From the NCBI GenBank assembly GCA_000752995.2, contig LM994634.1, forward strand, positions 1 to 64,000: a DNA stretch of 64,000 nucleotides, given 5' to 3'. The stretch is from Haemophilus massiliensis (lineage in GTDB: Bacteria; Pseudomonadota; Gammaproteobacteria; Enterobacterales; Pasteurellaceae). Shown one piece after another: positions 1-64,000 of the stretch; within the stretch, counting starts at the first letter, position 1; each line of letters begins with the position of its first letter. Position numbers and translations under genes: made by a program. The notes beneath the pieces are model-generated. The model was not told where the DNA came from and searched no databases. It saw only the letters and a list, made by a program, of their open reading frames with translations.

Positions 1-28
1 CCCATGTGAGAGTAGGACACCGCCGGGT
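1..28 (+). rRNA. rrf: 5S rRNA, 3' end only (partial)
   Basis: The first bases match the conserved 3' end of gammaproteobacterial 5S rRNA (CCCATGTGAGAGTAGG followed by a short GC-rich closing strand). The gene starts outside the window, so this is the distal end of a ribosomal RNA operon read on the plus strand. The exact mature 3' end is approximate. A hairpin terminator follows 25 bases downstream. Confidence 0.85.
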
Positions 29-53
29 TTTTTAATTAGGGATAAGAGAAGAG

Positions 54-80
54 CCACAAGCTGATGCTTGTGGTTTTTTT
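54..80 (+). terminator. Intrinsic terminator of the rRNA operon
   Basis: A perfect 8-bp stem (54-61 with 66-73, loop TGAT) is followed directly by seven T residues. It lies just after the 5S rRNA end, as expected for the end of an rrn operon. Confidence 0.85.
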
Positions 81-534
81 ATTTTTATAGCGGATAATCA
101 GCGCCAGCGCGGCGGATACGGCGGATAGACGGATTTTAGGCTTAAATCTTATTTCAATGTTCAATCATTCAGCTCAATATTAAGTCGGAAACCATCACAC
201 ACCGCACAATCCCGAACAGGCTCAAAACAATTAAAAAACACACCGCACTTTTATACTGATTGAAAAGTGCGGTGTGTTTTGGCGATATTTTTTTATTTAT
301 ATTTATTAAATTTATTTTTAGGAAAATCCCATATTACTGCTTAAATTATTATCGCCGTATCAATTTTTAATTGATTTGGAATAATATTTTATGACATCAC
401 TTTTTTAGTAAAATAACCATTTGTACCAAATTAATTGTAATTTCAGAAATTCTGAAGATAAAACTTTGGAATTTTTGACCGCACTTTATTGATTTATTTG
501 AGTTTAAATTTTTAACCAGTATGTTAATCGCTAG
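81..534. other. Gene-free spacer between rrn operon and mazG
   Basis: No convincing reading frame is seen. The left part has a short GC-rich stretch with repeated GCGGATA words (about 89-130). The right part is very AT-rich. It holds a paired uptake sequence (235-280, listed separately) and a further single uptake word at 478-486 just downstream of mazG. Nothing else was recognised. Confidence 0.6.
235..280. terminator. Paired uptake sequences forming an 18-bp hairpin
   Basis: Two oppositely oriented copies of the uptake word (242-250 and 265-273) lie inside a perfect 18-bp inverted repeat (235-252 with 263-280) with a 10-base loop. A-runs and T-runs flank it on both sides. Such uptake-sequence pairs are known in Pasteurellaceae to act as bidirectional terminators. 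Here it lies between an rrn operon and the end of mazG, so it could insulate both. The terminator role is inferred. Confidence 0.6.
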
Positions 535-1332
535 TTATTGATCTGCGTTTTCTTCGTTTTTAACTTCATCCCATAATAAGTCCATTTCCATGAGGGAGGC
601 GTTTTCTATCTCTTTTTCTTGGTGACGGAGTTTTTCTTCGACTGTTCGAAAGCGGCGTTCAAATTTTAAATTTGCCTGACGCAAACTCTCTTCGGCAGAG
701 CAATGTAAGTGGCGGCTCAAATTCACCACAGCAAATAGCAGATCACCGATTTCTTCGTTAATTTTAGTGTGGTTTTGCTCCGTTTGTTTCCATTCTTGGC
801 GAGTTTCTTCCAATTCTTCTTCCACTTTTGCGAAAACTTGCGCGACATCCGTCCAATCAAAACCAACCTTTGCACAGCGTTTTTGCAATTTTTCTGCTCG
901 CATTAATGCCGGAAATGAAGCCGGAATGTTATCCAGAACGGAATGCCGACCTTTTTGTTTATTTTCTTCAGCTTTGATTTGGTTCCAATTAAACAGCGCC
1001 TCTTGTTCATTCGCTGCACTGCTGTTACCGAATACGTGGGGATGCCGGCGAATAATTTTCTTTGCTACGTCTTGCACAACATCTTCAAATGTAAACCATT
1101 TTTCTTCCGCTGCCAGTTGGCTAAGGAAAACGACTTGTAATAACAGATCTCCGAGTTCTTCCTTTAAATCGTGCGGGTTATTCTGCTCAATAGCATCAAT
1201 AACTTCACAGCTTTCTTCAATTAAGCAGGGAATCATAGTTTGGTAATTTTGCTTAAGATCCCAAGGGCATCCTCCATTTGGATCGCGCAATTTGGCAATT
1301 AAGCTAACAAAATCTTGAATAGAATAGTGCAT
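535..1332 (-). CDS. mazG: Nucleoside triphosphate pyrophosphohydrolase MazG
   Basis: A 265-residue protein that hydrolyses nucleoside triphosphates to monophosphate and pyrophosphate, a housekeeping role that also lowers ppGpp stress signalling in E. coli. Two tandem MazG domains are visible. The N-terminal one has [10 protein letters not shown] and [11 protein letters not shown], and the C-terminal one has [11 protein letters not shown] and [11 protein letters not shown]; these are the EExxE and ExxD metal-binding helices. CPWD near residue 22 is typical of the family. Length fits E. coli MazG (263). It is transcribed alone, divergent from uspA. Confidence 0.93.
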
Positions 1333-1515
1333 TTTTTATCCTGTAAATAACCTGAATGACGGAATTAATCATAACATAATCTTTGAGTTGTCATGAGCGA
1401 TAAAAAATAAAAGTTTTTTCTAAAACGTGATCAGGAGCATATTTTTTTTGTTTTACTGGTGCTACTATAACTCCAAAATAAATTAATTAATCCTGGATCA
1501 GACAAGGAGTCAATT

Positions 1516-1941
1516 ATGTACAAACACATACTAGTGGCAATAGATCTTTCTGACGAAAGCCCGTTTTTATTAGAAAAAGCTGCCGGTGTCGCGAAAAGAC
1601 ACGACGCTAAGTTGTCCATTATTCATGTTGACGTGAATTTCTCTGATCTTTATACCGGATTAATTGACGTTAATATGTCTTCCATGCAGGATCGGATTTC
1701 TACCGAAACGCAGCAAGCATTAGTACAACTTGCCGAACATTGCAGTTATCCGGTGTCAGAAAAATTAAGCGGCAGCGGAGATTTGGGGCAGGTGTTATCC
1801 GATGCGATTGAGCAATATGATGTGGATCTGCTGGTTACCGGACATCATCAGGATTTTTGGAGCAAGCTGATGTCGTCTACTCGTCAGGTAATGAATAATA
1901 TTACGGTCGATATGCTGGTTGTGCCGTTGCGGGAAGAATAG
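1516..1941 (+). CDS. uspA: Universal stress protein A
   Basis: A 141-residue cytoplasmic UspA-family protein. It starts [15 protein letters not shown], the typical first beta strand and ATP-loop region, and ends in a VDMLVVPLR strand as in E. coli UspA (144 residues). A strong AAGGAG ribosome site lies just before the ATG. Members are induced on growth arrest and stress; the biochemical role is poorly defined. It is a single gene followed by its own terminator. Confidence 0.92.
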
Positions 1942-1970
1942 CTTTCGACTGTCTACGTTGTTTTATTAAG

Positions 1971-2006
1971 GGCTAAATTCATGATAAAAAAGAATTTGGC
2001 CTTTTT
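1971..2006 (+). terminator. Intrinsic terminator after uspA
   Basis: A 10-bp stem with one G-T pair (1971-1980 with 1992-2001), an 11-base A-rich loop and a following T-run. It sits 30 bases after the uspA stop codon. Confidence 0.75.
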
Positions 2007-2144
2007 CTTTTGGCGGCCGTATGAATAATAGATCCCCTCTTGCGGCATGGCGAGCGCATAAAAATACTTTTTCTAAATTTCAAAAATATGTAACAATAAG
2101 CAAATTTATGTAGCAGATTGATCAGATAATACAAGGCTTATTTA

Positions 2145-4769
2145 ATGAAAACAACGGCAGAAATCAGAAAATCTTTCCTGGATTTTTTTCACAGTAAAGG
2201 ACATCAGATCGTGCCAAGCAGCTCGCTTGTGCCGGAAAATGATCCGACCTTATTATTTACAAATGCGGGGATGAATCAGTTTAAGGATGTTTTCCTCGGC
2301 ATGGATAAGCGCCCATATTCGCGTGCAACGACGGCACAGCGCTGCGTTCGAGCCGGCGGAAAGCATAACGATTTGGAAAATGTGGGTTATACCGCGCGTC
2401 ACCATACATTTTTTGAAATGCTAGGTAATTTCAGCTTTGGTGATTATTTTAAACAGGATGCGATTACATTCGGCTGGGAATTTTTGACCTCATCTGAGTG
2501 GTTAGGGTTGCCGAAAGAAAAACTGTGGGTGACTGTATATCAGGCAGACGATGAAGCCTATGATATTTGGCATAACCAGGTCGGCGTTCCGGCCGAGCGA
2601 ATTATTCGCATCGGTGATAATAAAGGTGCACCTTACGCATCGGATAATTTCTGGCAAATGGGCGATACCGGCCCTTGCGGTCCTTGTACTGAAATTTTTT
2701 ATGATCATGGCGAGCATATCTGGGGCGGACCGCCGGGATCTGCGGAGGAAGACGGCGACCGCTATATTGAGATTTGGAACATTGTTTTCATGCAGTTTAA
2801 CCGCCAGGCTGACGGCACGATGGAAAAATTGCCGAAACCGTCGGTCGATACGGGAATGGGATTAGAGCGCATTGCCGCCGTGTTGCAGCATGTTAATTCA
2901 AATTATGATATTGATATTTTCCGTAAATTAATCGCTAAAGTGGCAGAACTGACCGGCGAAACGGATCTGGCGAATAAATCGCTGCGCGTGATTGCCGATC
3001 ATATCCGTTCATGTGCCTATTTGATTGCTGATGGTGTGATTCCGTCTAATGAGGGGCGCGGCTATGTATTACGCCGGATTATTCGCCGTGCAGTGCGTCA
3101 TGGTCATTTATTGGGCGCGAAAGAAACCTTCTTTTATAAATTGGTGCCGACATTAATTGATGTAATGGCGGAGGCCGGTCAGGATGTGAAAGATAAACAA
3201 GCGAATGTTGAAAGACTGCTGCGTCAGGAAGAAGAGCAGTTCGCGCGTACGTTGGAACGCGGGCTGACATTGTTGGACGACGCTTTAGCTAAGGTAGAGA
3301 ACAATATGTTATCCGGCGAGGTTGCGTTTAAGTTATACGATACCTACGGTTTTCCGCTGGATTTAACCGCAGATGTCTGCCGTGAGCGCAATATTGCTAT
3401 TGATGAAGCCGGATTTGAGCGCGAAATGGAAGCGCAACGCATCCGTGCTCAATCGGCAAGCCAGTTCGGGGTGGATTATAATAATATCATTCGTGTAGAT
3501 GGCTTGACGAAGTTTGAAGGCTACGAGGATTCGGAAAGTCTTGCAAAAATCACCGCACTTTTCCACGATGGTAAATCAGTAGAACGCATTGATGCAGGTC
3601 AAAGTGCGGTCGTTATTTTAGAAAATACGCCTTTTTATGCGGAGTCCGGCGGGCAGATCGGTGATCGCGGTCGTCTGGAAGGGCAAAACTTTACTTTCAC
3701 TGTTAACGATACGCAAAAATATGGTCAGGTTTTCGGGCATATTGGCACATTAACCCAAGGATCGTTATCGGTAGGGCAATCAGTTAATGCCGTGGTGGAT
3801 ATTGCGCGCCGGCGCCGAATCGCGTTAAATCACTCGGCAACACACTTACTGCATGCCGCCTTACGTCAGGTGCTGGGCGAGCATGTCGCACAGCGCGGTT
3901 CGTTGGTTTCCGATAGTGCATTACGTTTTGACTTTACCCACTCTGAAGCGATCAGCAAAGCACAGTTGTTTGAGGTTGAACGTATTGTGAATCGGGAAAT
4001 TCGCGCCAATTGCGCGATACGGACTGCGATAATGGATTTAGAGGCGGCGAAAGCGCAAGGTGCCATGGCATTGTTTGGGGAAAAATATGCTGAGAAAGTG
4101 CGTGTATTGACCATGGGCGATTTTTCCATTGAGCTTTGCGGCGGTATTCATGCCAAACGTACCGGCGATATCGGCTTGTTTAAAATTATCAGCGAAGCGG
4201 CAATTGCCGCCGGCGTACGCCGTATCGAGGCGCTGACCGGTGAAAATGCGATTAATTGGTTGCATGAACAACAGGCTATATTAACTCAGAGTGCCGAATT
4301 GTTGAAATCGGATGTGAATTCTATTGCGGAGAAAATTCAGCAATTGCAGGATAAAGCCAAGAAAACGGAAAAAGAATTGCAGCAGCTAAAAGAAAAAGCA
4401 GCCATGCAAGCCGGTTCCGATTTCGCTAAAAGTGCGGTGAAAATTAACGGCGTTTCTGTCGTTTTACAGCAGCTTGACGGCATCGAAAGTAAATCATTGC
4501 GCGTAATGGTGGACGATCTGAAAAATCAGTTGGGTTCGGCGGTTATTGTGTTTGCTTCGGTTATTGAAGGAAAAGTGAATTTGATCGTTGGCGTTACCGC
4601 TGATTTAACCGCCAAAGTGAAAGCCGGCGAGCTGGTGAATTTAATGGCTCAGCATGTCGGCGGGAAAGGCGGCGGTCGACCTGATATGGCGATGGCAGGC
4701 GGCTCGCAGCCTGAGCATGTCGCACAAGCATTGTCAGTGTGTACCAATTGGTTGCAGCTGAATTTATAG
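2145..4769 (+). CDS. alaS: Alanine--tRNA ligase
   Basis: An 874-residue class II synthetase that charges tRNA-Ala, close to the E. coli length (876). The catalytic domain is at the N-terminus (motif region [17 protein letters not shown] near residue 86). The editing domain carries the zinc ligands HSATHLLHA (near 565) and the later [13 protein letters not shown]. The C-terminal domain contains a coiled coil (about 715-755) and a glycine-rich tail [11 protein letters not shown]. Three uptake words lie inside the gene (3552, 3602, 4430). csrA follows, as in many gammaproteobacteria. Confidence 0.97.
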
Positions 4770-4925
4770 ACGGAAATTTTGTGCCATAACTCACAACTTT
4801 GAGTTTTATTGATAACGTTCGGAGGTTAAATGCGTTACGATAACGTGAGTTGCACGATGAGTTTAGAATAAGGATGTTGGGTGAACGATAGGATATCGCA
4901 TCAAATGATCAAATGAGGAGGTTAT

Positions 4926-5108
4926 ATGCTGATCTTAACCAGAAAAGTTGGCGAGAGCTTGCTCATTGGTGATGACGTTTCCATCACGATACTGAATATT
5001 CGTGGTAACCAAGTGAAAATTGGTGTGAAAGCGCCAAAAGATGTTTCTGTTCATAGGGAAGAAATTTACCAACGCATTAAAGAAGCGCAGGATGAACAGC
5101 AATCTTAA
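4926..5108 (+). CDS. csrA: Carbon storage regulator CsrA
   Basis: A 60-residue RNA-binding regulator that binds GGA motifs in mRNA leaders and alters translation and stability. It starts [17 protein letters not shown], almost identical to E. coli CsrA, and has the [10 protein letters not shown] strand and helix. A strong GAGGAGG ribosome site is placed six bases before ATG. It lies downstream of alaS, its usual neighbour. The 156-bp leader contains several GGA words, so self-binding is plausible but not shown. Confidence 0.96.
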
Positions 5109-5141
5109 CGAGCTTTGTAATTGGTAAGAAATGGAGAAGTT

Positions 5142-6506
5142 ATGAGTAAATTGACTTGCTTTAAAGCTTATGATATCCGTGGTCGTTTAGGCGACGAACT
5201 GAATGCGGATATTGTTTATCGGATAGGGCGTGCATTCGGGCAGTTTCTAAAACCGAAAACTATTGTGGTCGGCGGCGATGTCCGGTTGACCAGTAAGGAG
5301 TTGAAAAGTGCGGTGACAAACGGCTTGCTGGATTCCGGTGTCAATGTGATTGACCTCGGCGAAACCGGTACGGAAGAAGTGTATTTTGCTACCTCATTCT
5401 TAAAGGCCGATGGCGGGATTGAGGTGACGGCAAGTCATAACCCGATGGATTATAACGGACTGAAATTAGTCCGCGAGGGCTCGCGTCCGATTAGCGCGGA
5501 TACCGGTCTGGCGGATATTCAGCGTTTAGCGGAAGAAAATCATTTTCCGCCGGTAACAGCGCGCGGCGAGTATAAACAGCTTTCCGTATTGGGCGATTAT
5601 GTCGAACATCTGTTATCGTATATTAATTTAGCTAACCTGAAACCAATGAAACTGGTGATCAATTCTGGCAATGGCGCTGCTGGTCATGTCATTGATGCGA
5701 TTGAAGCACAATTTAGAGCAAAACGCGTACCGGTGGAATTTGTTAAGGTGCATAATAATCCGGACGGCACGTTCCCGAACGGTATTCCTAATCCGTTACT
5801 GCATGAAAACCGTCAGGATACCATTGATGCGGTACTTGCCAACAAGGCTGATATGGGGATTGCTTTTGACGGCGATTTTGACCGTTGTTTCCTGTTTGAT
5901 GAAAACGGCGGGTTTATTGAAGGTTATTATATCGTCGGATTGCTTGGACGGGCGTTTTTACAGAAAAATAAAGGGGCGAAAATCATTTATGATCCGCGCC
6001 TGATTTGGAACACGATTAAACTGGTGGAAGAAAACGGTGGCGAAGCAGTGATGTCAAAGTCCGGGCATTCGTTCATTAAAGAGAAAATGCGTGCGGTCGA
6101 TGCGATTTATGGCGGCGAAATGAGCGCGCATCATTATTTCCGTGATTTCTTCTACTGTGACAGCGGCATGATCCCTTGGCTGTTGGTGATGGAGTTAGTC
6201 TGCACCACCGGCCAAACTCTGGGTCAACTTGTTGGTGACAGTATTGATACTTACCCCTCACCGGGCGAAATCAACAGTAAACTGGCGGATGCCAAATCTG
6301 CCATTGCACGCGTGCGTGCCGCTTATGAGAAAGATGCCGTCCGAGTCGATGAAATCGACGGCATTAGTATTGAATACCCTGAATGGCGTTTCAATTTACG
6401 CAGTTCCAACACCGAACCGGTCGTGCGTTTAAACCTTGAAACTCGTGGGGATAAACAATTAATGACGGAAAAAACCGAAGAAATTTTGGCGTTATTACGT
6501 CAGTAA
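5142..6506 (+). CDS. Phosphomannomutase / phosphoglucomutase family enzyme
   Basis: An alpha-D-phosphohexomutase of 454 residues from ATG 5142; a longer frame from TTG 5121 is possible, but ATG 5142 has the GGAG site. Four family motifs are visible: the phosphoserine loop [12 protein letters not shown], the metal loop FDGDFDRC, the sugar loop [10 protein letters not shown] and the phosphate site [22 protein letters not shown] is typical of CpsG/ManB/AlgC enzymes that make mannose-1-P or glucose-1-P for surface sugars. With galU directly downstream, supply of glucose-1-P to UDP-glucose is a reasonable inference. Confidence 0.9.
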
Positions 6507-6520
6507 TTAAGCTAAAATGT

Positions 6521-6556
6521 ACCGCACTTTACTGATTTGATTGGTAAAAGTGCGGT
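6521..6556. terminator. Paired uptake sequences between mutase gene and galU
   Basis: Oppositely oriented uptake words (6521-6529 and 6548-6556) make a 10-bp inverted repeat with a 16-base loop. They lie directly after the phosphohexomutase stop codon. A terminator or attenuator role is inferred from position and from similar pairs elsewhere in this window. Confidence 0.5.
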
Positions 6557-6584
6557 TATTTATTATTTAGAATAAGGAAAATCA

Positions 6585-7475
6585 ATGAAAGCAATTATTC
6601 CGGTCGCCGGACTAGGTACGCGCATGCTACCAGCAACTAAAGCAATTCCGAAAGAAATGCTGACCTTAGTGGATAAACCGCTGATCCAATATGTTGTGAA
6701 CGAATGTATTGCGGCTGGCATTAAAGAAATCGTGCTGGTTACTCATTCTTCAAAAAATGCCATTGAAAACCATTTTGATACCTCATTTGAATTGGAAACG
6801 ATGTTGGAAAAACGGGTGAAGCGCCAACTATTAGAAGAAGTTCGGTCTATTTGCCCGAAAGACGTGACAATTATGCACGTTCGGCAAGGAAATGCTAAAG
6901 GATTGGGGCATGCAGTGTTATGCGGACATCCGCTTGTAGGGGATGAACCTTTTGCTGTAATTTTGCCGGATGTGTTGTTGGCAGATTTCAGTGCGGATCA
7001 GAAAAAAGAGAATCTGAGCGCTATGCTGGCACGTTTTCATGCAACGCAAGCCAGTCAGATTATGGTCGCGCCGGTTGATAAGAATAATGTGAACAGTTAC
7101 GGTATTGTTGATTGTGGTGGCGTTGAATTAAGCGCGGGGGAAAGTGCAAAGATTAACAGTATTGTGGAAAAACCGAGCGTTGAGAATGCGCCGTCTAATC
7201 TGGCGGTTGTCGGGCGTTATGTTTTTTCTGCTTCCATTTGGCCTTTATTGGAAAAAACACCGGTCGGTGTTGGTGATGAAATTCAGTTAACCGATGCCAT
7301 TGATATGCTGATTGACAAAGAAACGGTCGAAGCATTTCATCAGACTGGGGAAAATTTTGATTGCGGTGATAAGCTGGGTTATATGCAGGCTTTTGTTGAA
7401 TACGGCTTACATCATCCGCAGCTGAGCGAGAAATTTATAGCCTATTTGAAAAAACTGACTAAATCGTTGTCTTGA
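6585..7475 (+). CDS. galU: UTP--glucose-1-phosphate uridylyltransferase
   Basis: A 296-residue nucleotidyltransferase making UDP-glucose from UTP and glucose-1-P. The N-terminal signature [19 protein letters not shown] (residues 8-26) is the nucleotide-binding loop, followed by [16 protein letters not shown] and the [10 protein letters not shown] segment are typical of bacterial GalU. UDP-glucose feeds lipooligosaccharide core synthesis and galactose metabolism. The preceding phosphohexomutase probably supplies its substrate. Confidence 0.96.
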
Positions 7476-7487
7476 TGACTTATCAAT

Positions 7488-7513
7488 AAAACGGCAGTTG
7501 ACTCTGCCGTTTT
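7488..7513. terminator. Bidirectional terminator between galU and aqpZ
   Basis: A perfect 10-bp inverted repeat (7488-7497 with 7504-7513, loop TTGACT) has A-runs on the left and T-runs on the right. It lies between the convergent genes galU (+) and aqpZ (-), so it can serve both. Confidence 0.8.
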
Positions 7514-7553
7514 CACATTTTGATAAAGCCGCATTTTGCTGTGGCGTGGTTAT

Positions 7554-8246
7554 TTATGCTTGTTTTTGTAAGAATACGCGGTAAATAATACCACCGAGAA
7601 TGCCGCCGATAATTGGTGCGACCCAGAATACCCACAGCTGTTCAATTGCCCAACTGCCTTGGAAGATGGCGACCGCAGTGCTGCGTGCTGGGTTTACCGA
7701 GGTATTGGAAACCGGAATACTGATTAAATGAATTAATGTTAGTCCTAAACCGATAGCGATTGGTGCGAATCCTGCCGGGGCGTCTTTATCTGTTGCGCCA
7801 TGAATAATAATCAGGAAGAATGCGGTTAATACAATTTCTGCAATAATGACTGCATTGAGTGAAAAGCCGTTTGGCGAATGTTCGCCGTAGCCATTTGAAG
7901 CGAAGCCGGCGTTCGCATCAAAGCCGGTTTTACCGGAGGCGATAGCGTATAAAACGGCTGCACCAATAATACCGCCAACAACCTGTGCAATAATATAAGG
8001 CAATGCGTCTTTTGCATTAAAACGACCACCGGCAACTAAACCTAAAGTCACTGCTGGATTGAAATGACCGCCGGAAATATGTCCGACGGCATAAGCCATC
8101 GTTAATACGGTCAAACCGAATGCCAATGCTACGCCAGCAAAACCGATACCTAATTGCGGATAAGCTGCCGCTAATACCGCACTTCCGCAGCCGCCGAACA
8201 CAAGCCAGAAAGTCCCGAAAAATTCAGCTGATAATTTTTTAACCAT
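7554..8246 (-). CDS. aqpZ: Aquaporin Z water channel
   Basis: A 230-residue inner-membrane major intrinsic protein. Both half-helix signatures are present, [11 protein letters not shown] and [10 protein letters not shown], the two NPA motifs lining the pore. Six hydrophobic segments are visible. The [21 protein letters not shown] start and length match E. coli AqpZ (231), favouring a water channel over a glycerol facilitator. An uptake word lies inside the gene at 8176-8184. It is monocistronic and divergent from metJ. Confidence 0.94.
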
Positions 8247-8385
8247 AATAAACCTCTATAAATGTTGTTAGATAAAAGAAAATACATCACGGAATGCTAT
8301 GTAGCATACTATGTTGCTATTTTTTCCTCCAATTAGAGTGGGTTTTGCTTAGGAAGTTGCGTAAATTTCTGTAAATCTTGTCGGA

Positions 8386-8411
8386 AATCCGGAAGTCTCG
8401 ATGTCCGGATT
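8386..8411. promoter_or_regulatory. Inverted repeat upstream of metJ
   Basis: A 7-bp inverted repeat AATCCGG/CCGGATT (8386-8392 and 8405-8411) separated by 12 bases lies in the aqpZ-metJ divergent spacer. It could be an operator. The embedded AAGTCTCGATGTCC only loosely resembles the MetJ box AGACGTCT, so autoregulation through it is a weak inference. Confidence 0.25.
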
Positions 8412-8478
8412 GTTATTCGGGTTGTTTTTCATTAGAATGTGCGATAAATAGTAAGGTTATTTTATGAAGGTTGGTAAG

Positions 8479-8796
8479 ATGGCGGAATGGGACGGCAAAT
8501 ATATTAGCCCTTATGCAGAGCACGGCAAGAAAAGCGAGCAAGTCAAAAAAATCACGGTTTCAATCCCGATCAAGGTATTAGAGATTTTAACTAATGAAAG
8601 GACGCGACGTCAGATTCGGAATCTGCGTCATGCAACCAATAGCGAACTACTGTGTGAGGCGTTTCTGCATGCGTTTACCGGGCAGCCGTTACCGAGTGAT
8701 GCCGATTTGTTGAAAGACCGGCATGATGAAATTCCTGAACAGGCAAAGCAGATTATGCGCGAGTTGGGGATCGATCCGGATAAATGGGAATATTAA
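8479..8796 (+). CDS. metJ: Methionine repressor MetJ
   Basis: A 105-residue ribbon-helix-helix repressor that uses S-adenosylmethionine as corepressor to switch off methionine biosynthesis genes. The start [20 protein letters not shown] and the DNA-binding strand [12 protein letters not shown] match E. coli MetJ nearly residue for residue, as does the end (WEY). ATG 8479 gives exactly the E. coli length; an upstream in-frame ATG at 8464 would add five residues, and both have an AAGG site. Confidence 0.96.
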
Positions 8797-8805
8797 ACAA
8801 TCGGC

Positions 8806-8834
8806 TTGCAATGCTTGGTGATTACCAGTATAAT
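8806..8834 (+). promoter_or_regulatory. Promoter of the S10 operon
   Basis: A TTGCAA -35 box (8806-8811) and a perfect TATAAT -10 box (8829-8834) are separated by 17 bases. They lie 10 bases after the metJ stop and about 190 bases before rpsJ. The alpha operon promoter here uses the same TTGCAA-17-TATAAT pattern. Confidence 0.8.
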
Positions 8835-8841
8835 CCACAAG

Positions 8842-9336
<495 letters not shown>

Positions 9337-9352
9337 TTAAGAGGTTATTACA

Positions 9353-9979
9353 ATGATTGGTTTAATCGGTCGTAAAGTTGGTATGACCCGCGTCTTCACT
9401 GAAGACGGTGTGTCGATTCCAGTTACCGTTATCGAAATCGAAGCCAACCGTGTGACTCAAGTTAAAACTCTTGAAAACGATGGCTATACTGCAGTTCAAG
9501 TTACTACTGGCTCTAAAAAAGCAAGTCGTGTAACTAAGCCTGAAGCAGGCCATTTCGTGAAAGCAGGTGTTGAAGCTGGTCGCGGTTTATGGGAATTTCG
9601 TACCGAAGGTGAAGAATTCACTTTAGGTCAGGAAATTAATGTTGACATCTTTACTGATGTTAAAAAAGTCGATGTTACTGGTACATCTAAAGGTAAAGGT
9701 TTCCAAGGTGGTGTTAAGCGTTGGAATTTCCGCACTCAAGATGCAACTCATGGTAACTCTTTATCACATCGTGTACTTGGTTCTATTGGTCAAAACCAAA
9801 CACCGGGTCGTGTGTTTAAAGGTAAAAAAATGGCAGGACATTTGGGTAATGAACGTGTAACCGTTCAATCCCTGGAAGTTGTTCGTGTAGATGCCGAGCG
9901 TAAATTGCTGCTTGTTAAAGGTGCCGTTCCGGGTGCTACGGGTAGTGATCTTATCGTAAAACCGGCAGTCAAAGCATAA
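9353..9979 (+). CDS. rplC: 50S ribosomal protein L3
   Basis: A 208-residue early-assembly 23S rRNA-binding protein near the peptidyl transferase centre. It starts [19 protein letters not shown]. The central extension contains [18 protein letters not shown], whose glutamine (GQNQTPG) is the residue methylated by PrmB in E. coli. Second gene of the S10 operon, 16 bp after rpsJ. Confidence 0.98.
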
Positions 9980-9995
9980 GTCTGGGAGATAGATG

Positions 9996-10601
9996 ATGGA
10001 ATTACAAGTTAAAGATGCACAGAGTGCATTAACTGTTTCTGAAACTACCTTCGGACGTGAGTTTAACGAAGCATTGATTCACCAGGTTGTTGTTGCTTAT
10101 GCAGCAGGTGCTCGTCAAGGTTCTCGTGCACAAAAAACTCGTGCTGAAGTGTCTGGTTCAGGTAAAAAACCTTGGCGTCAAAAAGGTACTGGTCGCGCAC
10201 GTTCTGGTGATATTAAATCTCCAATTTGGCGTTCAGGTGGTGTGACTTTCGCAGCTAAGCCACAAGATCACAGCCAAAAAGTGAACAAGAAAATGTACCG
10301 TGGTGCAATTAAAAGCATTCTTTCTGAATTAGTTCGCCAAGATCGTTTGGTTGTGGTGGAAAAATTCGAAGTTGAAGCACCAAAAACTAAAGTTTTAGTA
10401 CAAAAATTAAAAAAATTGGCACTGGAAGACGTGTTAATTATCACAGCAGGTTTAGATGAGAACCTATTCTTAGCCGCACGTAATCTTTATAAAGTTGATG
10501 TGCGTGATGTACAGGGAATCGATCCGGTAAGTTTAATCGCTTTCGATAAAGTGGTCGTTACTGTGGATGCTGTGAAACAGATTGAGGAGATGTTAGCATG
10601 A
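9996..10601 (+). CDS. rplD: 50S ribosomal protein L4
   Basis: A 201-residue large-subunit protein whose long basic loop ([15 protein letters not shown] region, residues about 60-80) reaches the exit tunnel. In E. coli it also represses its own operon. Two adjacent ATG codons exist (9993, 9996); the second gives the E. coli start MEL and length. The stop codon overlaps the rplW start (ATGA), indicating translational coupling. Confidence 0.97.
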
Positions 10602-10900
10602 GCCAACAAGAACGTTTGCTAAAAGTGTTAAAAGCACCTCACGTCTCTGAGAAAGCAACCAATAACGCTGAGAAGTCAAACACTATCGTTTTCAAAGTTG
10701 CGTTAGACGCAAATAAAGTTGAGATTGCCAATGCAGTCGCACAGCTGTTTGAAGTGAAAGTGGATTCTGTACGTACCGTAGTAGTGAAAGGCAAAACTAA
10801 ACGCCGTGGAGCTAAACTGGGTCGTCGCAGTGACTGGAAAAAAGCTTATGTCACTCTTCAGGAAGGTCAGTCTCTTGACTTTGTTGAAGGTGCAGAGTAA
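10598..10900 (+). CDS. rplW: 50S ribosomal protein L23
   Basis: A 100-residue protein at the tunnel exit that docks trigger factor and signal recognition particle. [15 protein letters not shown] and the basic loop [21 protein letters not shown] are diagnostic. It overlaps the rplD stop by four bases. Confidence 0.98.
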
Positions 10901-10920
10901 TTACGGAGGAGTAGATAACA

Positions 10921-11742
10921 ATGGCTATCGTTAAATGTAAGCCGACCTCCGCTGGTCGTCGTCACGTTGTTAAAATCGTAAACCCTGAATTACATAAGGG
11001 TAAACCTTACGCACCGTTATTAGATACTAAATCTAAAACCGGTGGTCGTAATAATTTAGGACGTATCACTACCCGTCATATCGGTGGTGGGCATAAACAA
11101 CATTACCGTCTAATCGATTTCAAACGTAACAAATTAGATATTCCGGCGGTTGTTGAGCGTCTTGAATATGACCCAAATCGTTCTGCGAATATTGCTTTAG
11201 TGTTATATAAAGACGGTGAACGTCGCTATATTCTGGCGCCTAAAGGATTAAGCGCAGGTGATCAAATCCAAGCTGGTGTGAATGCGCCGATTAAAGTGGG
11301 TAATGCGTTACCTATGCGTAATATTCCAGTTGGTTCAACTGTGCATAATGTTGAATTAAAACCCGGCAAAGGCGGTCAAATCGCGCGTTCTGCGGGCAGC
11401 TATGTACAGATTATTGCCCGCGAAGGTAATTATGTGACTTTACGTCTTCGTTCCGGCGAAATGCGTAAAGTACTTGCTGAGTGTACTGCAACCATCGGTG
11501 AAGTAGGTAACTCAGAACATATGCTTCGTGTTCTTGGTAAAGCGGGCGCAAGCCGTTGGAGAGGTATTCGTCCGACTGTTCGCGGTACAGCAATGAACCC
11601 AGTTGACCACCCACATGGTGGTGGTGAAGGTCGTAACTTCGGTAAACATCCGGTTACACCTTGGGGCGTTCAAACCAAAGGTAAGAAAACTCGCCATAAC
11701 AAACGTACTGATAAATACATCGTACGTCGTCGTGGTAAATAA
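10921..11742 (+). CDS. rplB: 50S ribosomal protein L2
   Basis: A 273-residue primary 23S rRNA-binding protein needed for subunit association and peptidyl transfer. It has an OB fold and an SH3-like domain. The C-terminal motif [14 protein letters not shown] contains the conserved histidine. The basic tail [11 protein letters not shown] is typical. Ribosome site GGAGG lies 10 bases before ATG. Confidence 0.98.
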
Positions 11743-11755
11743 TTGTTATTAATAA

Positions 11756-12043
<288 letters not shown>

Positions 12044-12050
12044 GGGGTAA

Positions 12051-12386
<336 letters not shown>

Positions 12387-12402
12387 TCGTAGAGGAATAA
12401 CA

Positions 12403-13110
12403 ATGGGTCAAAAAGTACATCCACATGGTATTCGCTTAGGCATCGTTAAGCCTTGGAGCTCTACTTGGTTTGCGAATACACAAGATTTCGCGTCTAACTT
12501 AGACGGCGATTTCAAAGTACGTAAATTCTTAAATAAAGAATTAGCGAATGCTTCAGTATCACGTATCACTATTGAACGTCCAGCTAAAAGTATTCGTGTC
12601 ACAATTCACACGGCTCGCCCGGGTATCGTTATCGGTAAAAAGGGTGAAGATGTTGAGAAATTGCGTCATGCTGTTGCGACAATCGCAGGTGTGCCAGCGC
12701 AAATCAATATTGCTGAAGTGAAAAAACCTGAATTAGATGCAAAATTAGTTGCAGATAGTATCGCTTCTCAATTGGAACGTCGTGTTATGTTCCGTCGTGC
12801 GATGAAACGCGCTGTACAAAACGCAATGCGTTTAGGTGCGAAGGGCATCAAAGTTGAAGTAAGCGGTCGTTTGGGTGGTGCAGAAATTGCACGTTCTGAA
12901 TGGTATCGTGAAGGTCGCGTACCATTACATACACTACGTGCGGACATCGATTATAACACTGCTGAAGCTCATACTACATACGGCGTTATCGGCGTTAAAG
13001 TATGGATTTTCAAAGGTGAAATTCTTGGTGGAATGGCTGCAATTGCACAACAACCGGAACAACAACCTGCCGCGCCTAAAAAGGCACCTCGCGGTAAAGG
13101 TCGTAAGTAA
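12403..13110 (+). CDS. rpsC: 30S ribosomal protein S3
   Basis: A 235-residue protein at the mRNA entry channel. It has a KH domain ([14 protein letters not shown], the GxxG loop) and a C-terminal S3 domain. ATG 12403 gives [18 protein letters not shown], identical to the conserved start; an upstream in-frame TTG-type start would overlap rplV and is rejected. AGAGGAA ribosome site precedes it. Confidence 0.98.
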
Positions 13111-13123
13111 GGAGAATTGCTAA

Positions 13124-13533
<410 letters not shown>

Positions 13534-13534
<1 letters not shown>

Positions 13535-13725
13535 TGAAAGCTCAAGAACTACGTACAAAAACTGTTGAAGAGCTGAATGCTGAATTGGCTAACTTGTTAG
13601 GTGAGCAATTCAAATTGCGTATGCAAGCAGCCACCGGTCAGCTTCAACAAACCCATCAGTTAAAACAAGTGCGTCGCAGTATTGCACAGGTAAAAACTGT
13701 ATTAACCGAAAAGGCGGGTGAGTAA
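13534..13725 (+). CDS. rpmC: 50S ribosomal protein L29
   Basis: A 63-residue, mostly helical protein near the tunnel exit next to L23. It starts [18 protein letters not shown], as in E. coli L29, also 63 residues. Both ends overlap neighbours by one base (ATGA-type junctions), so translation is coupled through rplP-rpmC-rpsQ. Confidence 0.97.
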
Positions 13726-13982
13726 TGACTGATAAAATTCGTTCAGTGCAAGGTAAAGTTGTCAGTGACAAAATGGAGAAATCCTTTGTTGTTGCTATTG
13801 AACGCAAGGTTAAACATCCGCTTTACGGTAAGTTTATCCGTCGCACAACCAAACTTCATGTACACGATGAAAATAACGAAGCCCAGTTGGGTGATGTGGT
13901 AGAGATTCGTCAATGTCGTCCAATCTCTAAAACAAAATCCTGGACACTGGTTCGTGTTGTAGAGAAAGCAGTAATTGCTTAA
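13725..13982 (+). CDS. rpsQ: 30S ribosomal protein S17
   Basis: An 85-residue OB-fold protein that binds 16S rRNA helices 7 and 11 early in assembly. [19 protein letters not shown] and [15 protein letters not shown] are diagnostic. It is the last gene of the S10 operon and is followed at once by a strong terminator. Confidence 0.98.
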
Positions 13983-13995
13983 TTTACATTTATCC

Positions 13996-14027
13996 AAAAA
14001 AGCCTCGGTGAAAGTCGAGGCTTTTTT
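13996..14027 (+). terminator. Terminator of the S10 operon
   Basis: A 12-bp stem including its A/T arms (13996-14007 with 14016-14027; GC core AGCCTCG/CGAGGCT, loop GTGAAAGT) with a T6 tract. It starts 14 bases after rpsQ. It physically separates the S10 and spc operons. Confidence 0.9.
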
Positions 14028-14439
14028 AAAACTTTTCTAAAAATGACCGCACTTTTACACCATGCTTCTCTATGATCTATGAAGGTGGGATGTTATTTTT
14101 GGTGCGATGCGGTGGGCGCCAAAGTTGAATTGTTACCCTGTGGCCGCTTTAAACCCTTAATTGATATACTCGGCGGCGGTAAATTTCGTTTGCCGAAAGC
14201 ACGATGGATAGATGATATCTCTGGCGGCTTGTCTGGCAAGCCTGATAAGCACACAATCCGTCGTATGCTATTTTAATGTAAACCGGATAGCAGAAGCTTA
14301 ATATCGCTTTGTTGAGCACACTAAGGCTTTGCTACCTTATTTATTTCCAATCCACCTTTTACAGCTTACATCCACCAAGTCCAGCAAAAAGTGCGGTCGT
14401 TTTTTCGCGTGTTTCAGCCTTTGTTATCCTATAAATCAG
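14028..14439. other. Unusual spacer between S10 and spc operons
   Basis: About 0.4 kb without a recognised gene separates the S10 terminator from the spc promoter. It contains the only two uptake words found between 8185 and 23236 (14046-14054 and 14389-14397, opposite orientation). It also holds one doubtful 65-codon frame (14079-14276). The base composition and the uptake words suggest material inserted into an otherwise compact ribosomal block. Confidence 0.5.
14079..14276 (+). CDS. Doubtful 65-residue open frame of unknown function
   Basis: I do not recognise this frame. It would encode a 65-residue protein with two cysteines in the first nine residues (C5, C9), a third at C21 (LLPCGRF), glycine-rich ILGGGKF and a basic end. 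No convincing ribosome site precedes the ATG. It sits between the two uptake words in the S10-spc spacer. It may be a chance frame or a decayed gene fragment; the GGLSGKP stretch recalls PyrD but nothing else in it does. Confidence 0.2.
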   Translation: MKVGCYFWCDAVGAKVELLPCGRFKPLIDILGGGKFRLPKARWIDDISGGLSGKPDKHTIRRMLF

Positions 14440-14468
14440 TTGTCTTTTTATTTGAGTTTTTGTATAAT
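14440..14468 (+). promoter_or_regulatory. Promoter of the spc operon
   Basis: TTGTCT (14440-14445) and a perfect TATAAT (14463-14468) with a 17-base spacer lie about 75 bases before rplN. This supports independent transcription of the spc operon, as in E. coli. Confidence 0.8.
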
Positions 14469-14475
14469 CCGCCAA

Positions 14476-14520
14476 CCTATTTCGCATGGTGGAAATAGGC
14501 ACGTCCCGAAAGGGTTTTTT
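14476..14520 (+). promoter_or_regulatory. spc operon leader hairpins
   Basis: The transcript leader begins with a perfect 8-bp hairpin (CCTATTTC/GAAATAGG, 14476-14483 with 14492-14499). A small CCC-GAAA-GGG hairpin (about 14505-14514) followed by a T-run comes next. The arrangement looks like a 5' stabilising hairpin plus a weak attenuator. The function is inferred only from structure. Confidence 0.4.
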
Positions 14521-14529
14521 TAATTTTAG

Positions 14530-14913
<384 letters not shown>

Positions 14914-14926
14914 GGAGAAGTGAGAA

Positions 14927-16116
<1,190 letters not shown>

Positions 16117-16141
16117 TTACCACTTATTGGAATCGGAGTAA

Positions 16142-16540
<399 letters not shown>

Positions 16541-16554
16541 AGAGAGGTAGGAAA

Positions 16555-17088
16555 ATGTCTCGTGTTGCAAAGGCACCTGTTGGTATTCCTGCCGGTGTTG
16601 AGGTAAAACTTAACGGTCAGCTACTAACAGTGAAAGGTAAGAATGGCGAGTTATCTCGTAACATTCATAACTCAGTTGAAGTTAAACAAGATAATGGTGA
16701 ATTGACATTCGCTCCTCGTGAGGGAATTGTCGGTGCTAACGCGCAAGCGGGTACAGCTCGTGCATTAGTTAATGCAATGGTTATCGGTGTTACTGAAGGC
16801 TTCACTAAGAAGTTACAATTAGTGGGTGTTGGTTACAGAGCTCAAATTAAAGGCAACGTAGTTGCATTAAGTTTAGGTTTTTCACACCCTGTTGAACACA
16901 CATTACCTGCAGGTATTACTGCTGAATGTCCATCTCAGACCGAAATCGTGTTGAGAGGTGCAGACAAACAGTTAATCGGTCAAGTTGCTGCAGATATTCG
17001 TGCTTATCGCCGTCCTGAGCCTTATAAAGGTAAAGGTGTACGCTATGCTGATGAAGTGGTGCGTACAAAAGAGGCTAAGAAGAAATAA
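16555..17088 (+). CDS. rplF: 50S ribosomal protein L6
   Basis: A 177-residue protein with two homologous L6 domains, near the factor-binding site of the 50S subunit. The C-terminal signature [18 protein letters not shown] is clear. Spc operon member between rpsH and rplR. Confidence 0.98.
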
Positions 17089-17101
17089 TTAAGGTAACAC
17101 T

Positions 17102-17455
17102 ATGGATAAGAAATCAGCTCGTATCCGTCGTGCAACTCGTGCACGCCATATGATGAGAGAGCAAGGTGTAACCCGCTTAGTGGTTCACCGTACCCCGCGT
17201 CATATTTACGCACAGGTAATTGCACCGAACGGTTCAGAAGTGCTTGCCGCTGCTTCTACAGTTGAAAAAGCAATTAGTGAGCAAGTGAAATATACCGGAA
17301 ATAAAGATGCCGCAGCAGTAGTTGGTAAACTGGTTGCTGAAAGAGCATTGGCAAAAGGCATTAAAGAAGTTGCGTTTGACCGTTCCGGTTTTAAATATCA
17401 TGGTCGTGTCCAATCTTTAGCGGACGCTGCCCGTGAAGCTGGTCTACAGTTCTAA
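17102..17455 (+). CDS. rplR: 50S ribosomal protein L18
   Basis: A 117-residue 5S rRNA-binding protein. [20 protein letters not shown], the basic N-terminus, and [20 protein letters not shown] at the end match E. coli L18 (117 residues). Confidence 0.98.
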
Positions 17456-17470
17456 TAGAGGTAATTTTAG

Positions 17471-17971
<501 letters not shown>

Positions 17972-17977
17972 TTGATA

Positions 17978-18157
17978 ATGGCTAAAACTATTAAAGTAAC
18001 ACAAGTGCGTAGCTCAATTGCTCGTTTACCGAAGCATAAAGCGACACTGCGTGGTCTTGGTCTTCGCCATATGCACCATACCGTTGAGTTAATCGATACT
18101 CCGGCAGTACGCGGTATGATTAACCAAGTTTCATATATGGTTAAAGTGGAGGAGTAA
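17978..18157 (+). CDS. rpmD: 50S ribosomal protein L30
   Basis: A 59-residue protein, the same length as E. coli L30, starting [23 protein letters not shown] 17978 is used; the in-frame TTG at 17972 overlaps the rpsE stop region and would add two residues. Confidence 0.97.
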
Positions 18158-18161
18158 GAGA

Positions 18162-18596
18162 ATGCGTTTAAATACTCTGTCTCCGGCTGAAGGTGCGAAA
18201 CATAGTGCGAAGCGCCTAGGTCGTGGTATCGGTTCCGGTTTAGGAAAAACCGGCGGCCGTGGTCATAAAGGTCAGAAATCTCGTACCGGCGGCGGCGTTC
18301 GTCGTGGTTTCGAAGGGGGTCAAATGCCTTTATACCGTCGTTTACCGAAATTTGGTTTTACTTCAATGAAAGCGGCAGTTACTGCTGAAGTTCGTTTGAA
18401 TGATTTAGCCAAAGTTGAAGGTAATGTCGTCACTTTAGAAACATTGAAAGCGGCAAACATCTTAACTAAAGATATTCAATTTGCAAAAGTTATTCTTGCA
18501 GGCGAAGTCAAGGGTGCTGTAGTTGTTCGTGGTTTACGTGTTACTAAAGGTGCAAGAGCAGCAATTGAAGCTGCTGGCGGTTCAGTTGAGGAATAA
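18162..18596 (+). CDS. rplO: 50S ribosomal protein L15
   Basis: A 144-residue late-assembly protein with a glycine-rich basic N-terminal extension ([20 protein letters not shown], about 18-37). It starts [15 protein letters not shown]. It lies directly before secY, the standard order. Confidence 0.98.
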
Positions 18597-18603
18597 TTAA
18601 CAA

Positions 18604-19929
18604 ATGGCTAAGCAACCAGGTTATCAAAGTAGAAGTACTCAAAGCGGTACGGGTGAACTGAAAAGCAGATTATTGTTTGTGCTAGGTGCACTGATCGTAT
18701 TCCGTATTGGTTCTTTCATTCCGGTTCCTGGTATTGATGCGGCCGTGTTAGCTCAATTGCTTGAACAGCAAAAGGGCACCATTATTGATATGTTTAACAT
18801 GTTTTCCGGTGGTGCTTTGAGCCGAGCGTCGATTTTTGCATTAGGTATCATGCCGTATATTTCGGCATCGATTATTATTCAATTATTGACAACGGTTCAC
18901 CCGGCATTAGCTGAGTTAAAGAAAGAAGGTGAGAGCGGGCGTCGTAAAATCAGTAAATATACGCGTTATTCGACTTTAGTTCTTGCCACCATTCAGGCAA
19001 TCGGTATTTCTACCGGGTTGCCTAATATGTTACCAGGCTTAGTGCCTAATCTCGGTTTCGGTTTTTATTTTACTGCTGTTATCAGTCTCGTCACCGGAAC
19101 AATGTTTCTGATGTGGTTGGGAGAGCAGATCACCGAACGTGGTATTGGTAACGGTATTTCTTTAATTATCTTTGCGGGGATTGTTGCAGGTCTTCCTTCA
19201 GCAATAGGTCAAACTATTGAGCAGGCTCGTCAAGGGCAAATGCATCTATTAGTTCTCTTGTTAATCGCCGTTATTGTTTTCGCAGTTACCTATTTTGTCG
19301 TCTTTGTTGAAAGAGGACAGCGTAGAATTAAAGTTGAGTATGCTAAGCGCCAGCAAGGCCGTCAGATTTTAGGTGGGCATACCACTCATTTGCCATTGAA
19401 AGTTAATATGGCCGGTGTTATTCCGGCAATCTTTGCTTCAAGTATTATCTTGTTTCCGGCGACCATTACATCATGGTTTGGGCAGGGTTCAAGTTTAGAG
19501 TGGTTAACTGACTTGTCGATGTTATTACATCCAGGACAGCCTTTATATTTGATCGTTTATGCGGTGGCGATTATCTTCTTCAGTTTTTTCTATACTGCAA
19601 TGCAATATAATCCGCGCGATACAGCAGATAATCTGAAAAAATCGGGTGCATTTATACCCGGAATTAGACCCGGTGAACAGACATCACGGTATATTGATAA
19701 AATTATGACCCACTTGACTTTAATCGGTGGTTTATATATTACATTCGTGTGTTTAGTTCCTTATATTATGACATCAGCTTGGAATGTGCAGTTCTACTTC
19801 GGTGGGACATCCTTACTGATTGTTGTAGTGGTAATTATGGATTTCATCGTTCAGGTTCAAAGTCACTTAATGTCGACAAAATATGAATCTGCGCTGAAAA
19901 AAGCAAACCTTAAAGGTTTCGGACAATAG
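18604..19929 (+). CDS. secY: Protein translocase subunit SecY
   Basis: A 441-residue inner-membrane channel of the Sec translocon, with ten hydrophobic segments. Signature regions include [13 protein letters not shown] near the start, [15 protein letters not shown] (second membrane segment), and [19 protein letters not shown]. The cytoplasmic loop [20 protein letters not shown] is the ribosome and SecA contact area. Seven bases separate it from rplO. Confidence 0.98.
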
Positions 19930-19953
19930 TCCGTATAAATGAAGGGATAAGCA

Positions 19954-20067
19954 ATGAAAGTTCGTGCTTCCGTTAAGAAATTATGTCGTAACTGTAAAAT
20001 TGTTAAACGTGAAGGGATTGTACGCGTTTTGTGCAGTGATCCTAAACATAAGCAACGCCAAGGTTAA
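19954..20067 (+). CDS. rpmJ: 50S ribosomal protein L36
   Basis: A 37-residue zinc-binding protein. The [20 protein letters not shown] start and the end [11 protein letters not shown] give ligands C11, C14, C27 and H32, the zinc-containing form. It has an AGGGATAA ribosome site and lies between secY and the alpha operon promoter, the standard place. It is easily missed because of its size. Confidence 0.96.
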
Positions 20068-20079
20068 TTGACATTTTTC

Positions 20080-20108
20080 TTGCAAAGAACCGGCTGGGCA
20101 TATATAAT
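20080..20108 (+). promoter_or_regulatory. Promoter of the alpha operon
   Basis: TTGCAA (20080-20085) and TATAAT (20103-20108) are separated by 17 bases, 13 bases after the rpmJ stop. A TTGACA lies at 20068-20073 but is 29 bases from the -10 box and is too far to serve. Confidence 0.75.
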
Positions 20109-20127
20109 GCTCAGCTCATTTATGTCC

Positions 20128-20209
20128 TTGATATACTGTTTGAGTATCCTGAAAACGGGCTTTTCAAGATCAGTATATCAAATCAGTTAAAATATAGGAG
20201 TGCATAGTG
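20128..20209 (+). promoter_or_regulatory. Alpha operon leader, S4-binding pseudoknot element
   Basis: A perfect 11-bp stem (20128-20138 with 20171-20181) encloses GAGTATCCTGAAAACGGGCT, which matches the E. coli alpha operon leader almost base for base. An inner CTGAAAA/TTTTCAAG pairing is also present. In E. coli this element forms a nested pseudoknot that binds S4 and traps the ribosome at the rpsM start. The same AGGAGTGCATAGTG start region is conserved. Confidence 0.85.
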
Positions 20210-20563
20210 GCCCGTATTGCAGGCATTAACATTCCTGATCACAAACACGCTGTAATCGCTTTAACTGCAATTTACGGTATCGGTAAGACCCGTTCAAAGG
20301 CCATTTGTGCTGCGGCGGGAATTGCTGAAGATGTTAAGATCAGCGAATTGTCTGAAGAGCAGATTGATAAACTGCGTGACGAAGTTGGTAAATTTACCGT
20401 TGAAGGTGACTTACGCCGTGAAGTAACACTTAACATTAAACGCCTACTTGATTTAGGCTGTTATCGTGGTTTACGTCATCGTCGTAGTTTACCGGTACGT
20501 GGTCAACGTACTAAAACTAATGCGCGTACCCGCAAGGGTCCTCGTAAGCCGATCAAGAAATAG
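20207..20563 (+). CDS. rpsM: 30S ribosomal protein S13
   Basis: A 118-residue 30S head protein contacting P-site tRNA and S19. It starts at GTG 20207, as in E. coli, within the S4-controlled leader. [20 protein letters not shown] and [20 protein letters not shown] are diagnostic. First gene of the alpha operon. Confidence 0.98.
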
Positions 20564-20578
20564 TCGGGGTAAATTTAA

Positions 20579-20968
<390 letters not shown>

Positions 20969-20997
20969 TGGCGTCATAGGATAGTTGGAGAAAGAAA

Positions 20998-21618
20998 ATG
21001 GCAAGATATTTGGGTCCTAAGCTCAAGCTAAGCCGTCGTGAAGGCACTGACTTATTCCTTAAGTCAGGTGTGCGCGCGATTGATTCAAAATGTAAAATTG
21101 ATACAGCACCCGGTCAACACGGTGCTCGTAAACCGCGTTTGTCAGACTATGGTAGTCAATTACGTGAAAAACAAAAAGTTCGTCGTATCTATGGTATTTT
21201 AGAACGTCAATTCCGTAACTACTATAAGGAAGCAAACCGCTTAAAAGGTAACACTGGTGAAAATCTACTAGTGTTATTGGAAGGTCGATTGGATAACGTT
21301 GTTTATCGCATGGGCTTTGCTGCAACTCGTGCTGAGGCTCGCCAGTTGGTAAGTCACAAAGCGATTGTTGTAAATGGTCGTGTAGTTAATATCCCATCTT
21401 TCCAAGTTTCAGTTGATGATGTTGTCGCTGTTCGTGAAAAATCGAAAAAACAAGCACGTATTAAAGCATCATTGGAGTTAGCAGAACAGAGAGAAAAACC
21501 GACTTGGTTAGAAGTTGATGCTGCTAAAATGGAAGGTGTGTTCAAACGTGTTCCTGAACGTTCTGATTTATCAGCAGACATTAACGAACATCTGATCGTT
21601 GAGCTTTATTCTAAATAA
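20998..21618 (+). CDS. rpsD: 30S ribosomal protein S4
   Basis: A 206-residue primary 16S rRNA-binding protein and, in E. coli, the translational repressor of the alpha operon and an antitermination factor. The S4 RNA-binding domain carries [20 protein letters not shown] (residues 97-116) and [11 protein letters not shown]. The regulatory leader it would bind is visible upstream of rpsM. Confidence 0.98.
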
Positions 21619-21650
21619 TAGTTAAAGCTTCGTAGCAAAGAGAGGATAAA

Positions 21651-22640
21651 ATGCAGGGTTCTGTTACAGAATTTTTAAAACCACGTTTAGTTGATATTGA
21701 GCAAATCAGCTCAACTCATGCTAAAGTGATCTTAGAACCGTTAGAGCGTGGCTTCGGTCATACTCTAGGTAATGCATTGCGTCGTATTCTTCTGTCTTCA
21801 ATGCCGGGTTGTGCCGTTACTGAAGTCGAAATTGATGGCGTATTGCATGAATATAGTAGTAAAGAAGGTGTTCAAGAAGATATTATTGAGGTTCTTCTAA
21901 ACTTAAAAGGCCTAGCGGTTAAAGTACAGAACAAAGATAATGTTTTTCTGACACTAAGCAAGTCTGGAATTGGCCCTGTTGTTGCAGCAGACATCGTTCA
22001 TGATGGCGATGTTGAGATTGTGAATCCTGATCATGTCATTTGTCACTTAACTGATGAGAACGCATCAATCAATATGCGGATTCGTGTTCAGCGTGGCAGA
22101 GGATATGTTCCGGCATCAGCTCGAGTTCACGCTCAGGATGAAGAACGCCCTATTGGTCGTTTATTAGTAGATGCTTGTTATAGTCCGGTTGACCGTATTG
22201 CTTACAATGTTGAAGCAGCACGTGTTGAACAACGCACTGACTTAGATAAGTTGGTGATTGAGCTGGAAACAAACGGCACTATTGATCCGGAAGAGGCGAT
22301 TCGCCGTGCGGCAACGATTTTAGCAGAGCAACTGGATGCATTCGTTGATTTGCGAGATGTTCGTCAACCAGAAGTCAAGGAAGAAAAACCGGAATTCGAT
22401 CCGATTTTGTTACGTCCTGTTGATGACTTAGAGTTGACAGTTCGTTCTGCTAACTGTTTGAAAGCAGAAACAATTCATTATATCGGTGATTTAGTGCAGC
22501 GTACTGAAGTCGAGTTATTAAAAACGCCTAATCTTGGTAAAAAATCACTTACTGAAATCAAGGATGTTTTGGCTTCGCGCGGCTTGTCACTGGGTATGCG
22601 CCTTGAGAATTGGCCACCAGCAAGTATTGCTGAAGACTAG
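21651..22640 (+). CDS. rpoA: RNA polymerase alpha subunit
   Basis: A 329-residue subunit, the same length as in E. coli. The N-terminal domain (assembly; [20 protein letters not shown]) and the C-terminal domain (DNA and activator contacts; [14 protein letters not shown] and [16 protein letters not shown]) are joined by a linker near residues 235-248. It contacts CRP and FNR class promoters such as those proposed below for ula and nap. Confidence 0.98.
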
Positions 22641-22651
22641 TTTGGTCATAG

Positions 22652-23074
<423 letters not shown>

Positions 23075-23094
23075 TTTATTAATTAGTTAATTGG

Positions 23095-23122
23095 AAAAGC
23101 TCACAGCAATGTGGGCTTTTTT
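23095..23122 (+). terminator. Terminator of the alpha operon
   Basis: A 10-bp stem with one G-T pair (23095-23104 with 23111-23120), loop AGCAAT, followed by T residues. It lies 20 bases after rplQ. Confidence 0.85.
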
Positions 23123-23438
23123 ATTGCCATTATTAACCATTCTTCTATAGCGCAATGCTGAATTGGGTATTAATAATAGAATGTACTGGCAATAACGTAG
23201 ATGTATGCGCGATATTTGATTTTCAACGAAATAAAAAAGTGCGGTCAAAAAATTTGAGATTTTTCAGTAAATGTAAAAATTCTTAGTAAGTAGGATATTA
23301 TCTCCGTATCAATAATATCTATTGTGTTTCGGGCGCGGACAAATTTCATCAACACAGGCAAATATGAGGTATGGTACAATCGTTTTCTATCTGAAAAACT
23401 TATTATTTTTCTGACCGCACTTTCGTTTGCCGGCAAGT
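23123..23438. other. AT-rich spacer between rplQ and the phosphoesterase gene
   Basis: No gene is recognised. Two uptake words in opposite orientation are present (23237-23245 and 23414-23422), the second right at the end of the phosphoesterase gene. A small plus-strand frame from 23324 overlaps that gene and has no family resemblance. Confidence 0.6.
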
Positions 23439-24122
23439 TTATCGATCGTCAACGCCGCGCAGTAAATAATGTCCTTCTTCATCGCATAGGCTACGGAAGC
23501 CAACATTTGTGATGTGATAAGGAATATTGGCGGATATATTACGATAGTCAAAATTTTCATGATGATGACCATGAAAAATATGTTTGACCTTCATTTTTTC
23601 CGCTAATTGATTGATTACTCGAAATCCGCCGGAATGTGGTTTCGGCGCCTCATGGCAAATTAAAATATCCGCTTGTTGGGTTTCCAGTATCTCGATGTCG
23701 GAAGGAAAAATAGAGGTACGATGACGCAGTGGAACGCCGCCGCGCCAGATTTTTTCTTGCGGACAATATTGGCAATAGTGAATCGGATCAAAAAACAGCG
23801 CTTTATTCGGCGGCATCCAGATTTGTCCGCGAAATACGCCGCCTAAACCGGCAATACGTCGATTTTGAATTGTCACGACCCGTCCATGCAGATTGCGCTG
23901 TTTCCATGTGCTTCCCCATAAAGCCTCAAATGCCGCCACGGTTTTGCTGTCATGATTACCGTGGATAAACCACAAGTCGCAATATTGGGCGAGTTTATCC
24001 AGTTCATCGGTTGAAGTTAATTGCAAGTCACCGAGTATTACCAGCGCGATATCTTTTCTTTGCTGAATAAACGGATAAAGATGATTAAAACTGCCGTGCG
24101 GATCGCCCGCAAATAAAATCAT
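23439..24122 (-). CDS. Calcineurin-like metallophosphoesterase
   Basis: A 227-residue protein from ATG 24122, chosen because the phosphoesterase fold begins there (MILFAGDPHGSF) and GGAG lies 11 bases upstream within nadR. Metal-binding motifs are in order: GDPHG, LGDLQ, HGNHD and GHHH near the end. The second motif lacks the usual final aspartate of GDxxD. Seven bases separate it from nadR, so the two are almost certainly cotranscribed. The substrate is unknown; nucleotide or NAD-related phosphates are suggested only by context. Confidence 0.75.
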   Translation of the reverse strand: MILFAGDPHGSFNHLYPFIQQRKDIALVILGDLQLTSTDELDKLAQYCDLWFIHGNHDSKTVAAFEALWGSTWKQRNLHGRVVTIQNRRIAGLGGVFRGQIWMPPNKALFFDPIHYCQYCPQEKIWRGGVPLRHRTSIFPSDIEILETQQADILICHEAPKPHSGGFRVINQLAEKMKVKHIFHGHHHENFDYRNISANIPYHITNVGFRSLCDEEGHYLLRGVDDR

Positions 24123-24129
24123 AAGATTT

Positions 24130-25446
<1,317 letters not shown>

Positions 25447-25483
25447 TTATACCGCAACTTTGAAATAAAAGTGCGGTCGAAAT

Positions 25484-25735
25484 TTATTCGGTTTTTTGCT
25501 GAGGCTGGAGTTGATCGAGACGTTTTTCCAATTCACTTAACTTTTCGCGCGTGCGCATAAGTACTTGAGTCTGCAAATCAAATTCTTCCCGTGTAACCAG
25601 ATCCAGCTTTGCCAGCCGGGCTTGTAACGTCTGTTTCAGCTTTGCTTCGGCATCTTGACCGAGGTCTTTAATGCCTTGTGGCAGGGCGTCTTGAATTTGT
25701 TGTATGATTTGCTCTATTTTTTGCGGATTAAGCAT
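25484..25735 (-). CDS. ubiK: Ubiquinone biosynthesis accessory factor UbiK (YqiC family)
   Basis: An 83-residue protein: an amphipathic N-terminal helix (LNPQKIEQIIQQIQDALPQG) followed by a C-terminal coiled coil (about 48-80, TREKLSELEKRLDQL). This is the BMFP/YqiC architecture. In E. coli UbiK helps the soluble Ubi complex in aerobic ubiquinone synthesis and associates with UbiJ. Monocistronic, with an uptake word just downstream (25469-25477). Confidence 0.85.
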   Translation of the reverse strand: MLNPQKIEQIIQQIQDALPQGIKDLGQDAEAKLKQTLQARLAKLDLVTREEFDLQTQVLMRTREKLSELEKRLDQLQPQQKTE

Positions 25736-25844
25736 AATGACCTCACATTTTTGCGAATTTTGTCTATTGTATGCAACTTTGCTGCCAGCCGCTACAAATA
25801 AAAATATTTTTTCTCTGTTCGGTTTGCGTTATACTAAGCGCGCA

Positions 25845-25990
25845 TTCTCAGGGCAGGGTGAAATTCCCTACCGGTGGTAAGTATCTTACAAGCCCACGAG
25901 CGTTTGATTATCGCGATAGCATGTAGTCAAAGTCAGCAGATTTGGTGTGAATCCAAAGCCGACAGTCACAGTCTGGATGGAAGAGAATAA
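25845..25990 (+). promoter_or_regulatory. FMN riboswitch (RFN element)
   Basis: The conserved RFN pattern is clear: TCTCAGGGCAGGGTGAAATT, then CCCTACCGGTGGTAAG, GAGCCCACGAGCG-like AAGCCCACGAGCG, GTCAGCAGATTTGGTG and the closing GCCGACAGTCACAGTCTGGA with AAGAGA. It binds flavin mononucleotide. It is upstream of ribB and followed directly by a terminator hairpin, so excess FMN should reduce ribB expression. Confidence 0.95.
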
Positions 25991-25991
25991 A

Positions 25992-26020
25992 CAGGTTTTG
26001 TGTGCAAAACCTGCCTTTTT
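25992..26020 (+). terminator. Riboswitch-associated terminator hairpin
   Basis: A perfect 9-bp stem (CAGGTTTTG/CAAAACCTG, 25992-26000 with 26005-26013, loop TGTG) with a following T5 tract comes directly after the FMN aptamer, 93 bases before ribB. It is the likely expression platform. Confidence 0.8.
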
Positions 26021-26113
26021 ATTTGCTATTGTTTTGCTAACCCTTAACGAGAAAAATAATCTTTCCTCATCAGCCCTGATTCTGGTAACTGTTAATTTAT
26101 TAAGGATTTTACT

Positions 26114-26758
26114 ATGAATCAGTCATTATTATCTCCATTCGGCACCGCGGAAGGACGCGTTAAAGCCGCCATTGAAGCATTTAAACAAGGTAACGGCGTA
26201 TTAGTTCTTGACGATGAAAATCGTGAAAATGAAGGCGATTTAATTTTTCCTGCCGAAACCATCACCACCGCACAAATGGCGGTGCTTATTCGCTACGGTA
26301 GCGGCATTGTTTGTTTGTGTATCACGGATGAACTGTGCCGGCAGCTTGATTTACCGCCGATGGTGCAACACAACACCAGCGTGAATAAAACCGCATTCAC
26401 CGTAACCATTGAAGCCGCTAAGGGCGTCACCACCGGTGTTTCCGCCGCCGATCGCGTAACAACAATCAAAGCCGCCATTGCCGAAGGCGCCAAACCGCAG
26501 GATTTACACCGACCGGGTCATATTTTCCCGTTGAGAGCGGCGGAAAATGGCGTATTGACTCGAAACGGTCATACCGAAGCCGCCGTGGATTTAGCGCGTT
26601 TGGCCGGCTATAAACAAGCCGGCGTAATTTGCGAAATTACCAATGATGACGGTAGCATGGCAAGAGCGCCGCAGATCGTTGCATTTGCTCAGCAATTTGG
26701 CTATCCGGTAGTGACTATCGAAGATCTAATCAATTATCGATTACAAAATAATCTGTAA
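26114..26758 (+). CDS. ribB: 3,4-dihydroxy-2-butanone-4-phosphate synthase
   Basis: A 214-residue enzyme that converts ribulose-5-phosphate to the four-carbon precursor of riboflavin, releasing formate. The active-site loop [16 protein letters not shown] (about 39-54) and the later [10 protein letters not shown] and [16 protein letters not shown] are diagnostic. The length is that of stand-alone E. coli RibB, without the GTP cyclohydrolase domain. FMN riboswitch control is visible upstream. Confidence 0.96.
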
Positions 26759-26786
26759 CCAGTAACGGGTTATTTGTAATCTCAAT

Positions 26787-26825
26787 GTGCGGTTAGAACT
26801 AAAACAGATTTAAAACCGACCGCAC
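26787..26825. repeat. Imperfect uptake-sequence pair after ribB
   Basis: GTGCGGT (26787-26793) and ACCGCAC (26819-26825) form a 7-bp inverted repeat with a 25-base spacer just after the ribB stop. The right arm is a full uptake word (26819-26827) and the left is one base short (ATGTGCGGT). A terminator role is possible but weak because of the long loop. Confidence 0.35.
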
Positions 26826-26974
26826 TTTAATCTGCATCCTAAAAGTCAGATACCACAGTCAACGAATTAACGTGCGAATTTTATGGGTAAACATTATTAA
26901 TCGCCTTTATAGCATCTCATCGAACTTATCTTAAAAACATTAAAGTATTCGTAAAGTCGTACAATGATTTCGCG

Positions 26975-27240
26975 TGGTATTCCATCCTTGCGGCTACAAG
27001 CTTGGAAAAATACGCTATCAATGGTTTTTAGCTCATGCGGGGTGTGAAGCGACAGGGGAACTGCTATGACAATGCGGTAATAAAGCGCTTTCAGTACGCT
27101 GAAATCGGAATGTTTTTGTTTCAGTCAGTTTAACGATATTAATGAATGGAAACGGGCAATACGATATTTATATTCGTTATTATAACGAGGCGCGCATGAA
27201 ATTCGGGCTAAACAATTTGAGCCCGGTATAATACCGAGCT
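26975..27240 (+). pseudogene. Decayed IS3-family transposase (orfB C-terminal part)
   Basis: Translating in shifting frames recovers the conserved end of an IS3-type DDE transposase: RYQWFLAHAG, then KRQGNCYDNAVIKRF (the usual MSRKGNCYDNA motif), INEWKRAIRY, and YIRYYNEARMKFGLNNLSPV followed by a stop and YR. At least two frameshifts and one in-frame stop (TAA in SPV-YR) break it. No terminal repeats or orfA were found. It occupies most of the ribB-tkt gap, which has no other gene. Confidence 0.75.
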
Positions 27241-27306
27241 CAATATTTCACTTCGATTTGTTTATCTACCCAAGTGTTGAGGGGCAGGGCAAAGTGCGGT
27301 TAAAAT

Positions 27307-29313
27307 TTATAAAATTTCTTTCGCTTTCGCCACGACATTTTCTACCGTAAAGCCGAACAGCTTAAATAGTTGCTCCGCCGGGGCGGATTCGCCGAAGCGG
27401 TGCATGCCGACGATACGTCCGTCAATGCCGACGTATTTATACCAGAAATCTGCGATGCCAGCTTCGATCGCTACCCGTTTGGTTACGGCATGTGGCAAGA
27501 CGCTTTCGCGATATGCCGCATCCTGTTTGTCGAAGACGTTGGTGCTTGGCATGGAGACTACCCGCACTTTGACACCTTCGGCTGCCAGCACCTCCGCCGC
27601 TTGCATAGCCAATGCCACTTCTGAACCTGTAGCGATTAAAATTAAATCCGGGCAGCCACCTTTGTCGCAACATTCTTTTAAGATGTAACCACCGCGCGTG
27701 ACGTTAGCCAATTGTTCGGAAGTGCGGTTCATTTGTGCGAGGTTTTGGCGCGTGAAGATCAAAGCGCTCGGGCCATCTTGACGTTCTACCGCCGCTTTCC
27801 ACGCAATAGCGGATTCCACTTGGTCGCATGGTCGCCATGTTTCAAGATTTGGAATTAAGCGTAGGCTGGCGGTTTGTTCTACCGGTTGGTGAGTCGGGCC
27901 GTCTTCGCCCAATCCGATGGAATCATGGGTATAGACAAACAAGCTGCGCTGTTTCATTAATGCCGCCATGCGTACCGCGTTGTGGGCGTATTCGTAGAAC
28001 ATTAGGAATGTCGCACCGTAAGGAATAAAACCGCCGTGCAGTGCGATGCCGTTCATAATCGCCGACATGCCGAATTCACGCACGCCGTAGTTAATATAGT
28101 TGCCGTCTTGGTTGGTGTTGGCACGAATTGGTTTCGAACCGCTCCACAGTGTTAAGTTGGAACTGGCCAAATCTGCTGAACCGCCTAAAAACTCCGGCAG
28201 AATATGAGCATAGGCTTCAATCGCATTTTGTGAGGCTTTGCGGCTGGCGATAGTTGCCGGATTGGCTTGCAATTTTTCAATAAACGCTTGGCTTTCTTGC
28301 GCCCAATTTGTCGGTAATTCGCCTTGAATACGGCGGCTGAATTCCGCAGCCAGTTGAGGATGGGCTTTGGCATAAGCGGCAAATTTTTCGTTCCATGCGG
28401 TTTCTGCTTGGCTGCCTTTGTCTTTGGCATTCCATTCGGCATAAATTTCTGCCGGGATTTCAAACGGCGCATAATCCCAATGTAAGGCTTTACGTGTTAA
28501 GGCAATTTCTTCATCGCCTAACGGTGCGCCGTGGCAATCATGGGAATTGGATTTATTCGGTGAGCCGTAACCGATGATGGTTTTGCAAATAATTAACGTC
28601 GGTTTGTCAGTTTCCGCCTGTGCTTGTTTGATCGCTTCAATGATTTGCGTCGGATTATGACCGTCAACCGCAGGAATCACCTGCCAGCCGTAGGCTTCAA
28701 AACGCTGTTGGGTATTATCCGTAAACCAACCGTCCACATGACCGTCGATAGAAATATTGTTGTCGTCATAAAAGGCAATTAGTTTACCTAACCCCAATGT
28801 TCCTGCTAAAGAACAGGCTTCATGAGAAATCCCTTCCATTAAGCAGCCGTCGCCTAAGAATACATAGGTGTGGTGATCAACGATGTCATGTCCGGGGCGA
28901 TTAAATTGTGCGGCTAAGGTTTTTTCCGCAATCGCCATGCCGACGGCGTTAGTAATACCTTGCCCCAGCGGCCCGGTGGTGGTTTCTACGCCCGGTGCGT
29001 AACCGTACTCCGGGTGCCCCGGGGTTTTGGAATGCAATTGACGAAACTGTTTTAAATCTTCAATGGATAAATCGTAGCCGGTCAAATGTAAAAGGCTGTA
29101 AATCAACATTGAACCATGCCCGTTGGAAAGCACGAAACGATCGCGGTCGGCCCATTTAGGATTATTCGGGTTGTGTTTTAGAAAATCGCGCCATAACACT
29201 TCGGCAATATCCGCCATGCCCATCGGTGCTCCGGGGTGACCGGATTTGGCTTTTTGCACGGCATCCATGCTCAAAAAACGAATGGCGTTAGCAAGTTGTT
29301 TTCGGGCTGTCAT
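27307..29313 (-). CDS. tktA: Transketolase
   Basis: A 668-residue thiamine diphosphate enzyme of the pentose phosphate pathway that moves two-carbon units from D-xylulose-5-P. The cofactor loop [20 protein letters not shown] is present, followed by [11 protein letters not shown]. The pyrimidine domain carries [16 protein letters not shown]. Length is close to E. coli TktA (663). It lies next to the sugar acid cluster whose end product, D-xylulose-5-P, is its substrate; this may be coincidence. An uptake word lies inside (27720-27728) and another just after the stop (27292-27300). Confidence 0.96.
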
Positions 29314-29530
29314 GTTATTCTCCTATGATACATTAATAATAAATTTATAAAATAACGATAAAAGTGCGGTCATATTTTACCTTATTTTCGTTAGAAAAGA
29401 GGAATTAATTTAATCGGCAATTAAACCAAAAATAAAACGACTCCTTCTCGGTATAGATTGATAGGAGCGTTTGATCAATGTTAAAAAAACGGTCGTGGAA
29501 CAGGCATAAAAATATGCGCCGTATTTAATA
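29314..29530. other. Spacer upstream of tktA
   Basis: It holds one uptake word (29362-29370) and AT-rich sequence that should include the tktA promoter on the minus strand. No gene is seen. The segment to its right (29531-29718) is the sgbH relic. Confidence 0.5.
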
Positions 29531-29718
29531 TTATGCCCCGTATTTCTCAATTTCCGCACGAATAGTCTGTGCGGTTTCCCTAGCGTTGTCGCCCACTAAG
29601 GCGCGAGCGGTGATAAAGGCTTTCGCGTTCACTTCAACCTGACTTTCCGTTTGGTGTCGGCAACCGTTTTTTCGAGGCTTAGGGAATCAAAGGCGATTTG
29701 TAGTAATGGTTTTGGCAT
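29531..29718 (-). pseudogene. sgbH: Relic of 3-keto-L-gulonate-6-phosphate decarboxylase (sgbH)
   Basis: Only 188 bp of about 675 remain. The start encodes MPKPLLQIAFDSLSLEKTVA, nearly the start of the intact ulaD at 38879, then a 4-base deletion shifts the frame. The end encodes the KAFITARALVGDN / ETAQTIRAEIEKYG tail, matching the ulaD C-terminus. About 490 bp between them, including most catalytic residues, are deleted. It lies 14 bases after sgbE on the same strand, where the yia/sgb operon's own decarboxylase gene would be expected. It cannot make an active enzyme. Confidence 0.9.
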
Positions 29719-29732
29719 AGAGATTCCTGTTT

Positions 29733-30425
29733 TTACTGCCCATAATAAGCATTTTTACCGTGTTTGCGCAGATAATGCTTATCCAGTAAGGCCTGTTGCA
29801 TAGGTGGCAGGTGCGGGTTTAGCTGACGGGCAAACAGGTTCATATACGCGATTTCTTCCAACACCACCGCATTATGTACCGCGTTATCGCCGTCCGTTCC
29901 CCAAGCAAATGGGCCATGTGAATGCACCAGCACCGCCGGGATGTCTAACGGTGCAATGCCCCGCTGCAGGAAGGTCTCAATAATCACGTTTCCCGTTTCC
30001 AGCTCATAATCGCCCTTGATTTCCGCTTCCGTCATTTTCCGTGTACAGGGGATTTCACCGTAAAAATAATCCGCATGGGTGGTACCCGCGGCTATCAAGC
30101 CTTCCCCCGCCTGCGCCCAAACGGTGGCATGGCGCGAATGAGTATGGACGATGCCGCCGATTTCCTCAAACTGTCGATACAGTGCCAAATGGGTCGCAGT
30201 GTCCGACGACGGCTTTTTCTCGCCCCACACTTTATTGCCCGCTAAATCCACTATCACGATATCGTCCGCCGTCATGCTCTCATAGTCCACTCCCGACGGT
30301 TTAATCGCCACCAAGCCCGATTCCCGGTCGATTTCACTCACATTGCCCCAGGTAAAGGTGACCAGATGATGTGTCGGCAACGCCAAGTTCGCCTTTAACA
30401 CGCGTTCACGTAATGCAGTTAACAT
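29733..30425 (-). CDS. sgbE: L-ribulose-5-phosphate 4-epimerase (copy A, yia/sgb cluster)
   Basis: A 230-residue class II aldolase-fold enzyme converting L-ribulose-5-P to D-xylulose-5-P. Zinc ligands are in [11 protein letters not shown] and [18 protein letters not shown] and the C-terminal [11 protein letters not shown] match E. coli UlaF/SgbE. ATG 30425 lies within the end of sgbU (7-base overlap), giving translational coupling. The protein is identical to the copy at 44389-45081. It is the last intact gene of the yia/sgb cluster and is followed by the sgbH relic. Confidence 0.93.
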
Positions 30426-31279
30426 GCCAATCCCCCTTGTTTCATCTTCTCTTCTATCCAACGACGGGCGTTGATTATTTCAACCAACGGCTCCGGCGCC
30501 TTTTCCGTCCACATTTCAATTAAAAACGCACCGCGGTAATTTAACTGCGACAGTACCTTAAAACAGTCGGCAAAATCCACACAGCCCTCGCCGAACGGCA
30601 CATCGCGGAATTGACCGGCACAGCTTTCGGTCACCTTATAGGTGTCTTTTAAATGAATCGCTGAGATTTTATCGATGCCCAGTTTCAGCTCTTCCGCCAC
30701 ATTATCGTTCCAGGCCGATAAATTGCCCACATCCGGGTACACCGTAAACCATGGCGAGGCAATCAGTTTATCCCACGGCTTCCAGCGTGAAATCGAGCTC
30801 ATAAACCGCGTGTCCATAATCTCCACCGCCAAGGTCACCTGATTATTCGCCGCCAGTTCAACCGCCCATTCCAGACCCTGCTGAAAACGGGCGATAGTGC
30901 CCTCGTCCTGCTCTTCATAATAGACATCATAACCCGCCAGCTGAATGGTGCGAATGCCAATATCTACCGCCAGTTGAATGGCTTTATCCATGATTTCATA
31001 GGCCTGCCGCCGAGTGGCTTCATCATGACTGCCGAACGGAAAACGACGATGTCCGGATAGGCACATGGACGGCACCGTGATGCCGGAGTCCAATACCGCA
31101 CGCACAAAATCCAGCCGCTGCGCCTTGCTCCAGTTTAACCGCGCCAGTCGCTCATCGGTTTCATCGATTGACATTTCCACGAAATCAAAGCCACAGGCTT
31201 TGGCAACCGCCAGACGCGCCGGCCAGTCGAGCGCTTTCGGTAAGGCTTTTTCGTAAATCCCCAGTTTATGTTTTCTCAC
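30419..31279 (-). CDS. sgbU: L-xylulose-5-phosphate 3-epimerase (copy A, yia/sgb cluster)
   Basis: A 286-residue TIM-barrel enzyme turning L-xylulose-5-P into L-ribulose-5-P. Metal-ligand regions known from E. coli UlaE are present: [28 protein letters not shown] and LIEMWTE. It starts at GTG 31279 ([14 protein letters not shown]) after AGGAGAACC. It follows lyxK by 21 bases and overlaps sgbE by seven. The protein is identical to the copy at 43535-44395. Confidence 0.93.
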
Positions 31280-31300
31280 AAGGTTCTCCTGTATATAGGG

Positions 31301-32749
31301 CTAATGTAAGGTTTTCAACGCCTCGACTAATTGAACATATTTATTATATTTTCTTTGATACGCCGCGAAATTATCGGGATTTGGGTGAATTTTCTGCATA
31401 TTACCGGTTAATTTAACGGAATTTTCACCCGCACTTTGCATTGCCATAAGAGCGGCACCCAAGCACCCCGTTTCTTCTACCGACGGAATCTCCAGCGTAA
31501 TTCCGGTCAGATCCGCTAACATTTGCAGCCACACAACAGATTTGGCCGGTCCACCGGTAACTCTTAGTATTTCGGTATTCGGAAAGCGTTGCAGCATCCG
31601 ATTTAGATGATACATCAGGCTGAACAGCACGCCTTCATAAATGGCTTGCAGCATGTGTATCTGGGTATGATAGGATTGCATACCGTAAAAACCCGCCTGC
31701 ATACCCAATCCGGCGTTAGAACCATACAAGAACGGTACAAATAAGACCGAACTTGCCGCCGCCGGCAGCTGTGCAATGCCGTGATTAATTTGGTTATAAT
31801 CTAAATTCCACTGCTTGATGAACCATTCTAGATTGCCGGCGGAGGTAGGGCTGGCTTCATGAACCAGAAATTTGCCTTGTTGTGCATAACGCCCGTAAAC
31901 AAAAGGAATGGTTTGCGTCTGATCAATATGCTCGGTCAGTCCGCTGACCACCGACCAAGTACCTAAAACCACATTAAGTTTTTTCTCATCATTCAATCCG
32001 GCACAAAGTGCGGTGGAAATCACATCAAATAACCCGCCCACCACCGGTGTACCGGCTGCTAGTCCGCAGGCTTGCGCCGCCTGTGGCGTAATATAACCGG
32101 CGATCTGAGCCGGCTTAATCACCGGCGGAAGTTTTTCGATTATTTCCGCTAAATCTAACAACTGTGCCAACTCAGGATCATATTTCCCTTGCTGCATATT
32201 ATATAAATTGGATTCGGAAATATTGGTTTCTTCACAATGCAGTTCGCCGGTCAGACAAAACCGCAGATAATCATGCGACATCAATATATAACCGATATTG
32301 GAATAACGTTCCGGTTCATGGCGCTTAATCCACTGTAAAATGGATACCGGATGACCTGTCCACAAAGTTTGTCTGGTGAGCGGGTAGAGTTTTTCCGGTA
32401 TTCCCTGTTGCTGCCATTGTCTGACAATATCTAACGCGCGTTGATCGGAAGACAAAATCGCGCGCCCTAAGGGCTGTTTGTGCTGATCTAACAAGAATGC
32501 GCCTTTTCCTTGAGCGGAAATACCGACGCCTTTGATCTTATCCGGTGTAAGCTCGCTTTCTGTTACGGCACGTTTAATCACTGACGCACAGACCGCCCAC
32601 AGTTGTCGCATATCCCGTTCGGCATAACCGGCTTTTTCACTAATCACCGCTAAACTTTCCCGCACGGAAAAGCGCATATTGCCCTGTTGGTCAAAAAGAG
32701 CCGCTTTAATAAAGGTTCCGCCACAGTCAATGCCTAAATAATAATCCAT
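31301..32749 (-). CDS. lyxK: L-xylulose / 3-keto-L-gulonate kinase (FGGY family)
   Basis: A 482-residue sugar kinase. The N-terminal phosphate loop is YYLGIDCGGTFIKAALFDQQ, and the second domain has the ATP site VTGGPAKSVVWLQMLADLTG and ETGCLGAALMA. Order and neighbours match E. coli lyxK and H. influenzae HI1027. In the yia pathway it phosphorylates 3-keto-L-gulonate or L-xylulose made after YiaK. A strong hairpin separates it from yiaO. An uptake word lies inside (32006-32014). Confidence 0.9.
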   Translation of the reverse strand: MDYYLGIDCGGTFIKAALFDQQGNMRFSVRESLAVISEKAGYAERDMRQLWAVCASVIKRAVTESELTPDKIKGVGISAQGKGAFLLDQHKQPLGRAILSSDQRALDIVRQWQQQGIPEKLYPLTRQTLWTGHPVSILQWIKRHEPERYSNIGYILMSHDYLRFCLTGELHCEETNISESNLYNMQQGKYDPELAQLLDLAEIIEKLPPVIKPAQIAGYITPQAAQACGLAAGTPVVGGLFDVISTALCAGLNDEKKLNVVLGTWSVVSGLTEHIDQTQTIPFVYGRYAQQGKFLVHEASPTSAGNLEWFIKQWNLDYNQINHGIAQLPAAASSVLFVPFLYGSNAGLGMQAGFYGMQSYHTQIHMLQAIYEGVLFSLMYHLNRMLQRFPNTEILRVTGGPAKSVVWLQMLADLTGITLEIPSVEETGCLGAALMAMQSAGENSVKLTGNMQKIHPNPDNFAAYQRKYNKYVQLVEALKTLH

Positions 32750-32771
32750 ATTGTCTCCCGAGCTGTGTTAA

Positions 32772-32807
32772 AGTCGGTTGATAGTCGAGACCGAGTATCA
32801 GCCGACT
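32772..32807 (-). promoter_or_regulatory. Intercistronic hairpin after yiaO
   Basis: A 12-bp stem with one G-T pair (32772-32783 with 32796-32807) begins 11 bases after the yiaO stop, within the operon. There is no T-run on the minus strand, so it is unlikely to terminate. Such hairpins often protect the upstream binding-protein mRNA from 3' exonucleases. That role is inferred. Confidence 0.55.
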
Positions 32808-32818
32808 CTGTGTTGAGA

Positions 32819-33805
32819 TTATTCCGCTAACGCATCAATTTGCTTAACCAGCTCATCACCGTTTTTCTCGATAAATGCTTTGCGCACATCCGCCTCAATG
32901 ATGTCTTTAAACGGCTTGGTATCCACCTGTTCCACCACTTCGACGCCCGCTTTTTGCAGTTTGCCGATAATCTCTTTTTCATTATCTAAGTTCAGCTGAC
33001 GTTGATATTTTCCCGCTTCCTGTGCCGATTCAAGAATTGCTTTCTGCAATTCCGGGCTTAAACCGTCGAATTTGGCTTTATTCATCACCACGATTAATGG
33101 CGTGTAGCCATGGTTGGTTAGCGATAAATATTTTTGTACTTCATACAGTTTTGCCGACCAGAGAATGCCGATCGGATGTTCCTGCGCATCGACAGCTTTA
33201 GTTTCCAGTGCGGTATAAAGTTCCGACAACGGCATCGGTACCGGATTAGCACCAAGCAGGGTAAAGGCTTGAATATACATCGGATTCTGGTTGGTTCTGA
33301 CTTTTAGACCTTTAATATCGTCCGGTGTATTAACCGGATGTTTGGAATTGGTAAATGAACGGAAACCTACTTCCCAGAACGCCAGTCCTTTTAATCCTTG
33401 CGTTTCCAGATCTTTCAACAGTGATTGACCGATTTCACCGTCCAGCACCGCATAGGCATGCTCGCGGTTTTTGAAAATAAACGGAATATCAATCACATTT
33501 AATTTGGGTTCCAACCCTGAAAAATTCGGTGAACCGGACATTTCGATATCAATCGTCCCTCCGCGGACGGCGCTGATCATCGTCTGCGAATTGCCCAACG
33601 TACTGTCCGGGAACAGGCTTAATTTTAATTCGCCACCGGTTTTTTCTTTTAATAAATCGTTAAATTTTTTCGCCGCGATATGTTGCGTATCGCTGCGCGG
33701 CGCTTCATAACCGAAACGCAGTGTAGTTTGCGCGCTGGCACTACCACTGAAAACTGCAACACTTGCTACTATCATCGCCAGAGTTTTGAGATTAAAAAGT
33801 TTCAT
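32819..33805 (-). CDS. yiaO: 2,3-diketo-L-gulonate TRAP transporter binding protein
   Basis: A 328-residue DctP-type periplasmic receptor. A signal peptide is visible (MKLFNLKTLAMIVASVAVFS, cleavage about residue 25 after SASA). The mature protein starts QTTLRFGYEAPRSDTQH. It includes FWEVGFRSFTNSKHPVNTPD and LKVRTNQNPMYIQAF, where the conserved arginine contacts the ligand carboxylate in this family. It works with YiaM and YiaN. Hairpins flank the gene on both sides. Confidence 0.92.
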   Translation of the reverse strand: MKLFNLKTLAMIVASVAVFSGSASAQTTLRFGYEAPRSDTQHIAAKKFNDLLKEKTGGELKLSLFPDSTLGNSQTMISAVRGGTIDIEMSGSPNFSGLEPKLNVIDIPFIFKNREHAYAVLDGEIGQSLLKDLETQGLKGLAFWEVGFRSFTNSKHPVNTPDDIKGLKVRTNQNPMYIQAFTLLGANPVPMPLSELYTALETKAVDAQEHPIGILWSAKLYEVQKYLSLTNHGYTPLIVVMNKAKFDGLSPELQKAILESAQEAGKYQRQLNLDNEKEIIGKLQKAGVEVVEQVDTKPFKDIIEADVRKAFIEKNGDELVKQIDALAE

Positions 33806-33835
33806 ACAGGTCTCCTAATTGGGTCGGTATATTAT

Positions 33836-33855
33836 GTATGAGATTGCTCTCATAC
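33836..33855 (-). promoter_or_regulatory. Intercistronic hairpin between yiaN and yiaO
   Basis: A perfect 8-bp stem with a four-base loop (GTATGAGA/TCTCATAC, 33836-33843 with 33848-33855) begins one base after the yiaN stop. It lies in the 51-base gap before yiaO and has no T-run. It could be a processing or stability element that lets yiaO be expressed more highly than yiaN. Confidence 0.5.
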
Positions 33856-33856
33856 G

Positions 33857-35137
33857 TTAAGGTTGCATCCACGAAAGTGGGGTTAAAATTAATGACGGTA
33901 CGAAGATGAACGCAAACAGTAATATGATCATCATTAACATATACGGCAGAATGCCTTTTACTGCCTGATCAAACGGTAATTTCGACACGCCGGTGATCAC
34001 ATTCAATACATTGCCTACCGGTGGTGTAATTAAACCGATAGAGGTATTCAGGATAAACAGCACCCCGAAGTACACGGGATCAATGCCCGCTTCTTCTACC
34101 AGCGGCATCAGTACCGGTGTCAGAATCAATACGGTCGGCGTTAAATCCATCACCATGCCGATAATAAATACGGCTAACATGATAACAATCAGCAATAAGG
34201 TCGGCGAATCAATAAGCGGCTCCAGTAACTCAGTCATTATCTGCGGTAATTCGGCAATCGTAATTAACCACCCCGTCACGTTTGCCGCCGCCACCAGCAG
34301 CATGACTACAGCTGTCGTTTTTCCCGCATTCAACAGCACTTTATACAGATCTTTAATTTTTAATTCGCGATAAACGAACAGAGAAATGATCAATGCATAA
34401 AACGCCGCAACGGCCCCGGCCTCAGTCGGCGTGAACATCCCCGTACGGAAACCGCCGATAATGATCACCGGCAACAGCAGCGCCCAGATACTGTTCTTAA
34501 AGGAAATACATAATTCCGCTTTAGTTGCTTTTGAAAATGTCATTAAATTCAGGTGTTTGGCTTGCCACCACCAGAGCAGTGCTAGACAGACACCCATTAA
34601 AATACCCGGGAAAATCCCGGCCAGAAAGAGTTTGGTAATCGACACACCGCTTGCTACGCCGAATACGATAAACGGAATTGACGGCGGAATAATCGGTGCG
34701 ATAATACCGGCGGTACCGATCAATCCCGCAGAGCTGTTTAACGGATAACCGGTGGTTTTCATCATCGGTAATAACATTGCGGCGACTGCGGCAGTATCGG
34801 CAACGGCGGAACCAGAAAGGCTGGCCATAATCATAGCCGCCAAAATCGCAACAAAACCTAAACCGCCCCGTTTATGTCCAACCAATTTCATAGGTAAATC
34901 AATAATGCGTTTGGATAAGCCGCCTTCATTCATTATTTCGCCGGCAAGAATGAAAAACGGAATCGCCATTAACGAAAAACTGTCTGCGCCGCTAACAATA
35001 TGCTGAGCCAGAATCTGCGAGTCGAACAAATCCAGATGTATCATTAATGCAATGCCGCAGACTAACAGCGAAAATGCAACGGGAATGCCTAAAATGATTG
35101 CCCCTAATAATACGGAAAGGAAGATGATAACCGTCAT
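33857..35137 (-). CDS. yiaN: TRAP transporter large permease subunit
   Basis: A 426-residue DctM-type inner-membrane protein with about 12 hydrophobic segments. Family motifs include IPFFILAGEIMNEGGLS, GSAVADTAAVAAMLLP and FGVLFILNTSIGLITPPVGN. It forms the sodium-coupled translocation part with YiaM. Its start overlaps the yiaM stop by four bases. Confidence 0.93.
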   Translation of the reverse strand: MTVIIFLSVLLGAIILGIPVAFSLLVCGIALMIHLDLFDSQILAQHIVSGADSFSLMAIPFFILAGEIMNEGGLSKRIIDLPMKLVGHKRGGLGFVAILAAMIMASLSGSAVADTAAVAAMLLPMMKTTGYPLNSSAGLIGTAGIIAPIIPPSIPFIVFGVASGVSITKLFLAGIFPGILMGVCLALLWWWQAKHLNLMTFSKATKAELCISFKNSIWALLLPVIIIGGFRTGMFTPTEAGAVAAFYALIISLFVYRELKIKDLYKVLLNAGKTTAVVMLLVAAANVTGWLITIAELPQIMTELLEPLIDSPTLLLIVIMLAVFIIGMVMDLTPTVLILTPVLMPLVEEAGIDPVYFGVLFILNTSIGLITPPVGNVLNVITGVSKLPFDQAVKGILPYMLMMIILLFAFIFVPSLILTPLSWMQP

Positions 35138-35616
35138 TGTTTCGCTCCTTGAATAAACTCGCCGATGGATGTGACAATTCGGATAAGGATTAAGATACCG
35201 ATGCCGAGACCGGCGATCACACTGGCAAGATAAGTCAGTCCCTGCGGTAAGCCTGAAATAGGCGCTAAATTGTTAAGATTAAGTTGGAATTGAATCCAGC
35301 TGCCGTCAATAATGAGATAACAGCAAAAAAGCATCGCTGCATCGGTAAATAATCGCAGCACTTTTTGTTTTAGCGGAGAGAGTTTGTCGGTTAGAATGGT
35401 AACATTGACATGTTGGTTATCGTTAAAGGCAAGAATCGCCGCCAGAAATACCAGCCAGACAAACATATAACGGGATACTTCTTCCGTAACATTAATACTG
35501 CTGTTAAAGCCATAACGCAACACTACGTTCAAAAACACCAGCGTGGACATAATCACCAAGATAGCGACTACCAACACTTCCAGTGCTTTGCCAACAAAAA
35601 TGGCAAGGGATTTCAT
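35134..35616 (-). CDS. yiaM: TRAP transporter small permease subunit
   Basis: A 160-residue DctQ-type membrane protein with four hydrophobic segments. NVTEEVSRYMFVWLVFLAA is the family signature, and NLAPISGLPQGLTYLA follows near the third to fourth segment. It overlaps both neighbours (yiaL and yiaN) by four bases. In H. influenzae YiaM and YiaN are reported as a fusion; here they are separate. Confidence 0.92.
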   Translation of the reverse strand: MKSLAIFVGKALEVLVVAILVIMSTLVFLNVVLRYGFNSSINVTEEVSRYMFVWLVFLAAILAFNDNQHVNVTILTDKLSPLKQKVLRLFTDAAMLFCCYLIIDGSWIQFQLNLNNLAPISGLPQGLTYLASVIAGLGIGILILIRIVTSIGEFIQGAKQ

Positions 35617-36092
35617 AACTCACCTCGAATTTCACTGATTGCAACTTTGACGACCACCTTACGAATGTTACAGCTTTCTCCGTCTATACATGCCGGGCGG
35701 TGTATATCTTCCGGAAAAAATACGGCGAAGCTGCCCGGCTGCATGATGAGTTCGCTTTCGGCTTGCGCATTTTTATAGAAAAGAATGTCGCGCTCGGCAT
35801 TGTACGGCGTCGCAATTTCATTGGTTCCTAAATCGGGGGCGACCCCGATTCGTTCTTTACCGGCATGCAAATATTGCACATCTAAAAAAGTGCGGTGAAT
35901 TTCCGGCAAGTTTTCCGCTTTCGGTTTGGTTTCCAAATCCAGCACCTGCACATACATCACATCTTGTTTAAGCACATAGCGTCCGGCTGCTAATGTATCG
36001 AAATCCGTATTTCTCAGGTATTCAAGCGCCATTTGAATTGCCTTAGGATACTCATTCAGATTTATTTTTGAGATATGTCCGAAAAACATCAC
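35613..36092 (-). CDS. yiaL: YhcH/YjgK/YiaL family protein
   Basis: A 159-residue cupin-like protein of the DUF386 family. HRTFLDVQYLHAGKERIGVA and the AVFFPEDIHRPACIDGES segment carry the conserved histidines and acidic residue. E. coli YiaL lies in the same place, but its reaction is not established. Relatives are linked to sialic acid and uronate breakdown, so an isomerase or mutarotase role is possible. An uptake word lies inside (35888-35896). Confidence 0.88.
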   Translation of the reverse strand: MMFFGHISKINLNEYPKAIQMALEYLRNTDFDTLAAGRYVLKQDVMYVQVLDLETKPKAENLPEIHRTFLDVQYLHAGKERIGVAPDLGTNEIATPYNAERDILFYKNAQAESELIMQPGSFAVFFPEDIHRPACIDGESCNIRKVVVKVAISEIRGEL

Positions 36093-36101
36093 ATCACCTG
36101 T

Positions 36102-37100
36102 CTATAATGATTTGAGTTTAGCCCATACGGTATCATCCACCGGAATGCCGTTCGCTTTGTTATCGGCAAGAATAGCGGTAAATTCATGTCCCGGTAGACG
36201 GACTTCAACGTTCGGATCCGCTCTTTCTGCGGTTTTAACGTAATCCATAATGCGTTGTAGTTTTTCATCTTTGGTTTTGCCGTCGATCAGGCGATCCACT
36301 TCAATGGCGATAAACACCTGCGATACGCAATATTCGTCATCTTTTTCTTCTGTAACCTCCGCAGTGGATAAGCCGTTGGACAGCAATGTTGCAATCATAT
36401 CCAATACGATAGAAAGACCGGAACCTTTCCAGAACCCCATCGGCAGCAGACGGCGGTTTTTTTCTACGGTCGCCGGATCTTTCGTCAGGTTACCGTCATC
36501 ATCAAAACCCGCATCGACAAAGGTTTGTCTGCCGGCTAAACGATTGACTTCTAGCATACCGTAAGAGTACATGGAGCAAGACATATCAACCATAGTAATC
36601 GGGTTACTCGGCACGGCAATAATTAGAGGATTGGTGCCGATACGGCATTCTTTTGCGCCCCAAGGCGGCATCACCGCCAGTGCGTTCGTCCAACAAATAC
36701 CGATGTACCCTTTTTCAGCGGCCTGCCAGCCGTAACCGCCGCCGCGCATCCAGTGATTGGCATTTTTCAGCGCTACTACGCCGATACCGAACTGATCGGC
36801 GATTTCCATTGCTCTGTCCATCATCTTCCGGGCAGTTAGATTACCGATAGCCTGATGTGCATCCCACTGTTCAATGGCGCCTAATGAAAGCACTTTGGTC
36901 GGTTCGGCTTCAGGAATCACATCGCCTTTTTCCAGTTGTTGAATAAAGCGCGGAAAGCGGTTTACACCATGTGAGTAAGCGCCGGCTTGGGTGGTATCGG
37001 CAAACAAGCTTGCACAATCTTCAGCGATATCTTCACGCACATGACGTGCAAGCAGAACACGTTTAAATTCGGCTTTTAATTCATCGTAAGAAACTTTCAT
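36102..37100 (-). CDS. yiaK: 2,3-diketo-L-gulonate reductase
   Basis: A 332-residue NAD(P)H-dependent reductase of the malate/L-lactate dehydrogenase type, the same length as E. coli YiaK. It reduces 2,3-diketo-L-gulonate to 3-keto-L-gulonate. The catalytic region [18 protein letters not shown] and the [20 protein letters not shown] segment match strongly. ATG 37100 has AGGGGTC upstream; an in-frame start at 37127 adds nine residues. First gene of the yia operon, opposite yiaJ. Confidence 0.95.
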
Positions 37101-37235
37101 AGAGACCCCTTTGGTTTTGAATTTCATATAGTGGAATTACATTTTATAATTTAAGACTCAACCTTTATAATGTCAATTAAATAAGAGAATAATAAATTCA
37201 TTAAAATCATATAGTTATATATTATTTTCCGGATT

Positions 37236-37251
37236 TGTGATCTCGATCGCA
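37236..37251. promoter_or_regulatory. Candidate CRP site between yiaK and yiaJ
   Basis: TGTGA-TCTCGA-TCGCA matches the CRP consensus TGTGA-N6-TCACA at nine of ten positions. It lies in the divergent control region of the yia operon and its regulator yiaJ. Catabolite control is known for these sugars in enteric bacteria; here it is inferred from the site. Confidence 0.6.
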
Positions 37252-37342
37252 TTTTGTGTATATTAGATTTCAATATGTAAAATGATATTTTGATATTATA
37301 ATTCCGGCATTGATGAAAAATTCGCTTTAAGAGAGGTTTACT

Positions 37343-38143
37343 ATGGCGGATGAAAAACAGGGCGGTAATCAAAGTTTAATTCGCGGATTACGCATTCTTG
37401 ATATTTTAAGTAACTTTCCTAACGGCTGTCCGCTGGCGAAACTAGCCGAAATGGCAGAGTTGAATAAAAGTACCGTACACCGTTTATTACAGGGCTTGCA
37501 AAGTGAAGATTATGTGCAGACCGCCGGTTCGGTCGGCAGTTATCGTTTAACCACGAAATGCTTGAGCCTCGGTCAGAAGGTACTTTCTTCGCTGAATATT
37601 ATTCATATCGCCGCACCGCATTTAGAAAAGCTTAATCTGGTGCTCGGCGAGACTGTAAACTTTTCCAAACGAGAAGGCGAACGGGCGATAATGATTTATA
37701 AGTTGGAACCAACGGTAGGTATGCTCAGAACACGGGCATATATCGGGCAGCACCTCCAATTATATTGTTCCGCGATGGGAAAAATTTATCTTGCCTATGA
37801 CAAAAATAGCGGCTATTTGGAGGATTACTGGGCATCTCATCAGGATGTTATTTGCAAACTCACCCATAATACGGTGACAGAATTGGAAGAAATGCGTAAA
37901 GAATTGGCCGATATTCGAAAAAAACAGTTTGCCATGGATAAGGAAGAAAATGAATTAGGCGTAGTATGCCTTGCTTGCCCGATATTCGATTTTTTCGGCA
38001 ATGTGGATTATTCGGTATCGGTGTCGATGTCAGTTTATAAATTACAGCAATTAGGTATACAGTTTTTTTTCCGAGAAATTGCGCAGACCGCCCGTGATAT
38101 TTCCCTTGAGCTGGGTTATACGGCCGATGATCACATGCATTGA
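37343..38143 (+). CDS. yiaJ: IclR-family regulator of the yia operon
   Basis: A 266-residue repressor-type protein. The N-terminal winged helix carries CPLAKLAEMAELNKSTVHRL, and the C-terminal effector domain has LYCSAMGKIYLAYDKN and DKEENELGVVCLACPIFD. It is closely similar to E. coli YiaJ (PlaR), which represses yiaK-S. It is divergent from yiaK and shares its control region. AGAGAGGTT precedes the ATG. Confidence 0.93.
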   Translation: MADEKQGGNQSLIRGLRILDILSNFPNGCPLAKLAEMAELNKSTVHRLLQGLQSEDYVQTAGSVGSYRLTTKCLSLGQKVLSSLNIIHIAAPHLEKLNLVLGETVNFSKREGERAIMIYKLEPTVGMLRTRAYIGQHLQLYCSAMGKIYLAYDKNSGYLEDYWASHQDVICKLTHNTVTELEEMRKELADIRKKQFAMDKEENELGVVCLACPIFDFFGNVDYSVSVSMSVYKLQQLGIQFFFREIAQTARDISLELGYTADDHMH

Positions 38144-38159
38144 ACGAACAGTACGAAAA

Positions 38160-38181
38160 TAGCCTCCGATTGCAGAGGCTA
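38160..38181. terminator. Bidirectional terminator between yiaJ and ulaD
   Basis: A 7-bp stem TAGCCTC/GAGGCTA (38160-38166 with 38175-38181) with flanking A- and T-rich arms lies between these two convergent genes. Confidence 0.65.
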
Positions 38182-38204
38182 TATTAATTTTCTCGCTATT
38201 ATTT

Positions 38205-38879
38205 TTACCAGTATTTTGCAATTTCCGCACGAATAGCCTGTGCAGTTTCCCTACCTTTGTCGCCCACTAAGGCGCGACCGGCAATAAAAGCTTTAGCGTT
38301 TTTAATCTGTTTAAATAAATGAATATCTTCCGGCACAATACCGCCGGTAATGGAAAGCTCAAGACCTAACTCGGAAAGCTGTTGCATTAATGTCACATCT
38401 TCTGATGTCCAGCCTTTACCGGCCAGTTCCGCATCACGGGAACGGTGATAAATAGCCTGTTTTACCCCTAAAGCAACCCAGTCTTTGGCGTCTTCCAGCG
38501 TCCAGTTGCCGTAAATTTCGATTTGAATTTCTTTTTTCACTTTTAATTCGGGATGAGCGGCATTAAATTCATCCGCCACTTTTTTACAGGCGGCTTTCGT
38601 CGCCGGATGAGCAGCGGCGGAAACGGTCAGCCAGTCGGCACCGGCGTCAAACGCCATTTTAGCCAGAATCGCTCCGCCGTCGGTAGTTTTTAAATCGCAC
38701 ACGATAATATGATTCGGATGCAAGGCGCGCAACGTGGAAACGGCTTTCATGCCTTCGGCACAAGCGAGAATGGTGCCCACTTCAATCACTTCAACCTGAC
38801 TTTCCGCCTGTTTGGCATCGGCAACCGCTTTTTCGAGAGTTAGGGAATCAAGGGCGATTTGTAGTAATGGTTTAGTCAT
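38205..38879 (-). CDS. ulaD: 3-keto-L-gulonate-6-phosphate decarboxylase
   Basis: A 224-residue TIM-barrel enzyme turning 3-keto-L-gulonate-6-P into L-xylulose-5-P and CO2. Catalytic residues known from the E. coli enzyme are in place: D11 (QIALDSL), E33 (VIEVG), D62 and K64 (VCDLKTTDGG), plus YHRSRD. About nine extra residues lie before the last motif. It is the only intact decarboxylase here, because the yia copy (29531-29718) is a relic. Last gene of the ula minus-strand operon. Confidence 0.94.
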   Translation of the reverse strand: MTKPLLQIALDSLTLEKAVADAKQAESQVEVIEVGTILACAEGMKAVSTLRALHPNHIIVCDLKTTDGGAILAKMAFDAGADWLTVSAAAHPATKAACKKVADEFNAAHPELKVKKEIQIEIYGNWTLEDAKDWVALGVKQAIYHRSRDAELAGKGWTSEDVTLMQQLSELGLELSITGGIVPEDIHLFKQIKNAKAFIAGRALVGDKGRETAQAIRAEIAKYW

Positions 38880-38923
38880 AATGAGTATCTCCTGAATTTA
38901 AATTATCCGACATAATCAAGGCA

Positions 38924-39391
38924 TTATTCTTCAAGTGCGGTGTCAATAACCGTTAAAACTTCAGCCGCACTGTTGCAGCGCAGGAATTTATCGATATTCA
39001 CCCCAGTTTCACTATCTGGATCATCCAGCACTTGAGTGATCTCCATCAGCCCTTCCATATGTTTATTGCCGTCACTGCCGGCCAGTGCGATCATCATATA
39101 TACAGGATCGTTTTCACCGTCAAAATGTATCGGAGTGTCAAATGTCACCAGTGAAAATGCCGTCTTGATTACGCCGTCTTCCGGTCGAGCATGCGGCATT
39201 GCCAGGCCTGGCGCCAGAATAATATAAGGGCCGATATCCGTAATGCCTTCAATAATGCGATCATAGTAACGCGGTTCCACCGCACCGGAATCAATCAGCA
39301 TATCTATGGCAATTTTAATCGCTTCCTGCCAGCTTGCGGCGGATTGATGTAATTTAATTGAGTTGTTGTCAATAAGAGATTGTTTTAACAT
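38924..39391 (-). CDS. ulaC: Ascorbate PTS IIA component
   Basis: A 155-residue phosphocarrier of the mannitol/fructose IIA type. The phosphorylated histidine is H67 in ILAPGLAMPHARPEDG. It passes phosphate from HPr to the IIB domain of the adjacent UlaA-B fusion. The order ulaAB-ulaC-ulaD is that of E. coli apart from the fusion. An uptake word is present near the stop (38933-38941). Confidence 0.93.
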   Translation of the reverse strand: MLKQSLIDNNSIKLHQSAASWQEAIKIAIDMLIDSGAVEPRYYDRIIEGITDIGPYIILAPGLAMPHARPEDGVIKTAFSLVTFDTPIHFDGENDPVYMMIALAGSDGNKHMEGLMEITQVLDDPDSETGVNIDKFLRCNSAAEVLTVIDTALEE

Positions 39392-39439
39392 TTTTTCTCC
39401 TTAGTGAGTTTTACCGTTAATTCGGTGAGGTAAAGATTA

Positions 39440-41236
39440 TCAGGTGCGAGTGCTATGTTTATTGATCAATGCCTGCAATTCATCGCCGAATGAATTCGGA
39501 TTCAGCATATTCTGTACGCCGAGTACCGAGATATTATCATTGACCACGATTTCGTCCTGTAAATGTCTGGAGCAAACAATAATATCCACGCTGTCCAATC
39601 TGCTTTTATAGTCCGTTACGGCGCATGAGTCCATTACATTCGCAATCCCTTTTTTATCTAGATATCCTTTGATCTTCATTTTCATCATCATGGATGACCC
39701 CTGCCCAGAACCGCATACCGCAAGAATGCGAATCGCTCTATCGGAGGAGCCCGCCGGTGCGCTTTGTTGCGCAGCCTGTTGGTTGCCCACCACTTCGGGT
39801 TCATCATCCAAATCATAGCCGTCCATTTGTTCCAGTGTTTTTCCGGCAAGTGCCGCCGCCGCTTCATCCGCACGCAAACGACGTGAAGCAAAGAACATAT
39901 AAACCATGGATAATGCCAAAATTACAAAGAAGAATCCCGGAATACTGACAATCCCCTGTAATACCGGCGGGAAGAACAACGCCCAGTCGGCCATTCCCAT
40001 CCAGCCATTGAATTCCGTGCCCTGTGTCGCCAATAAGTGAATAACCCAAGCGGAGCCCAACACTTCAATAATGCCCATGACAAAACAGATTTTCAATACG
40101 GCTTTCCAGCCGCCGAACTGATTGGCAAATACCCCGATAGTAGCGTTGGAGAAAAACATCGGAATAAAGCCCGGGATGATTAAAACCGGTGCGCCAACGG
40201 CGAGTAAAATACCGACCGCAACAAACTGACCGATTGCCCCCCACATAAAACCGAACACCATGGCATTTGGTGAGAAAGCATAAATGGCGGCACAGTCGAT
40301 AGCCAGTACAGAATTCGGAATTACACGTTCAGAAATCCCTTTGAACGCTTCCGATAATTCGGCCACGAACATACGCACACCGGTCACGATAACCTGAATC
40401 GCCACCGCAAATTTTAACCCAGTTTCAAGAATATACATAAACCAGTGCGTTTTTCCCGCCATAGTTTGTAAGTTATCCAGACCGAAAGAAAGCAGAATAA
40501 TGCCGAAAAAGACGGTCATCACCAACGCAGTTGCAGAAATGCTGTCATGGAAAATATGCAGCCATTTAGGCAATTTCATATTATCCACGCTGTCATTTTT
40601 ATCACCTAGCTTAGGCGCTAGTTTGGTTGCCACCCAAGAGGCGATTTGCTGCTGATGCCCGATAGAAAACCCCGCCCCGCCGGTGACCGCCTGGGTCGGT
40701 TTATACATAATATTCGATGAGATGCCCCAATAGAGCGCCATCAGCACTGCGGTATAAATCACCGTTTCCCACATAGATGCACCGATGATCATATAAAACA
40801 CCGCAACTAATCCTGCTTGCTGGAACATGATATGCCCGGTAAGCATAATGGTGCGGATGCCAGTGATGCGTCTGAACACAACCAATAAAATGTTTAATGC
40901 CAGTGCTAGCAACACGGCATAGCCGACCCAACCATAATTTTCCCCCATGGTTTCGATGGTGGATTGCATACTGGTATAAGGGTCGATCACTGCACCGGTT
41001 AATCCGTGGAATTCAGACAATTTTTCAATAATAGGTTTAAAACTTGATGTCAATACGCCGGAACCGACCTGCACCATCATAAAACCCACAATCGTTTTAA
41101 TTGTGCCTTTAATGATTGTGGTGGTATCTTTTTTCAGAAGGATATAGCCGAAACAGGCGACTATCCCCAATAAAAAAGGCGCTTTAGACAAAACCTGGGC
41201 GTTAAAGCCCAGAAATAGGTTATAGAGCGTTTCCAT
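39440..41236 (-). CDS. ulaA: Fused ascorbate PTS IIC-IIB (UlaA-UlaB)
   Basis: A 598-residue fusion. Residues about 1-465 are the membrane IIC permease ([59 protein letters not shown]). After a polar linker rich in Q, A and S comes a complete IIB domain, with phosphocysteine C508 in [19 protein letters not shown]. coli encodes these as separate ulaA and ulaB. ATG 41236 with AGAGG is preferred to an in-frame TTG at 41242. It imports L-ascorbate as L-ascorbate-6-P. Confidence 0.94.
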
Positions 41237-41378
41237 AATCAACCTCTTTTTAATCGTTCATATAAAGTTTTTACGATGATTTTCATAAGCCCATAACGGC
41301 TTACCGCTTCCAAACGACAATCAAGCGGGACTAATCATAGCATTTCAAACATGATTGAAAAGATTATTTTTGATAATA

Positions 41379-41394
41379 TGTGATTACTATCACA
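41379..41394. promoter_or_regulatory. CRP-binding site, ula region
   Basis: TGTGA-TTACTA-TCACA is a perfect match to the CRP core in the ulaA/ulaG spacer. CRP activates both ula operons in E. coli. Binding here is inferred from sequence. Confidence 0.8.
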
Positions 41395-41497
41395 CTTTTT
41401 AGCATGCAACATTCGATAGCAAATCAACTTAAATTTTATTTATTTTCATTAAAAACAATCTATTATGCGTAGTTTTTGAATTTTAGGTTTAAATCTA

Positions 41498-41526
41498 TTT
41501 ACAAAATCAAAATGATTGTTTATGAT
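41498..41526 (+). promoter_or_regulatory. ulaG promoter with candidate UlaR operator
   Basis: TTTACA (41498-41503) and TATGAT (41521-41526) are separated by 17 bases. The spacer contains the palindrome AATCA-AAA-TGATT (41505-41517). A repressor bound there would block RNA polymerase, so UlaR is a good candidate. The assignment is inference. Confidence 0.5.
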
Positions 41527-41570
41527 TTATTGTGATTATTTAGTTAATTGGATACATGTGAGGAGATCCT

Positions 41571-42662
41571 ATGAGCAAAGTTAATGAAATCACCAGAGAA
41601 AGCTGGATTCTTTCTACTTTTCCGGAGTGGGGAACTTGGTTAAATGAAGAAATTGAGTTGGAACAAGTACCGGAAAATAATGTTGCTATGTGGTGGTTAG
41701 GTTGCGTTGGTTTATGGGTTAAAACGCCAGGAGATGCCAATTTGTGCATTGATTTATGGTGCGGGCGCGGTAAAGCAACAAAAAAAGTCAAAGATATGGT
41801 GCGCGGTCACCAAATGGCGAATATGGCTGGTGTACGTAAATTACAGCCGAACCTGCGTAATTCCGTCGGTGTGTTGGATCCGTTTGCCATTAACAACGTT
41901 GATGCCATCGTTGCTACCCACTATCACAACGACCATATTGATGTAAATGTTGCCGCGGCGGTCATTCAGAACCCGGCATTGGATCATGTCAAATTTATCG
42001 GGCCACAATATTGCGTTGATATGTGGACAAAATGGGGTGTGCCGGCGGAACGTTGTGTTGTCGTCAAACCGGGGGATACGGTAAAAATTAAAGACTTGGA
42101 ATTAATCGCCTTAGATTCTTTCGACCGCACTTGTCTGGTAACTCTGCCGGCGCGCGGCGCGGAAGAAAACGGTGGCGAACTGCACGGTATTTGCCCGAGT
42201 GATGAGGAAATGGGCTTAAAAGCAGTGAATTATCTGATCAAAACACCAGGCGGCAATATTTATCATTCCGGTGATTCGCACTATTCCATTTATTATGCTA
42301 AACACGGTAAAGATTACGATATTGACGTGGCATTAGGCAGCTACGGTGAAAATCCGGTCGGTATCGCGGATAAAATGACCTCTGTAGATATTCTGCGCAT
42401 GGCTGAGTGTTTGCGCGCGAAAGTCGTGATTCCGGTTCACCATGATATTTGGACTAACTTTACCGCAAGTACCAACGAGATCCTTGAACTTTATCGTATG
42501 CGCAAAGATCGTCTGCAATATCAATTCCACCCGTTTATTTGGGAAGTCGGCGGTAAATATGTGTATCCGCGTGATAAGAACTTGATTGAATATCATCATC
42601 CGAGAGGATTTGATGATTGTTTTGAGCAAGAACCGAATGTACCGTTCAAATCAATTCTATAG
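41571..42662 (+). CDS. ulaG: L-ascorbate-6-phosphate lactonase
   Basis: A 363-residue metallo-beta-lactamase-fold hydrolase that opens L-ascorbate-6-P to 3-keto-L-gulonate-6-P, the substrate of UlaD. Metal motifs: [19 protein letters not shown] and [27 protein letters not shown] at the start matches E. coli UlaG (354). It is the first gene of the plus-strand ula operon. An uptake word lies inside (42124-42132). Confidence 0.95.
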
Positions 42663-42670
42663 TAAATCCG

Positions 42671-42700
42671 ACCGCACTTTTCAAAAGTGCGGTATGTTTT
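42671..42700. terminator. Paired uptake sequences after ulaG
   Basis: Two adjacent opposite uptake words (42671-42679 and 42685-42693) make an 11-bp inverted repeat with almost no loop, followed by a T-rich stretch. It lies eight bases after the ulaG stop and before ulaR. It may act as a partial terminator reducing readthrough from ulaG into ulaR-E-F. Confidence 0.55.
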
Positions 42701-42773
42701 TTGTTCGTTTATATTGAATTGAGCAAATGGATATTGTAATGTTCGTGATACGTGGTTTAAGGAGAATAACAAA

Positions 42774-43517
42774 GTGAATGAACAAATCAGACATAAAAAG
42801 TTATTAGCGCTATTAGAACAAAAAAAGATGTTATCAGTGCCGGAAATCATTGAATATCTTAATATTTCTCCAGCAACTGCACGACGGGACATTACAAAAT
42901 TAAACCAACAGGGACGCTTGATAAAAATCAGAAACGGTGTGGAATCCCTGTCGCAGTCTCAACCGACCGGTCGCCTGACACATATCAATCATTTTGAGGA
43001 AAAACAACGTATTGCGCAGGCTGCCTGCGCATTATGTAAAGACGGCGAAAGCGTTATTCTGACTTGCGGTTCGACTATGATGATGCTCGGTGAAGCGTTA
43101 TGTAATCGTCGCATTCAAATTATTACCAATTTCTTACCACTCGCCAATTATCTGATTGAACATGATCACGAACAGGTCGTTATTATGGGTGGGCAGTATA
43201 ATAAAAGTCAGGCAATCATGCTGTCTTTAAATGCCATGGATGAAACCTTCGCCGCCAATATTGTGTTTACCAGCGGCAAAGGATTAACCACTGACGGGCT
43301 TTACAAAACCGATATGCTGATCGCTAATTCAGAGCAGCGGATTCTGTCAAAAAGTACAAAACTTGTTGTGTTACTGGACAGTTCCAAACTCGGCAGCGCT
43401 GTCGGTATGCTGTTTACGGAACTGAAAAATATCAATATGTTAATCACCGGTAAAGAGGCCGATCCCGATATAATCAAAACTTTGCGGGAAAAAGGCTTAC
43501 AAGTGATTACCGCATAA
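42774..43517 (+). CDS. ulaR: DeoR-family repressor UlaR
   Basis: A 247-residue regulator. The helix-turn-helix is at the N-terminus (VPEIIEYLNISPATARRDIT), and the effector domain has VILTCGSTMMMLGEAL, IITNFLPLANYLI and VIMGGQYNKSQ. Similarity to E. coli UlaR is high. It starts at GTG 42774 after AAGGAG. In E. coli it represses both ula operons and responds to L-ascorbate-6-P. Here it lies inside the plus operon rather than beside ulaG in a separate unit. Confidence 0.93.
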   Translation: MNEQIRHKKLLALLEQKKMLSVPEIIEYLNISPATARRDITKLNQQGRLIKIRNGVESLSQSQPTGRLTHINHFEEKQRIAQAACALCKDGESVILTCGSTMMMLGEALCNRRIQIITNFLPLANYLIEHDHEQVVIMGGQYNKSQAIMLSLNAMDETFAANIVFTSGKGLTTDGLYKTDMLIANSEQRILSKSTKLVVLLDSSKLGSAVGMLFTELKNINMLITGKEADPDIIKTLREKGLQVITA

Positions 43518-43534
43518 TCATACAGGAGAACCTT

Positions 43535-44395
43535 GTGAGAAAACATAAACTGGGGATTTACGAAAAAGCCTTACCGAAAGCGCTCGACTGGCCGGCGCGT
43601 CTGGCGGTTGCCAAAGCCTGCGGCTTTGATTTCGTGGAAATGTCAATCGATGAAACCGATGAGCGATTGGCGCGGTTAAACTGGAGCAAGGCGCAGCGGC
43701 TGGATTTTGTGCGTGCGGTATTGGACTCCGGCATCACGGTGCCGTCCATGTGCCTATCCGGACATCGTCGTTTTCCGTTCGGCAGTCATGATGAAGCCAC
43801 TCGGCGGCAGGCCTATGAAATCATGGATAAAGCCATTCAACTGGCGGTAGATATTGGCATTCGCACCATTCAGCTGGCGGGTTATGATGTCTATTATGAA
43901 GAGCAGGACGAGGGCACTATCGCCCGTTTTCAGCAGGGTCTGGAATGGGCGGTTGAACTGGCGGCGAATAATCAGGTGACCTTGGCGGTGGAGATTATGG
44001 ACACGCGGTTTATGAGCTCGATTTCACGCTGGAAGCCGTGGGATAAACTGATTGCCTCGCCATGGTTTACGGTGTACCCGGATGTGGGCAATTTATCGGC
44101 CTGGAACGATAATGTGGCGGAAGAGCTGAAACTGGGCATCGATAAAATCTCAGCGATTCATTTAAAAGACACCTATAAGGTGACCGAAAGCTGTGCCGGT
44201 CAATTCCGCGATGTGCCGTTCGGCGAGGGCTGTGTGGATTTTGCCGACTGTTTTAAGGTACTGTCGCAGTTAAATTACCGCGGTGCGTTTTTAATTGAAA
44301 TGTGGACGGAAAAGGCGCCGGAGCCGTTGGTTGAAATAATCAACGCCCGTCGTTGGATAGAAGAGAAGATGAAACAAGGGGGATTGGCATGTTAA
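43535..44395 (+). CDS. ulaE: L-xylulose-5-phosphate 3-epimerase (copy B, ula cluster)
   Basis: A 286-residue TIM-barrel epimerase with the same protein sequence as 30419-31279. The metal-ligand segments [24 protein letters not shown] and LIEMWTE are present. It starts at GTG 43535, 17 bases after ulaR, and overlaps ulaF by seven bases. It acts after UlaD in ascorbate breakdown. Confidence 0.94.
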
Positions 44396-45081
44396 CTGCA
44401 TTACGTGAACGCGTGTTAAAGGCGAACTTGGCGTTGCCGACACATCATCTGGTCACCTTTACCTGGGGCAATGTGAGTGAAATCGACCGGGAATCGGGCT
44501 TGGTGGCGATTAAACCGTCGGGAGTGGACTATGAGAGCATGACGGCGGACGATATCGTGATAGTGGATTTAGCGGGCAATAAAGTGTGGGGCGAGAAAAA
44601 GCCGTCGTCGGACACTGCGACCCATTTGGCACTGTATCGACAGTTTGAGGAAATCGGCGGCATCGTCCATACTCATTCGCGCCATGCCACCGTTTGGGCG
44701 CAGGCGGGGGAAGGCTTGATAGCCGCGGGTACCACCCATGCGGATTATTTTTACGGTGAAATCCCCTGTACACGGAAAATGACGGAAGCGGAAATCAAGG
44801 GCGATTATGAGCTGGAAACGGGAAACGTGATTATTGAGACCTTCCTGCAGCGGGGCATTGCACCGTTAGACATCCCGGCGGTGCTGGTGCATTCACATGG
44901 CCCATTTGCTTGGGGAACGGACGGCGATAACGCGGTACATAATGCGGTGGTGTTGGAAGAAATCGCGTATATGAACCTGTTTGCCCGTCAGCTAAACCCG
45001 CACCTGCCACCTATGCAACAGGCCTTACTGGATAAGCATTACCTGCGCAAACACGGTAAAAATGCTTATTATGGGCAGTAA
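44389..45081 (+). CDS. ulaF: L-ribulose-5-phosphate 4-epimerase (copy B, ula cluster)
   Basis: A 230-residue zinc epimerase, identical as a protein to 29733-30425. Its product D-xylulose-5-P enters the pentose phosphate pathway. ATG 44389 sits in the ATGTTAA overlap with the ulaE stop. It is the last gene of the plus ula operon; a terminator follows at 45093. Confidence 0.94.
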
Positions 45082-45092
45082 CATTCCGCATA

Positions 45093-45120
45093 AAAAAACC
45101 TGCCACTGGGCAGGTTTTTT
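45093..45120. terminator. Bidirectional terminator between ulaF and rpoH
   Basis: AAAAAA-CCTGCC-ACTG-GGCAGG-TTTTTT: a 6-bp GC-rich stem with A/T arms on both sides, placed between two convergent genes. Confidence 0.9.
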
Positions 45121-45132
45121 AGTCGAAACAGA

Positions 45133-45981
45133 TTAAAAATTCACCGCACTTTTTAGTTTTTTCAGTGCATTGCTTTCAAGCTGGCGCACTCGTTCGGCAG
45201 AGATATTATATTTAGCGGCGAGTTCTTGCAAGGTCGCTTTGTTTTCATCCAACCAGCGGGCTTTGATAATATCCTGACTGCGTTGGTCGAGACTTTCCAG
45301 CGCTGCCGAGACCTGATCCGCCGCCTGTGTTTCATAATTTTCACTTTCAAGCTCGGCGGCGAAGTCGGAGTTTTTATCTTCCAGATATAATGCCGGTGCA
45401 TAGGTTTCTTCGCCGCTATCGTCGTTCGGCAGATCGAAACCGACATCGGCGCCAGTCATGCGGCTTTCCATTTCAACCACGTCTTCTTTTGATACGCCCA
45501 GTTCGGTGGCGACCATATCCACTTCATTTTCATTGAACCAGCCCAGACGCTGTTTGGTTTTGCGCAGATTAAAGAAAAGTTTACGCTGCGCTTTGGTGGT
45601 TGCAACCTTTACGATACGCCAGTTACGCAGGACATATTCGTGGATTTCCGCTTTAATCCAGTGTACGGCGAAAGATACCAGCCGCACGCCCACTTCCGGG
45701 TTAAAGCGTTTTACTGCTTTCATTAAACCGATATTGCCTTCCTGAATTAAATCCGCTTGCGGCAGACCGTAACCGGAATAGCCGCGCGCAACGTGAATCA
45801 CAAAGCGAAGATGAGACAGAATCAACGTTTTCGCCGCCTCAAGATCTTCTTTATAATACAAACGTTCCGCCAATTCCTTTTCTTCCTCCGCGCTGAGCAT
45901 CGGATATTCGTTTGCGGCTCGGATATAACCTTCCAAGCTGCCTTGAGGAACCAACATCATAGTCTGTGTATCTTTGTTCAT
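45133..45981 (-). CDS. rpoH: Heat-shock sigma factor RpoH (sigma-32)
   Basis: A 282-residue group 3-like sigma-70 family factor. Region 2 has [19 protein letters not shown] and [19 protein letters not shown]. The RpoH box [10 protein letters not shown] is diagnostic, and region 4.2 ends with a helix-turn-helix ([20 protein letters not shown]). It directs heat-shock gene transcription. It follows murB and the DUF2322-like gene, all on the minus strand, but has its own likely promoter. An uptake word lies at its 3' end (45143). Confidence 0.96.
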
Positions 45982-46020
45982 TTTATTCCTTCTTGCCGTT
46001 ACAACCTTTGTCGAGTTGTA

Positions 46021-46048
46021 GTTATAACATAACTGAAAATAAGATCAA
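46021..46048 (-). promoter_or_regulatory. Likely rpoH promoter
   Basis: On the minus strand TTGATC (46048-46043) and TATAAC (46026-46021) have a 16-base spacer. A 6-bp hairpin (46000-46005 with 46015-46020) follows in the leader before the ATG. Thermosensing by the leader, known in E. coli, cannot be judged from this alone. Confidence 0.5.
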
Positions 46049-46124
46049 TTGATTTTGACAATTAATCTTTCCGATTTTCGATAAAATTAGACCGCACTTT
46101 AATCTGAAAGTTCGTTTGAGTTGA

Positions 46125-46439
46125 TTATTTGTTTACGGGCAACAAGCGGTAGCATAAATCCTGTGTCAACACGTTAAACAATAAATCGATATTCGGATGT
46201 CTGCCCGGATGCTGGCGGGCATCCGCCGTGTGTTCGGCAAATAATACCAGGCCTTTTTGCGCACAAGTGCGGTCTAATTTTCCGTGAAATTCCTGTGCCA
46301 GTGCATTGTAAACCCGTAGCGCCCCCAATTTCCCTGCGACGGCGGGAATATGGTGAATGACATCGGTGCCGTCAAGGATGTTCAGACCGCTTAACCTATC
46401 GATAGGTGGTAATGTATCTAAAATACGGTTAAATTCCAT
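46125..46439 (-). CDS. DUF2322-like protein of unknown function
   Basis: A 104-residue protein from ATG 46439, 14 bases after the murB stop, with GGGAG upstream. A longer frame into murB is rejected. It reads MEFNRILDTLPPIDRLSGL, then IHHIPAVAGKLGALRVYNAL, and later FAEHTADARQHPGRHPNIDL. I recall a similar small family (DUF2322) in Pasteurellaceae and betaproteobacteria; the name is from memory. No catalytic motif is obvious. An uptake word lies inside (46265). Confidence 0.75.
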   Translation of the reverse strand: MEFNRILDTLPPIDRLSGLNILDGTDVIHHIPAVAGKLGALRVYNALAQEFHGKLDRTCAQKGLVLFAEHTADARQHPGRHPNIDLLFNVLTQDLCYRLLPVNK

Positions 46440-46452
46440 GTGTGCTCCCAGA

Positions 46453-47478
46453 TCACATAATTGCCTGTTCGCTGTCGATTTCGCCGTCAGCGCCGATAAA
46501 ACGGACTTCGGGCTGCAAGTAAACGTTAAATTTAATCGCAACGCAGTGACGAATATGGTGTGCCAGTTCAATCACATCCGATGCCGTTGCGTTAGCTTTG
46601 TTGATTAATACCAGCGCCTGCTGTTGGTGTACTGCGGCACCGCCGATTTGATAACCTTTCAGACCACATTGATCAATTAGCCAGCCGGCGGCAAGTTTAA
46701 CGGTGCCGTCCGGTTGCGGAAAGTGCGGTATGTTTGGATAGTCTTGCTGCAACGCCTCGAAATCCGCCTGCGAAACCACCGGGTTTTTAAAGAAGCTGCC
46801 AGCGTTGCCGAATTCTGTCGGTGCAGGTAATTTGCTGTTGCGTACGGCGCAGACTTCGGTAAAAATATCGCGCGCGCTGACCGTATCGGCATCCAGATTG
46901 GCCAGACTGCCGTATTTTAATACCGGGTGCCAGTTTTTGCTTAATTTCAGCCCCACCGCCGTAATCATGTAACCGTTTAGATATTGGTGTTTAAAGACGC
47001 TTTCACGGTAGCCAAAGCCGCATTGCGCGTTAGTCAGGCGAAATTGCTCGCCGCTATGGAGATCCAACACGTCCACATAATCACACACATCTTTAAATTC
47101 CACTCCGTATGCGCCGATATTCTGAATCGGCGCGGAACCTGCGCAACCGGGAATCAACGCCATATTTTCCAGCCCGCCGATCTGATGATCCAGTGTCCAG
47201 CACACTAACTCGTGCCAGTTTTCACCGCCGCCGACATGCAGGTAATGGAAGGCATCGTCGCTGCGGTGTTTGATTCCTTGCAGCCGATTAAGCAGCACCA
47301 CGCCGTTAAAATCGCAGGTAAACAGTACATTGCTGCCTTGACCTAAAAATAAGACGGGAATAGCGGCTTGTTGACATTGCTGCCATATCGGCATCAGTTG
47401 TTCAAGTGCGGTGATTTTTTCGATTTTTTTTGCCTTTGCCGCAATACCGAAAGTGTGAAAAGGGGCTAAATTTTCCAT
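46453..47478 (-). CDS. murB: UDP-N-acetylenolpyruvoylglucosamine reductase
   Basis: A 341-residue FAD enzyme making UDP-N-acetylmuramate for peptidoglycan. The FAD-binding segments [16 protein letters not shown] and [20 protein letters not shown] are visible. The catalytic serine region is [14 protein letters not shown], and the glutamate lies in [10 protein letters not shown] near the end. This is the type I form, as in E. coli. It is three bases after narQ on the minus strand. Confidence 0.96.
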
Positions 47479-47481
47479 AGT

Positions 47482-49194
47482 TTATCCTTGTTTTTGTAGC
47501 GTATCGGGTAAGGTGATTCTAACTTCCGTCCCGCCGCTTGGGCGATTGCGGATGTCGAGCGAGGCGTTAAGCTGTAGGCTGCGTTCCTGCATGATATTCA
47601 GTCCGTAATGTCCCATCGGTTCTTCCAGACTCGGTATGCCGACGCCGTCGTCAAGCACCAGCAGCTCATATCCGCCGTTTGCTGCGGTACGCGCGATGAC
47701 CTCAATTTTGCTGCCTTGTGAATGTTTTATGGCATTCAGCGCTGCCTCGCGTACGATTTGCAGCACATGCACTAGCTGTTGAGCGTTGAAGGTTTGTGCC
47801 GGCAACGTGCAGTTTACGCTAAGCTGCATGGCGGTTTGGTTACGCAATGAGTCGATTACCTGTTCCAGCGCCAATTGTAAATCGGCTTCCTGAATCGTCA
47901 AGCGGAATGTGGCGAGCAGTTCGCGCAGTTGAATGTATCCGTCGTTCAACGCCCGCTCAAAGTCTTTGATAATCATCAGGCTTTTGGCATCGGCGGCTGC
48001 ACCTTTTTGCTTTAAATTATGTTTCAGCAAGGTCAGTTGAATTTGCAGATAAGACAGCACTTGCGCTAATGAATCGTGCAGTTCGCGCGCAATGATGGAA
48101 CGTTCTTCCATCAGTAAAAATTGCTGTTGCCGGCGTTGCATTTGATGAAAGTAAAGTGAACGGCTTAACATTTGCGCCACATTGCGTAGCGAGCGCAAAT
48201 CCGGGCAGGGTAAGCCCGCCTGCCAGTAAAAGGCGCCGAATTTGTCGCCTTCAATGCTCAATTCTGTTTCCTGACAAGGTTGATTGGATTTCTCACCAAG
48301 GCTGATATTCCAATGCTCGGCGCCGTACACCCGCAGTTTGAGATAACGCAGATGTTCGCTGCGCATAATCTGTTTTAGCACTTGGCGCAGAATGTCCGGA
48401 TTAATATTGTTGGTGGTAACCAGCTGCGAACATTGATACAGCATGGTCAGCGAACGGTTTGCCTGACTGAGCTTTTGGGTTTTTTCGTTGACCTTGTCTT
48501 CAAGACGGGCATACAGTTTTTGTAAATCGCTCGCCATTTGGGTAAAGACGGTTGCCAAACGACCGATTTCGTCATTTTTGTGAATATCCAATGGAGTATG
48601 GTTAAATTGTCCGATTTGCACCTGTGCGCTGGCGAGTGCCAGTTTCTCCAACGGATTAACCACCCGTTTGTTGGTAAACCAGATTACATAAGAGACCATA
48701 CCGACAATCAACAACATGGCGGATAAAATACAGAGTTGAGCGATATACAGTTTCTTTTCGGCAAAATGCTGTAACGTTGCGACGAACTGATCGACCTGAT
48801 CCACATAATTTTCCACTTGTTGCCGGTAAGCCTGATAATGTTGTTGGCGCGCATAGGTTTCCATTTGCTCCCAGCGTTTTATCAGGTTCTTGTACGCCAG
48901 TTTCACCTCCGTAGGCACGAAGAATTGGTGGTTGATGGCGGTTAATGCGGAAGAATGTAGGCTCAGGCGATACAAACGCAGATTATGTTCGACTTTTGCC
49001 GGCTCATGTTCAATTTCATACAGCAGGCGATAGCTTTGCATGCGCAGCGAACCGGACACGTTGATTAGCTCTGCATCGGATTTGTTGCTCAACATAATCC
49101 CGAGGCTTAATGCGCTGATTGCAGCGACGAAAATGATGATCAGCAGCAGATAGTTGGCGATCTTGGTTGACACCGAATGTTTTTTGTAATGCAC
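47482..49194 (-). CDS. narQ: Nitrate/nitrite sensor histidine kinase NarQ
   Basis: A 570-residue membrane kinase from GTG 49194 (VHYKKHSVSTKIANYLLL) with CAGGA upstream; the longer frame needs a TTG start. It has a first membrane segment, a periplasmic nitrate-sensing region with the P-box SGSLRMQSYRL, a second membrane segment, HAMP, and a C-terminal HisKA_3 kinase (ARELHDSLAQVLSYLQIQLT with the phosphohistidine, then ATPase LDDGVGI). It is divergent from the nap operon it probably controls through NarP, which is not in this window. Confidence 0.93.
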   Translation of the reverse strand: MHYKKHSVSTKIANYLLLIIIFVAAISALSLGIMLSNKSDAELINVSGSLRMQSYRLLYEIEHEPAKVEHNLRLYRLSLHSSALTAINHQFFVPTEVKLAYKNLIKRWEQMETYARQQHYQAYRQQVENYVDQVDQFVATLQHFAEKKLYIAQLCILSAMLLIVGMVSYVIWFTNKRVVNPLEKLALASAQVQIGQFNHTPLDIHKNDEIGRLATVFTQMASDLQKLYARLEDKVNEKTQKLSQANRSLTMLYQCSQLVTTNNINPDILRQVLKQIMRSEHLRYLKLRVYGAEHWNISLGEKSNQPCQETELSIEGDKFGAFYWQAGLPCPDLRSLRNVAQMLSRSLYFHQMQRRQQQFLLMEERSIIARELHDSLAQVLSYLQIQLTLLKHNLKQKGAAADAKSLMIIKDFERALNDGYIQLRELLATFRLTIQEADLQLALEQVIDSLRNQTAMQLSVNCTLPAQTFNAQQLVHVLQIVREAALNAIKHSQGSKIEVIARTAANGGYELLVLDDGVGIPSLEEPMGHYGLNIMQERSLQLNASLDIRNRPSGGTEVRITLPDTLQKQG

Positions 49195-49269
49195 GGCAGT
49201 ATCCTGAAAGTGAATGCGGAAACGACTGTATTCTAACAAAAATTGTCGAGAGTTTTGTTCCTGCGAAAT

Positions 49270-49322
49270 TTGATTTATAACAATAAAGCTTCATCTTTTC
49301 ACTGAAATACTCAATTTGGGTA
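49270..49322 (+). promoter_or_regulatory. FNR-dependent nap promoter (inferred)
   Basis: TTGAT-TTAT-AACAA (49270-49283) matches the FNR consensus TTGAT-N4-ATCAA at nine of ten positions. AATACT (49306-49311) fits a -10 box, placing the start near 49318 and the FNR centre at about -41.5. That is the normal class II activation position. TACTCAATTTGGGTA (49308-49322) is a near-palindrome overlapping the -10 box and might bind NarP. Confidence 0.65.
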
Positions 49323-49435
49323 ATTAAAAAGCGCGGTTCGGTTCAGGACAATGGCAAGCCTAAAAAAAGATGTCGCCTGAGTTGTGCTACGTTCGGGAAA
49401 CGGTGATGAAGGCAAGTGGTTTACAGGAACGAAAA

Positions 49436-49720
49436 ATGTCGGAACAAAGCATTATTTCAATGAACGAGGCGGAAAACTGGCATGTGTGCGGGCTTGTAGT
49501 GCAATGTAATCCGCACAAAATCGAGCAAATTAAGACCGCACTTTTAGCGATTGCACATACGGAAATTCCCGCTTTAGATGCGGAAAAAGGCAAAATTGTG
49601 GCGGTGATGCAATCCCATGATCAGCGTATTTTGCTGGACAACATGGAGAAGGCTCGCAATATCGACGGGGTGATTACGGTGTCGCTGGTATATCATCAGC
49701 AGGATGAGCAAGTCGCATAA
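49436..49720 (+). CDS. napD: NapA chaperone NapD
   Basis: A 94-residue cytoplasmic protein that binds the twin-arginine signal of NapA before export. WHVCGLVVQCNPHKIEQI and KGKIVAVMQSHD fit the ferredoxin-like NapD family. ATG 49436 has AGGAAC upstream; a longer frame from 49370 is less likely. First gene of the nap operon here. napF, usual in front of it in E. coli and H. influenzae, is absent. Confidence 0.9.
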   Translation: MSEQSIISMNEAENWHVCGLVVQCNPHKIEQIKTALLAIAHTEIPALDAEKGKIVAVMQSHDQRILLDNMEKARNIDGVITVSLVYHQQDEQVA

Positions 49721-49797
49721 CTGCGGCTGCGCCTTCGGGGCGTGCCCGTCAGAAAAAAATTACTCAAACAGATACGAATAAATAGTGGGGGGACACT

Positions 49798-52275
49798 ATG
49801 GATTTAAGTCGTCGAGACTTTATGAAAGCCAATGCGGCAGTGGCCGCGGCAACAGTCGCCGGACTGATGATTCCGGTAAAAAATGTCGCAGCGGTGGACA
49901 CCGAAATTAAGTGGGACAAAGCCGTATGCCGTTTCTGCGGAACCGGTTGCGGTGTTCTTGTCGGTACTCAGAACGGCCGCGTAGTGGCTTCGCAGGGCGA
50001 TCCCGATGCGGAGGTTAACCGCGGATTAAACTGCATTAAAGGGTATTTCTTACCGAAAATCATGTACGGTAAAGACCGCCTAACCCAGCCGATGCTGCGC
50101 ATGAAAGACGGTAAATACGATAAAAATGGTGATTTTACGCCGGTCAGCTGGGAAGTTGCCTTTACTACCATGGCAGATAAATTCAAAAGCGCAATGAAAG
50201 AATTGGGGCCGAACGGCGTGGGCATGTTCAGTTCCGGTCAGACGACCATTTTTGAAGGCTATGCCAAATCGAAATTATGGAAAGCCGGTTTTCGTTCTAA
50301 CAATATCGACCCGAATGCGCGTCATTGTATGGCATCTGCCGCGGTTGCTTTTATGCGTACGTTCGGTATGGATGAACCGATGGGCTGTTATAACGACATT
50401 GAAGAAGCCGAAGCGTTTGTGCTGTGGGGTTCCAATATGGCGGAAATGCATCCAATTCTGTGGTCGCGTATTTCTGACCGCCGCTTATCCAATCCTGAGA
50501 TCAAAGTGGCAGTGTTGTCCACCTTTGAACATCGCAGTTTTGAGCTGGCGGATTACAGCCTGATTTTCAAACCGCACAGCGATCTGGTGATCTTAAATTA
50601 CATTATCAACTATCTAATCCAAAACGATGCCGTCAACTGGGATTTCGTCAATAAACACACCAAATTTAAACGCGGCGAGACCGATATCGGTTATGGGCTG
50701 CGTGACGATCATCCGTTGCAGAAAGCCGCCAAAAACCCGAACAGCGGTAAGATGTATGACAGTAATTTCGACGAGTTGAAAGCCTTGGTGGCTGAATATA
50801 CGCTGGATAAAACCCATGAAATGTCCGGCGTACCGAAAGATGTACTGGAAAATCTGGCGAAACTGTATGCGGATCCGAAGAAGAAAGTGGTGTCTTTCTG
50901 GACTATGGGATTCAACCAGCATACCCGCGGCGTGTGGGCGAACCACCTGATTTATAATATTCATTTACTGACAGGTAAGATCTCTATTCCGGGCTGCGGT
51001 CCGTTCTCATTGACCGGTCAGCCGTCCGCCTGCGGTACCGCACGTGAAGTGGGAACCTTTATTCACCGTTTGCCGGCGGATTTGGTAGTGACGAATCCGG
51101 AACACCGTGCCAAAGCGGAAAAAATCTGGAAACTGCCAGCAGGCGTGATTTCCGATGTCCTCGGTTTCCATGCCGTGGCACAAAGCCGCGCGCTGAAAGA
51201 CGGCAAAATGCGCGTATTGTGGCAAATGTGTACCAACAATATGCAGGGCGGACCGAATATTAACGAAGAAACCTTCCCCGGCTGGCGCAACCCGGATAAC
51301 TTTATTGTCGTCTCCGATCCTTACCCGACGGTTTCGGCGTTGGCGGCCGATTTGATGTTACCGACGGCGATGTGGGTGGAAAAAGAGGGCGCCTACGGTA
51401 ATGCGGAACGCCGCACGCAGTTCTGGCGTCAACAAGTTAAAGCGCCGGGCGAGGCGAAATCCGATGTGTGGCAGCTGGTCGAGTTTTCCAAATACTTTAT
51501 TACGGATGAAGTGTGGCCGGCAGAAATTTTAGTCGCAAACCCGGAATACAAAGGCAAAACCTTATATGAAGTGTTATATCGTAACGGGCAGGTGGATAAA
51601 TTCTCTACCGATGAGCTGAAAGGGCGTTTGAACGATGAATCCTACGATTTCGGTTTTTACCTGCATAAAGGATTGTTTGAAGAATATGCCAGTTTCGGGC
51701 GCGGACACGGCCATGATTTGGCCGCCTTTGACAGCTACCACAAAGCACGCGGATTACGCTGGCCGGTGGTGGACGGCAAAGAAACCTTATGGCGCTACCG
51801 CGAAGGCTTCGATCCTTATGTGAAAGCGGGTGAAGAAGTGGCGTTTTACGGTTATCCGGATAAAAAAGCAATTATTTTGGCAGTACCGTACGAACCGCCA
51901 GCAGAAGCGCCGGATGAAGAATACGATTTATGGTTCTGTACCGGTCGCGTGCTGGAGCACTGGCATACCGGCACTATGACCCGTCGTGTGCCTGAACTGC
52001 ACCGTTCGTTCCCGAACAATCTGGTGTGGATGCACCCGAACGATGCAAAAAAACGCGGGTTGCGCCATGGCGATAAAATCAAAATTTCATCCCGTCGCGG
52101 CGAAATGATTTCGTTTTTGGATACTCGCGGGCGCAATAAATGTCCGGAAGGCTTAGTGTTTACCACTTTCTTTGATGCGGCTCAGCTGACCAACAAACTG
52201 ACGCTGGACGCCACTGATCCGATTTCCAAAGAAACCGACTTCAAAAAATGTGCGGTGAAAGTGGAAAAAGCGTAA
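49798..52275 (+). CDS. napA: Periplasmic nitrate reductase catalytic subunit
   Basis: An 825-residue molybdopterin enzyme reducing nitrate to nitrite in the periplasm. The twin-arginine signal is [20 protein letters not shown]. The 4Fe-4S cluster cysteines are in [13 protein letters not shown] and LNCIKGYF. The molybdenum-ligand cysteine region is [20 protein letters not shown]. The C-terminal domain ends [13 protein letters not shown]. It receives electrons from NapB. Confidence 0.97.
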
Positions 52276-52282
52276 AAAAACG

Positions 52283-52304
52283 ACCGCACTTTTGAACGTG
52301 CGGT
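52283..52304. repeat. Uptake-sequence hairpin between napA and napG
   Basis: ACCGCAC (52283-52289) and GTGCGGT (52298-52304) form a 7-bp hairpin that ends where the napG ribosome site (GAGGGA, 52305-52310) begins. It has no T-run. It might mark a processing point or alter napG translation. Confidence 0.45.
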
Positions 52305-52310
52305 GAGGGA

Positions 52311-53066
52311 ATGATGAAAACACCGATTGTAACGCCGGAACGTCGTAAATTTTTTAAGCAGGCAGCCCGTACCGCCGCCGGTCTGGCGGGGATCGGCATA
52401 TTGCTCGGTTTACAGCAGAAACAGAGCCTTGCCCGTCAAGGGGTGGCGTTGCGTCCGCCGTTTGCGCAAGAGAACGAGGCGCATTTCGCTGCCGCCTGTA
52501 TCCGCTGCGGGCAATGTGTGCAAGCCTGTCCTTACGAGATGCTGCATTTGGCGTCGTTGCTGTCGCCGTTGGAAGCGGGAACGCCATATTTCATTGCGCG
52601 CGATAAGCCCTGCGAAATGTGCGAGGACATTCCTTGTGCGAAAGCCTGCCCGAGCGGTGCGCTGGATTCAACACAGGACGATATTAACGATGCGCGCATG
52701 GGATTGGCGGTCTTGCTGGATCACGAAACCTGCCTGAACTGGCAGGGACTGCGTTGTGACGTATGCTATCGTGTATGCCCGCTGATCGATAAAGCAATCA
52801 CGCTGGATATGCACCGCAACGAGCGCACCGGCAAGCATGCGGTATTTATTCCGACGGTGCATTCCGATGCCTGTACCGGCTGCGGCAAATGTGAAGAAAG
52901 TTGCGTGCTGGAGGAAGCGGCGATTAAAGTGCTGCCGATAAGTCTGGCAAAAGGCATGCTGGGCAAACATTATCGCTTGGGCTGGGAAGAAAAACAAAAA
53001 GCCGGACATTCCCTTGCGCCGGATGACATCATTACATTACCGATACGCAGACCGGAGGGATACTGA
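52311..53066 (+). CDS. napG: Ferredoxin-type protein NapG
   Basis: A 251-residue iron-sulphur protein with four 4Fe-4S motifs ([55 protein letters not shown]). A twin-arginine-type signal is visible ([20 protein letters not shown]). With NapH it passes electrons from menaquinol or ubiquinol towards NapC and NapB. ATG 52314 is an equally possible start. Its stop overlaps napH by one base. Confidence 0.93.
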
Positions 53067-53929
53067 TGGCGAATTCACCGCAAGATGCCGGCAAAGAGGC
53101 TCGGCAAAAACTCGGCTGGTGGCACGCCAATCGCTTTTTATTCTGGCGCCGGTTAAGTCAGTGTATGATTCTGGCGATGTTTTTAAGCGGCCCTTGGCTG
53201 GGTGTATGGATTTTAAGAGGTAATTATAGCGGCAGCTTGTTTTTGGAGCTGATTCCGATGAGTGATCCGTTGATTACAGCGGAAAGCCTTGCTGCCGGGC
53301 ATTTACCGAATATGACAACGTTACTGGGCGCGCTTATTGTGGTTGTGCTGTATGCGCTGCTTGGCAGTCGGGTGTTCTGCGGCTGGGTTTGCCCGCTAAA
53401 CGTCGTCACCGATGCCGCGGCTTGGCTGCGACGTAAACTGGGCATTCGCCAGAACATGCAAATACCGCGCAGTTTGCGTTACGGTCTGTTGCTGACCGTG
53501 CTTGTCGGCAGCGCCGTCAGCGGCATGCTGTTATGGGAGTGGATCAACCCGGTGGCGGCGTTCGGTCGTGCGCTGATTTACGGCTTCGGCGCGACATTGT
53601 GGTTGATAGCGGCGGTATTTTTGTTTGATCTACTAATTGCGGAGCATGGTTGGTGCGGACATTTATGTCCGCTTGGTGCGGCTTACGGGCTGATTGGCGC
53701 GCGCGGCATTGCGCGGGTTAAAGTGATTGAACGCAGTCGGTGTGATAACTGCATGGACTGCTATAACGTGTGTCCGGAACCGCAGGTATTGCGTTCACCG
53801 CTACACGGCAAGAATAATGAAAGTTTGCTTGTACTTTCGAAAGATTGTATCAGTTGCGGGCGTTGTATTGACGTCTGTGCTGAAAACGTATTTACATTTA
53901 CTACCAGATTTAATCATTCGGGGGAATAA
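53066..53929 (+). CDS. napH: Membrane ferredoxin-type protein NapH
   Basis: A 287-residue quinol-oxidising membrane protein with four hydrophobic segments. Cytoplasmic CGWVCPLNVVTD and CGHLCPLGAAYG motifs are present, and two C-terminal 4Fe-4S clusters (CDNCMDCYNVCPEP, CISCGRCIDVCAEN). Partner of NapG. One-base overlap at the start. Confidence 0.94.
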   Translation: MANSPQDAGKEARQKLGWWHANRFLFWRRLSQCMILAMFLSGPWLGVWILRGNYSGSLFLELIPMSDPLITAESLAAGHLPNMTTLLGALIVVVLYALLGSRVFCGWVCPLNVVTDAAAWLRRKLGIRQNMQIPRSLRYGLLLTVLVGSAVSGMLLWEWINPVAAFGRALIYGFGATLWLIAAVFLFDLLIAEHGWCGHLCPLGAAYGLIGARGIARVKVIERSRCDNCMDCYNVCPEPQVLRSPLHGKNNESLLVLSKDCISCGRCIDVCAENVFTFTTRFNHSGE

Positions 53930-53930
53930 A

Positions 53931-54356
53931 ATGATTAAAAAAACGTTATTTATTTTGACCGCACTTTTGGCGGGAACTGCGGGCGCAGATGATGTGGATA
54001 ATTATCTGCAAGGGTCGTCGGAATATGTGGCTCCGGCGTTTCATAATGAACCGAAAGAAAGCGGTCTGTATGCGTTGAATTATGTGAATCAACCGCCGAT
54101 GATACCCCATGCGGTAAAAAATTATCAGATTACAAAAAATACCAACCAATGTCTGAATTGTCACAGCGTCGAAGCTTCTAGAGTAACCGGCGCGACCCGT
54201 ATCAGTCCGACGCATTTTATGGATCGCGACGGTAATATTGTCGGTTCGTCCACTTCGCCGCGCCGTTATTTCTGTTTGCAATGCCATACATCACAATCGG
54301 ATGTTGAGCCGATTGTACCGAATGAGTTCAAACCGCTGAAAGGCTACGGTAAATAA
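53931..54356 (+). CDS. napB: Diheme cytochrome c subunit NapB
   Basis: A 141-residue periplasmic electron donor to NapA. Signal peptide MIKKTLFILTALLAGTAGA is followed by mature DDVDNYLQG. Two heme sites are present: CLNCH and CLQCH. ATG 53931 with GGGGAA upstream is chosen; an open frame continues back into napH but has no merit. An uptake word overlaps the signal sequence (53958-53966). Confidence 0.94.
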   Translation: MIKKTLFILTALLAGTAGADDVDNYLQGSSEYVAPAFHNEPKESGLYALNYVNQPPMIPHAVKNYQITKNTNQCLNCHSVEASRVTGATRISPTHFMDRDGNIVGSSTSPRRYFCLQCHTSQSDVEPIVPNEFKPLKGYGK

Positions 54357-54367
54357 TCGGGGGATTT

Positions 54368-54955
54368 ATGCTGAAATTAATCAAACGGTTCTGGCATTGG
54401 TTCCGTACGCCGAGCCGCATTGCGGTGGGTGTGCTGATTACGCTGTCGTTTATTGCCGGTATCGTGTTTTGGGGGGGCTTCAATACGGCGCTGGAATATA
54501 CCAATACGGAAGAATTTTGTTCCAGCTGTCATATGAACGATGTGGTGCCGGAATACCGTCATTCGGTGCATTATATGAATCGTAGCGGGGTGAAAGCGAC
54601 TTGTTCGAACTGCCATTTACCGCATGAGTTTATTCCGAAATGGACACGTAAAGTCAAAGCGGCGGGCGAAGTGTATTCCTATGTCATGGGACATGTGGAT
54701 ACTAAAGAGAAATTTGACGCGCATCGACTGGAAATGGCGGAACGCGAATGGGCGCGAATGAAAGCCAATAATTCGCAGGAATGCCGTAATTGCCATAATT
54801 TTGATGCGATGGATTTCAGCCAACAGAAAACCGTGGCGGAAAGAATGCACGCGTTGGCGATTAAAGAAGGCAAAACCTGTATTGACTGTCATAAGGGGAT
54901 TGCCCATCAATTGCCGGATATGAGCGGCGTAAAATCGGGTTTTATCGATGATTAA
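54368..54955 (+). CDS. napC: Tetraheme cytochrome c quinol dehydrogenase NapC
   Basis: A 195-residue NapC/NirT family protein with one N-terminal membrane anchor (IAVGVLITLSFIAGIVFWGG) and four heme motifs (CSSCH, CSNCH, CRNCH, CIDCH). It takes electrons from membrane quinol and passes them to NapB. Last gene of the operon. Confidence 0.95.
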   Translation: MLKLIKRFWHWFRTPSRIAVGVLITLSFIAGIVFWGGFNTALEYTNTEEFCSSCHMNDVVPEYRHSVHYMNRSGVKATCSNCHLPHEFIPKWTRKVKAAGEVYSYVMGHVDTKEKFDAHRLEMAEREWARMKANNSQECRNCHNFDAMDFSQQKTVAERMHALAIKEGKTCIDCHKGIAHQLPDMSGVKSGFIDD

Positions 54956-54991
54956 ACGCATAGCCGGTTTAAAATAGTATCAATCAATGCA

Positions 54992-55023
54992 AAAGCCCTG
55001 TATAATGACGGGGCTTTAATTTT
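54992..55023 (+). terminator. Terminator after the nap operon
   Basis: AAAGCCC (54992-54998) pairs with GGGCTTT (55011-55017) around a 12-base loop, followed by a T-rich stretch, 36 bases after napC. Confidence 0.6.
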
Positions 55024-55191
55024 CCTGTTGGCGTGCGGCTATCAAAAACGATTTTTATGGAAGAAAAGTGCGGTCGATTTTAAGATTGTTTTTGCTAGTC
55101 GCAATTGGGGAAATAACGCATCAATGCGGTGGGGAAATCCCGCCCTATTTTTTACTTAAAATATAACCTATTACATTATAAGGAAAATATT

Positions 55192-57324
55192 GTGAATCCA
55201 ATTGTAAAACAATTTAAATACGGTCAGCATACCGTCACGTTAGAAACCGGTGCGATTGCCCGTCAGGCAACCGCGGCGGTCATGGCGAGCATGGACGATA
55301 CTACGGTATTTGTCAGCGTTGTAGCGAAAAAAGAAGTTAAAGAAGGGCAGGATTTCTTTCCGTTAACCGTAAATTATCAGGAACGCACTTATGCGGCGGG
55401 ACGCATTCCGGGCGGTTTCTTTAAACGCGAAGGTCGTCCGTCCGAGGGCGAAACTCTGATCGCGCGTTTAATCGATCGCCCAATTCGTCCGTTATTTCCG
55501 GAAGGGTTTTTTAACGAAATTCAAATCGTGGCGACCGTAGTTTCCGTCAATCCGCAGATCAGTCCTGATTTAGTGGCAATGATTGGTGCCTCGGCAGCGC
55601 TTTCTTTATCCGGTGTGCCGTTTAACGGACCTATTGGTGCGGCGCGTGTCGGCTTTATCAATGATCAGTTTGTGCTGAATCCGACTATGAACGAACAAAA
55701 ACAAAGCCGTTTGGATTTAGTGGTCGCCGGTACCGATAAAGCGGTGCTGATGGTGGAATCGGAAGCGGATATTCTGACGGAAGAACAAATGTTGGCGGCG
55801 GTCGTATTCGGTCATCAACAACAACAGGTGGTTGTGGAAGCGATCAAAGAATTCGCCAAAGAAGTGGGTAAACCGCGTTGGGAATGGGTTGCACCGCAGC
55901 CGGATAATGCCTTGATTGAACAAGTGAAAGCACTGGCGGAAAGCCGTTTGGGCGATGCTTACCGCATCACTGAAAAACAAGCGCGTTATGAACAAATTGA
56001 TGCAATTAAAGCCGATGTGATTGCGCAGTTAAGCGCACAGGACGAAACGGTCTGCGAAGGTAAAATTATTGATATTATTACCGCACTTGAAAGTCAAATC
56101 GTACGCAGCCGGATCTTAAAAGGCGAGCCGCGTATTGACGGGCGCAGTGTCGATACTGTGCGCGCGCTGGATATTTGTACCGGCGTGCTGCCGCGTACGC
56201 ACGGTTCGGCGATTTTCACCCGCGGTGAAACGCAGGCGTTGGCGGTTGCCACCTTAGGTACCGAACGTGATGCGCAGATTATTGATGAACTGACCGGCGA
56301 ACGTTCCGATCATTTTCTGTTCCATTATAATTTCCCGCCGTACTCTGTAGGCGAAACCGGTATGATCGGTTCACCGAAACGTCGTGAAATCGGTCACGGT
56401 CGTTTGGCAAAACGCGGTGTGGCGGCGGTAATGCCGAGCTTGGCGGAATTCCCTTATGTGGTGCGTGTGGTTTCCGAAATTACCGAATCCAACGGTTCTT
56501 CTTCAATGGCTTCCGTGTGCGGCGCTTCTCTGGCATTAATGGATGCCGGTGTGCCGATTAAATCGGCAGTGGCGGGTATCGCCATGGGGTTGGTAAAAGA
56601 AGAAGATAACTTTGTAGTATTATCGGATATTCTGGGTGATGAAGACCACTTGGGCGATATGGACTTTAAAGTTGCCGGTACCCGTGCTGGCGTGACCGCG
56701 CTGCAAATGGACATTAAAATCGAAGGCATTACGCCGGAAATTATGCAAATCGCTTTAAATCAGGCGAAAGGTGCAAGAATGCACATTCTCGGCGTGATGG
56801 AACAGGCAATTGCCGCACCGCGCGCGGAAATTTCCGATTTTGCTCCGCGGATTCACACCATGAAGATCGATCCGAAGAAAATTAAAGATGTGATTGGTAA
56901 AGGCGGTGCGGTTATCCGTGCTTTAACCGAAGAAACCGGTACGTCAATCGATATTGATGACGACGGCACGGTGAAAATCGCGGCGGTGGATAATAATGCG
57001 GTAAAAGATGTGATGGCGCGTATTGAAGATATTACCGCAGAAGTGGAAGCTGGTCAGACTTATAAAGGTAAGGTGACCCGCTTGGCTGATTTCGGTGCGT
57101 TCGTTGCGATTGTGGGCAACAAAGAAGGTCTGGTGCATATTTCTCAAATCGCAGAAGAACGCGTAGAGAAAGTGAGCGATTATCTTGCCGTTGGCCAGGA
57201 TGTGACGGTGAAAGTGGTAGAAATTGACCGTCAGGGGCGTATTCGTCTGACTATGAAAGATCTTGCGCCGAAACAAGATACGGTATCCGAACAGGAAAAT
57301 ACCGCAGTCAGCGAACAGGCGTAA
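55192..57324 (+). CDS. pnp: Polyribonucleotide nucleotidyltransferase (PNPase)
   Basis: A 710-residue 3'-5' phosphorolytic exoribonuclease of the RNA degradosome. It starts at GTG 55192 ([20 protein letters not shown]) after AAGGAAAA, giving the E. coli length. Two RNase PH domains come first ([20 protein letters not shown]; second with [20 protein letters not shown]). They are followed by KH ([20 protein letters not shown]) and S1 ([17 protein letters not shown]) domains. rpsO, its common partner, is not adjacent. The roughly 170-base leader contains an uptake word (55066-55074). Confidence 0.97.
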
Positions 57325-57388
57325 CCAGGTTTACGCCTCATAATGCCGGGAGATCGATTGTCCGGTATATGATGGCGTATGATTTTAT

Positions 57389-57408
57389 CCCCGCCGCCTA
57401 TGGCGGGG
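57389..57408. promoter_or_regulatory. GC-rich hairpin between pnp and nlpI
   Basis: A 7-bp stem CCCCGCC/GGCGGGG (57389-57395 with 57402-57408) with a six-base loop lies 65 bases after pnp and 37 before nlpI. No T-run follows, so it is probably a processing or stability structure within the transcript. Confidence 0.45.
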
Positions 57409-57444
57409 TGTGACAAGCAATATCCGTGCTTTAAGGCTTATCTG

Positions 57445-58347
57445 ATGACACAACTTCCTCGGTTGTTAAGATTCGTGTGGTATATACCGAATTTATGCGT
57501 TGTTTTATTACTTGCCGGCTGTGTAAGTTCAAATCAAACTTTTGTCTCAAAGAATAAGATCGTTTTAGCCGAGCAGAATCCGAATATCCACTTTGAACAG
57601 GAAGTGATGATAGTCCGGATCAGTCAGGTATTGCTGGTCGGGCGCATGAGCAATGAAGAGCGTGCGACACTGCACTTTGAACGGGGTGTGCTATATGACA
57701 GCCTCGGACTTTGGGCATTAGCGCGTTATGATTTTACTCAAGCCTTGGCACTACAGCCGAAAATGGCGGCGGTATATAATTATCTGGGACTTTATCTGCT
57801 GTTGGACGAGGATTATGACGGTGCGCTGGAAGCCTTCAACGCGGTGTTGGAGCTTGATCCCGGCTATGAATATACATTCTTAAACCGCGGGCTGGATTTT
57901 TATTATGTCAGTCGTTATAACCTCGCGCAGCAGGATTTTCTCAAATTCTATCAGGCGGATAAAACCGATCCGTATCGTGTGCTGTGGTTATATCTTAACG
58001 AACTGAAATTTAAACCGGACGATGCTCTGCATAATCTGACAACCCGTGCAGCCGGCTTGTCGGAACAATACTGGGGAACGTATATCGTTCAATATTATTT
58101 AGGTAAACTGTCGGTTGAGGATTTACAGCAAAAAGCGCGGTATTTCGCCGATCCGGCTTCGCCGCAATATGCGGAGATCCTGACCGAAACCTATTTCTAT
58201 CTGGCAAAACAAAAACTCAATCAAGGCCAAACGGAAGAAGCGGAAACGCTGTTTAAATTGGCCGTAGCGAATCAGGTGTATAACTTTGTTGAGTATCGTT
58301 TTGCAGTGCTTGAGCTGGCGAAATTAAAACGCACTCAGGCGCAATAA
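57445..58347 (+). CDS. nlpI: Lipoprotein NlpI
   Basis: A 300-residue outer-membrane lipoprotein with tetratricopeptide repeats. The lipobox LLLAGC places the lipidated cysteine at residue 26. TPR-like helices include ATLHFERGVLYDSLGLWALA, VYNYLGLYLLLDEDYDGALE and YTFLNRGLDFYYVSRYNLA. In E. coli NlpI is an adaptor for the protease Prc and for peptidoglycan hydrolases. ATG 57445 has AAGG upstream. The pnp-nlpI-deaD order is conserved. Confidence 0.93.
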   Translation: MTQLPRLLRFVWYIPNLCVVLLLAGCVSSNQTFVSKNKIVLAEQNPNIHFEQEVMIVRISQVLLVGRMSNEERATLHFERGVLYDSLGLWALARYDFTQALALQPKMAAVYNYLGLYLLLDEDYDGALEAFNAVLELDPGYEYTFLNRGLDFYYVSRYNLAQQDFLKFYQADKTDPYRVLWLYLNELKFKPDDALHNLTTRAAGLSEQYWGTYIVQYYLGKLSVEDLQQKARYFADPASPQYAEILTETYFYLAKQKLNQGQTEEAETLFKLAVANQVYNFVEYRFAVLELAKLKRTQAQ

Positions 58348-58540
58348 AAGCGGGAGCGGCAGCTTACCCGCAATAGTGCATGTTGTGAAACGTATTACTG
58401 ATCAACAATGTGATAAACAGAGCAGCTGATTGAGTGGACGGTTTTCGCTTCTTTATTCGAATCCGTTATTCTCCTGGCGACACCTATGCTTTGTCGAACC
58501 GAAAGCCGTTGCGCTTTTCTTTTTATTTGAGAATTTTTTA

Positions 58541-60394
58541 ATGACTGAAACTAACTTAACTTTTAATGATTTAGGCTTGCCTGAATTTATTCTTAATGCT
58601 GTTGTCGATTTAGGCTTTACGACACCTTCCCCGATTCAGCAAGCTTGTATTCCGCATTTATTGGCGGGGTGCGATGTGCTGGGTATGGCACAAACCGGCA
58701 GCGGTAAAACTGCCGCCTTTTCTCTGCCGTTGCTGGCGCATATTGACAGCGAGAAAAAACATCCGCAAATGCTGGTAATGGCGCCGACCCGTGAGCTGGC
58801 GATTCAGGTAGCGGATGCCTGCGAACATTTTGTAAAACATGCCAAAGGAATACGAATTGTCACCCTTTACGGCGGACAGCGTTACGATATTCAGTTGCGT
58901 GCGTTGAAACAGGGCGCACAGGTTGTGGTTGGGACGCCGGGGCGTATTCTTGATCATATTCGCCGCGGCACATTGGATTTATCGGAATTACAATCCATTG
59001 TATTGGATGAAGCCGATGAAATGCTGCGTATGGGCTTTATCGACGATGTGGAAACCGTTATGGCGGAGTTGCCGGAACAGCACCAGACTGCATTATTTTC
59101 CGCTACCATGCCGGAGCCGATTCGTCGAATCACTAAACGTTTCATGCACGAACCGCAGGAAGTGCGGATTCAATCTACCCAAAATACGGCGCCGGATATT
59201 ACTCAGAGTTGCTGGTATGTGCACGGTTTTCGCAAAAACGAAGCGCTGCTACGCTTTTTGGAAGTGGAAGATTTTGACGCCGCGATTATCTTTACCCGTA
59301 CCAAAACCGGTACGCTGGATATTACCGAATTACTGGAAAAACACGGTTTTCGTGCCGCCGCGCTGAATGGCGATATGACGCAGCAATTGCGCGAGCAAAC
59401 ACTGGATCGTCTGCGTAACGGCAGTCTGGATATTCTGGTCGCCACCGATGTCGCGGCGCGCGGACTGGATGTCGAACGCATCAGTTTGGTTGTCAATTAT
59501 GATATTCCGTTGGATGCGGAAAGCTATGTACACCGTATCGGTCGTACCGGCCGTGCCGGTCGTGCTGGTCGTGCATTGTTATTTGTCGATCCGCGCGAGA
59601 ACCGTTTGCTGAAAAATATTGAACGGCTAACTAAAAAAGCCATTGATGAAGTGGAAGTGCCGGATCACAGTGCATTACAGGCTTGCCGACGTAAAAAATT
59701 CGTGGCGCAGATTACCAAGCAGCTTGAGCATCATGATTTGTCGCAATATCGCAGTTTGCTGGAGGATTTGTTTACCGCCGATCAGGATCAGGAAGATATT
59801 GCCGCAGCCATGTTAATGTTGCTGCAAGGCAAACAGAAACTGATTTTGCCGCCGGATCCGATTATTGAAAAACGTTCCCGCCGTGAGCGCACAGAACGCA
59901 CCGATCGTCGCGATCGTCGGGAAAATTCACGTTCTGCCGAGCGCAGAGGTTACGGTAATCCGCAGCCGATGGATTTGTATCGCATTGAAGTGGGACGCGG
60001 CGATGGCGTGGAAGTGCGACATATTGTGGGCGCAATTGCCAATGAAGGGGATATTAATAGTCGTTATATCGGGCATATCAAATTGTATGATGAATATTCG
60101 ACGGTAGAACTGCCGCAAGGTATGCCGAAAGAAATGCTGCAAATGTTCGATAAAACCCGAGTAATGAATAAGCAGATGCGCATGTCTTTTCTTGGCGCGG
60201 TAAAAGGCGGTGAAGCCTCCGAATTCGGCGAGCGTCAGCGCAACAAGCGCAACGGGAAAAACGGCGGACAGGGGGGTACACGCGGTTTTACGCAGGATGG
60301 CGGTTTCGGTCGTGATGAACGCAGATTTAAAGAAAAAAGTCACCGCACTTTTAATGAGCGCCCGCGCCGAGAACGCTACGATCGTAATCGATAA
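58541..60394 (+). CDS. deaD: Cold-shock DEAD-box RNA helicase DeaD/CsdA
   Basis: A 617-residue helicase from ATG 58541 ([18 protein letters not shown]). Motifs in order: Q motif, [32 protein letters not shown], and [14 protein letters not shown]. The C-terminal part has a DbpA-like RNA-binding domain ([20 protein letters not shown]) and a basic glycine-rich tail. It acts in ribosome assembly and mRNA decay at low temperature. The leader from nlpI is about 190 bases with a possible weak attenuator (58502-58525). An uptake word lies near the end (60342). Confidence 0.95.
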
Positions 60395-60432
60395 ACGCGA
60401 CACACAGACGCATTGTCTGCCGGCTAATCATC

Positions 60433-60455
60433 AAGGGGCAAACGCCCCTTTTTTA
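60433..60455 (+). terminator. Terminator between deaD and tdk
   Basis: AAGGGGC (60433-60439) pairs with GCCCCTT (60444-60450), loop AAAC, followed by T residues. It overlaps the stop of the convergent tdk gene, and its A/T symmetry may let it serve both. Confidence 0.85.
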
Positions 60456-61031
60456 GTTTTCGATCTTCTCTTTATAATGCCGGCGGCACACGGATACATA
60501 ATGATTATTGCCGCCGATCTGAATCTGTTCACCGTCTTTCACCACCTCGCCCCGATCATTTAGGCGCAGAACAAAATTGGCTTTGCGTCCGCAGTAACAA
60601 ATGGTTTTCAGTTCTTCCAGCTGATCCGCCCATGCCAACAGATATTGACTGCCTTCAAACAGTTCTGCCTGAAAATCGGTGCGCAGACCGTAACAAAGCA
60701 CGGGAATATTCAGTTTATCCACTACATCGCTGAGTTGGTAAACTTGCTGCTTGGTCAGAAACTGCGCTTCATCAACTAAAATGCAATGCAATTTTTCCCG
60801 CCCCAAATGCAGCGCAATTTCGGCAAACAGATCGGTTTCTTTGCCGAACAGTTTGGCATTCTGACTGATCCCGATACGCGAGGTGACTTTACCCACACCG
60901 AAACGATCGTCGATGGCGGCGGTATAAACCAGCGTGTTCATATTGCGTTCACGGTAATTGTAAGCAGATTGTAGCAGGGTGGTGGATTTCCCTGCATTCA
61001 TGGTCGAATAATAAAAATAAAGTTTTGCCAT
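60453..61031 (-). CDS. tdk: Thymidine kinase
   Basis: A 192-residue type II thymidine kinase. The Walker A loop is [16 protein letters not shown], Walker B is [10 protein letters not shown], and zinc cysteines lie in ICYCGRK and SVCRRHY. It phosphorylates salvaged thymidine. It is downstream of a small membrane protein and tsaD on the minus strand. An uptake word lies 20 bases upstream (61052). Confidence 0.96.
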
Positions 61032-61059
61032 AATGATTGTGTTGGTGATTGAAGTGCGG

Positions 61060-61293
61060 TTATTTTAACGCCCATTTCCAGAAATAGTAGCACAGCGCGC
61101 CGGTCACCGGTGGCAATGCCGCCAGTATCAAAATACCGACAGTAGTGCTTTGTCCGACCAACCGACCGGCGGCGGTCAGGTAATCGATCAGGGTCTGACT
61201 GGGCAGGGTGAAGATTACGATGCCGATTATTATCAACATTAACATACAGCCGATGCCGGCGGCACGCATGGCGCGAAATTGAATCGATTCCAT
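61060..61293 (-). CDS. Small membrane protein of unknown function
   Basis: A 77-residue protein not recognised. Two hydrophobic segments are clear: [15 protein letters not shown] (about 17-31) and [20 protein letters not shown] (about 52-71). A short basic N-terminus and a charged loop lie between. AAGGATAAA precedes the ATG. It follows tsaD by 13 bases and precedes tdk by 28, so the three probably form one transcript. Composition suggests a real protein. Confidence 0.7.
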
Positions 61294-61306
61294 ATGATTT
61301 ATCCTT

Positions 61307-62338
61307 CTATTTGATTGCTTTCAGTTCAGTCATTGCCCAGCGCGGTTTTACTTCAATATCCAACGGTGAAGATTCACCTTGTTTTAGGCGCAGGAAACCA
61401 GTATAGGCAATCATTGCACCGTTGTCGGTGCAAAATTGCGGCTGCGGATAAAACACTTCGCCACCGAGCTGTTGCATAAGGGCGGCAAGCGTTTGACGTA
61501 ATTGCTGATTAGCGCTTACGCCGCCGGCGATAACCAGCCGTTTTAAACCGCTTTGTTGCAGTGCGCGGCGGCATTTTATCGCCAGCGTCTCCACCACAGC
61601 CTGTTGGAACGCATGCGCAATGTCCGCTTTAGTTTGTTCGCTCAGTACGCCTTCTTCTTTAAGAGCCTGATTAATCGTATTCGCCGCAAAGGTTTTCAAA
61701 CCGGAAAAACTGAAATCCAGCCCCGGTCGGTCCGTCATCGGACGCGGGAAACTGAACCGTGCGGGCGCGCCTTTCTCCGCTAAACGGGAAAGCGCGGCGC
61801 CGCCCGGATAATCCAAACCGAGCAGTTTTGCGGTTTTATCGAAGGCTTCGCCGGCAGCGTCATCAATGCTTTCGCCGAGCAGCTGATATTGACCGACCCC
61901 GTCAACCTGTATCAGTTGAGTATGTCCGCCGGATACCAGCAACGCGATAAACGGAAAGTGCGGTGCGTTTTCTTCCAACATTGGGGCGAGCAGATGTCCT
62001 TCCAGATGATGAATACCGACCGCCGGCACTCCCCACGCGTAAGCCAGTGCGCGCGCGATTGTGGAACCCACCAGCAGCGCACCGACTAACCCCGGACCGC
62101 AGGTATAGGCGATACCGTCAATGTCGGCGGCGGTCAATTCAGCTTCACGCAATGCCGCCTGAATCAACGGTGCGGTTTTGCGGATATGATCGCGCGAGGC
62201 AAGTTCAGGAACGACGCCACCGTAACCGGCATGCAGCGCAATCTGAGTGTATAATTGATTGGCAATTAAACCGCGCGTCTCATCATAAATGGCGACGCCG
62301 GTTTCATCGCAGGACGTTTCAATGCCTAAAACTCGCAT
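61307..62338 (-). CDS. tsaD: tRNA threonylcarbamoyladenosine synthase subunit TsaD
   Basis: A 343-residue ASKHA-fold enzyme that adds the threonylcarbamoyl group to A37 of ANN-decoding tRNAs, with TsaB, TsaE and TsaC. The metal site [16 protein letters not shown] and the [10 protein letters not shown] motif are present. The start [19 protein letters not shown] is diagnostic. It is divergent from rpsU, as in E. coli. An uptake word lies inside (61956). Confidence 0.97.
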
Positions 62339-62442
62339 CTCTTCTCTCTTTGTTGATGTATGAAATGGCTGATGATTTTACCCCGTTTACGTCGTTTTCT
62401 CCAGTTTGACGGGGGATTTTGCCACAAAAGATCATTCTTTCC

Positions 62443-62472
62443 TTTACTTTTGGCATGGATTTAGATTAAAAT
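62443..62472 (+). promoter_or_regulatory. Possible rpsU-dnaG promoter
   Basis: TTTACT (62443-62448) and TAAAAT (62467-62472) with an 18-base spacer lie about 93 bases before rpsU. A small CTTATT/AATAAG hairpin follows (62480-62485 with 62492-62497). The match is moderate. Confidence 0.4.
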
Positions 62473-62564
62473 TGCGACCCTTATTAGTTTGAATAAGCCG
62501 TTTATCAAAATCGAAACGGTCACTAAATTTTGCAAAATATTAATCCATATTGAGGTGATGGCTT

Positions 62565-62780
62565 ATGCCTGTAATTAAAGTACGTGAAAACGAATCCTTT
62601 GACGTTGCATTACGTCGTTTCAAACGCTCTTGTGAAAAAGCCGGTATTTTGGCGGAAGTTCGCAGCCGCGAATTCTACGAAAAACCGACTACTATTCGCA
62701 AACGTGAAAACGCGACCCGTGCAAAACGTCACGCAAAACGCGTAGCTCGTGAAAACGCACGTAACACACGTTTATACTAA
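62565..62780 (+). CDS. rpsU: 30S ribosomal protein S21
   Basis: A 71-residue basic protein near the anti-Shine-Dalgarno end of 16S rRNA, needed for initiation on natural mRNAs. [20 protein letters not shown] and [14 protein letters not shown] match E. coli. Leader GAGGTGATGGCTT precedes the ATG. First gene of the macromolecular synthesis operon (rpsU-dnaG, and usually rpoD). Confidence 0.98.
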
Positions 62781-62813
62781 TTAGCTATTTTTATAAAAAC
62801 TCGAGTTAAGCGG

Positions 62814-62848
62814 ACCGTGAAACCTTTTTGGAATCACGGTTTTGTTTT
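62814..62848 (+). terminator. Partial terminator between rpsU and dnaG
   Basis: ACCGTGA (62814-62820) pairs with TCACGGT (62834-62840) around a 13-base loop, followed by a T-rich run. In E. coli the terminator at this place lowers dnaG expression relative to rpsU; the same job is likely here. Confidence 0.75.
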
Positions 62849-62908
62849 CTTATCATCTTTCATCTATTCTCAATTAACGGATAAACGCAAAGCATAGAGG
62901 TAAACTCG

Positions 62909-64000
62909 ATGGCAGGTTTGATTCCACGTTCATTTATTGATGATCTTCTGGCAAGAACCGATATTGTCGAGCTGATCAATTCGAGAGTAAAACTGAAAAA
63001 AGCCGGGCGGGATTATCAGGCCTGCTGTCCTTTTCATCATGAGAAAACGCCGTCTTTTACGGTCAGTCAGAAAAAGCAGTTTTATCATTGTTTCGGTTGC
63101 CATGCGCACGGCAATGCCATTTCTTTTTTAATGGAGTACGATAAACTGGAGTTTACCGAGGCGGTGGAAGAGTTGGCGGCGATGCACGGGCTTGAAATTC
63201 CGCGTGAAAAATCACCGCACTTTGATGGCAAAACGCAGACCTCTTATCAAACCAAACGCAATCTGTATGAATTGATGGGGGAAATCGCGCGTTTTTATCA
63301 ACAGCAATTGCCGTTGAATATTCCGGCGCAGAGTTATTTACAACAGCGCGGATTGTCGGCGGAGATTATTGCGCGTTTCGGTATCGGTTTTTCGCCCAAT
63401 CAGTTCGGCGGTTTGCTGCAACAGTTCGGACATACTCAGGAAGAGCGCAGGAAGCTGTTTGATCTCGGTATGTTGTCGCGCAATGACGGGCGTGAACCCT
63501 ATGATCGTTTTCGCAATCGAATTATGTTTCCGATCCGCGATCGGCGCGGGCGTACTATTGCCTTCGGCGGACGCGTGATCAGCGATGAAAAACCGAAGTA
63601 TTTGAATTCGCCGGAAAGTGTAACCTACCATAAAGGTAATGAATTATACGGCTTGTTTGAGGCGCTGGAAGTTGATGACAGCCCGTCGATGTTGCTGGTG
63701 GTGGAAGGTTATATGGATGTGGTTGCGCTGGCGCAGTTCGGCGTGAATTATGCGGTGGCCTCATTGGGTACGGCAACCACGCCGGAGCAGATTCAGCTGG
63801 CTTTTCGTGCCACTGAGCAAATTGTCTGTTGTTACGATGCCGACCGAGCAGGGCGCGATGCCGCATGGCGGGCGCTGGAAAATGCCCTGCCTTATTTGGA
63901 AGACGGGCGGCAGCTGAAATTTATTTTTCTGCCCGACGGCGAAGATCCGGACACATTTATTCGGCAATACGGCAAAGACGGTTTTGAAGATTACATAAGA
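62909..64000 (+). CDS. dnaG: DNA primase (5' part, runs off window)
   Basis: The first 364 codons of the replicative primase. The zinc finger (C40, H43, C61, C64; CCPFHHEKTPSF and FYHCFGCHAHG) is followed by the catalytic core (FRNRIMFPIRDRRGR) and the start of the TOPRIM domain (VVEGYMDVVAL, CCYDADRAGRDAA). The frame is open to the last base. ATG 62909 is preceded by GAGGTAAA. An uptake word lies inside (63214-63222). Confidence 0.96.
   Translation, partial: MAGLIPRSFIDDLLARTDIVELINSRVKLKKAGRDYQACCPFHHEKTPSFTVSQKKQFYHCFGCHAHGNAISFLMEYDKLEFTEAVEELAAMHGLEIPREKSPHFDGKTQTSYQTKRNLYELMGEIARFYQQQLPLNIPAQSYLQQRGLSAEIIARFGIGFSPNQFGGLLQQFGHTQEERRKLFDLGMLSRNDGREPYDRFRNRIMFPIRDRRGRTIAFGGRVISDEKPKYLNSPESVTYHKGNELYGLFEALEVDDSPSMLLVVEGYMDVVALAQFGVNYAVASLGTATTPEQIQLAFRATEQIVCCYDADRAGRDAAWRALENALPYLEDGRQLKFIFLPDGEDPDTFIRQYGKDGFEDYIR

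Follow-up and report, generated by a model that had tools for sequence, protein, structure and literature searches.

A decarboxylase pseudogene and a near-identical inverted epimerase cassette at the adjoining yia and ula operons of a Pasteurellaceae genome

The yia and ula systems have both been described in ascorbate use by Escherichia coli and Klebsiella, with YiaJ and UlaR as repressors (PMC4324149). In Haemophilus ducreyi, ula genes are reported to rise in infection, and the same paper mentions unpublished results in which a mutant lacking ulaABCD showed less growth on ascorbic acid without oxygen (PMC6581864). The locus described here has the same components as the yiaK-S and ula systems of E. 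coli and Klebsiella, namely a TRAP transporter (as in E. coli), YiaK, a kinase, a 3-keto-L-gulonate-6-P decarboxylase (KGPDC) and two epimerases on the one side, and the ula PTS with UlaG, UlaD, UlaE and UlaF on the other. It differs from them in that its yia-linked KGPDC is a pseudogene, EIIC and EIIB form one protein, ulaE-ulaF stand after ulaG-ulaR, and the two epimerase pairs are near-identical inverted copies. The window, by which we mean the whole stretch of 64,000 nucleotides analysed, carries the following features:

27307-29313: tkt, transketolase, beyond the relic
29531-29718, minus strand: KGPDC relic, the joined start and end of a 3-keto-L-gulonate-6-P decarboxylase gene (blastn, tblastn, alignment to ulaD)
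29540-29629, minus: 3' piece of the relic, codons 194-223 (tblastn, alignment to ulaD)
29630-29718, minus: 5' piece of the relic, codons 1-31 in ulaD numbering, with a 4-bp deletion inside (alignment to ulaD)
29733-31294, minus: inverted repeat arm 1, sgbE, sgbU and 15 bp upstream, with 3 mismatches to arm 2 (blastn)
29733-30425, minus: sgbE, L-ribulose-5-P 4-epimerase (family profile)
30419-31279, minus: sgbU, L-ribulose-5-P 3-epimerase family (family profile)
31301-32749, minus: FGGY sugar kinase, read as lyxK (under NCBIfam equivalog cut-offs)
32819-33805, minus: yiaO, TRAP transporter solute-binding subunit (family profile)
33857-35137, minus: yiaN, TRAP large permease (family profile)
35134-35616, minus: yiaM, TRAP small permease (family profile)
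35613-36092, minus: yiaL, YhcH/YjgK/YiaL family (family profile)
36102-37100, minus: yiaK, 3-dehydro-L-gulonate 2-dehydrogenase (family profile)
37343-38143, plus: yiaJ, IclR-type regulator (family profile)
38205-38879, minus: ulaD, the only intact KGPDC found in the genome (tblastn, profile searches)
38924-39391, minus: ulaC, PTS EIIA (family profile)
39440-41242, minus: ulaAB, EIIC and EIIB domains fused in one protein (family profile)
41571-42662, plus: ulaG, read as ascorbate-6-P lactonase, beta-lactamase superfamily domain (family profile)
42774-43517, plus: ulaR, DeoR-type regulator (family profile)
43520-45081, plus: inverted repeat arm 2, ulaE and ulaF (blastn)
43535-44395, plus: ulaE, protein identical to the sgbU product
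44389-45081, plus: ulaF, protein identical to the sgbE product
45133-45981: sigma-factor gene read as rpoH, after ulaF

On the minus strand, the yia operon extends from yiaK (37100) to sgbE (29733), with the relic and then tkt after it; the ula genes lie directly past yiaJ, with ulaD-ulaC-ulaAB on the minus strand (38205-41242) and ulaG-ulaR-ulaE-ulaF on the plus strand (41571-45081). All yia proteins gave full-length family matches, the kinase, YiaM, YiaN and YiaJ scoring under the NCBIfam equivalog cut-offs and YiaJ above the Pfam IclR cut-offs. Besides the relic no broken yia gene was seen, in agreement with the original prediction, which had also proposed a link between two separately regulated operons. 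That they have different regulators is likely, judging by the families of YiaJ (IclR-type) and UlaR (DeoR-type); the two operons are less separate than proposed, however, being adjacent and having in common an epimerase pair that is 99.8% identical.

The start codon of the relic lies 14 bp past the sgbE stop, with AGGA ahead of it. When the region was compared with the window by blastn, its two pieces matched ulaD at 87.1% over 93 bp and 87.4% over 95 bp (E=1.6e-24 each), and a tblastn search of the whole genome matched UlaD residues 193-223 to 29540-29632 (E=2e-7) and residues 1-24 to 29647-29718 (E=0.002). Both pieces are homologous to KGPDC, collinear and on the same strand. The 4-bp deletion falls between 29650 and 29649, after codon 23, and the large deletion, at 29630/29629, has taken codons 32-193, or 486 bp counted on ulaD, a multiple of three. 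The longest open reading frame left is 29 codons (26 in the N. massiliensis relic discussed below). We conclude that 29531-29718 is a real KGPDC pseudogene with no frame long enough for an enzyme. Coordinates and lesions agree with the predicted 188-bp fragment after sgbE, in which the start of a KGPDC gene is joined to its end with about 490 bp missing and a 4-bp frameshift, and its predicted alignment to ulaD was recovered at ~87% identity at both ends. A search of an E. coli collection with positions 28500-31000 of the window gave no match, as expected for another family.

Three Necropsobacter genomes were compared, namely that of the window (G000), N. massiliensis FF6 (G100) and a third (G101). 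N. massiliensis has a relic bearing both lesions, the 4-bp and the 486-bp deletion, together with further ones, and in G101 DNA search and alignment showed no relic but a short, different stretch between the cassette and tkt. Since the lesions are shared by two species, the KGPDC gene most likely died before the window species and N. massiliensis split. These common lesions, taken with the E-values above, rule out chance similarity. The two relics agree at 124/159 sites (the 20-bp middle piece left out), which is below ulaD (615/675 sites, with 47 synonymous and 9 non-synonymous differing codons) and the epimerase cassette (91.5-92.4%), so that no constraint on the relic shows. A conserved small gene or RNA was likewise ruled out, as the open reading frame differs between the species and the relic drifts faster than ulaD and the cassette. 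In another genus, an independent KGPDC relic with a different deletion and a stop was seen between tkt and yiaJ (G045, L117:8596-8937); the same interval holds an intact KGPDC in G031 and none in G046.

A codon-based tree was built from 54 script-found KGPDC genes, which are not every surveyed copy (G090 was left out), and the two relics, for which 179 sites were available; supports were taken from the unrooted tree. The five Necropsobacter sequences, relics and ulaD together, group at 100%, and at 74% with G045 and G046 added. The two relics come together at 76%, inner nodes have 59-82%, and deeper nodes are poorly supported. The yia-linked KGPDCs of G010, G011, G027, G031, G033 and G040 are placed elsewhere, and among these 54 genes and two relics the relics did not group as orthologues of the yia-linked KGPDCs of other genera. 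Agreeing with the tree, the G000 relic is identical to its own ulaD at 61/69 and 79/90 sites, against 47-50/69 and 56-61/90 for the yia-linked KGPDCs of five other genomes. The grouping with Necropsobacter ulaD makes simple descent from a yia-type gene doubtful and leaves the ancestry of the relic uncertain: it is either a yia-linked gene converted by ulaD before decay or a copy of ulaD. Position favours conversion, as the relic lies directly behind sgbE, the same place in which G010, G011, G027 and G040 carry an intact yia-linked KGPDC.

A UlaD query against the 2.60-Mb genome returned, besides the two pieces of the relic, a single full-length copy (tblastn), and the PF00215 profile found ulaD and one other full-length locus above cut-off, read as pyrF by family, two lower matches of 9-12 bits being set aside. 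Neither whole-genome search thus found a second intact decarboxylase, the finding that would have spoken against the original prediction. The assembly comprises 9 contigs and is rated 99.99% complete, and a second KGPDC copy in a contig gap is unlikely. UlaD is full length and scores 329.6 bits on subfamily NF009832 (cut-off 250) and 245.2 on equivalog NF009831, under its cut-off of 294. With active-site numbering that we take to be that of E. coli UlaD, D11, E33, D62, K64 and D67 are present by number; the later residues of the set mismatch by number, for which an insertion is the probable cause. With only one intact KGPDC in the genome, a working yia pathway would need UlaD. That much of the claim that diketogulonate use requires UlaD stands, but the situation is not special to this genome, as it is the usual state of the family (63/69 genomes with yiaK and ulaG). 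The gene content is best explained if UlaD also acts in the yia pathway, which is plausible.

The family was surveyed in 140 Pasteurellaceae genomes, including that of the window, with E-value thresholds of up to 0.01 for KGPDC, 1e-60 for YiaK, 1e-20 for UlaE/SgbU and 1e-60 for UlaG. A KGPDC within 7 kb of ulaG was called ula-linked, and counts are raw, with relatedness ignored. Neither G000 nor G045 was credited with a KGPDC gene for its relic pieces; G008, in which both ulaG and yiaK are broken, and G115, in which yiaK is broken, stayed in the survey; the single KGPDC of G133, a genome without yiaK, was not placed near ulaG because of separate contigs. KGPDC was found in 92 genomes, YiaK in 78 and UlaG in 83, and all 78 YiaK genomes have a KGPDC, wherever encoded. 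Among the 69 genomes with both yiaK and ulaG, 63 have a ula-linked KGPDC only, the window's included; these are 62 plus G001, which was counted here though its genes are split by frameshifts. Five have KGPDC in both places (G011, G027, G031, G040 and G110), and G033 has the ula KGPDC and two beside sgbE, one of them incomplete (residues 1-176 only). A yia-side relic was seen within the 63 in G000 and G045 by UlaD tblastn, with G100 added by DNA search, and many of the 63 also have no sgbU-sgbE in the yia cluster.

Nine genomes have yiaK without ulaG. In six of these (G010, G053, G083, G105, G107 and G109) the KGPDC lies inside the yia cluster, and the remaining three keep a ula-derived one. 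In G012 it stands beside a broken ulaC, with none in the yia cluster, and is sister to the ulaD of G011 at 100%; in G090 it stands beside ulaE-ulaF, with no ulaC or ulaAB within the 19 kb examined; in G103 it lies beside sgbU-sgbE, and is yia-linked by distance but called ula-derived from the tree, where it groups with the ulaD of G104 at 100%. Among natural cases, these three genomes speak most strongly for UlaD acting in the yia pathway. The functional proposal is therefore better supported by the family survey than it could be from the window alone, and is plausible, yet ordinary for the family. A reverse dependence is suggested by G011, G031 and G110 (L121, L124 and L129), whose ula clusters are without ulaE-ulaF in the stretch examined and whose epimerases are in the yia cluster. 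In L130, L132, L151 and L175 a gap of ~5 kb between yiaO and lyxK holds genes outside the query set.

The original prediction had missed that the two epimerase pairs, sgbU-sgbE and ulaE-ulaF, constitute an inverted repeat of 1562 bp at 99.8% identity, with 12.2 kb between its arms. The repeat is bounded by the stop codon at one end and by a point 15 bp ahead of the start codon at the other. Within genomes, the copies are 99.8% identical in the window, 97.8% in G100 and 97.0% over 603 bp plus 97.1% over 175 bp in G101; elsewhere they reach 100% in G026, 98.8% in G024, 99.2% in G028, 99.6% in G027 and 99.5% in G106, and are lower, not homogenised, in G025 (90.6%) and G040 (77.4%). The copies are thus 97-100% alike in 8 of the 10 two-cassette genomes measured. 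G033 was left out of the comparison, as its contigs end inside the cassette (short ends agree at 93/93 and 181/186). Between species, the window's cassettes are 91-92% identical to those of G100 and 81-83% to those of G101 (assembled parts only), a difference of about 8-19% within Necropsobacter, and in the same 8/10 genomes the paralogous copies are closer to each other than to orthologues in other species. The pattern is one of concerted evolution, for which gene conversion would be the simplest explanation. Sites differing between the copies are too few to map a crossover. The motif AAGTGCGGT, which we take to be the Pasteurellaceae uptake-signal core, occurs at 39 sites in the window against 0.51 expected, with one site within 400 bp outside each repeat arm (29362 and 45143), counts that fit natural transformation as a route of conversion. 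In G024 (A. endocarditidis; L219 and L225) each of the two sgbE/ulaF copies is interrupted by small indels of its own, which point either to errors of assembly or to a pair of pseudogenes.

Gene order around the cassettes also varies. The draft of G100 places the relic and tkt behind ulaG-ulaR-ulaE-ulaF and rpoH behind lyxK-sgbU-sgbE; in this assembly, then, the 12 kb between the cassettes run in the opposite direction to those of the window. In the Avibacterium assemblies, the flank with tkt follows the yia cassette in A. gallinarum (G025), A. paragallinarum (G026) and G027, and the ula cassette in A. endocarditidis (G024) and Avibacterium sp. 21-586 (G028); the other flank is exchanged reciprocally, and the exchanged flank is 96-97% alike between G024 and G025. 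If the joins in these draft assemblies are right, both orientations occur, with reciprocal flanks. The gene order of the window is probably the older one, since tkt is at the yia end in G105, G106 and G110 as well.

We think it likely that the yia operon of the window ends in a neutral KGPDC pseudogene, that UlaD serves both operons, and that the epimerase pairs are homogenised by conversion and recombination. The position of the relic, its lesions and their sharing with N. massiliensis suggest that a KGPDC once closed the operon yiaK-L-M-N-O-lyxK-sgbU-sgbE and is now a neutral pseudogene. The TRAP transporter would import 2,3-diketogulonate, YiaK would reduce it and the kinase would phosphorylate the product; decarboxylation would fall to UlaD from the neighbouring ulaABCD operon, and the last steps to epimerases encoded in both operons. 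Gene conversion between the inverted copies would keep the epimerase pairs near-identical, and recombination could exchange the segment between the cassettes, or their flanks, as the identities and arrangements suggest. The KGPDC, lying outside the converted tract, may have been dispensable because ulaD sufficed.

As to the origin of the relic, it could instead be the remnant of a partial ulaD duplication, and not of an ancestral yia-type KGPDC. The place of both relics inside the Necropsobacter ulaD clade speaks for this, as does the closeness of the G000 relic to its own ulaD; however, the relic occupies the position of the intact gene in four other genomes, its start codon and likely ribosome-binding site are still in place, a yia-linked gene converted by ulaD before decay yields the same tree, and that tree rests on 179 relic sites. 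We regard such a duplication as possible, with some doubt. A different challenge is that the yia pathway itself may be decaying, with the relic as the first step in its loss and nothing depending on UlaD. One pathway gene has indeed been lost, and stops inside yiaK are seen in two other yiaK genomes (G008 and G115). Yet the other yia genes of the window are full-length, and between Necropsobacter species YiaK is 98-100% and YiaN 99% alike, although two of these species parted after the relic had arisen; YiaK is 100% alike (rounded) between the window and N. massiliensis, which indicates that the pathway is maintained. We consider decay of the pathway improbable.

The near-identity of the epimerase pairs might also reflect, in each genus, a recent duplication of the cassette into the other operon, and not conversion of old copies. 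In keeping with this, 59/69 yiaK+ulaG genomes have a single sgbU/ulaE place (G033, cut by contig ends, among them). The same two positions, after lyxK and after ulaR, are nevertheless filled in Necropsobacter, Avibacterium, G040 and G106, divergence between the copies persists in G040 and G025, and in the window only the gene pair and 15 bp are common to the copies, all of which makes recent duplication rather unlikely in our view. Some of the inverted or exchanged arrangements may be assembly artefacts, near-identical repeats being open to misjoining in drafts, and this is a serious reservation. The longest exact stretches common to the cassette copies are 623 bp in G100, 378 bp in G024 and 805 bp in G028, indels counted, and the G101 contigs break inside the repeats; the type-strain genome of N. 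rosorum was announced from 2x250-bp reads in 48 contigs (PMC4192374). However, the separate assemblies of G024 and G028 agree with each other and both differ from G025, G026 and G027, and the G100 stretches contain no N. Such artefacts could conceivably account for the N. massiliensis inversion and for the flank exchange seen in G024 and G028, but we would not expect it. Going further in the opposite direction, the cassette could act as a recurrent recombination switch, whereby the 12-kb segment flips in living populations, downstream genes (formerly including the KGPDC) come under yia and ula transcription in turn, and the resulting instability has promoted repeated loss of the distal KGPDC; we find this very unlikely.

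The reading that we prefer, a pseudogene at the end of the yia operon with UlaD serving both operons and the epimerase pairs homogenised, would make UlaD a concrete, testable example of a single enzyme shared by two catabolic operons, and the 78/78 pattern in the family predicts a phenotype of ulaD on diketogulonate. With cassettes this similar, draft Pasteurellaceae genomes may give an unreliable picture of gene order at yia and ula; the cassettes are also a system in which bacterial gene conversion and inversion can be measured. Among the titles and abstract openings listed by a literature search, with most subscription papers outside it, none dealt with the KGPDC relic, the inverted repeat or a Pasteurellaceae survey of either. 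Loss of a redundant pathway gene and concerted evolution of duplicates, with recombination, are known kinds of event. The epimerase cassette is more notable than the relic, as the two operons appear to exchange and homogenise DNA through it.

Other Pasteurellaceae yia clusters resemble that of the window in having no KGPDC of their own and a ula cluster beside or apart from them (63/69); they differ in that, among genomes with a ula-linked KGPDC only, a yia-side relic occurs just in G000, G045 and G100. Concerted evolution is familiar from tufA/tufB and the rrn operons, whose copies are near-identical within a genome and diverged between species, with inversion between inverted copies. Compared with these, the case in the window concerns a catabolic two-gene cassette that is common to two operons and single-copy in most relatives.
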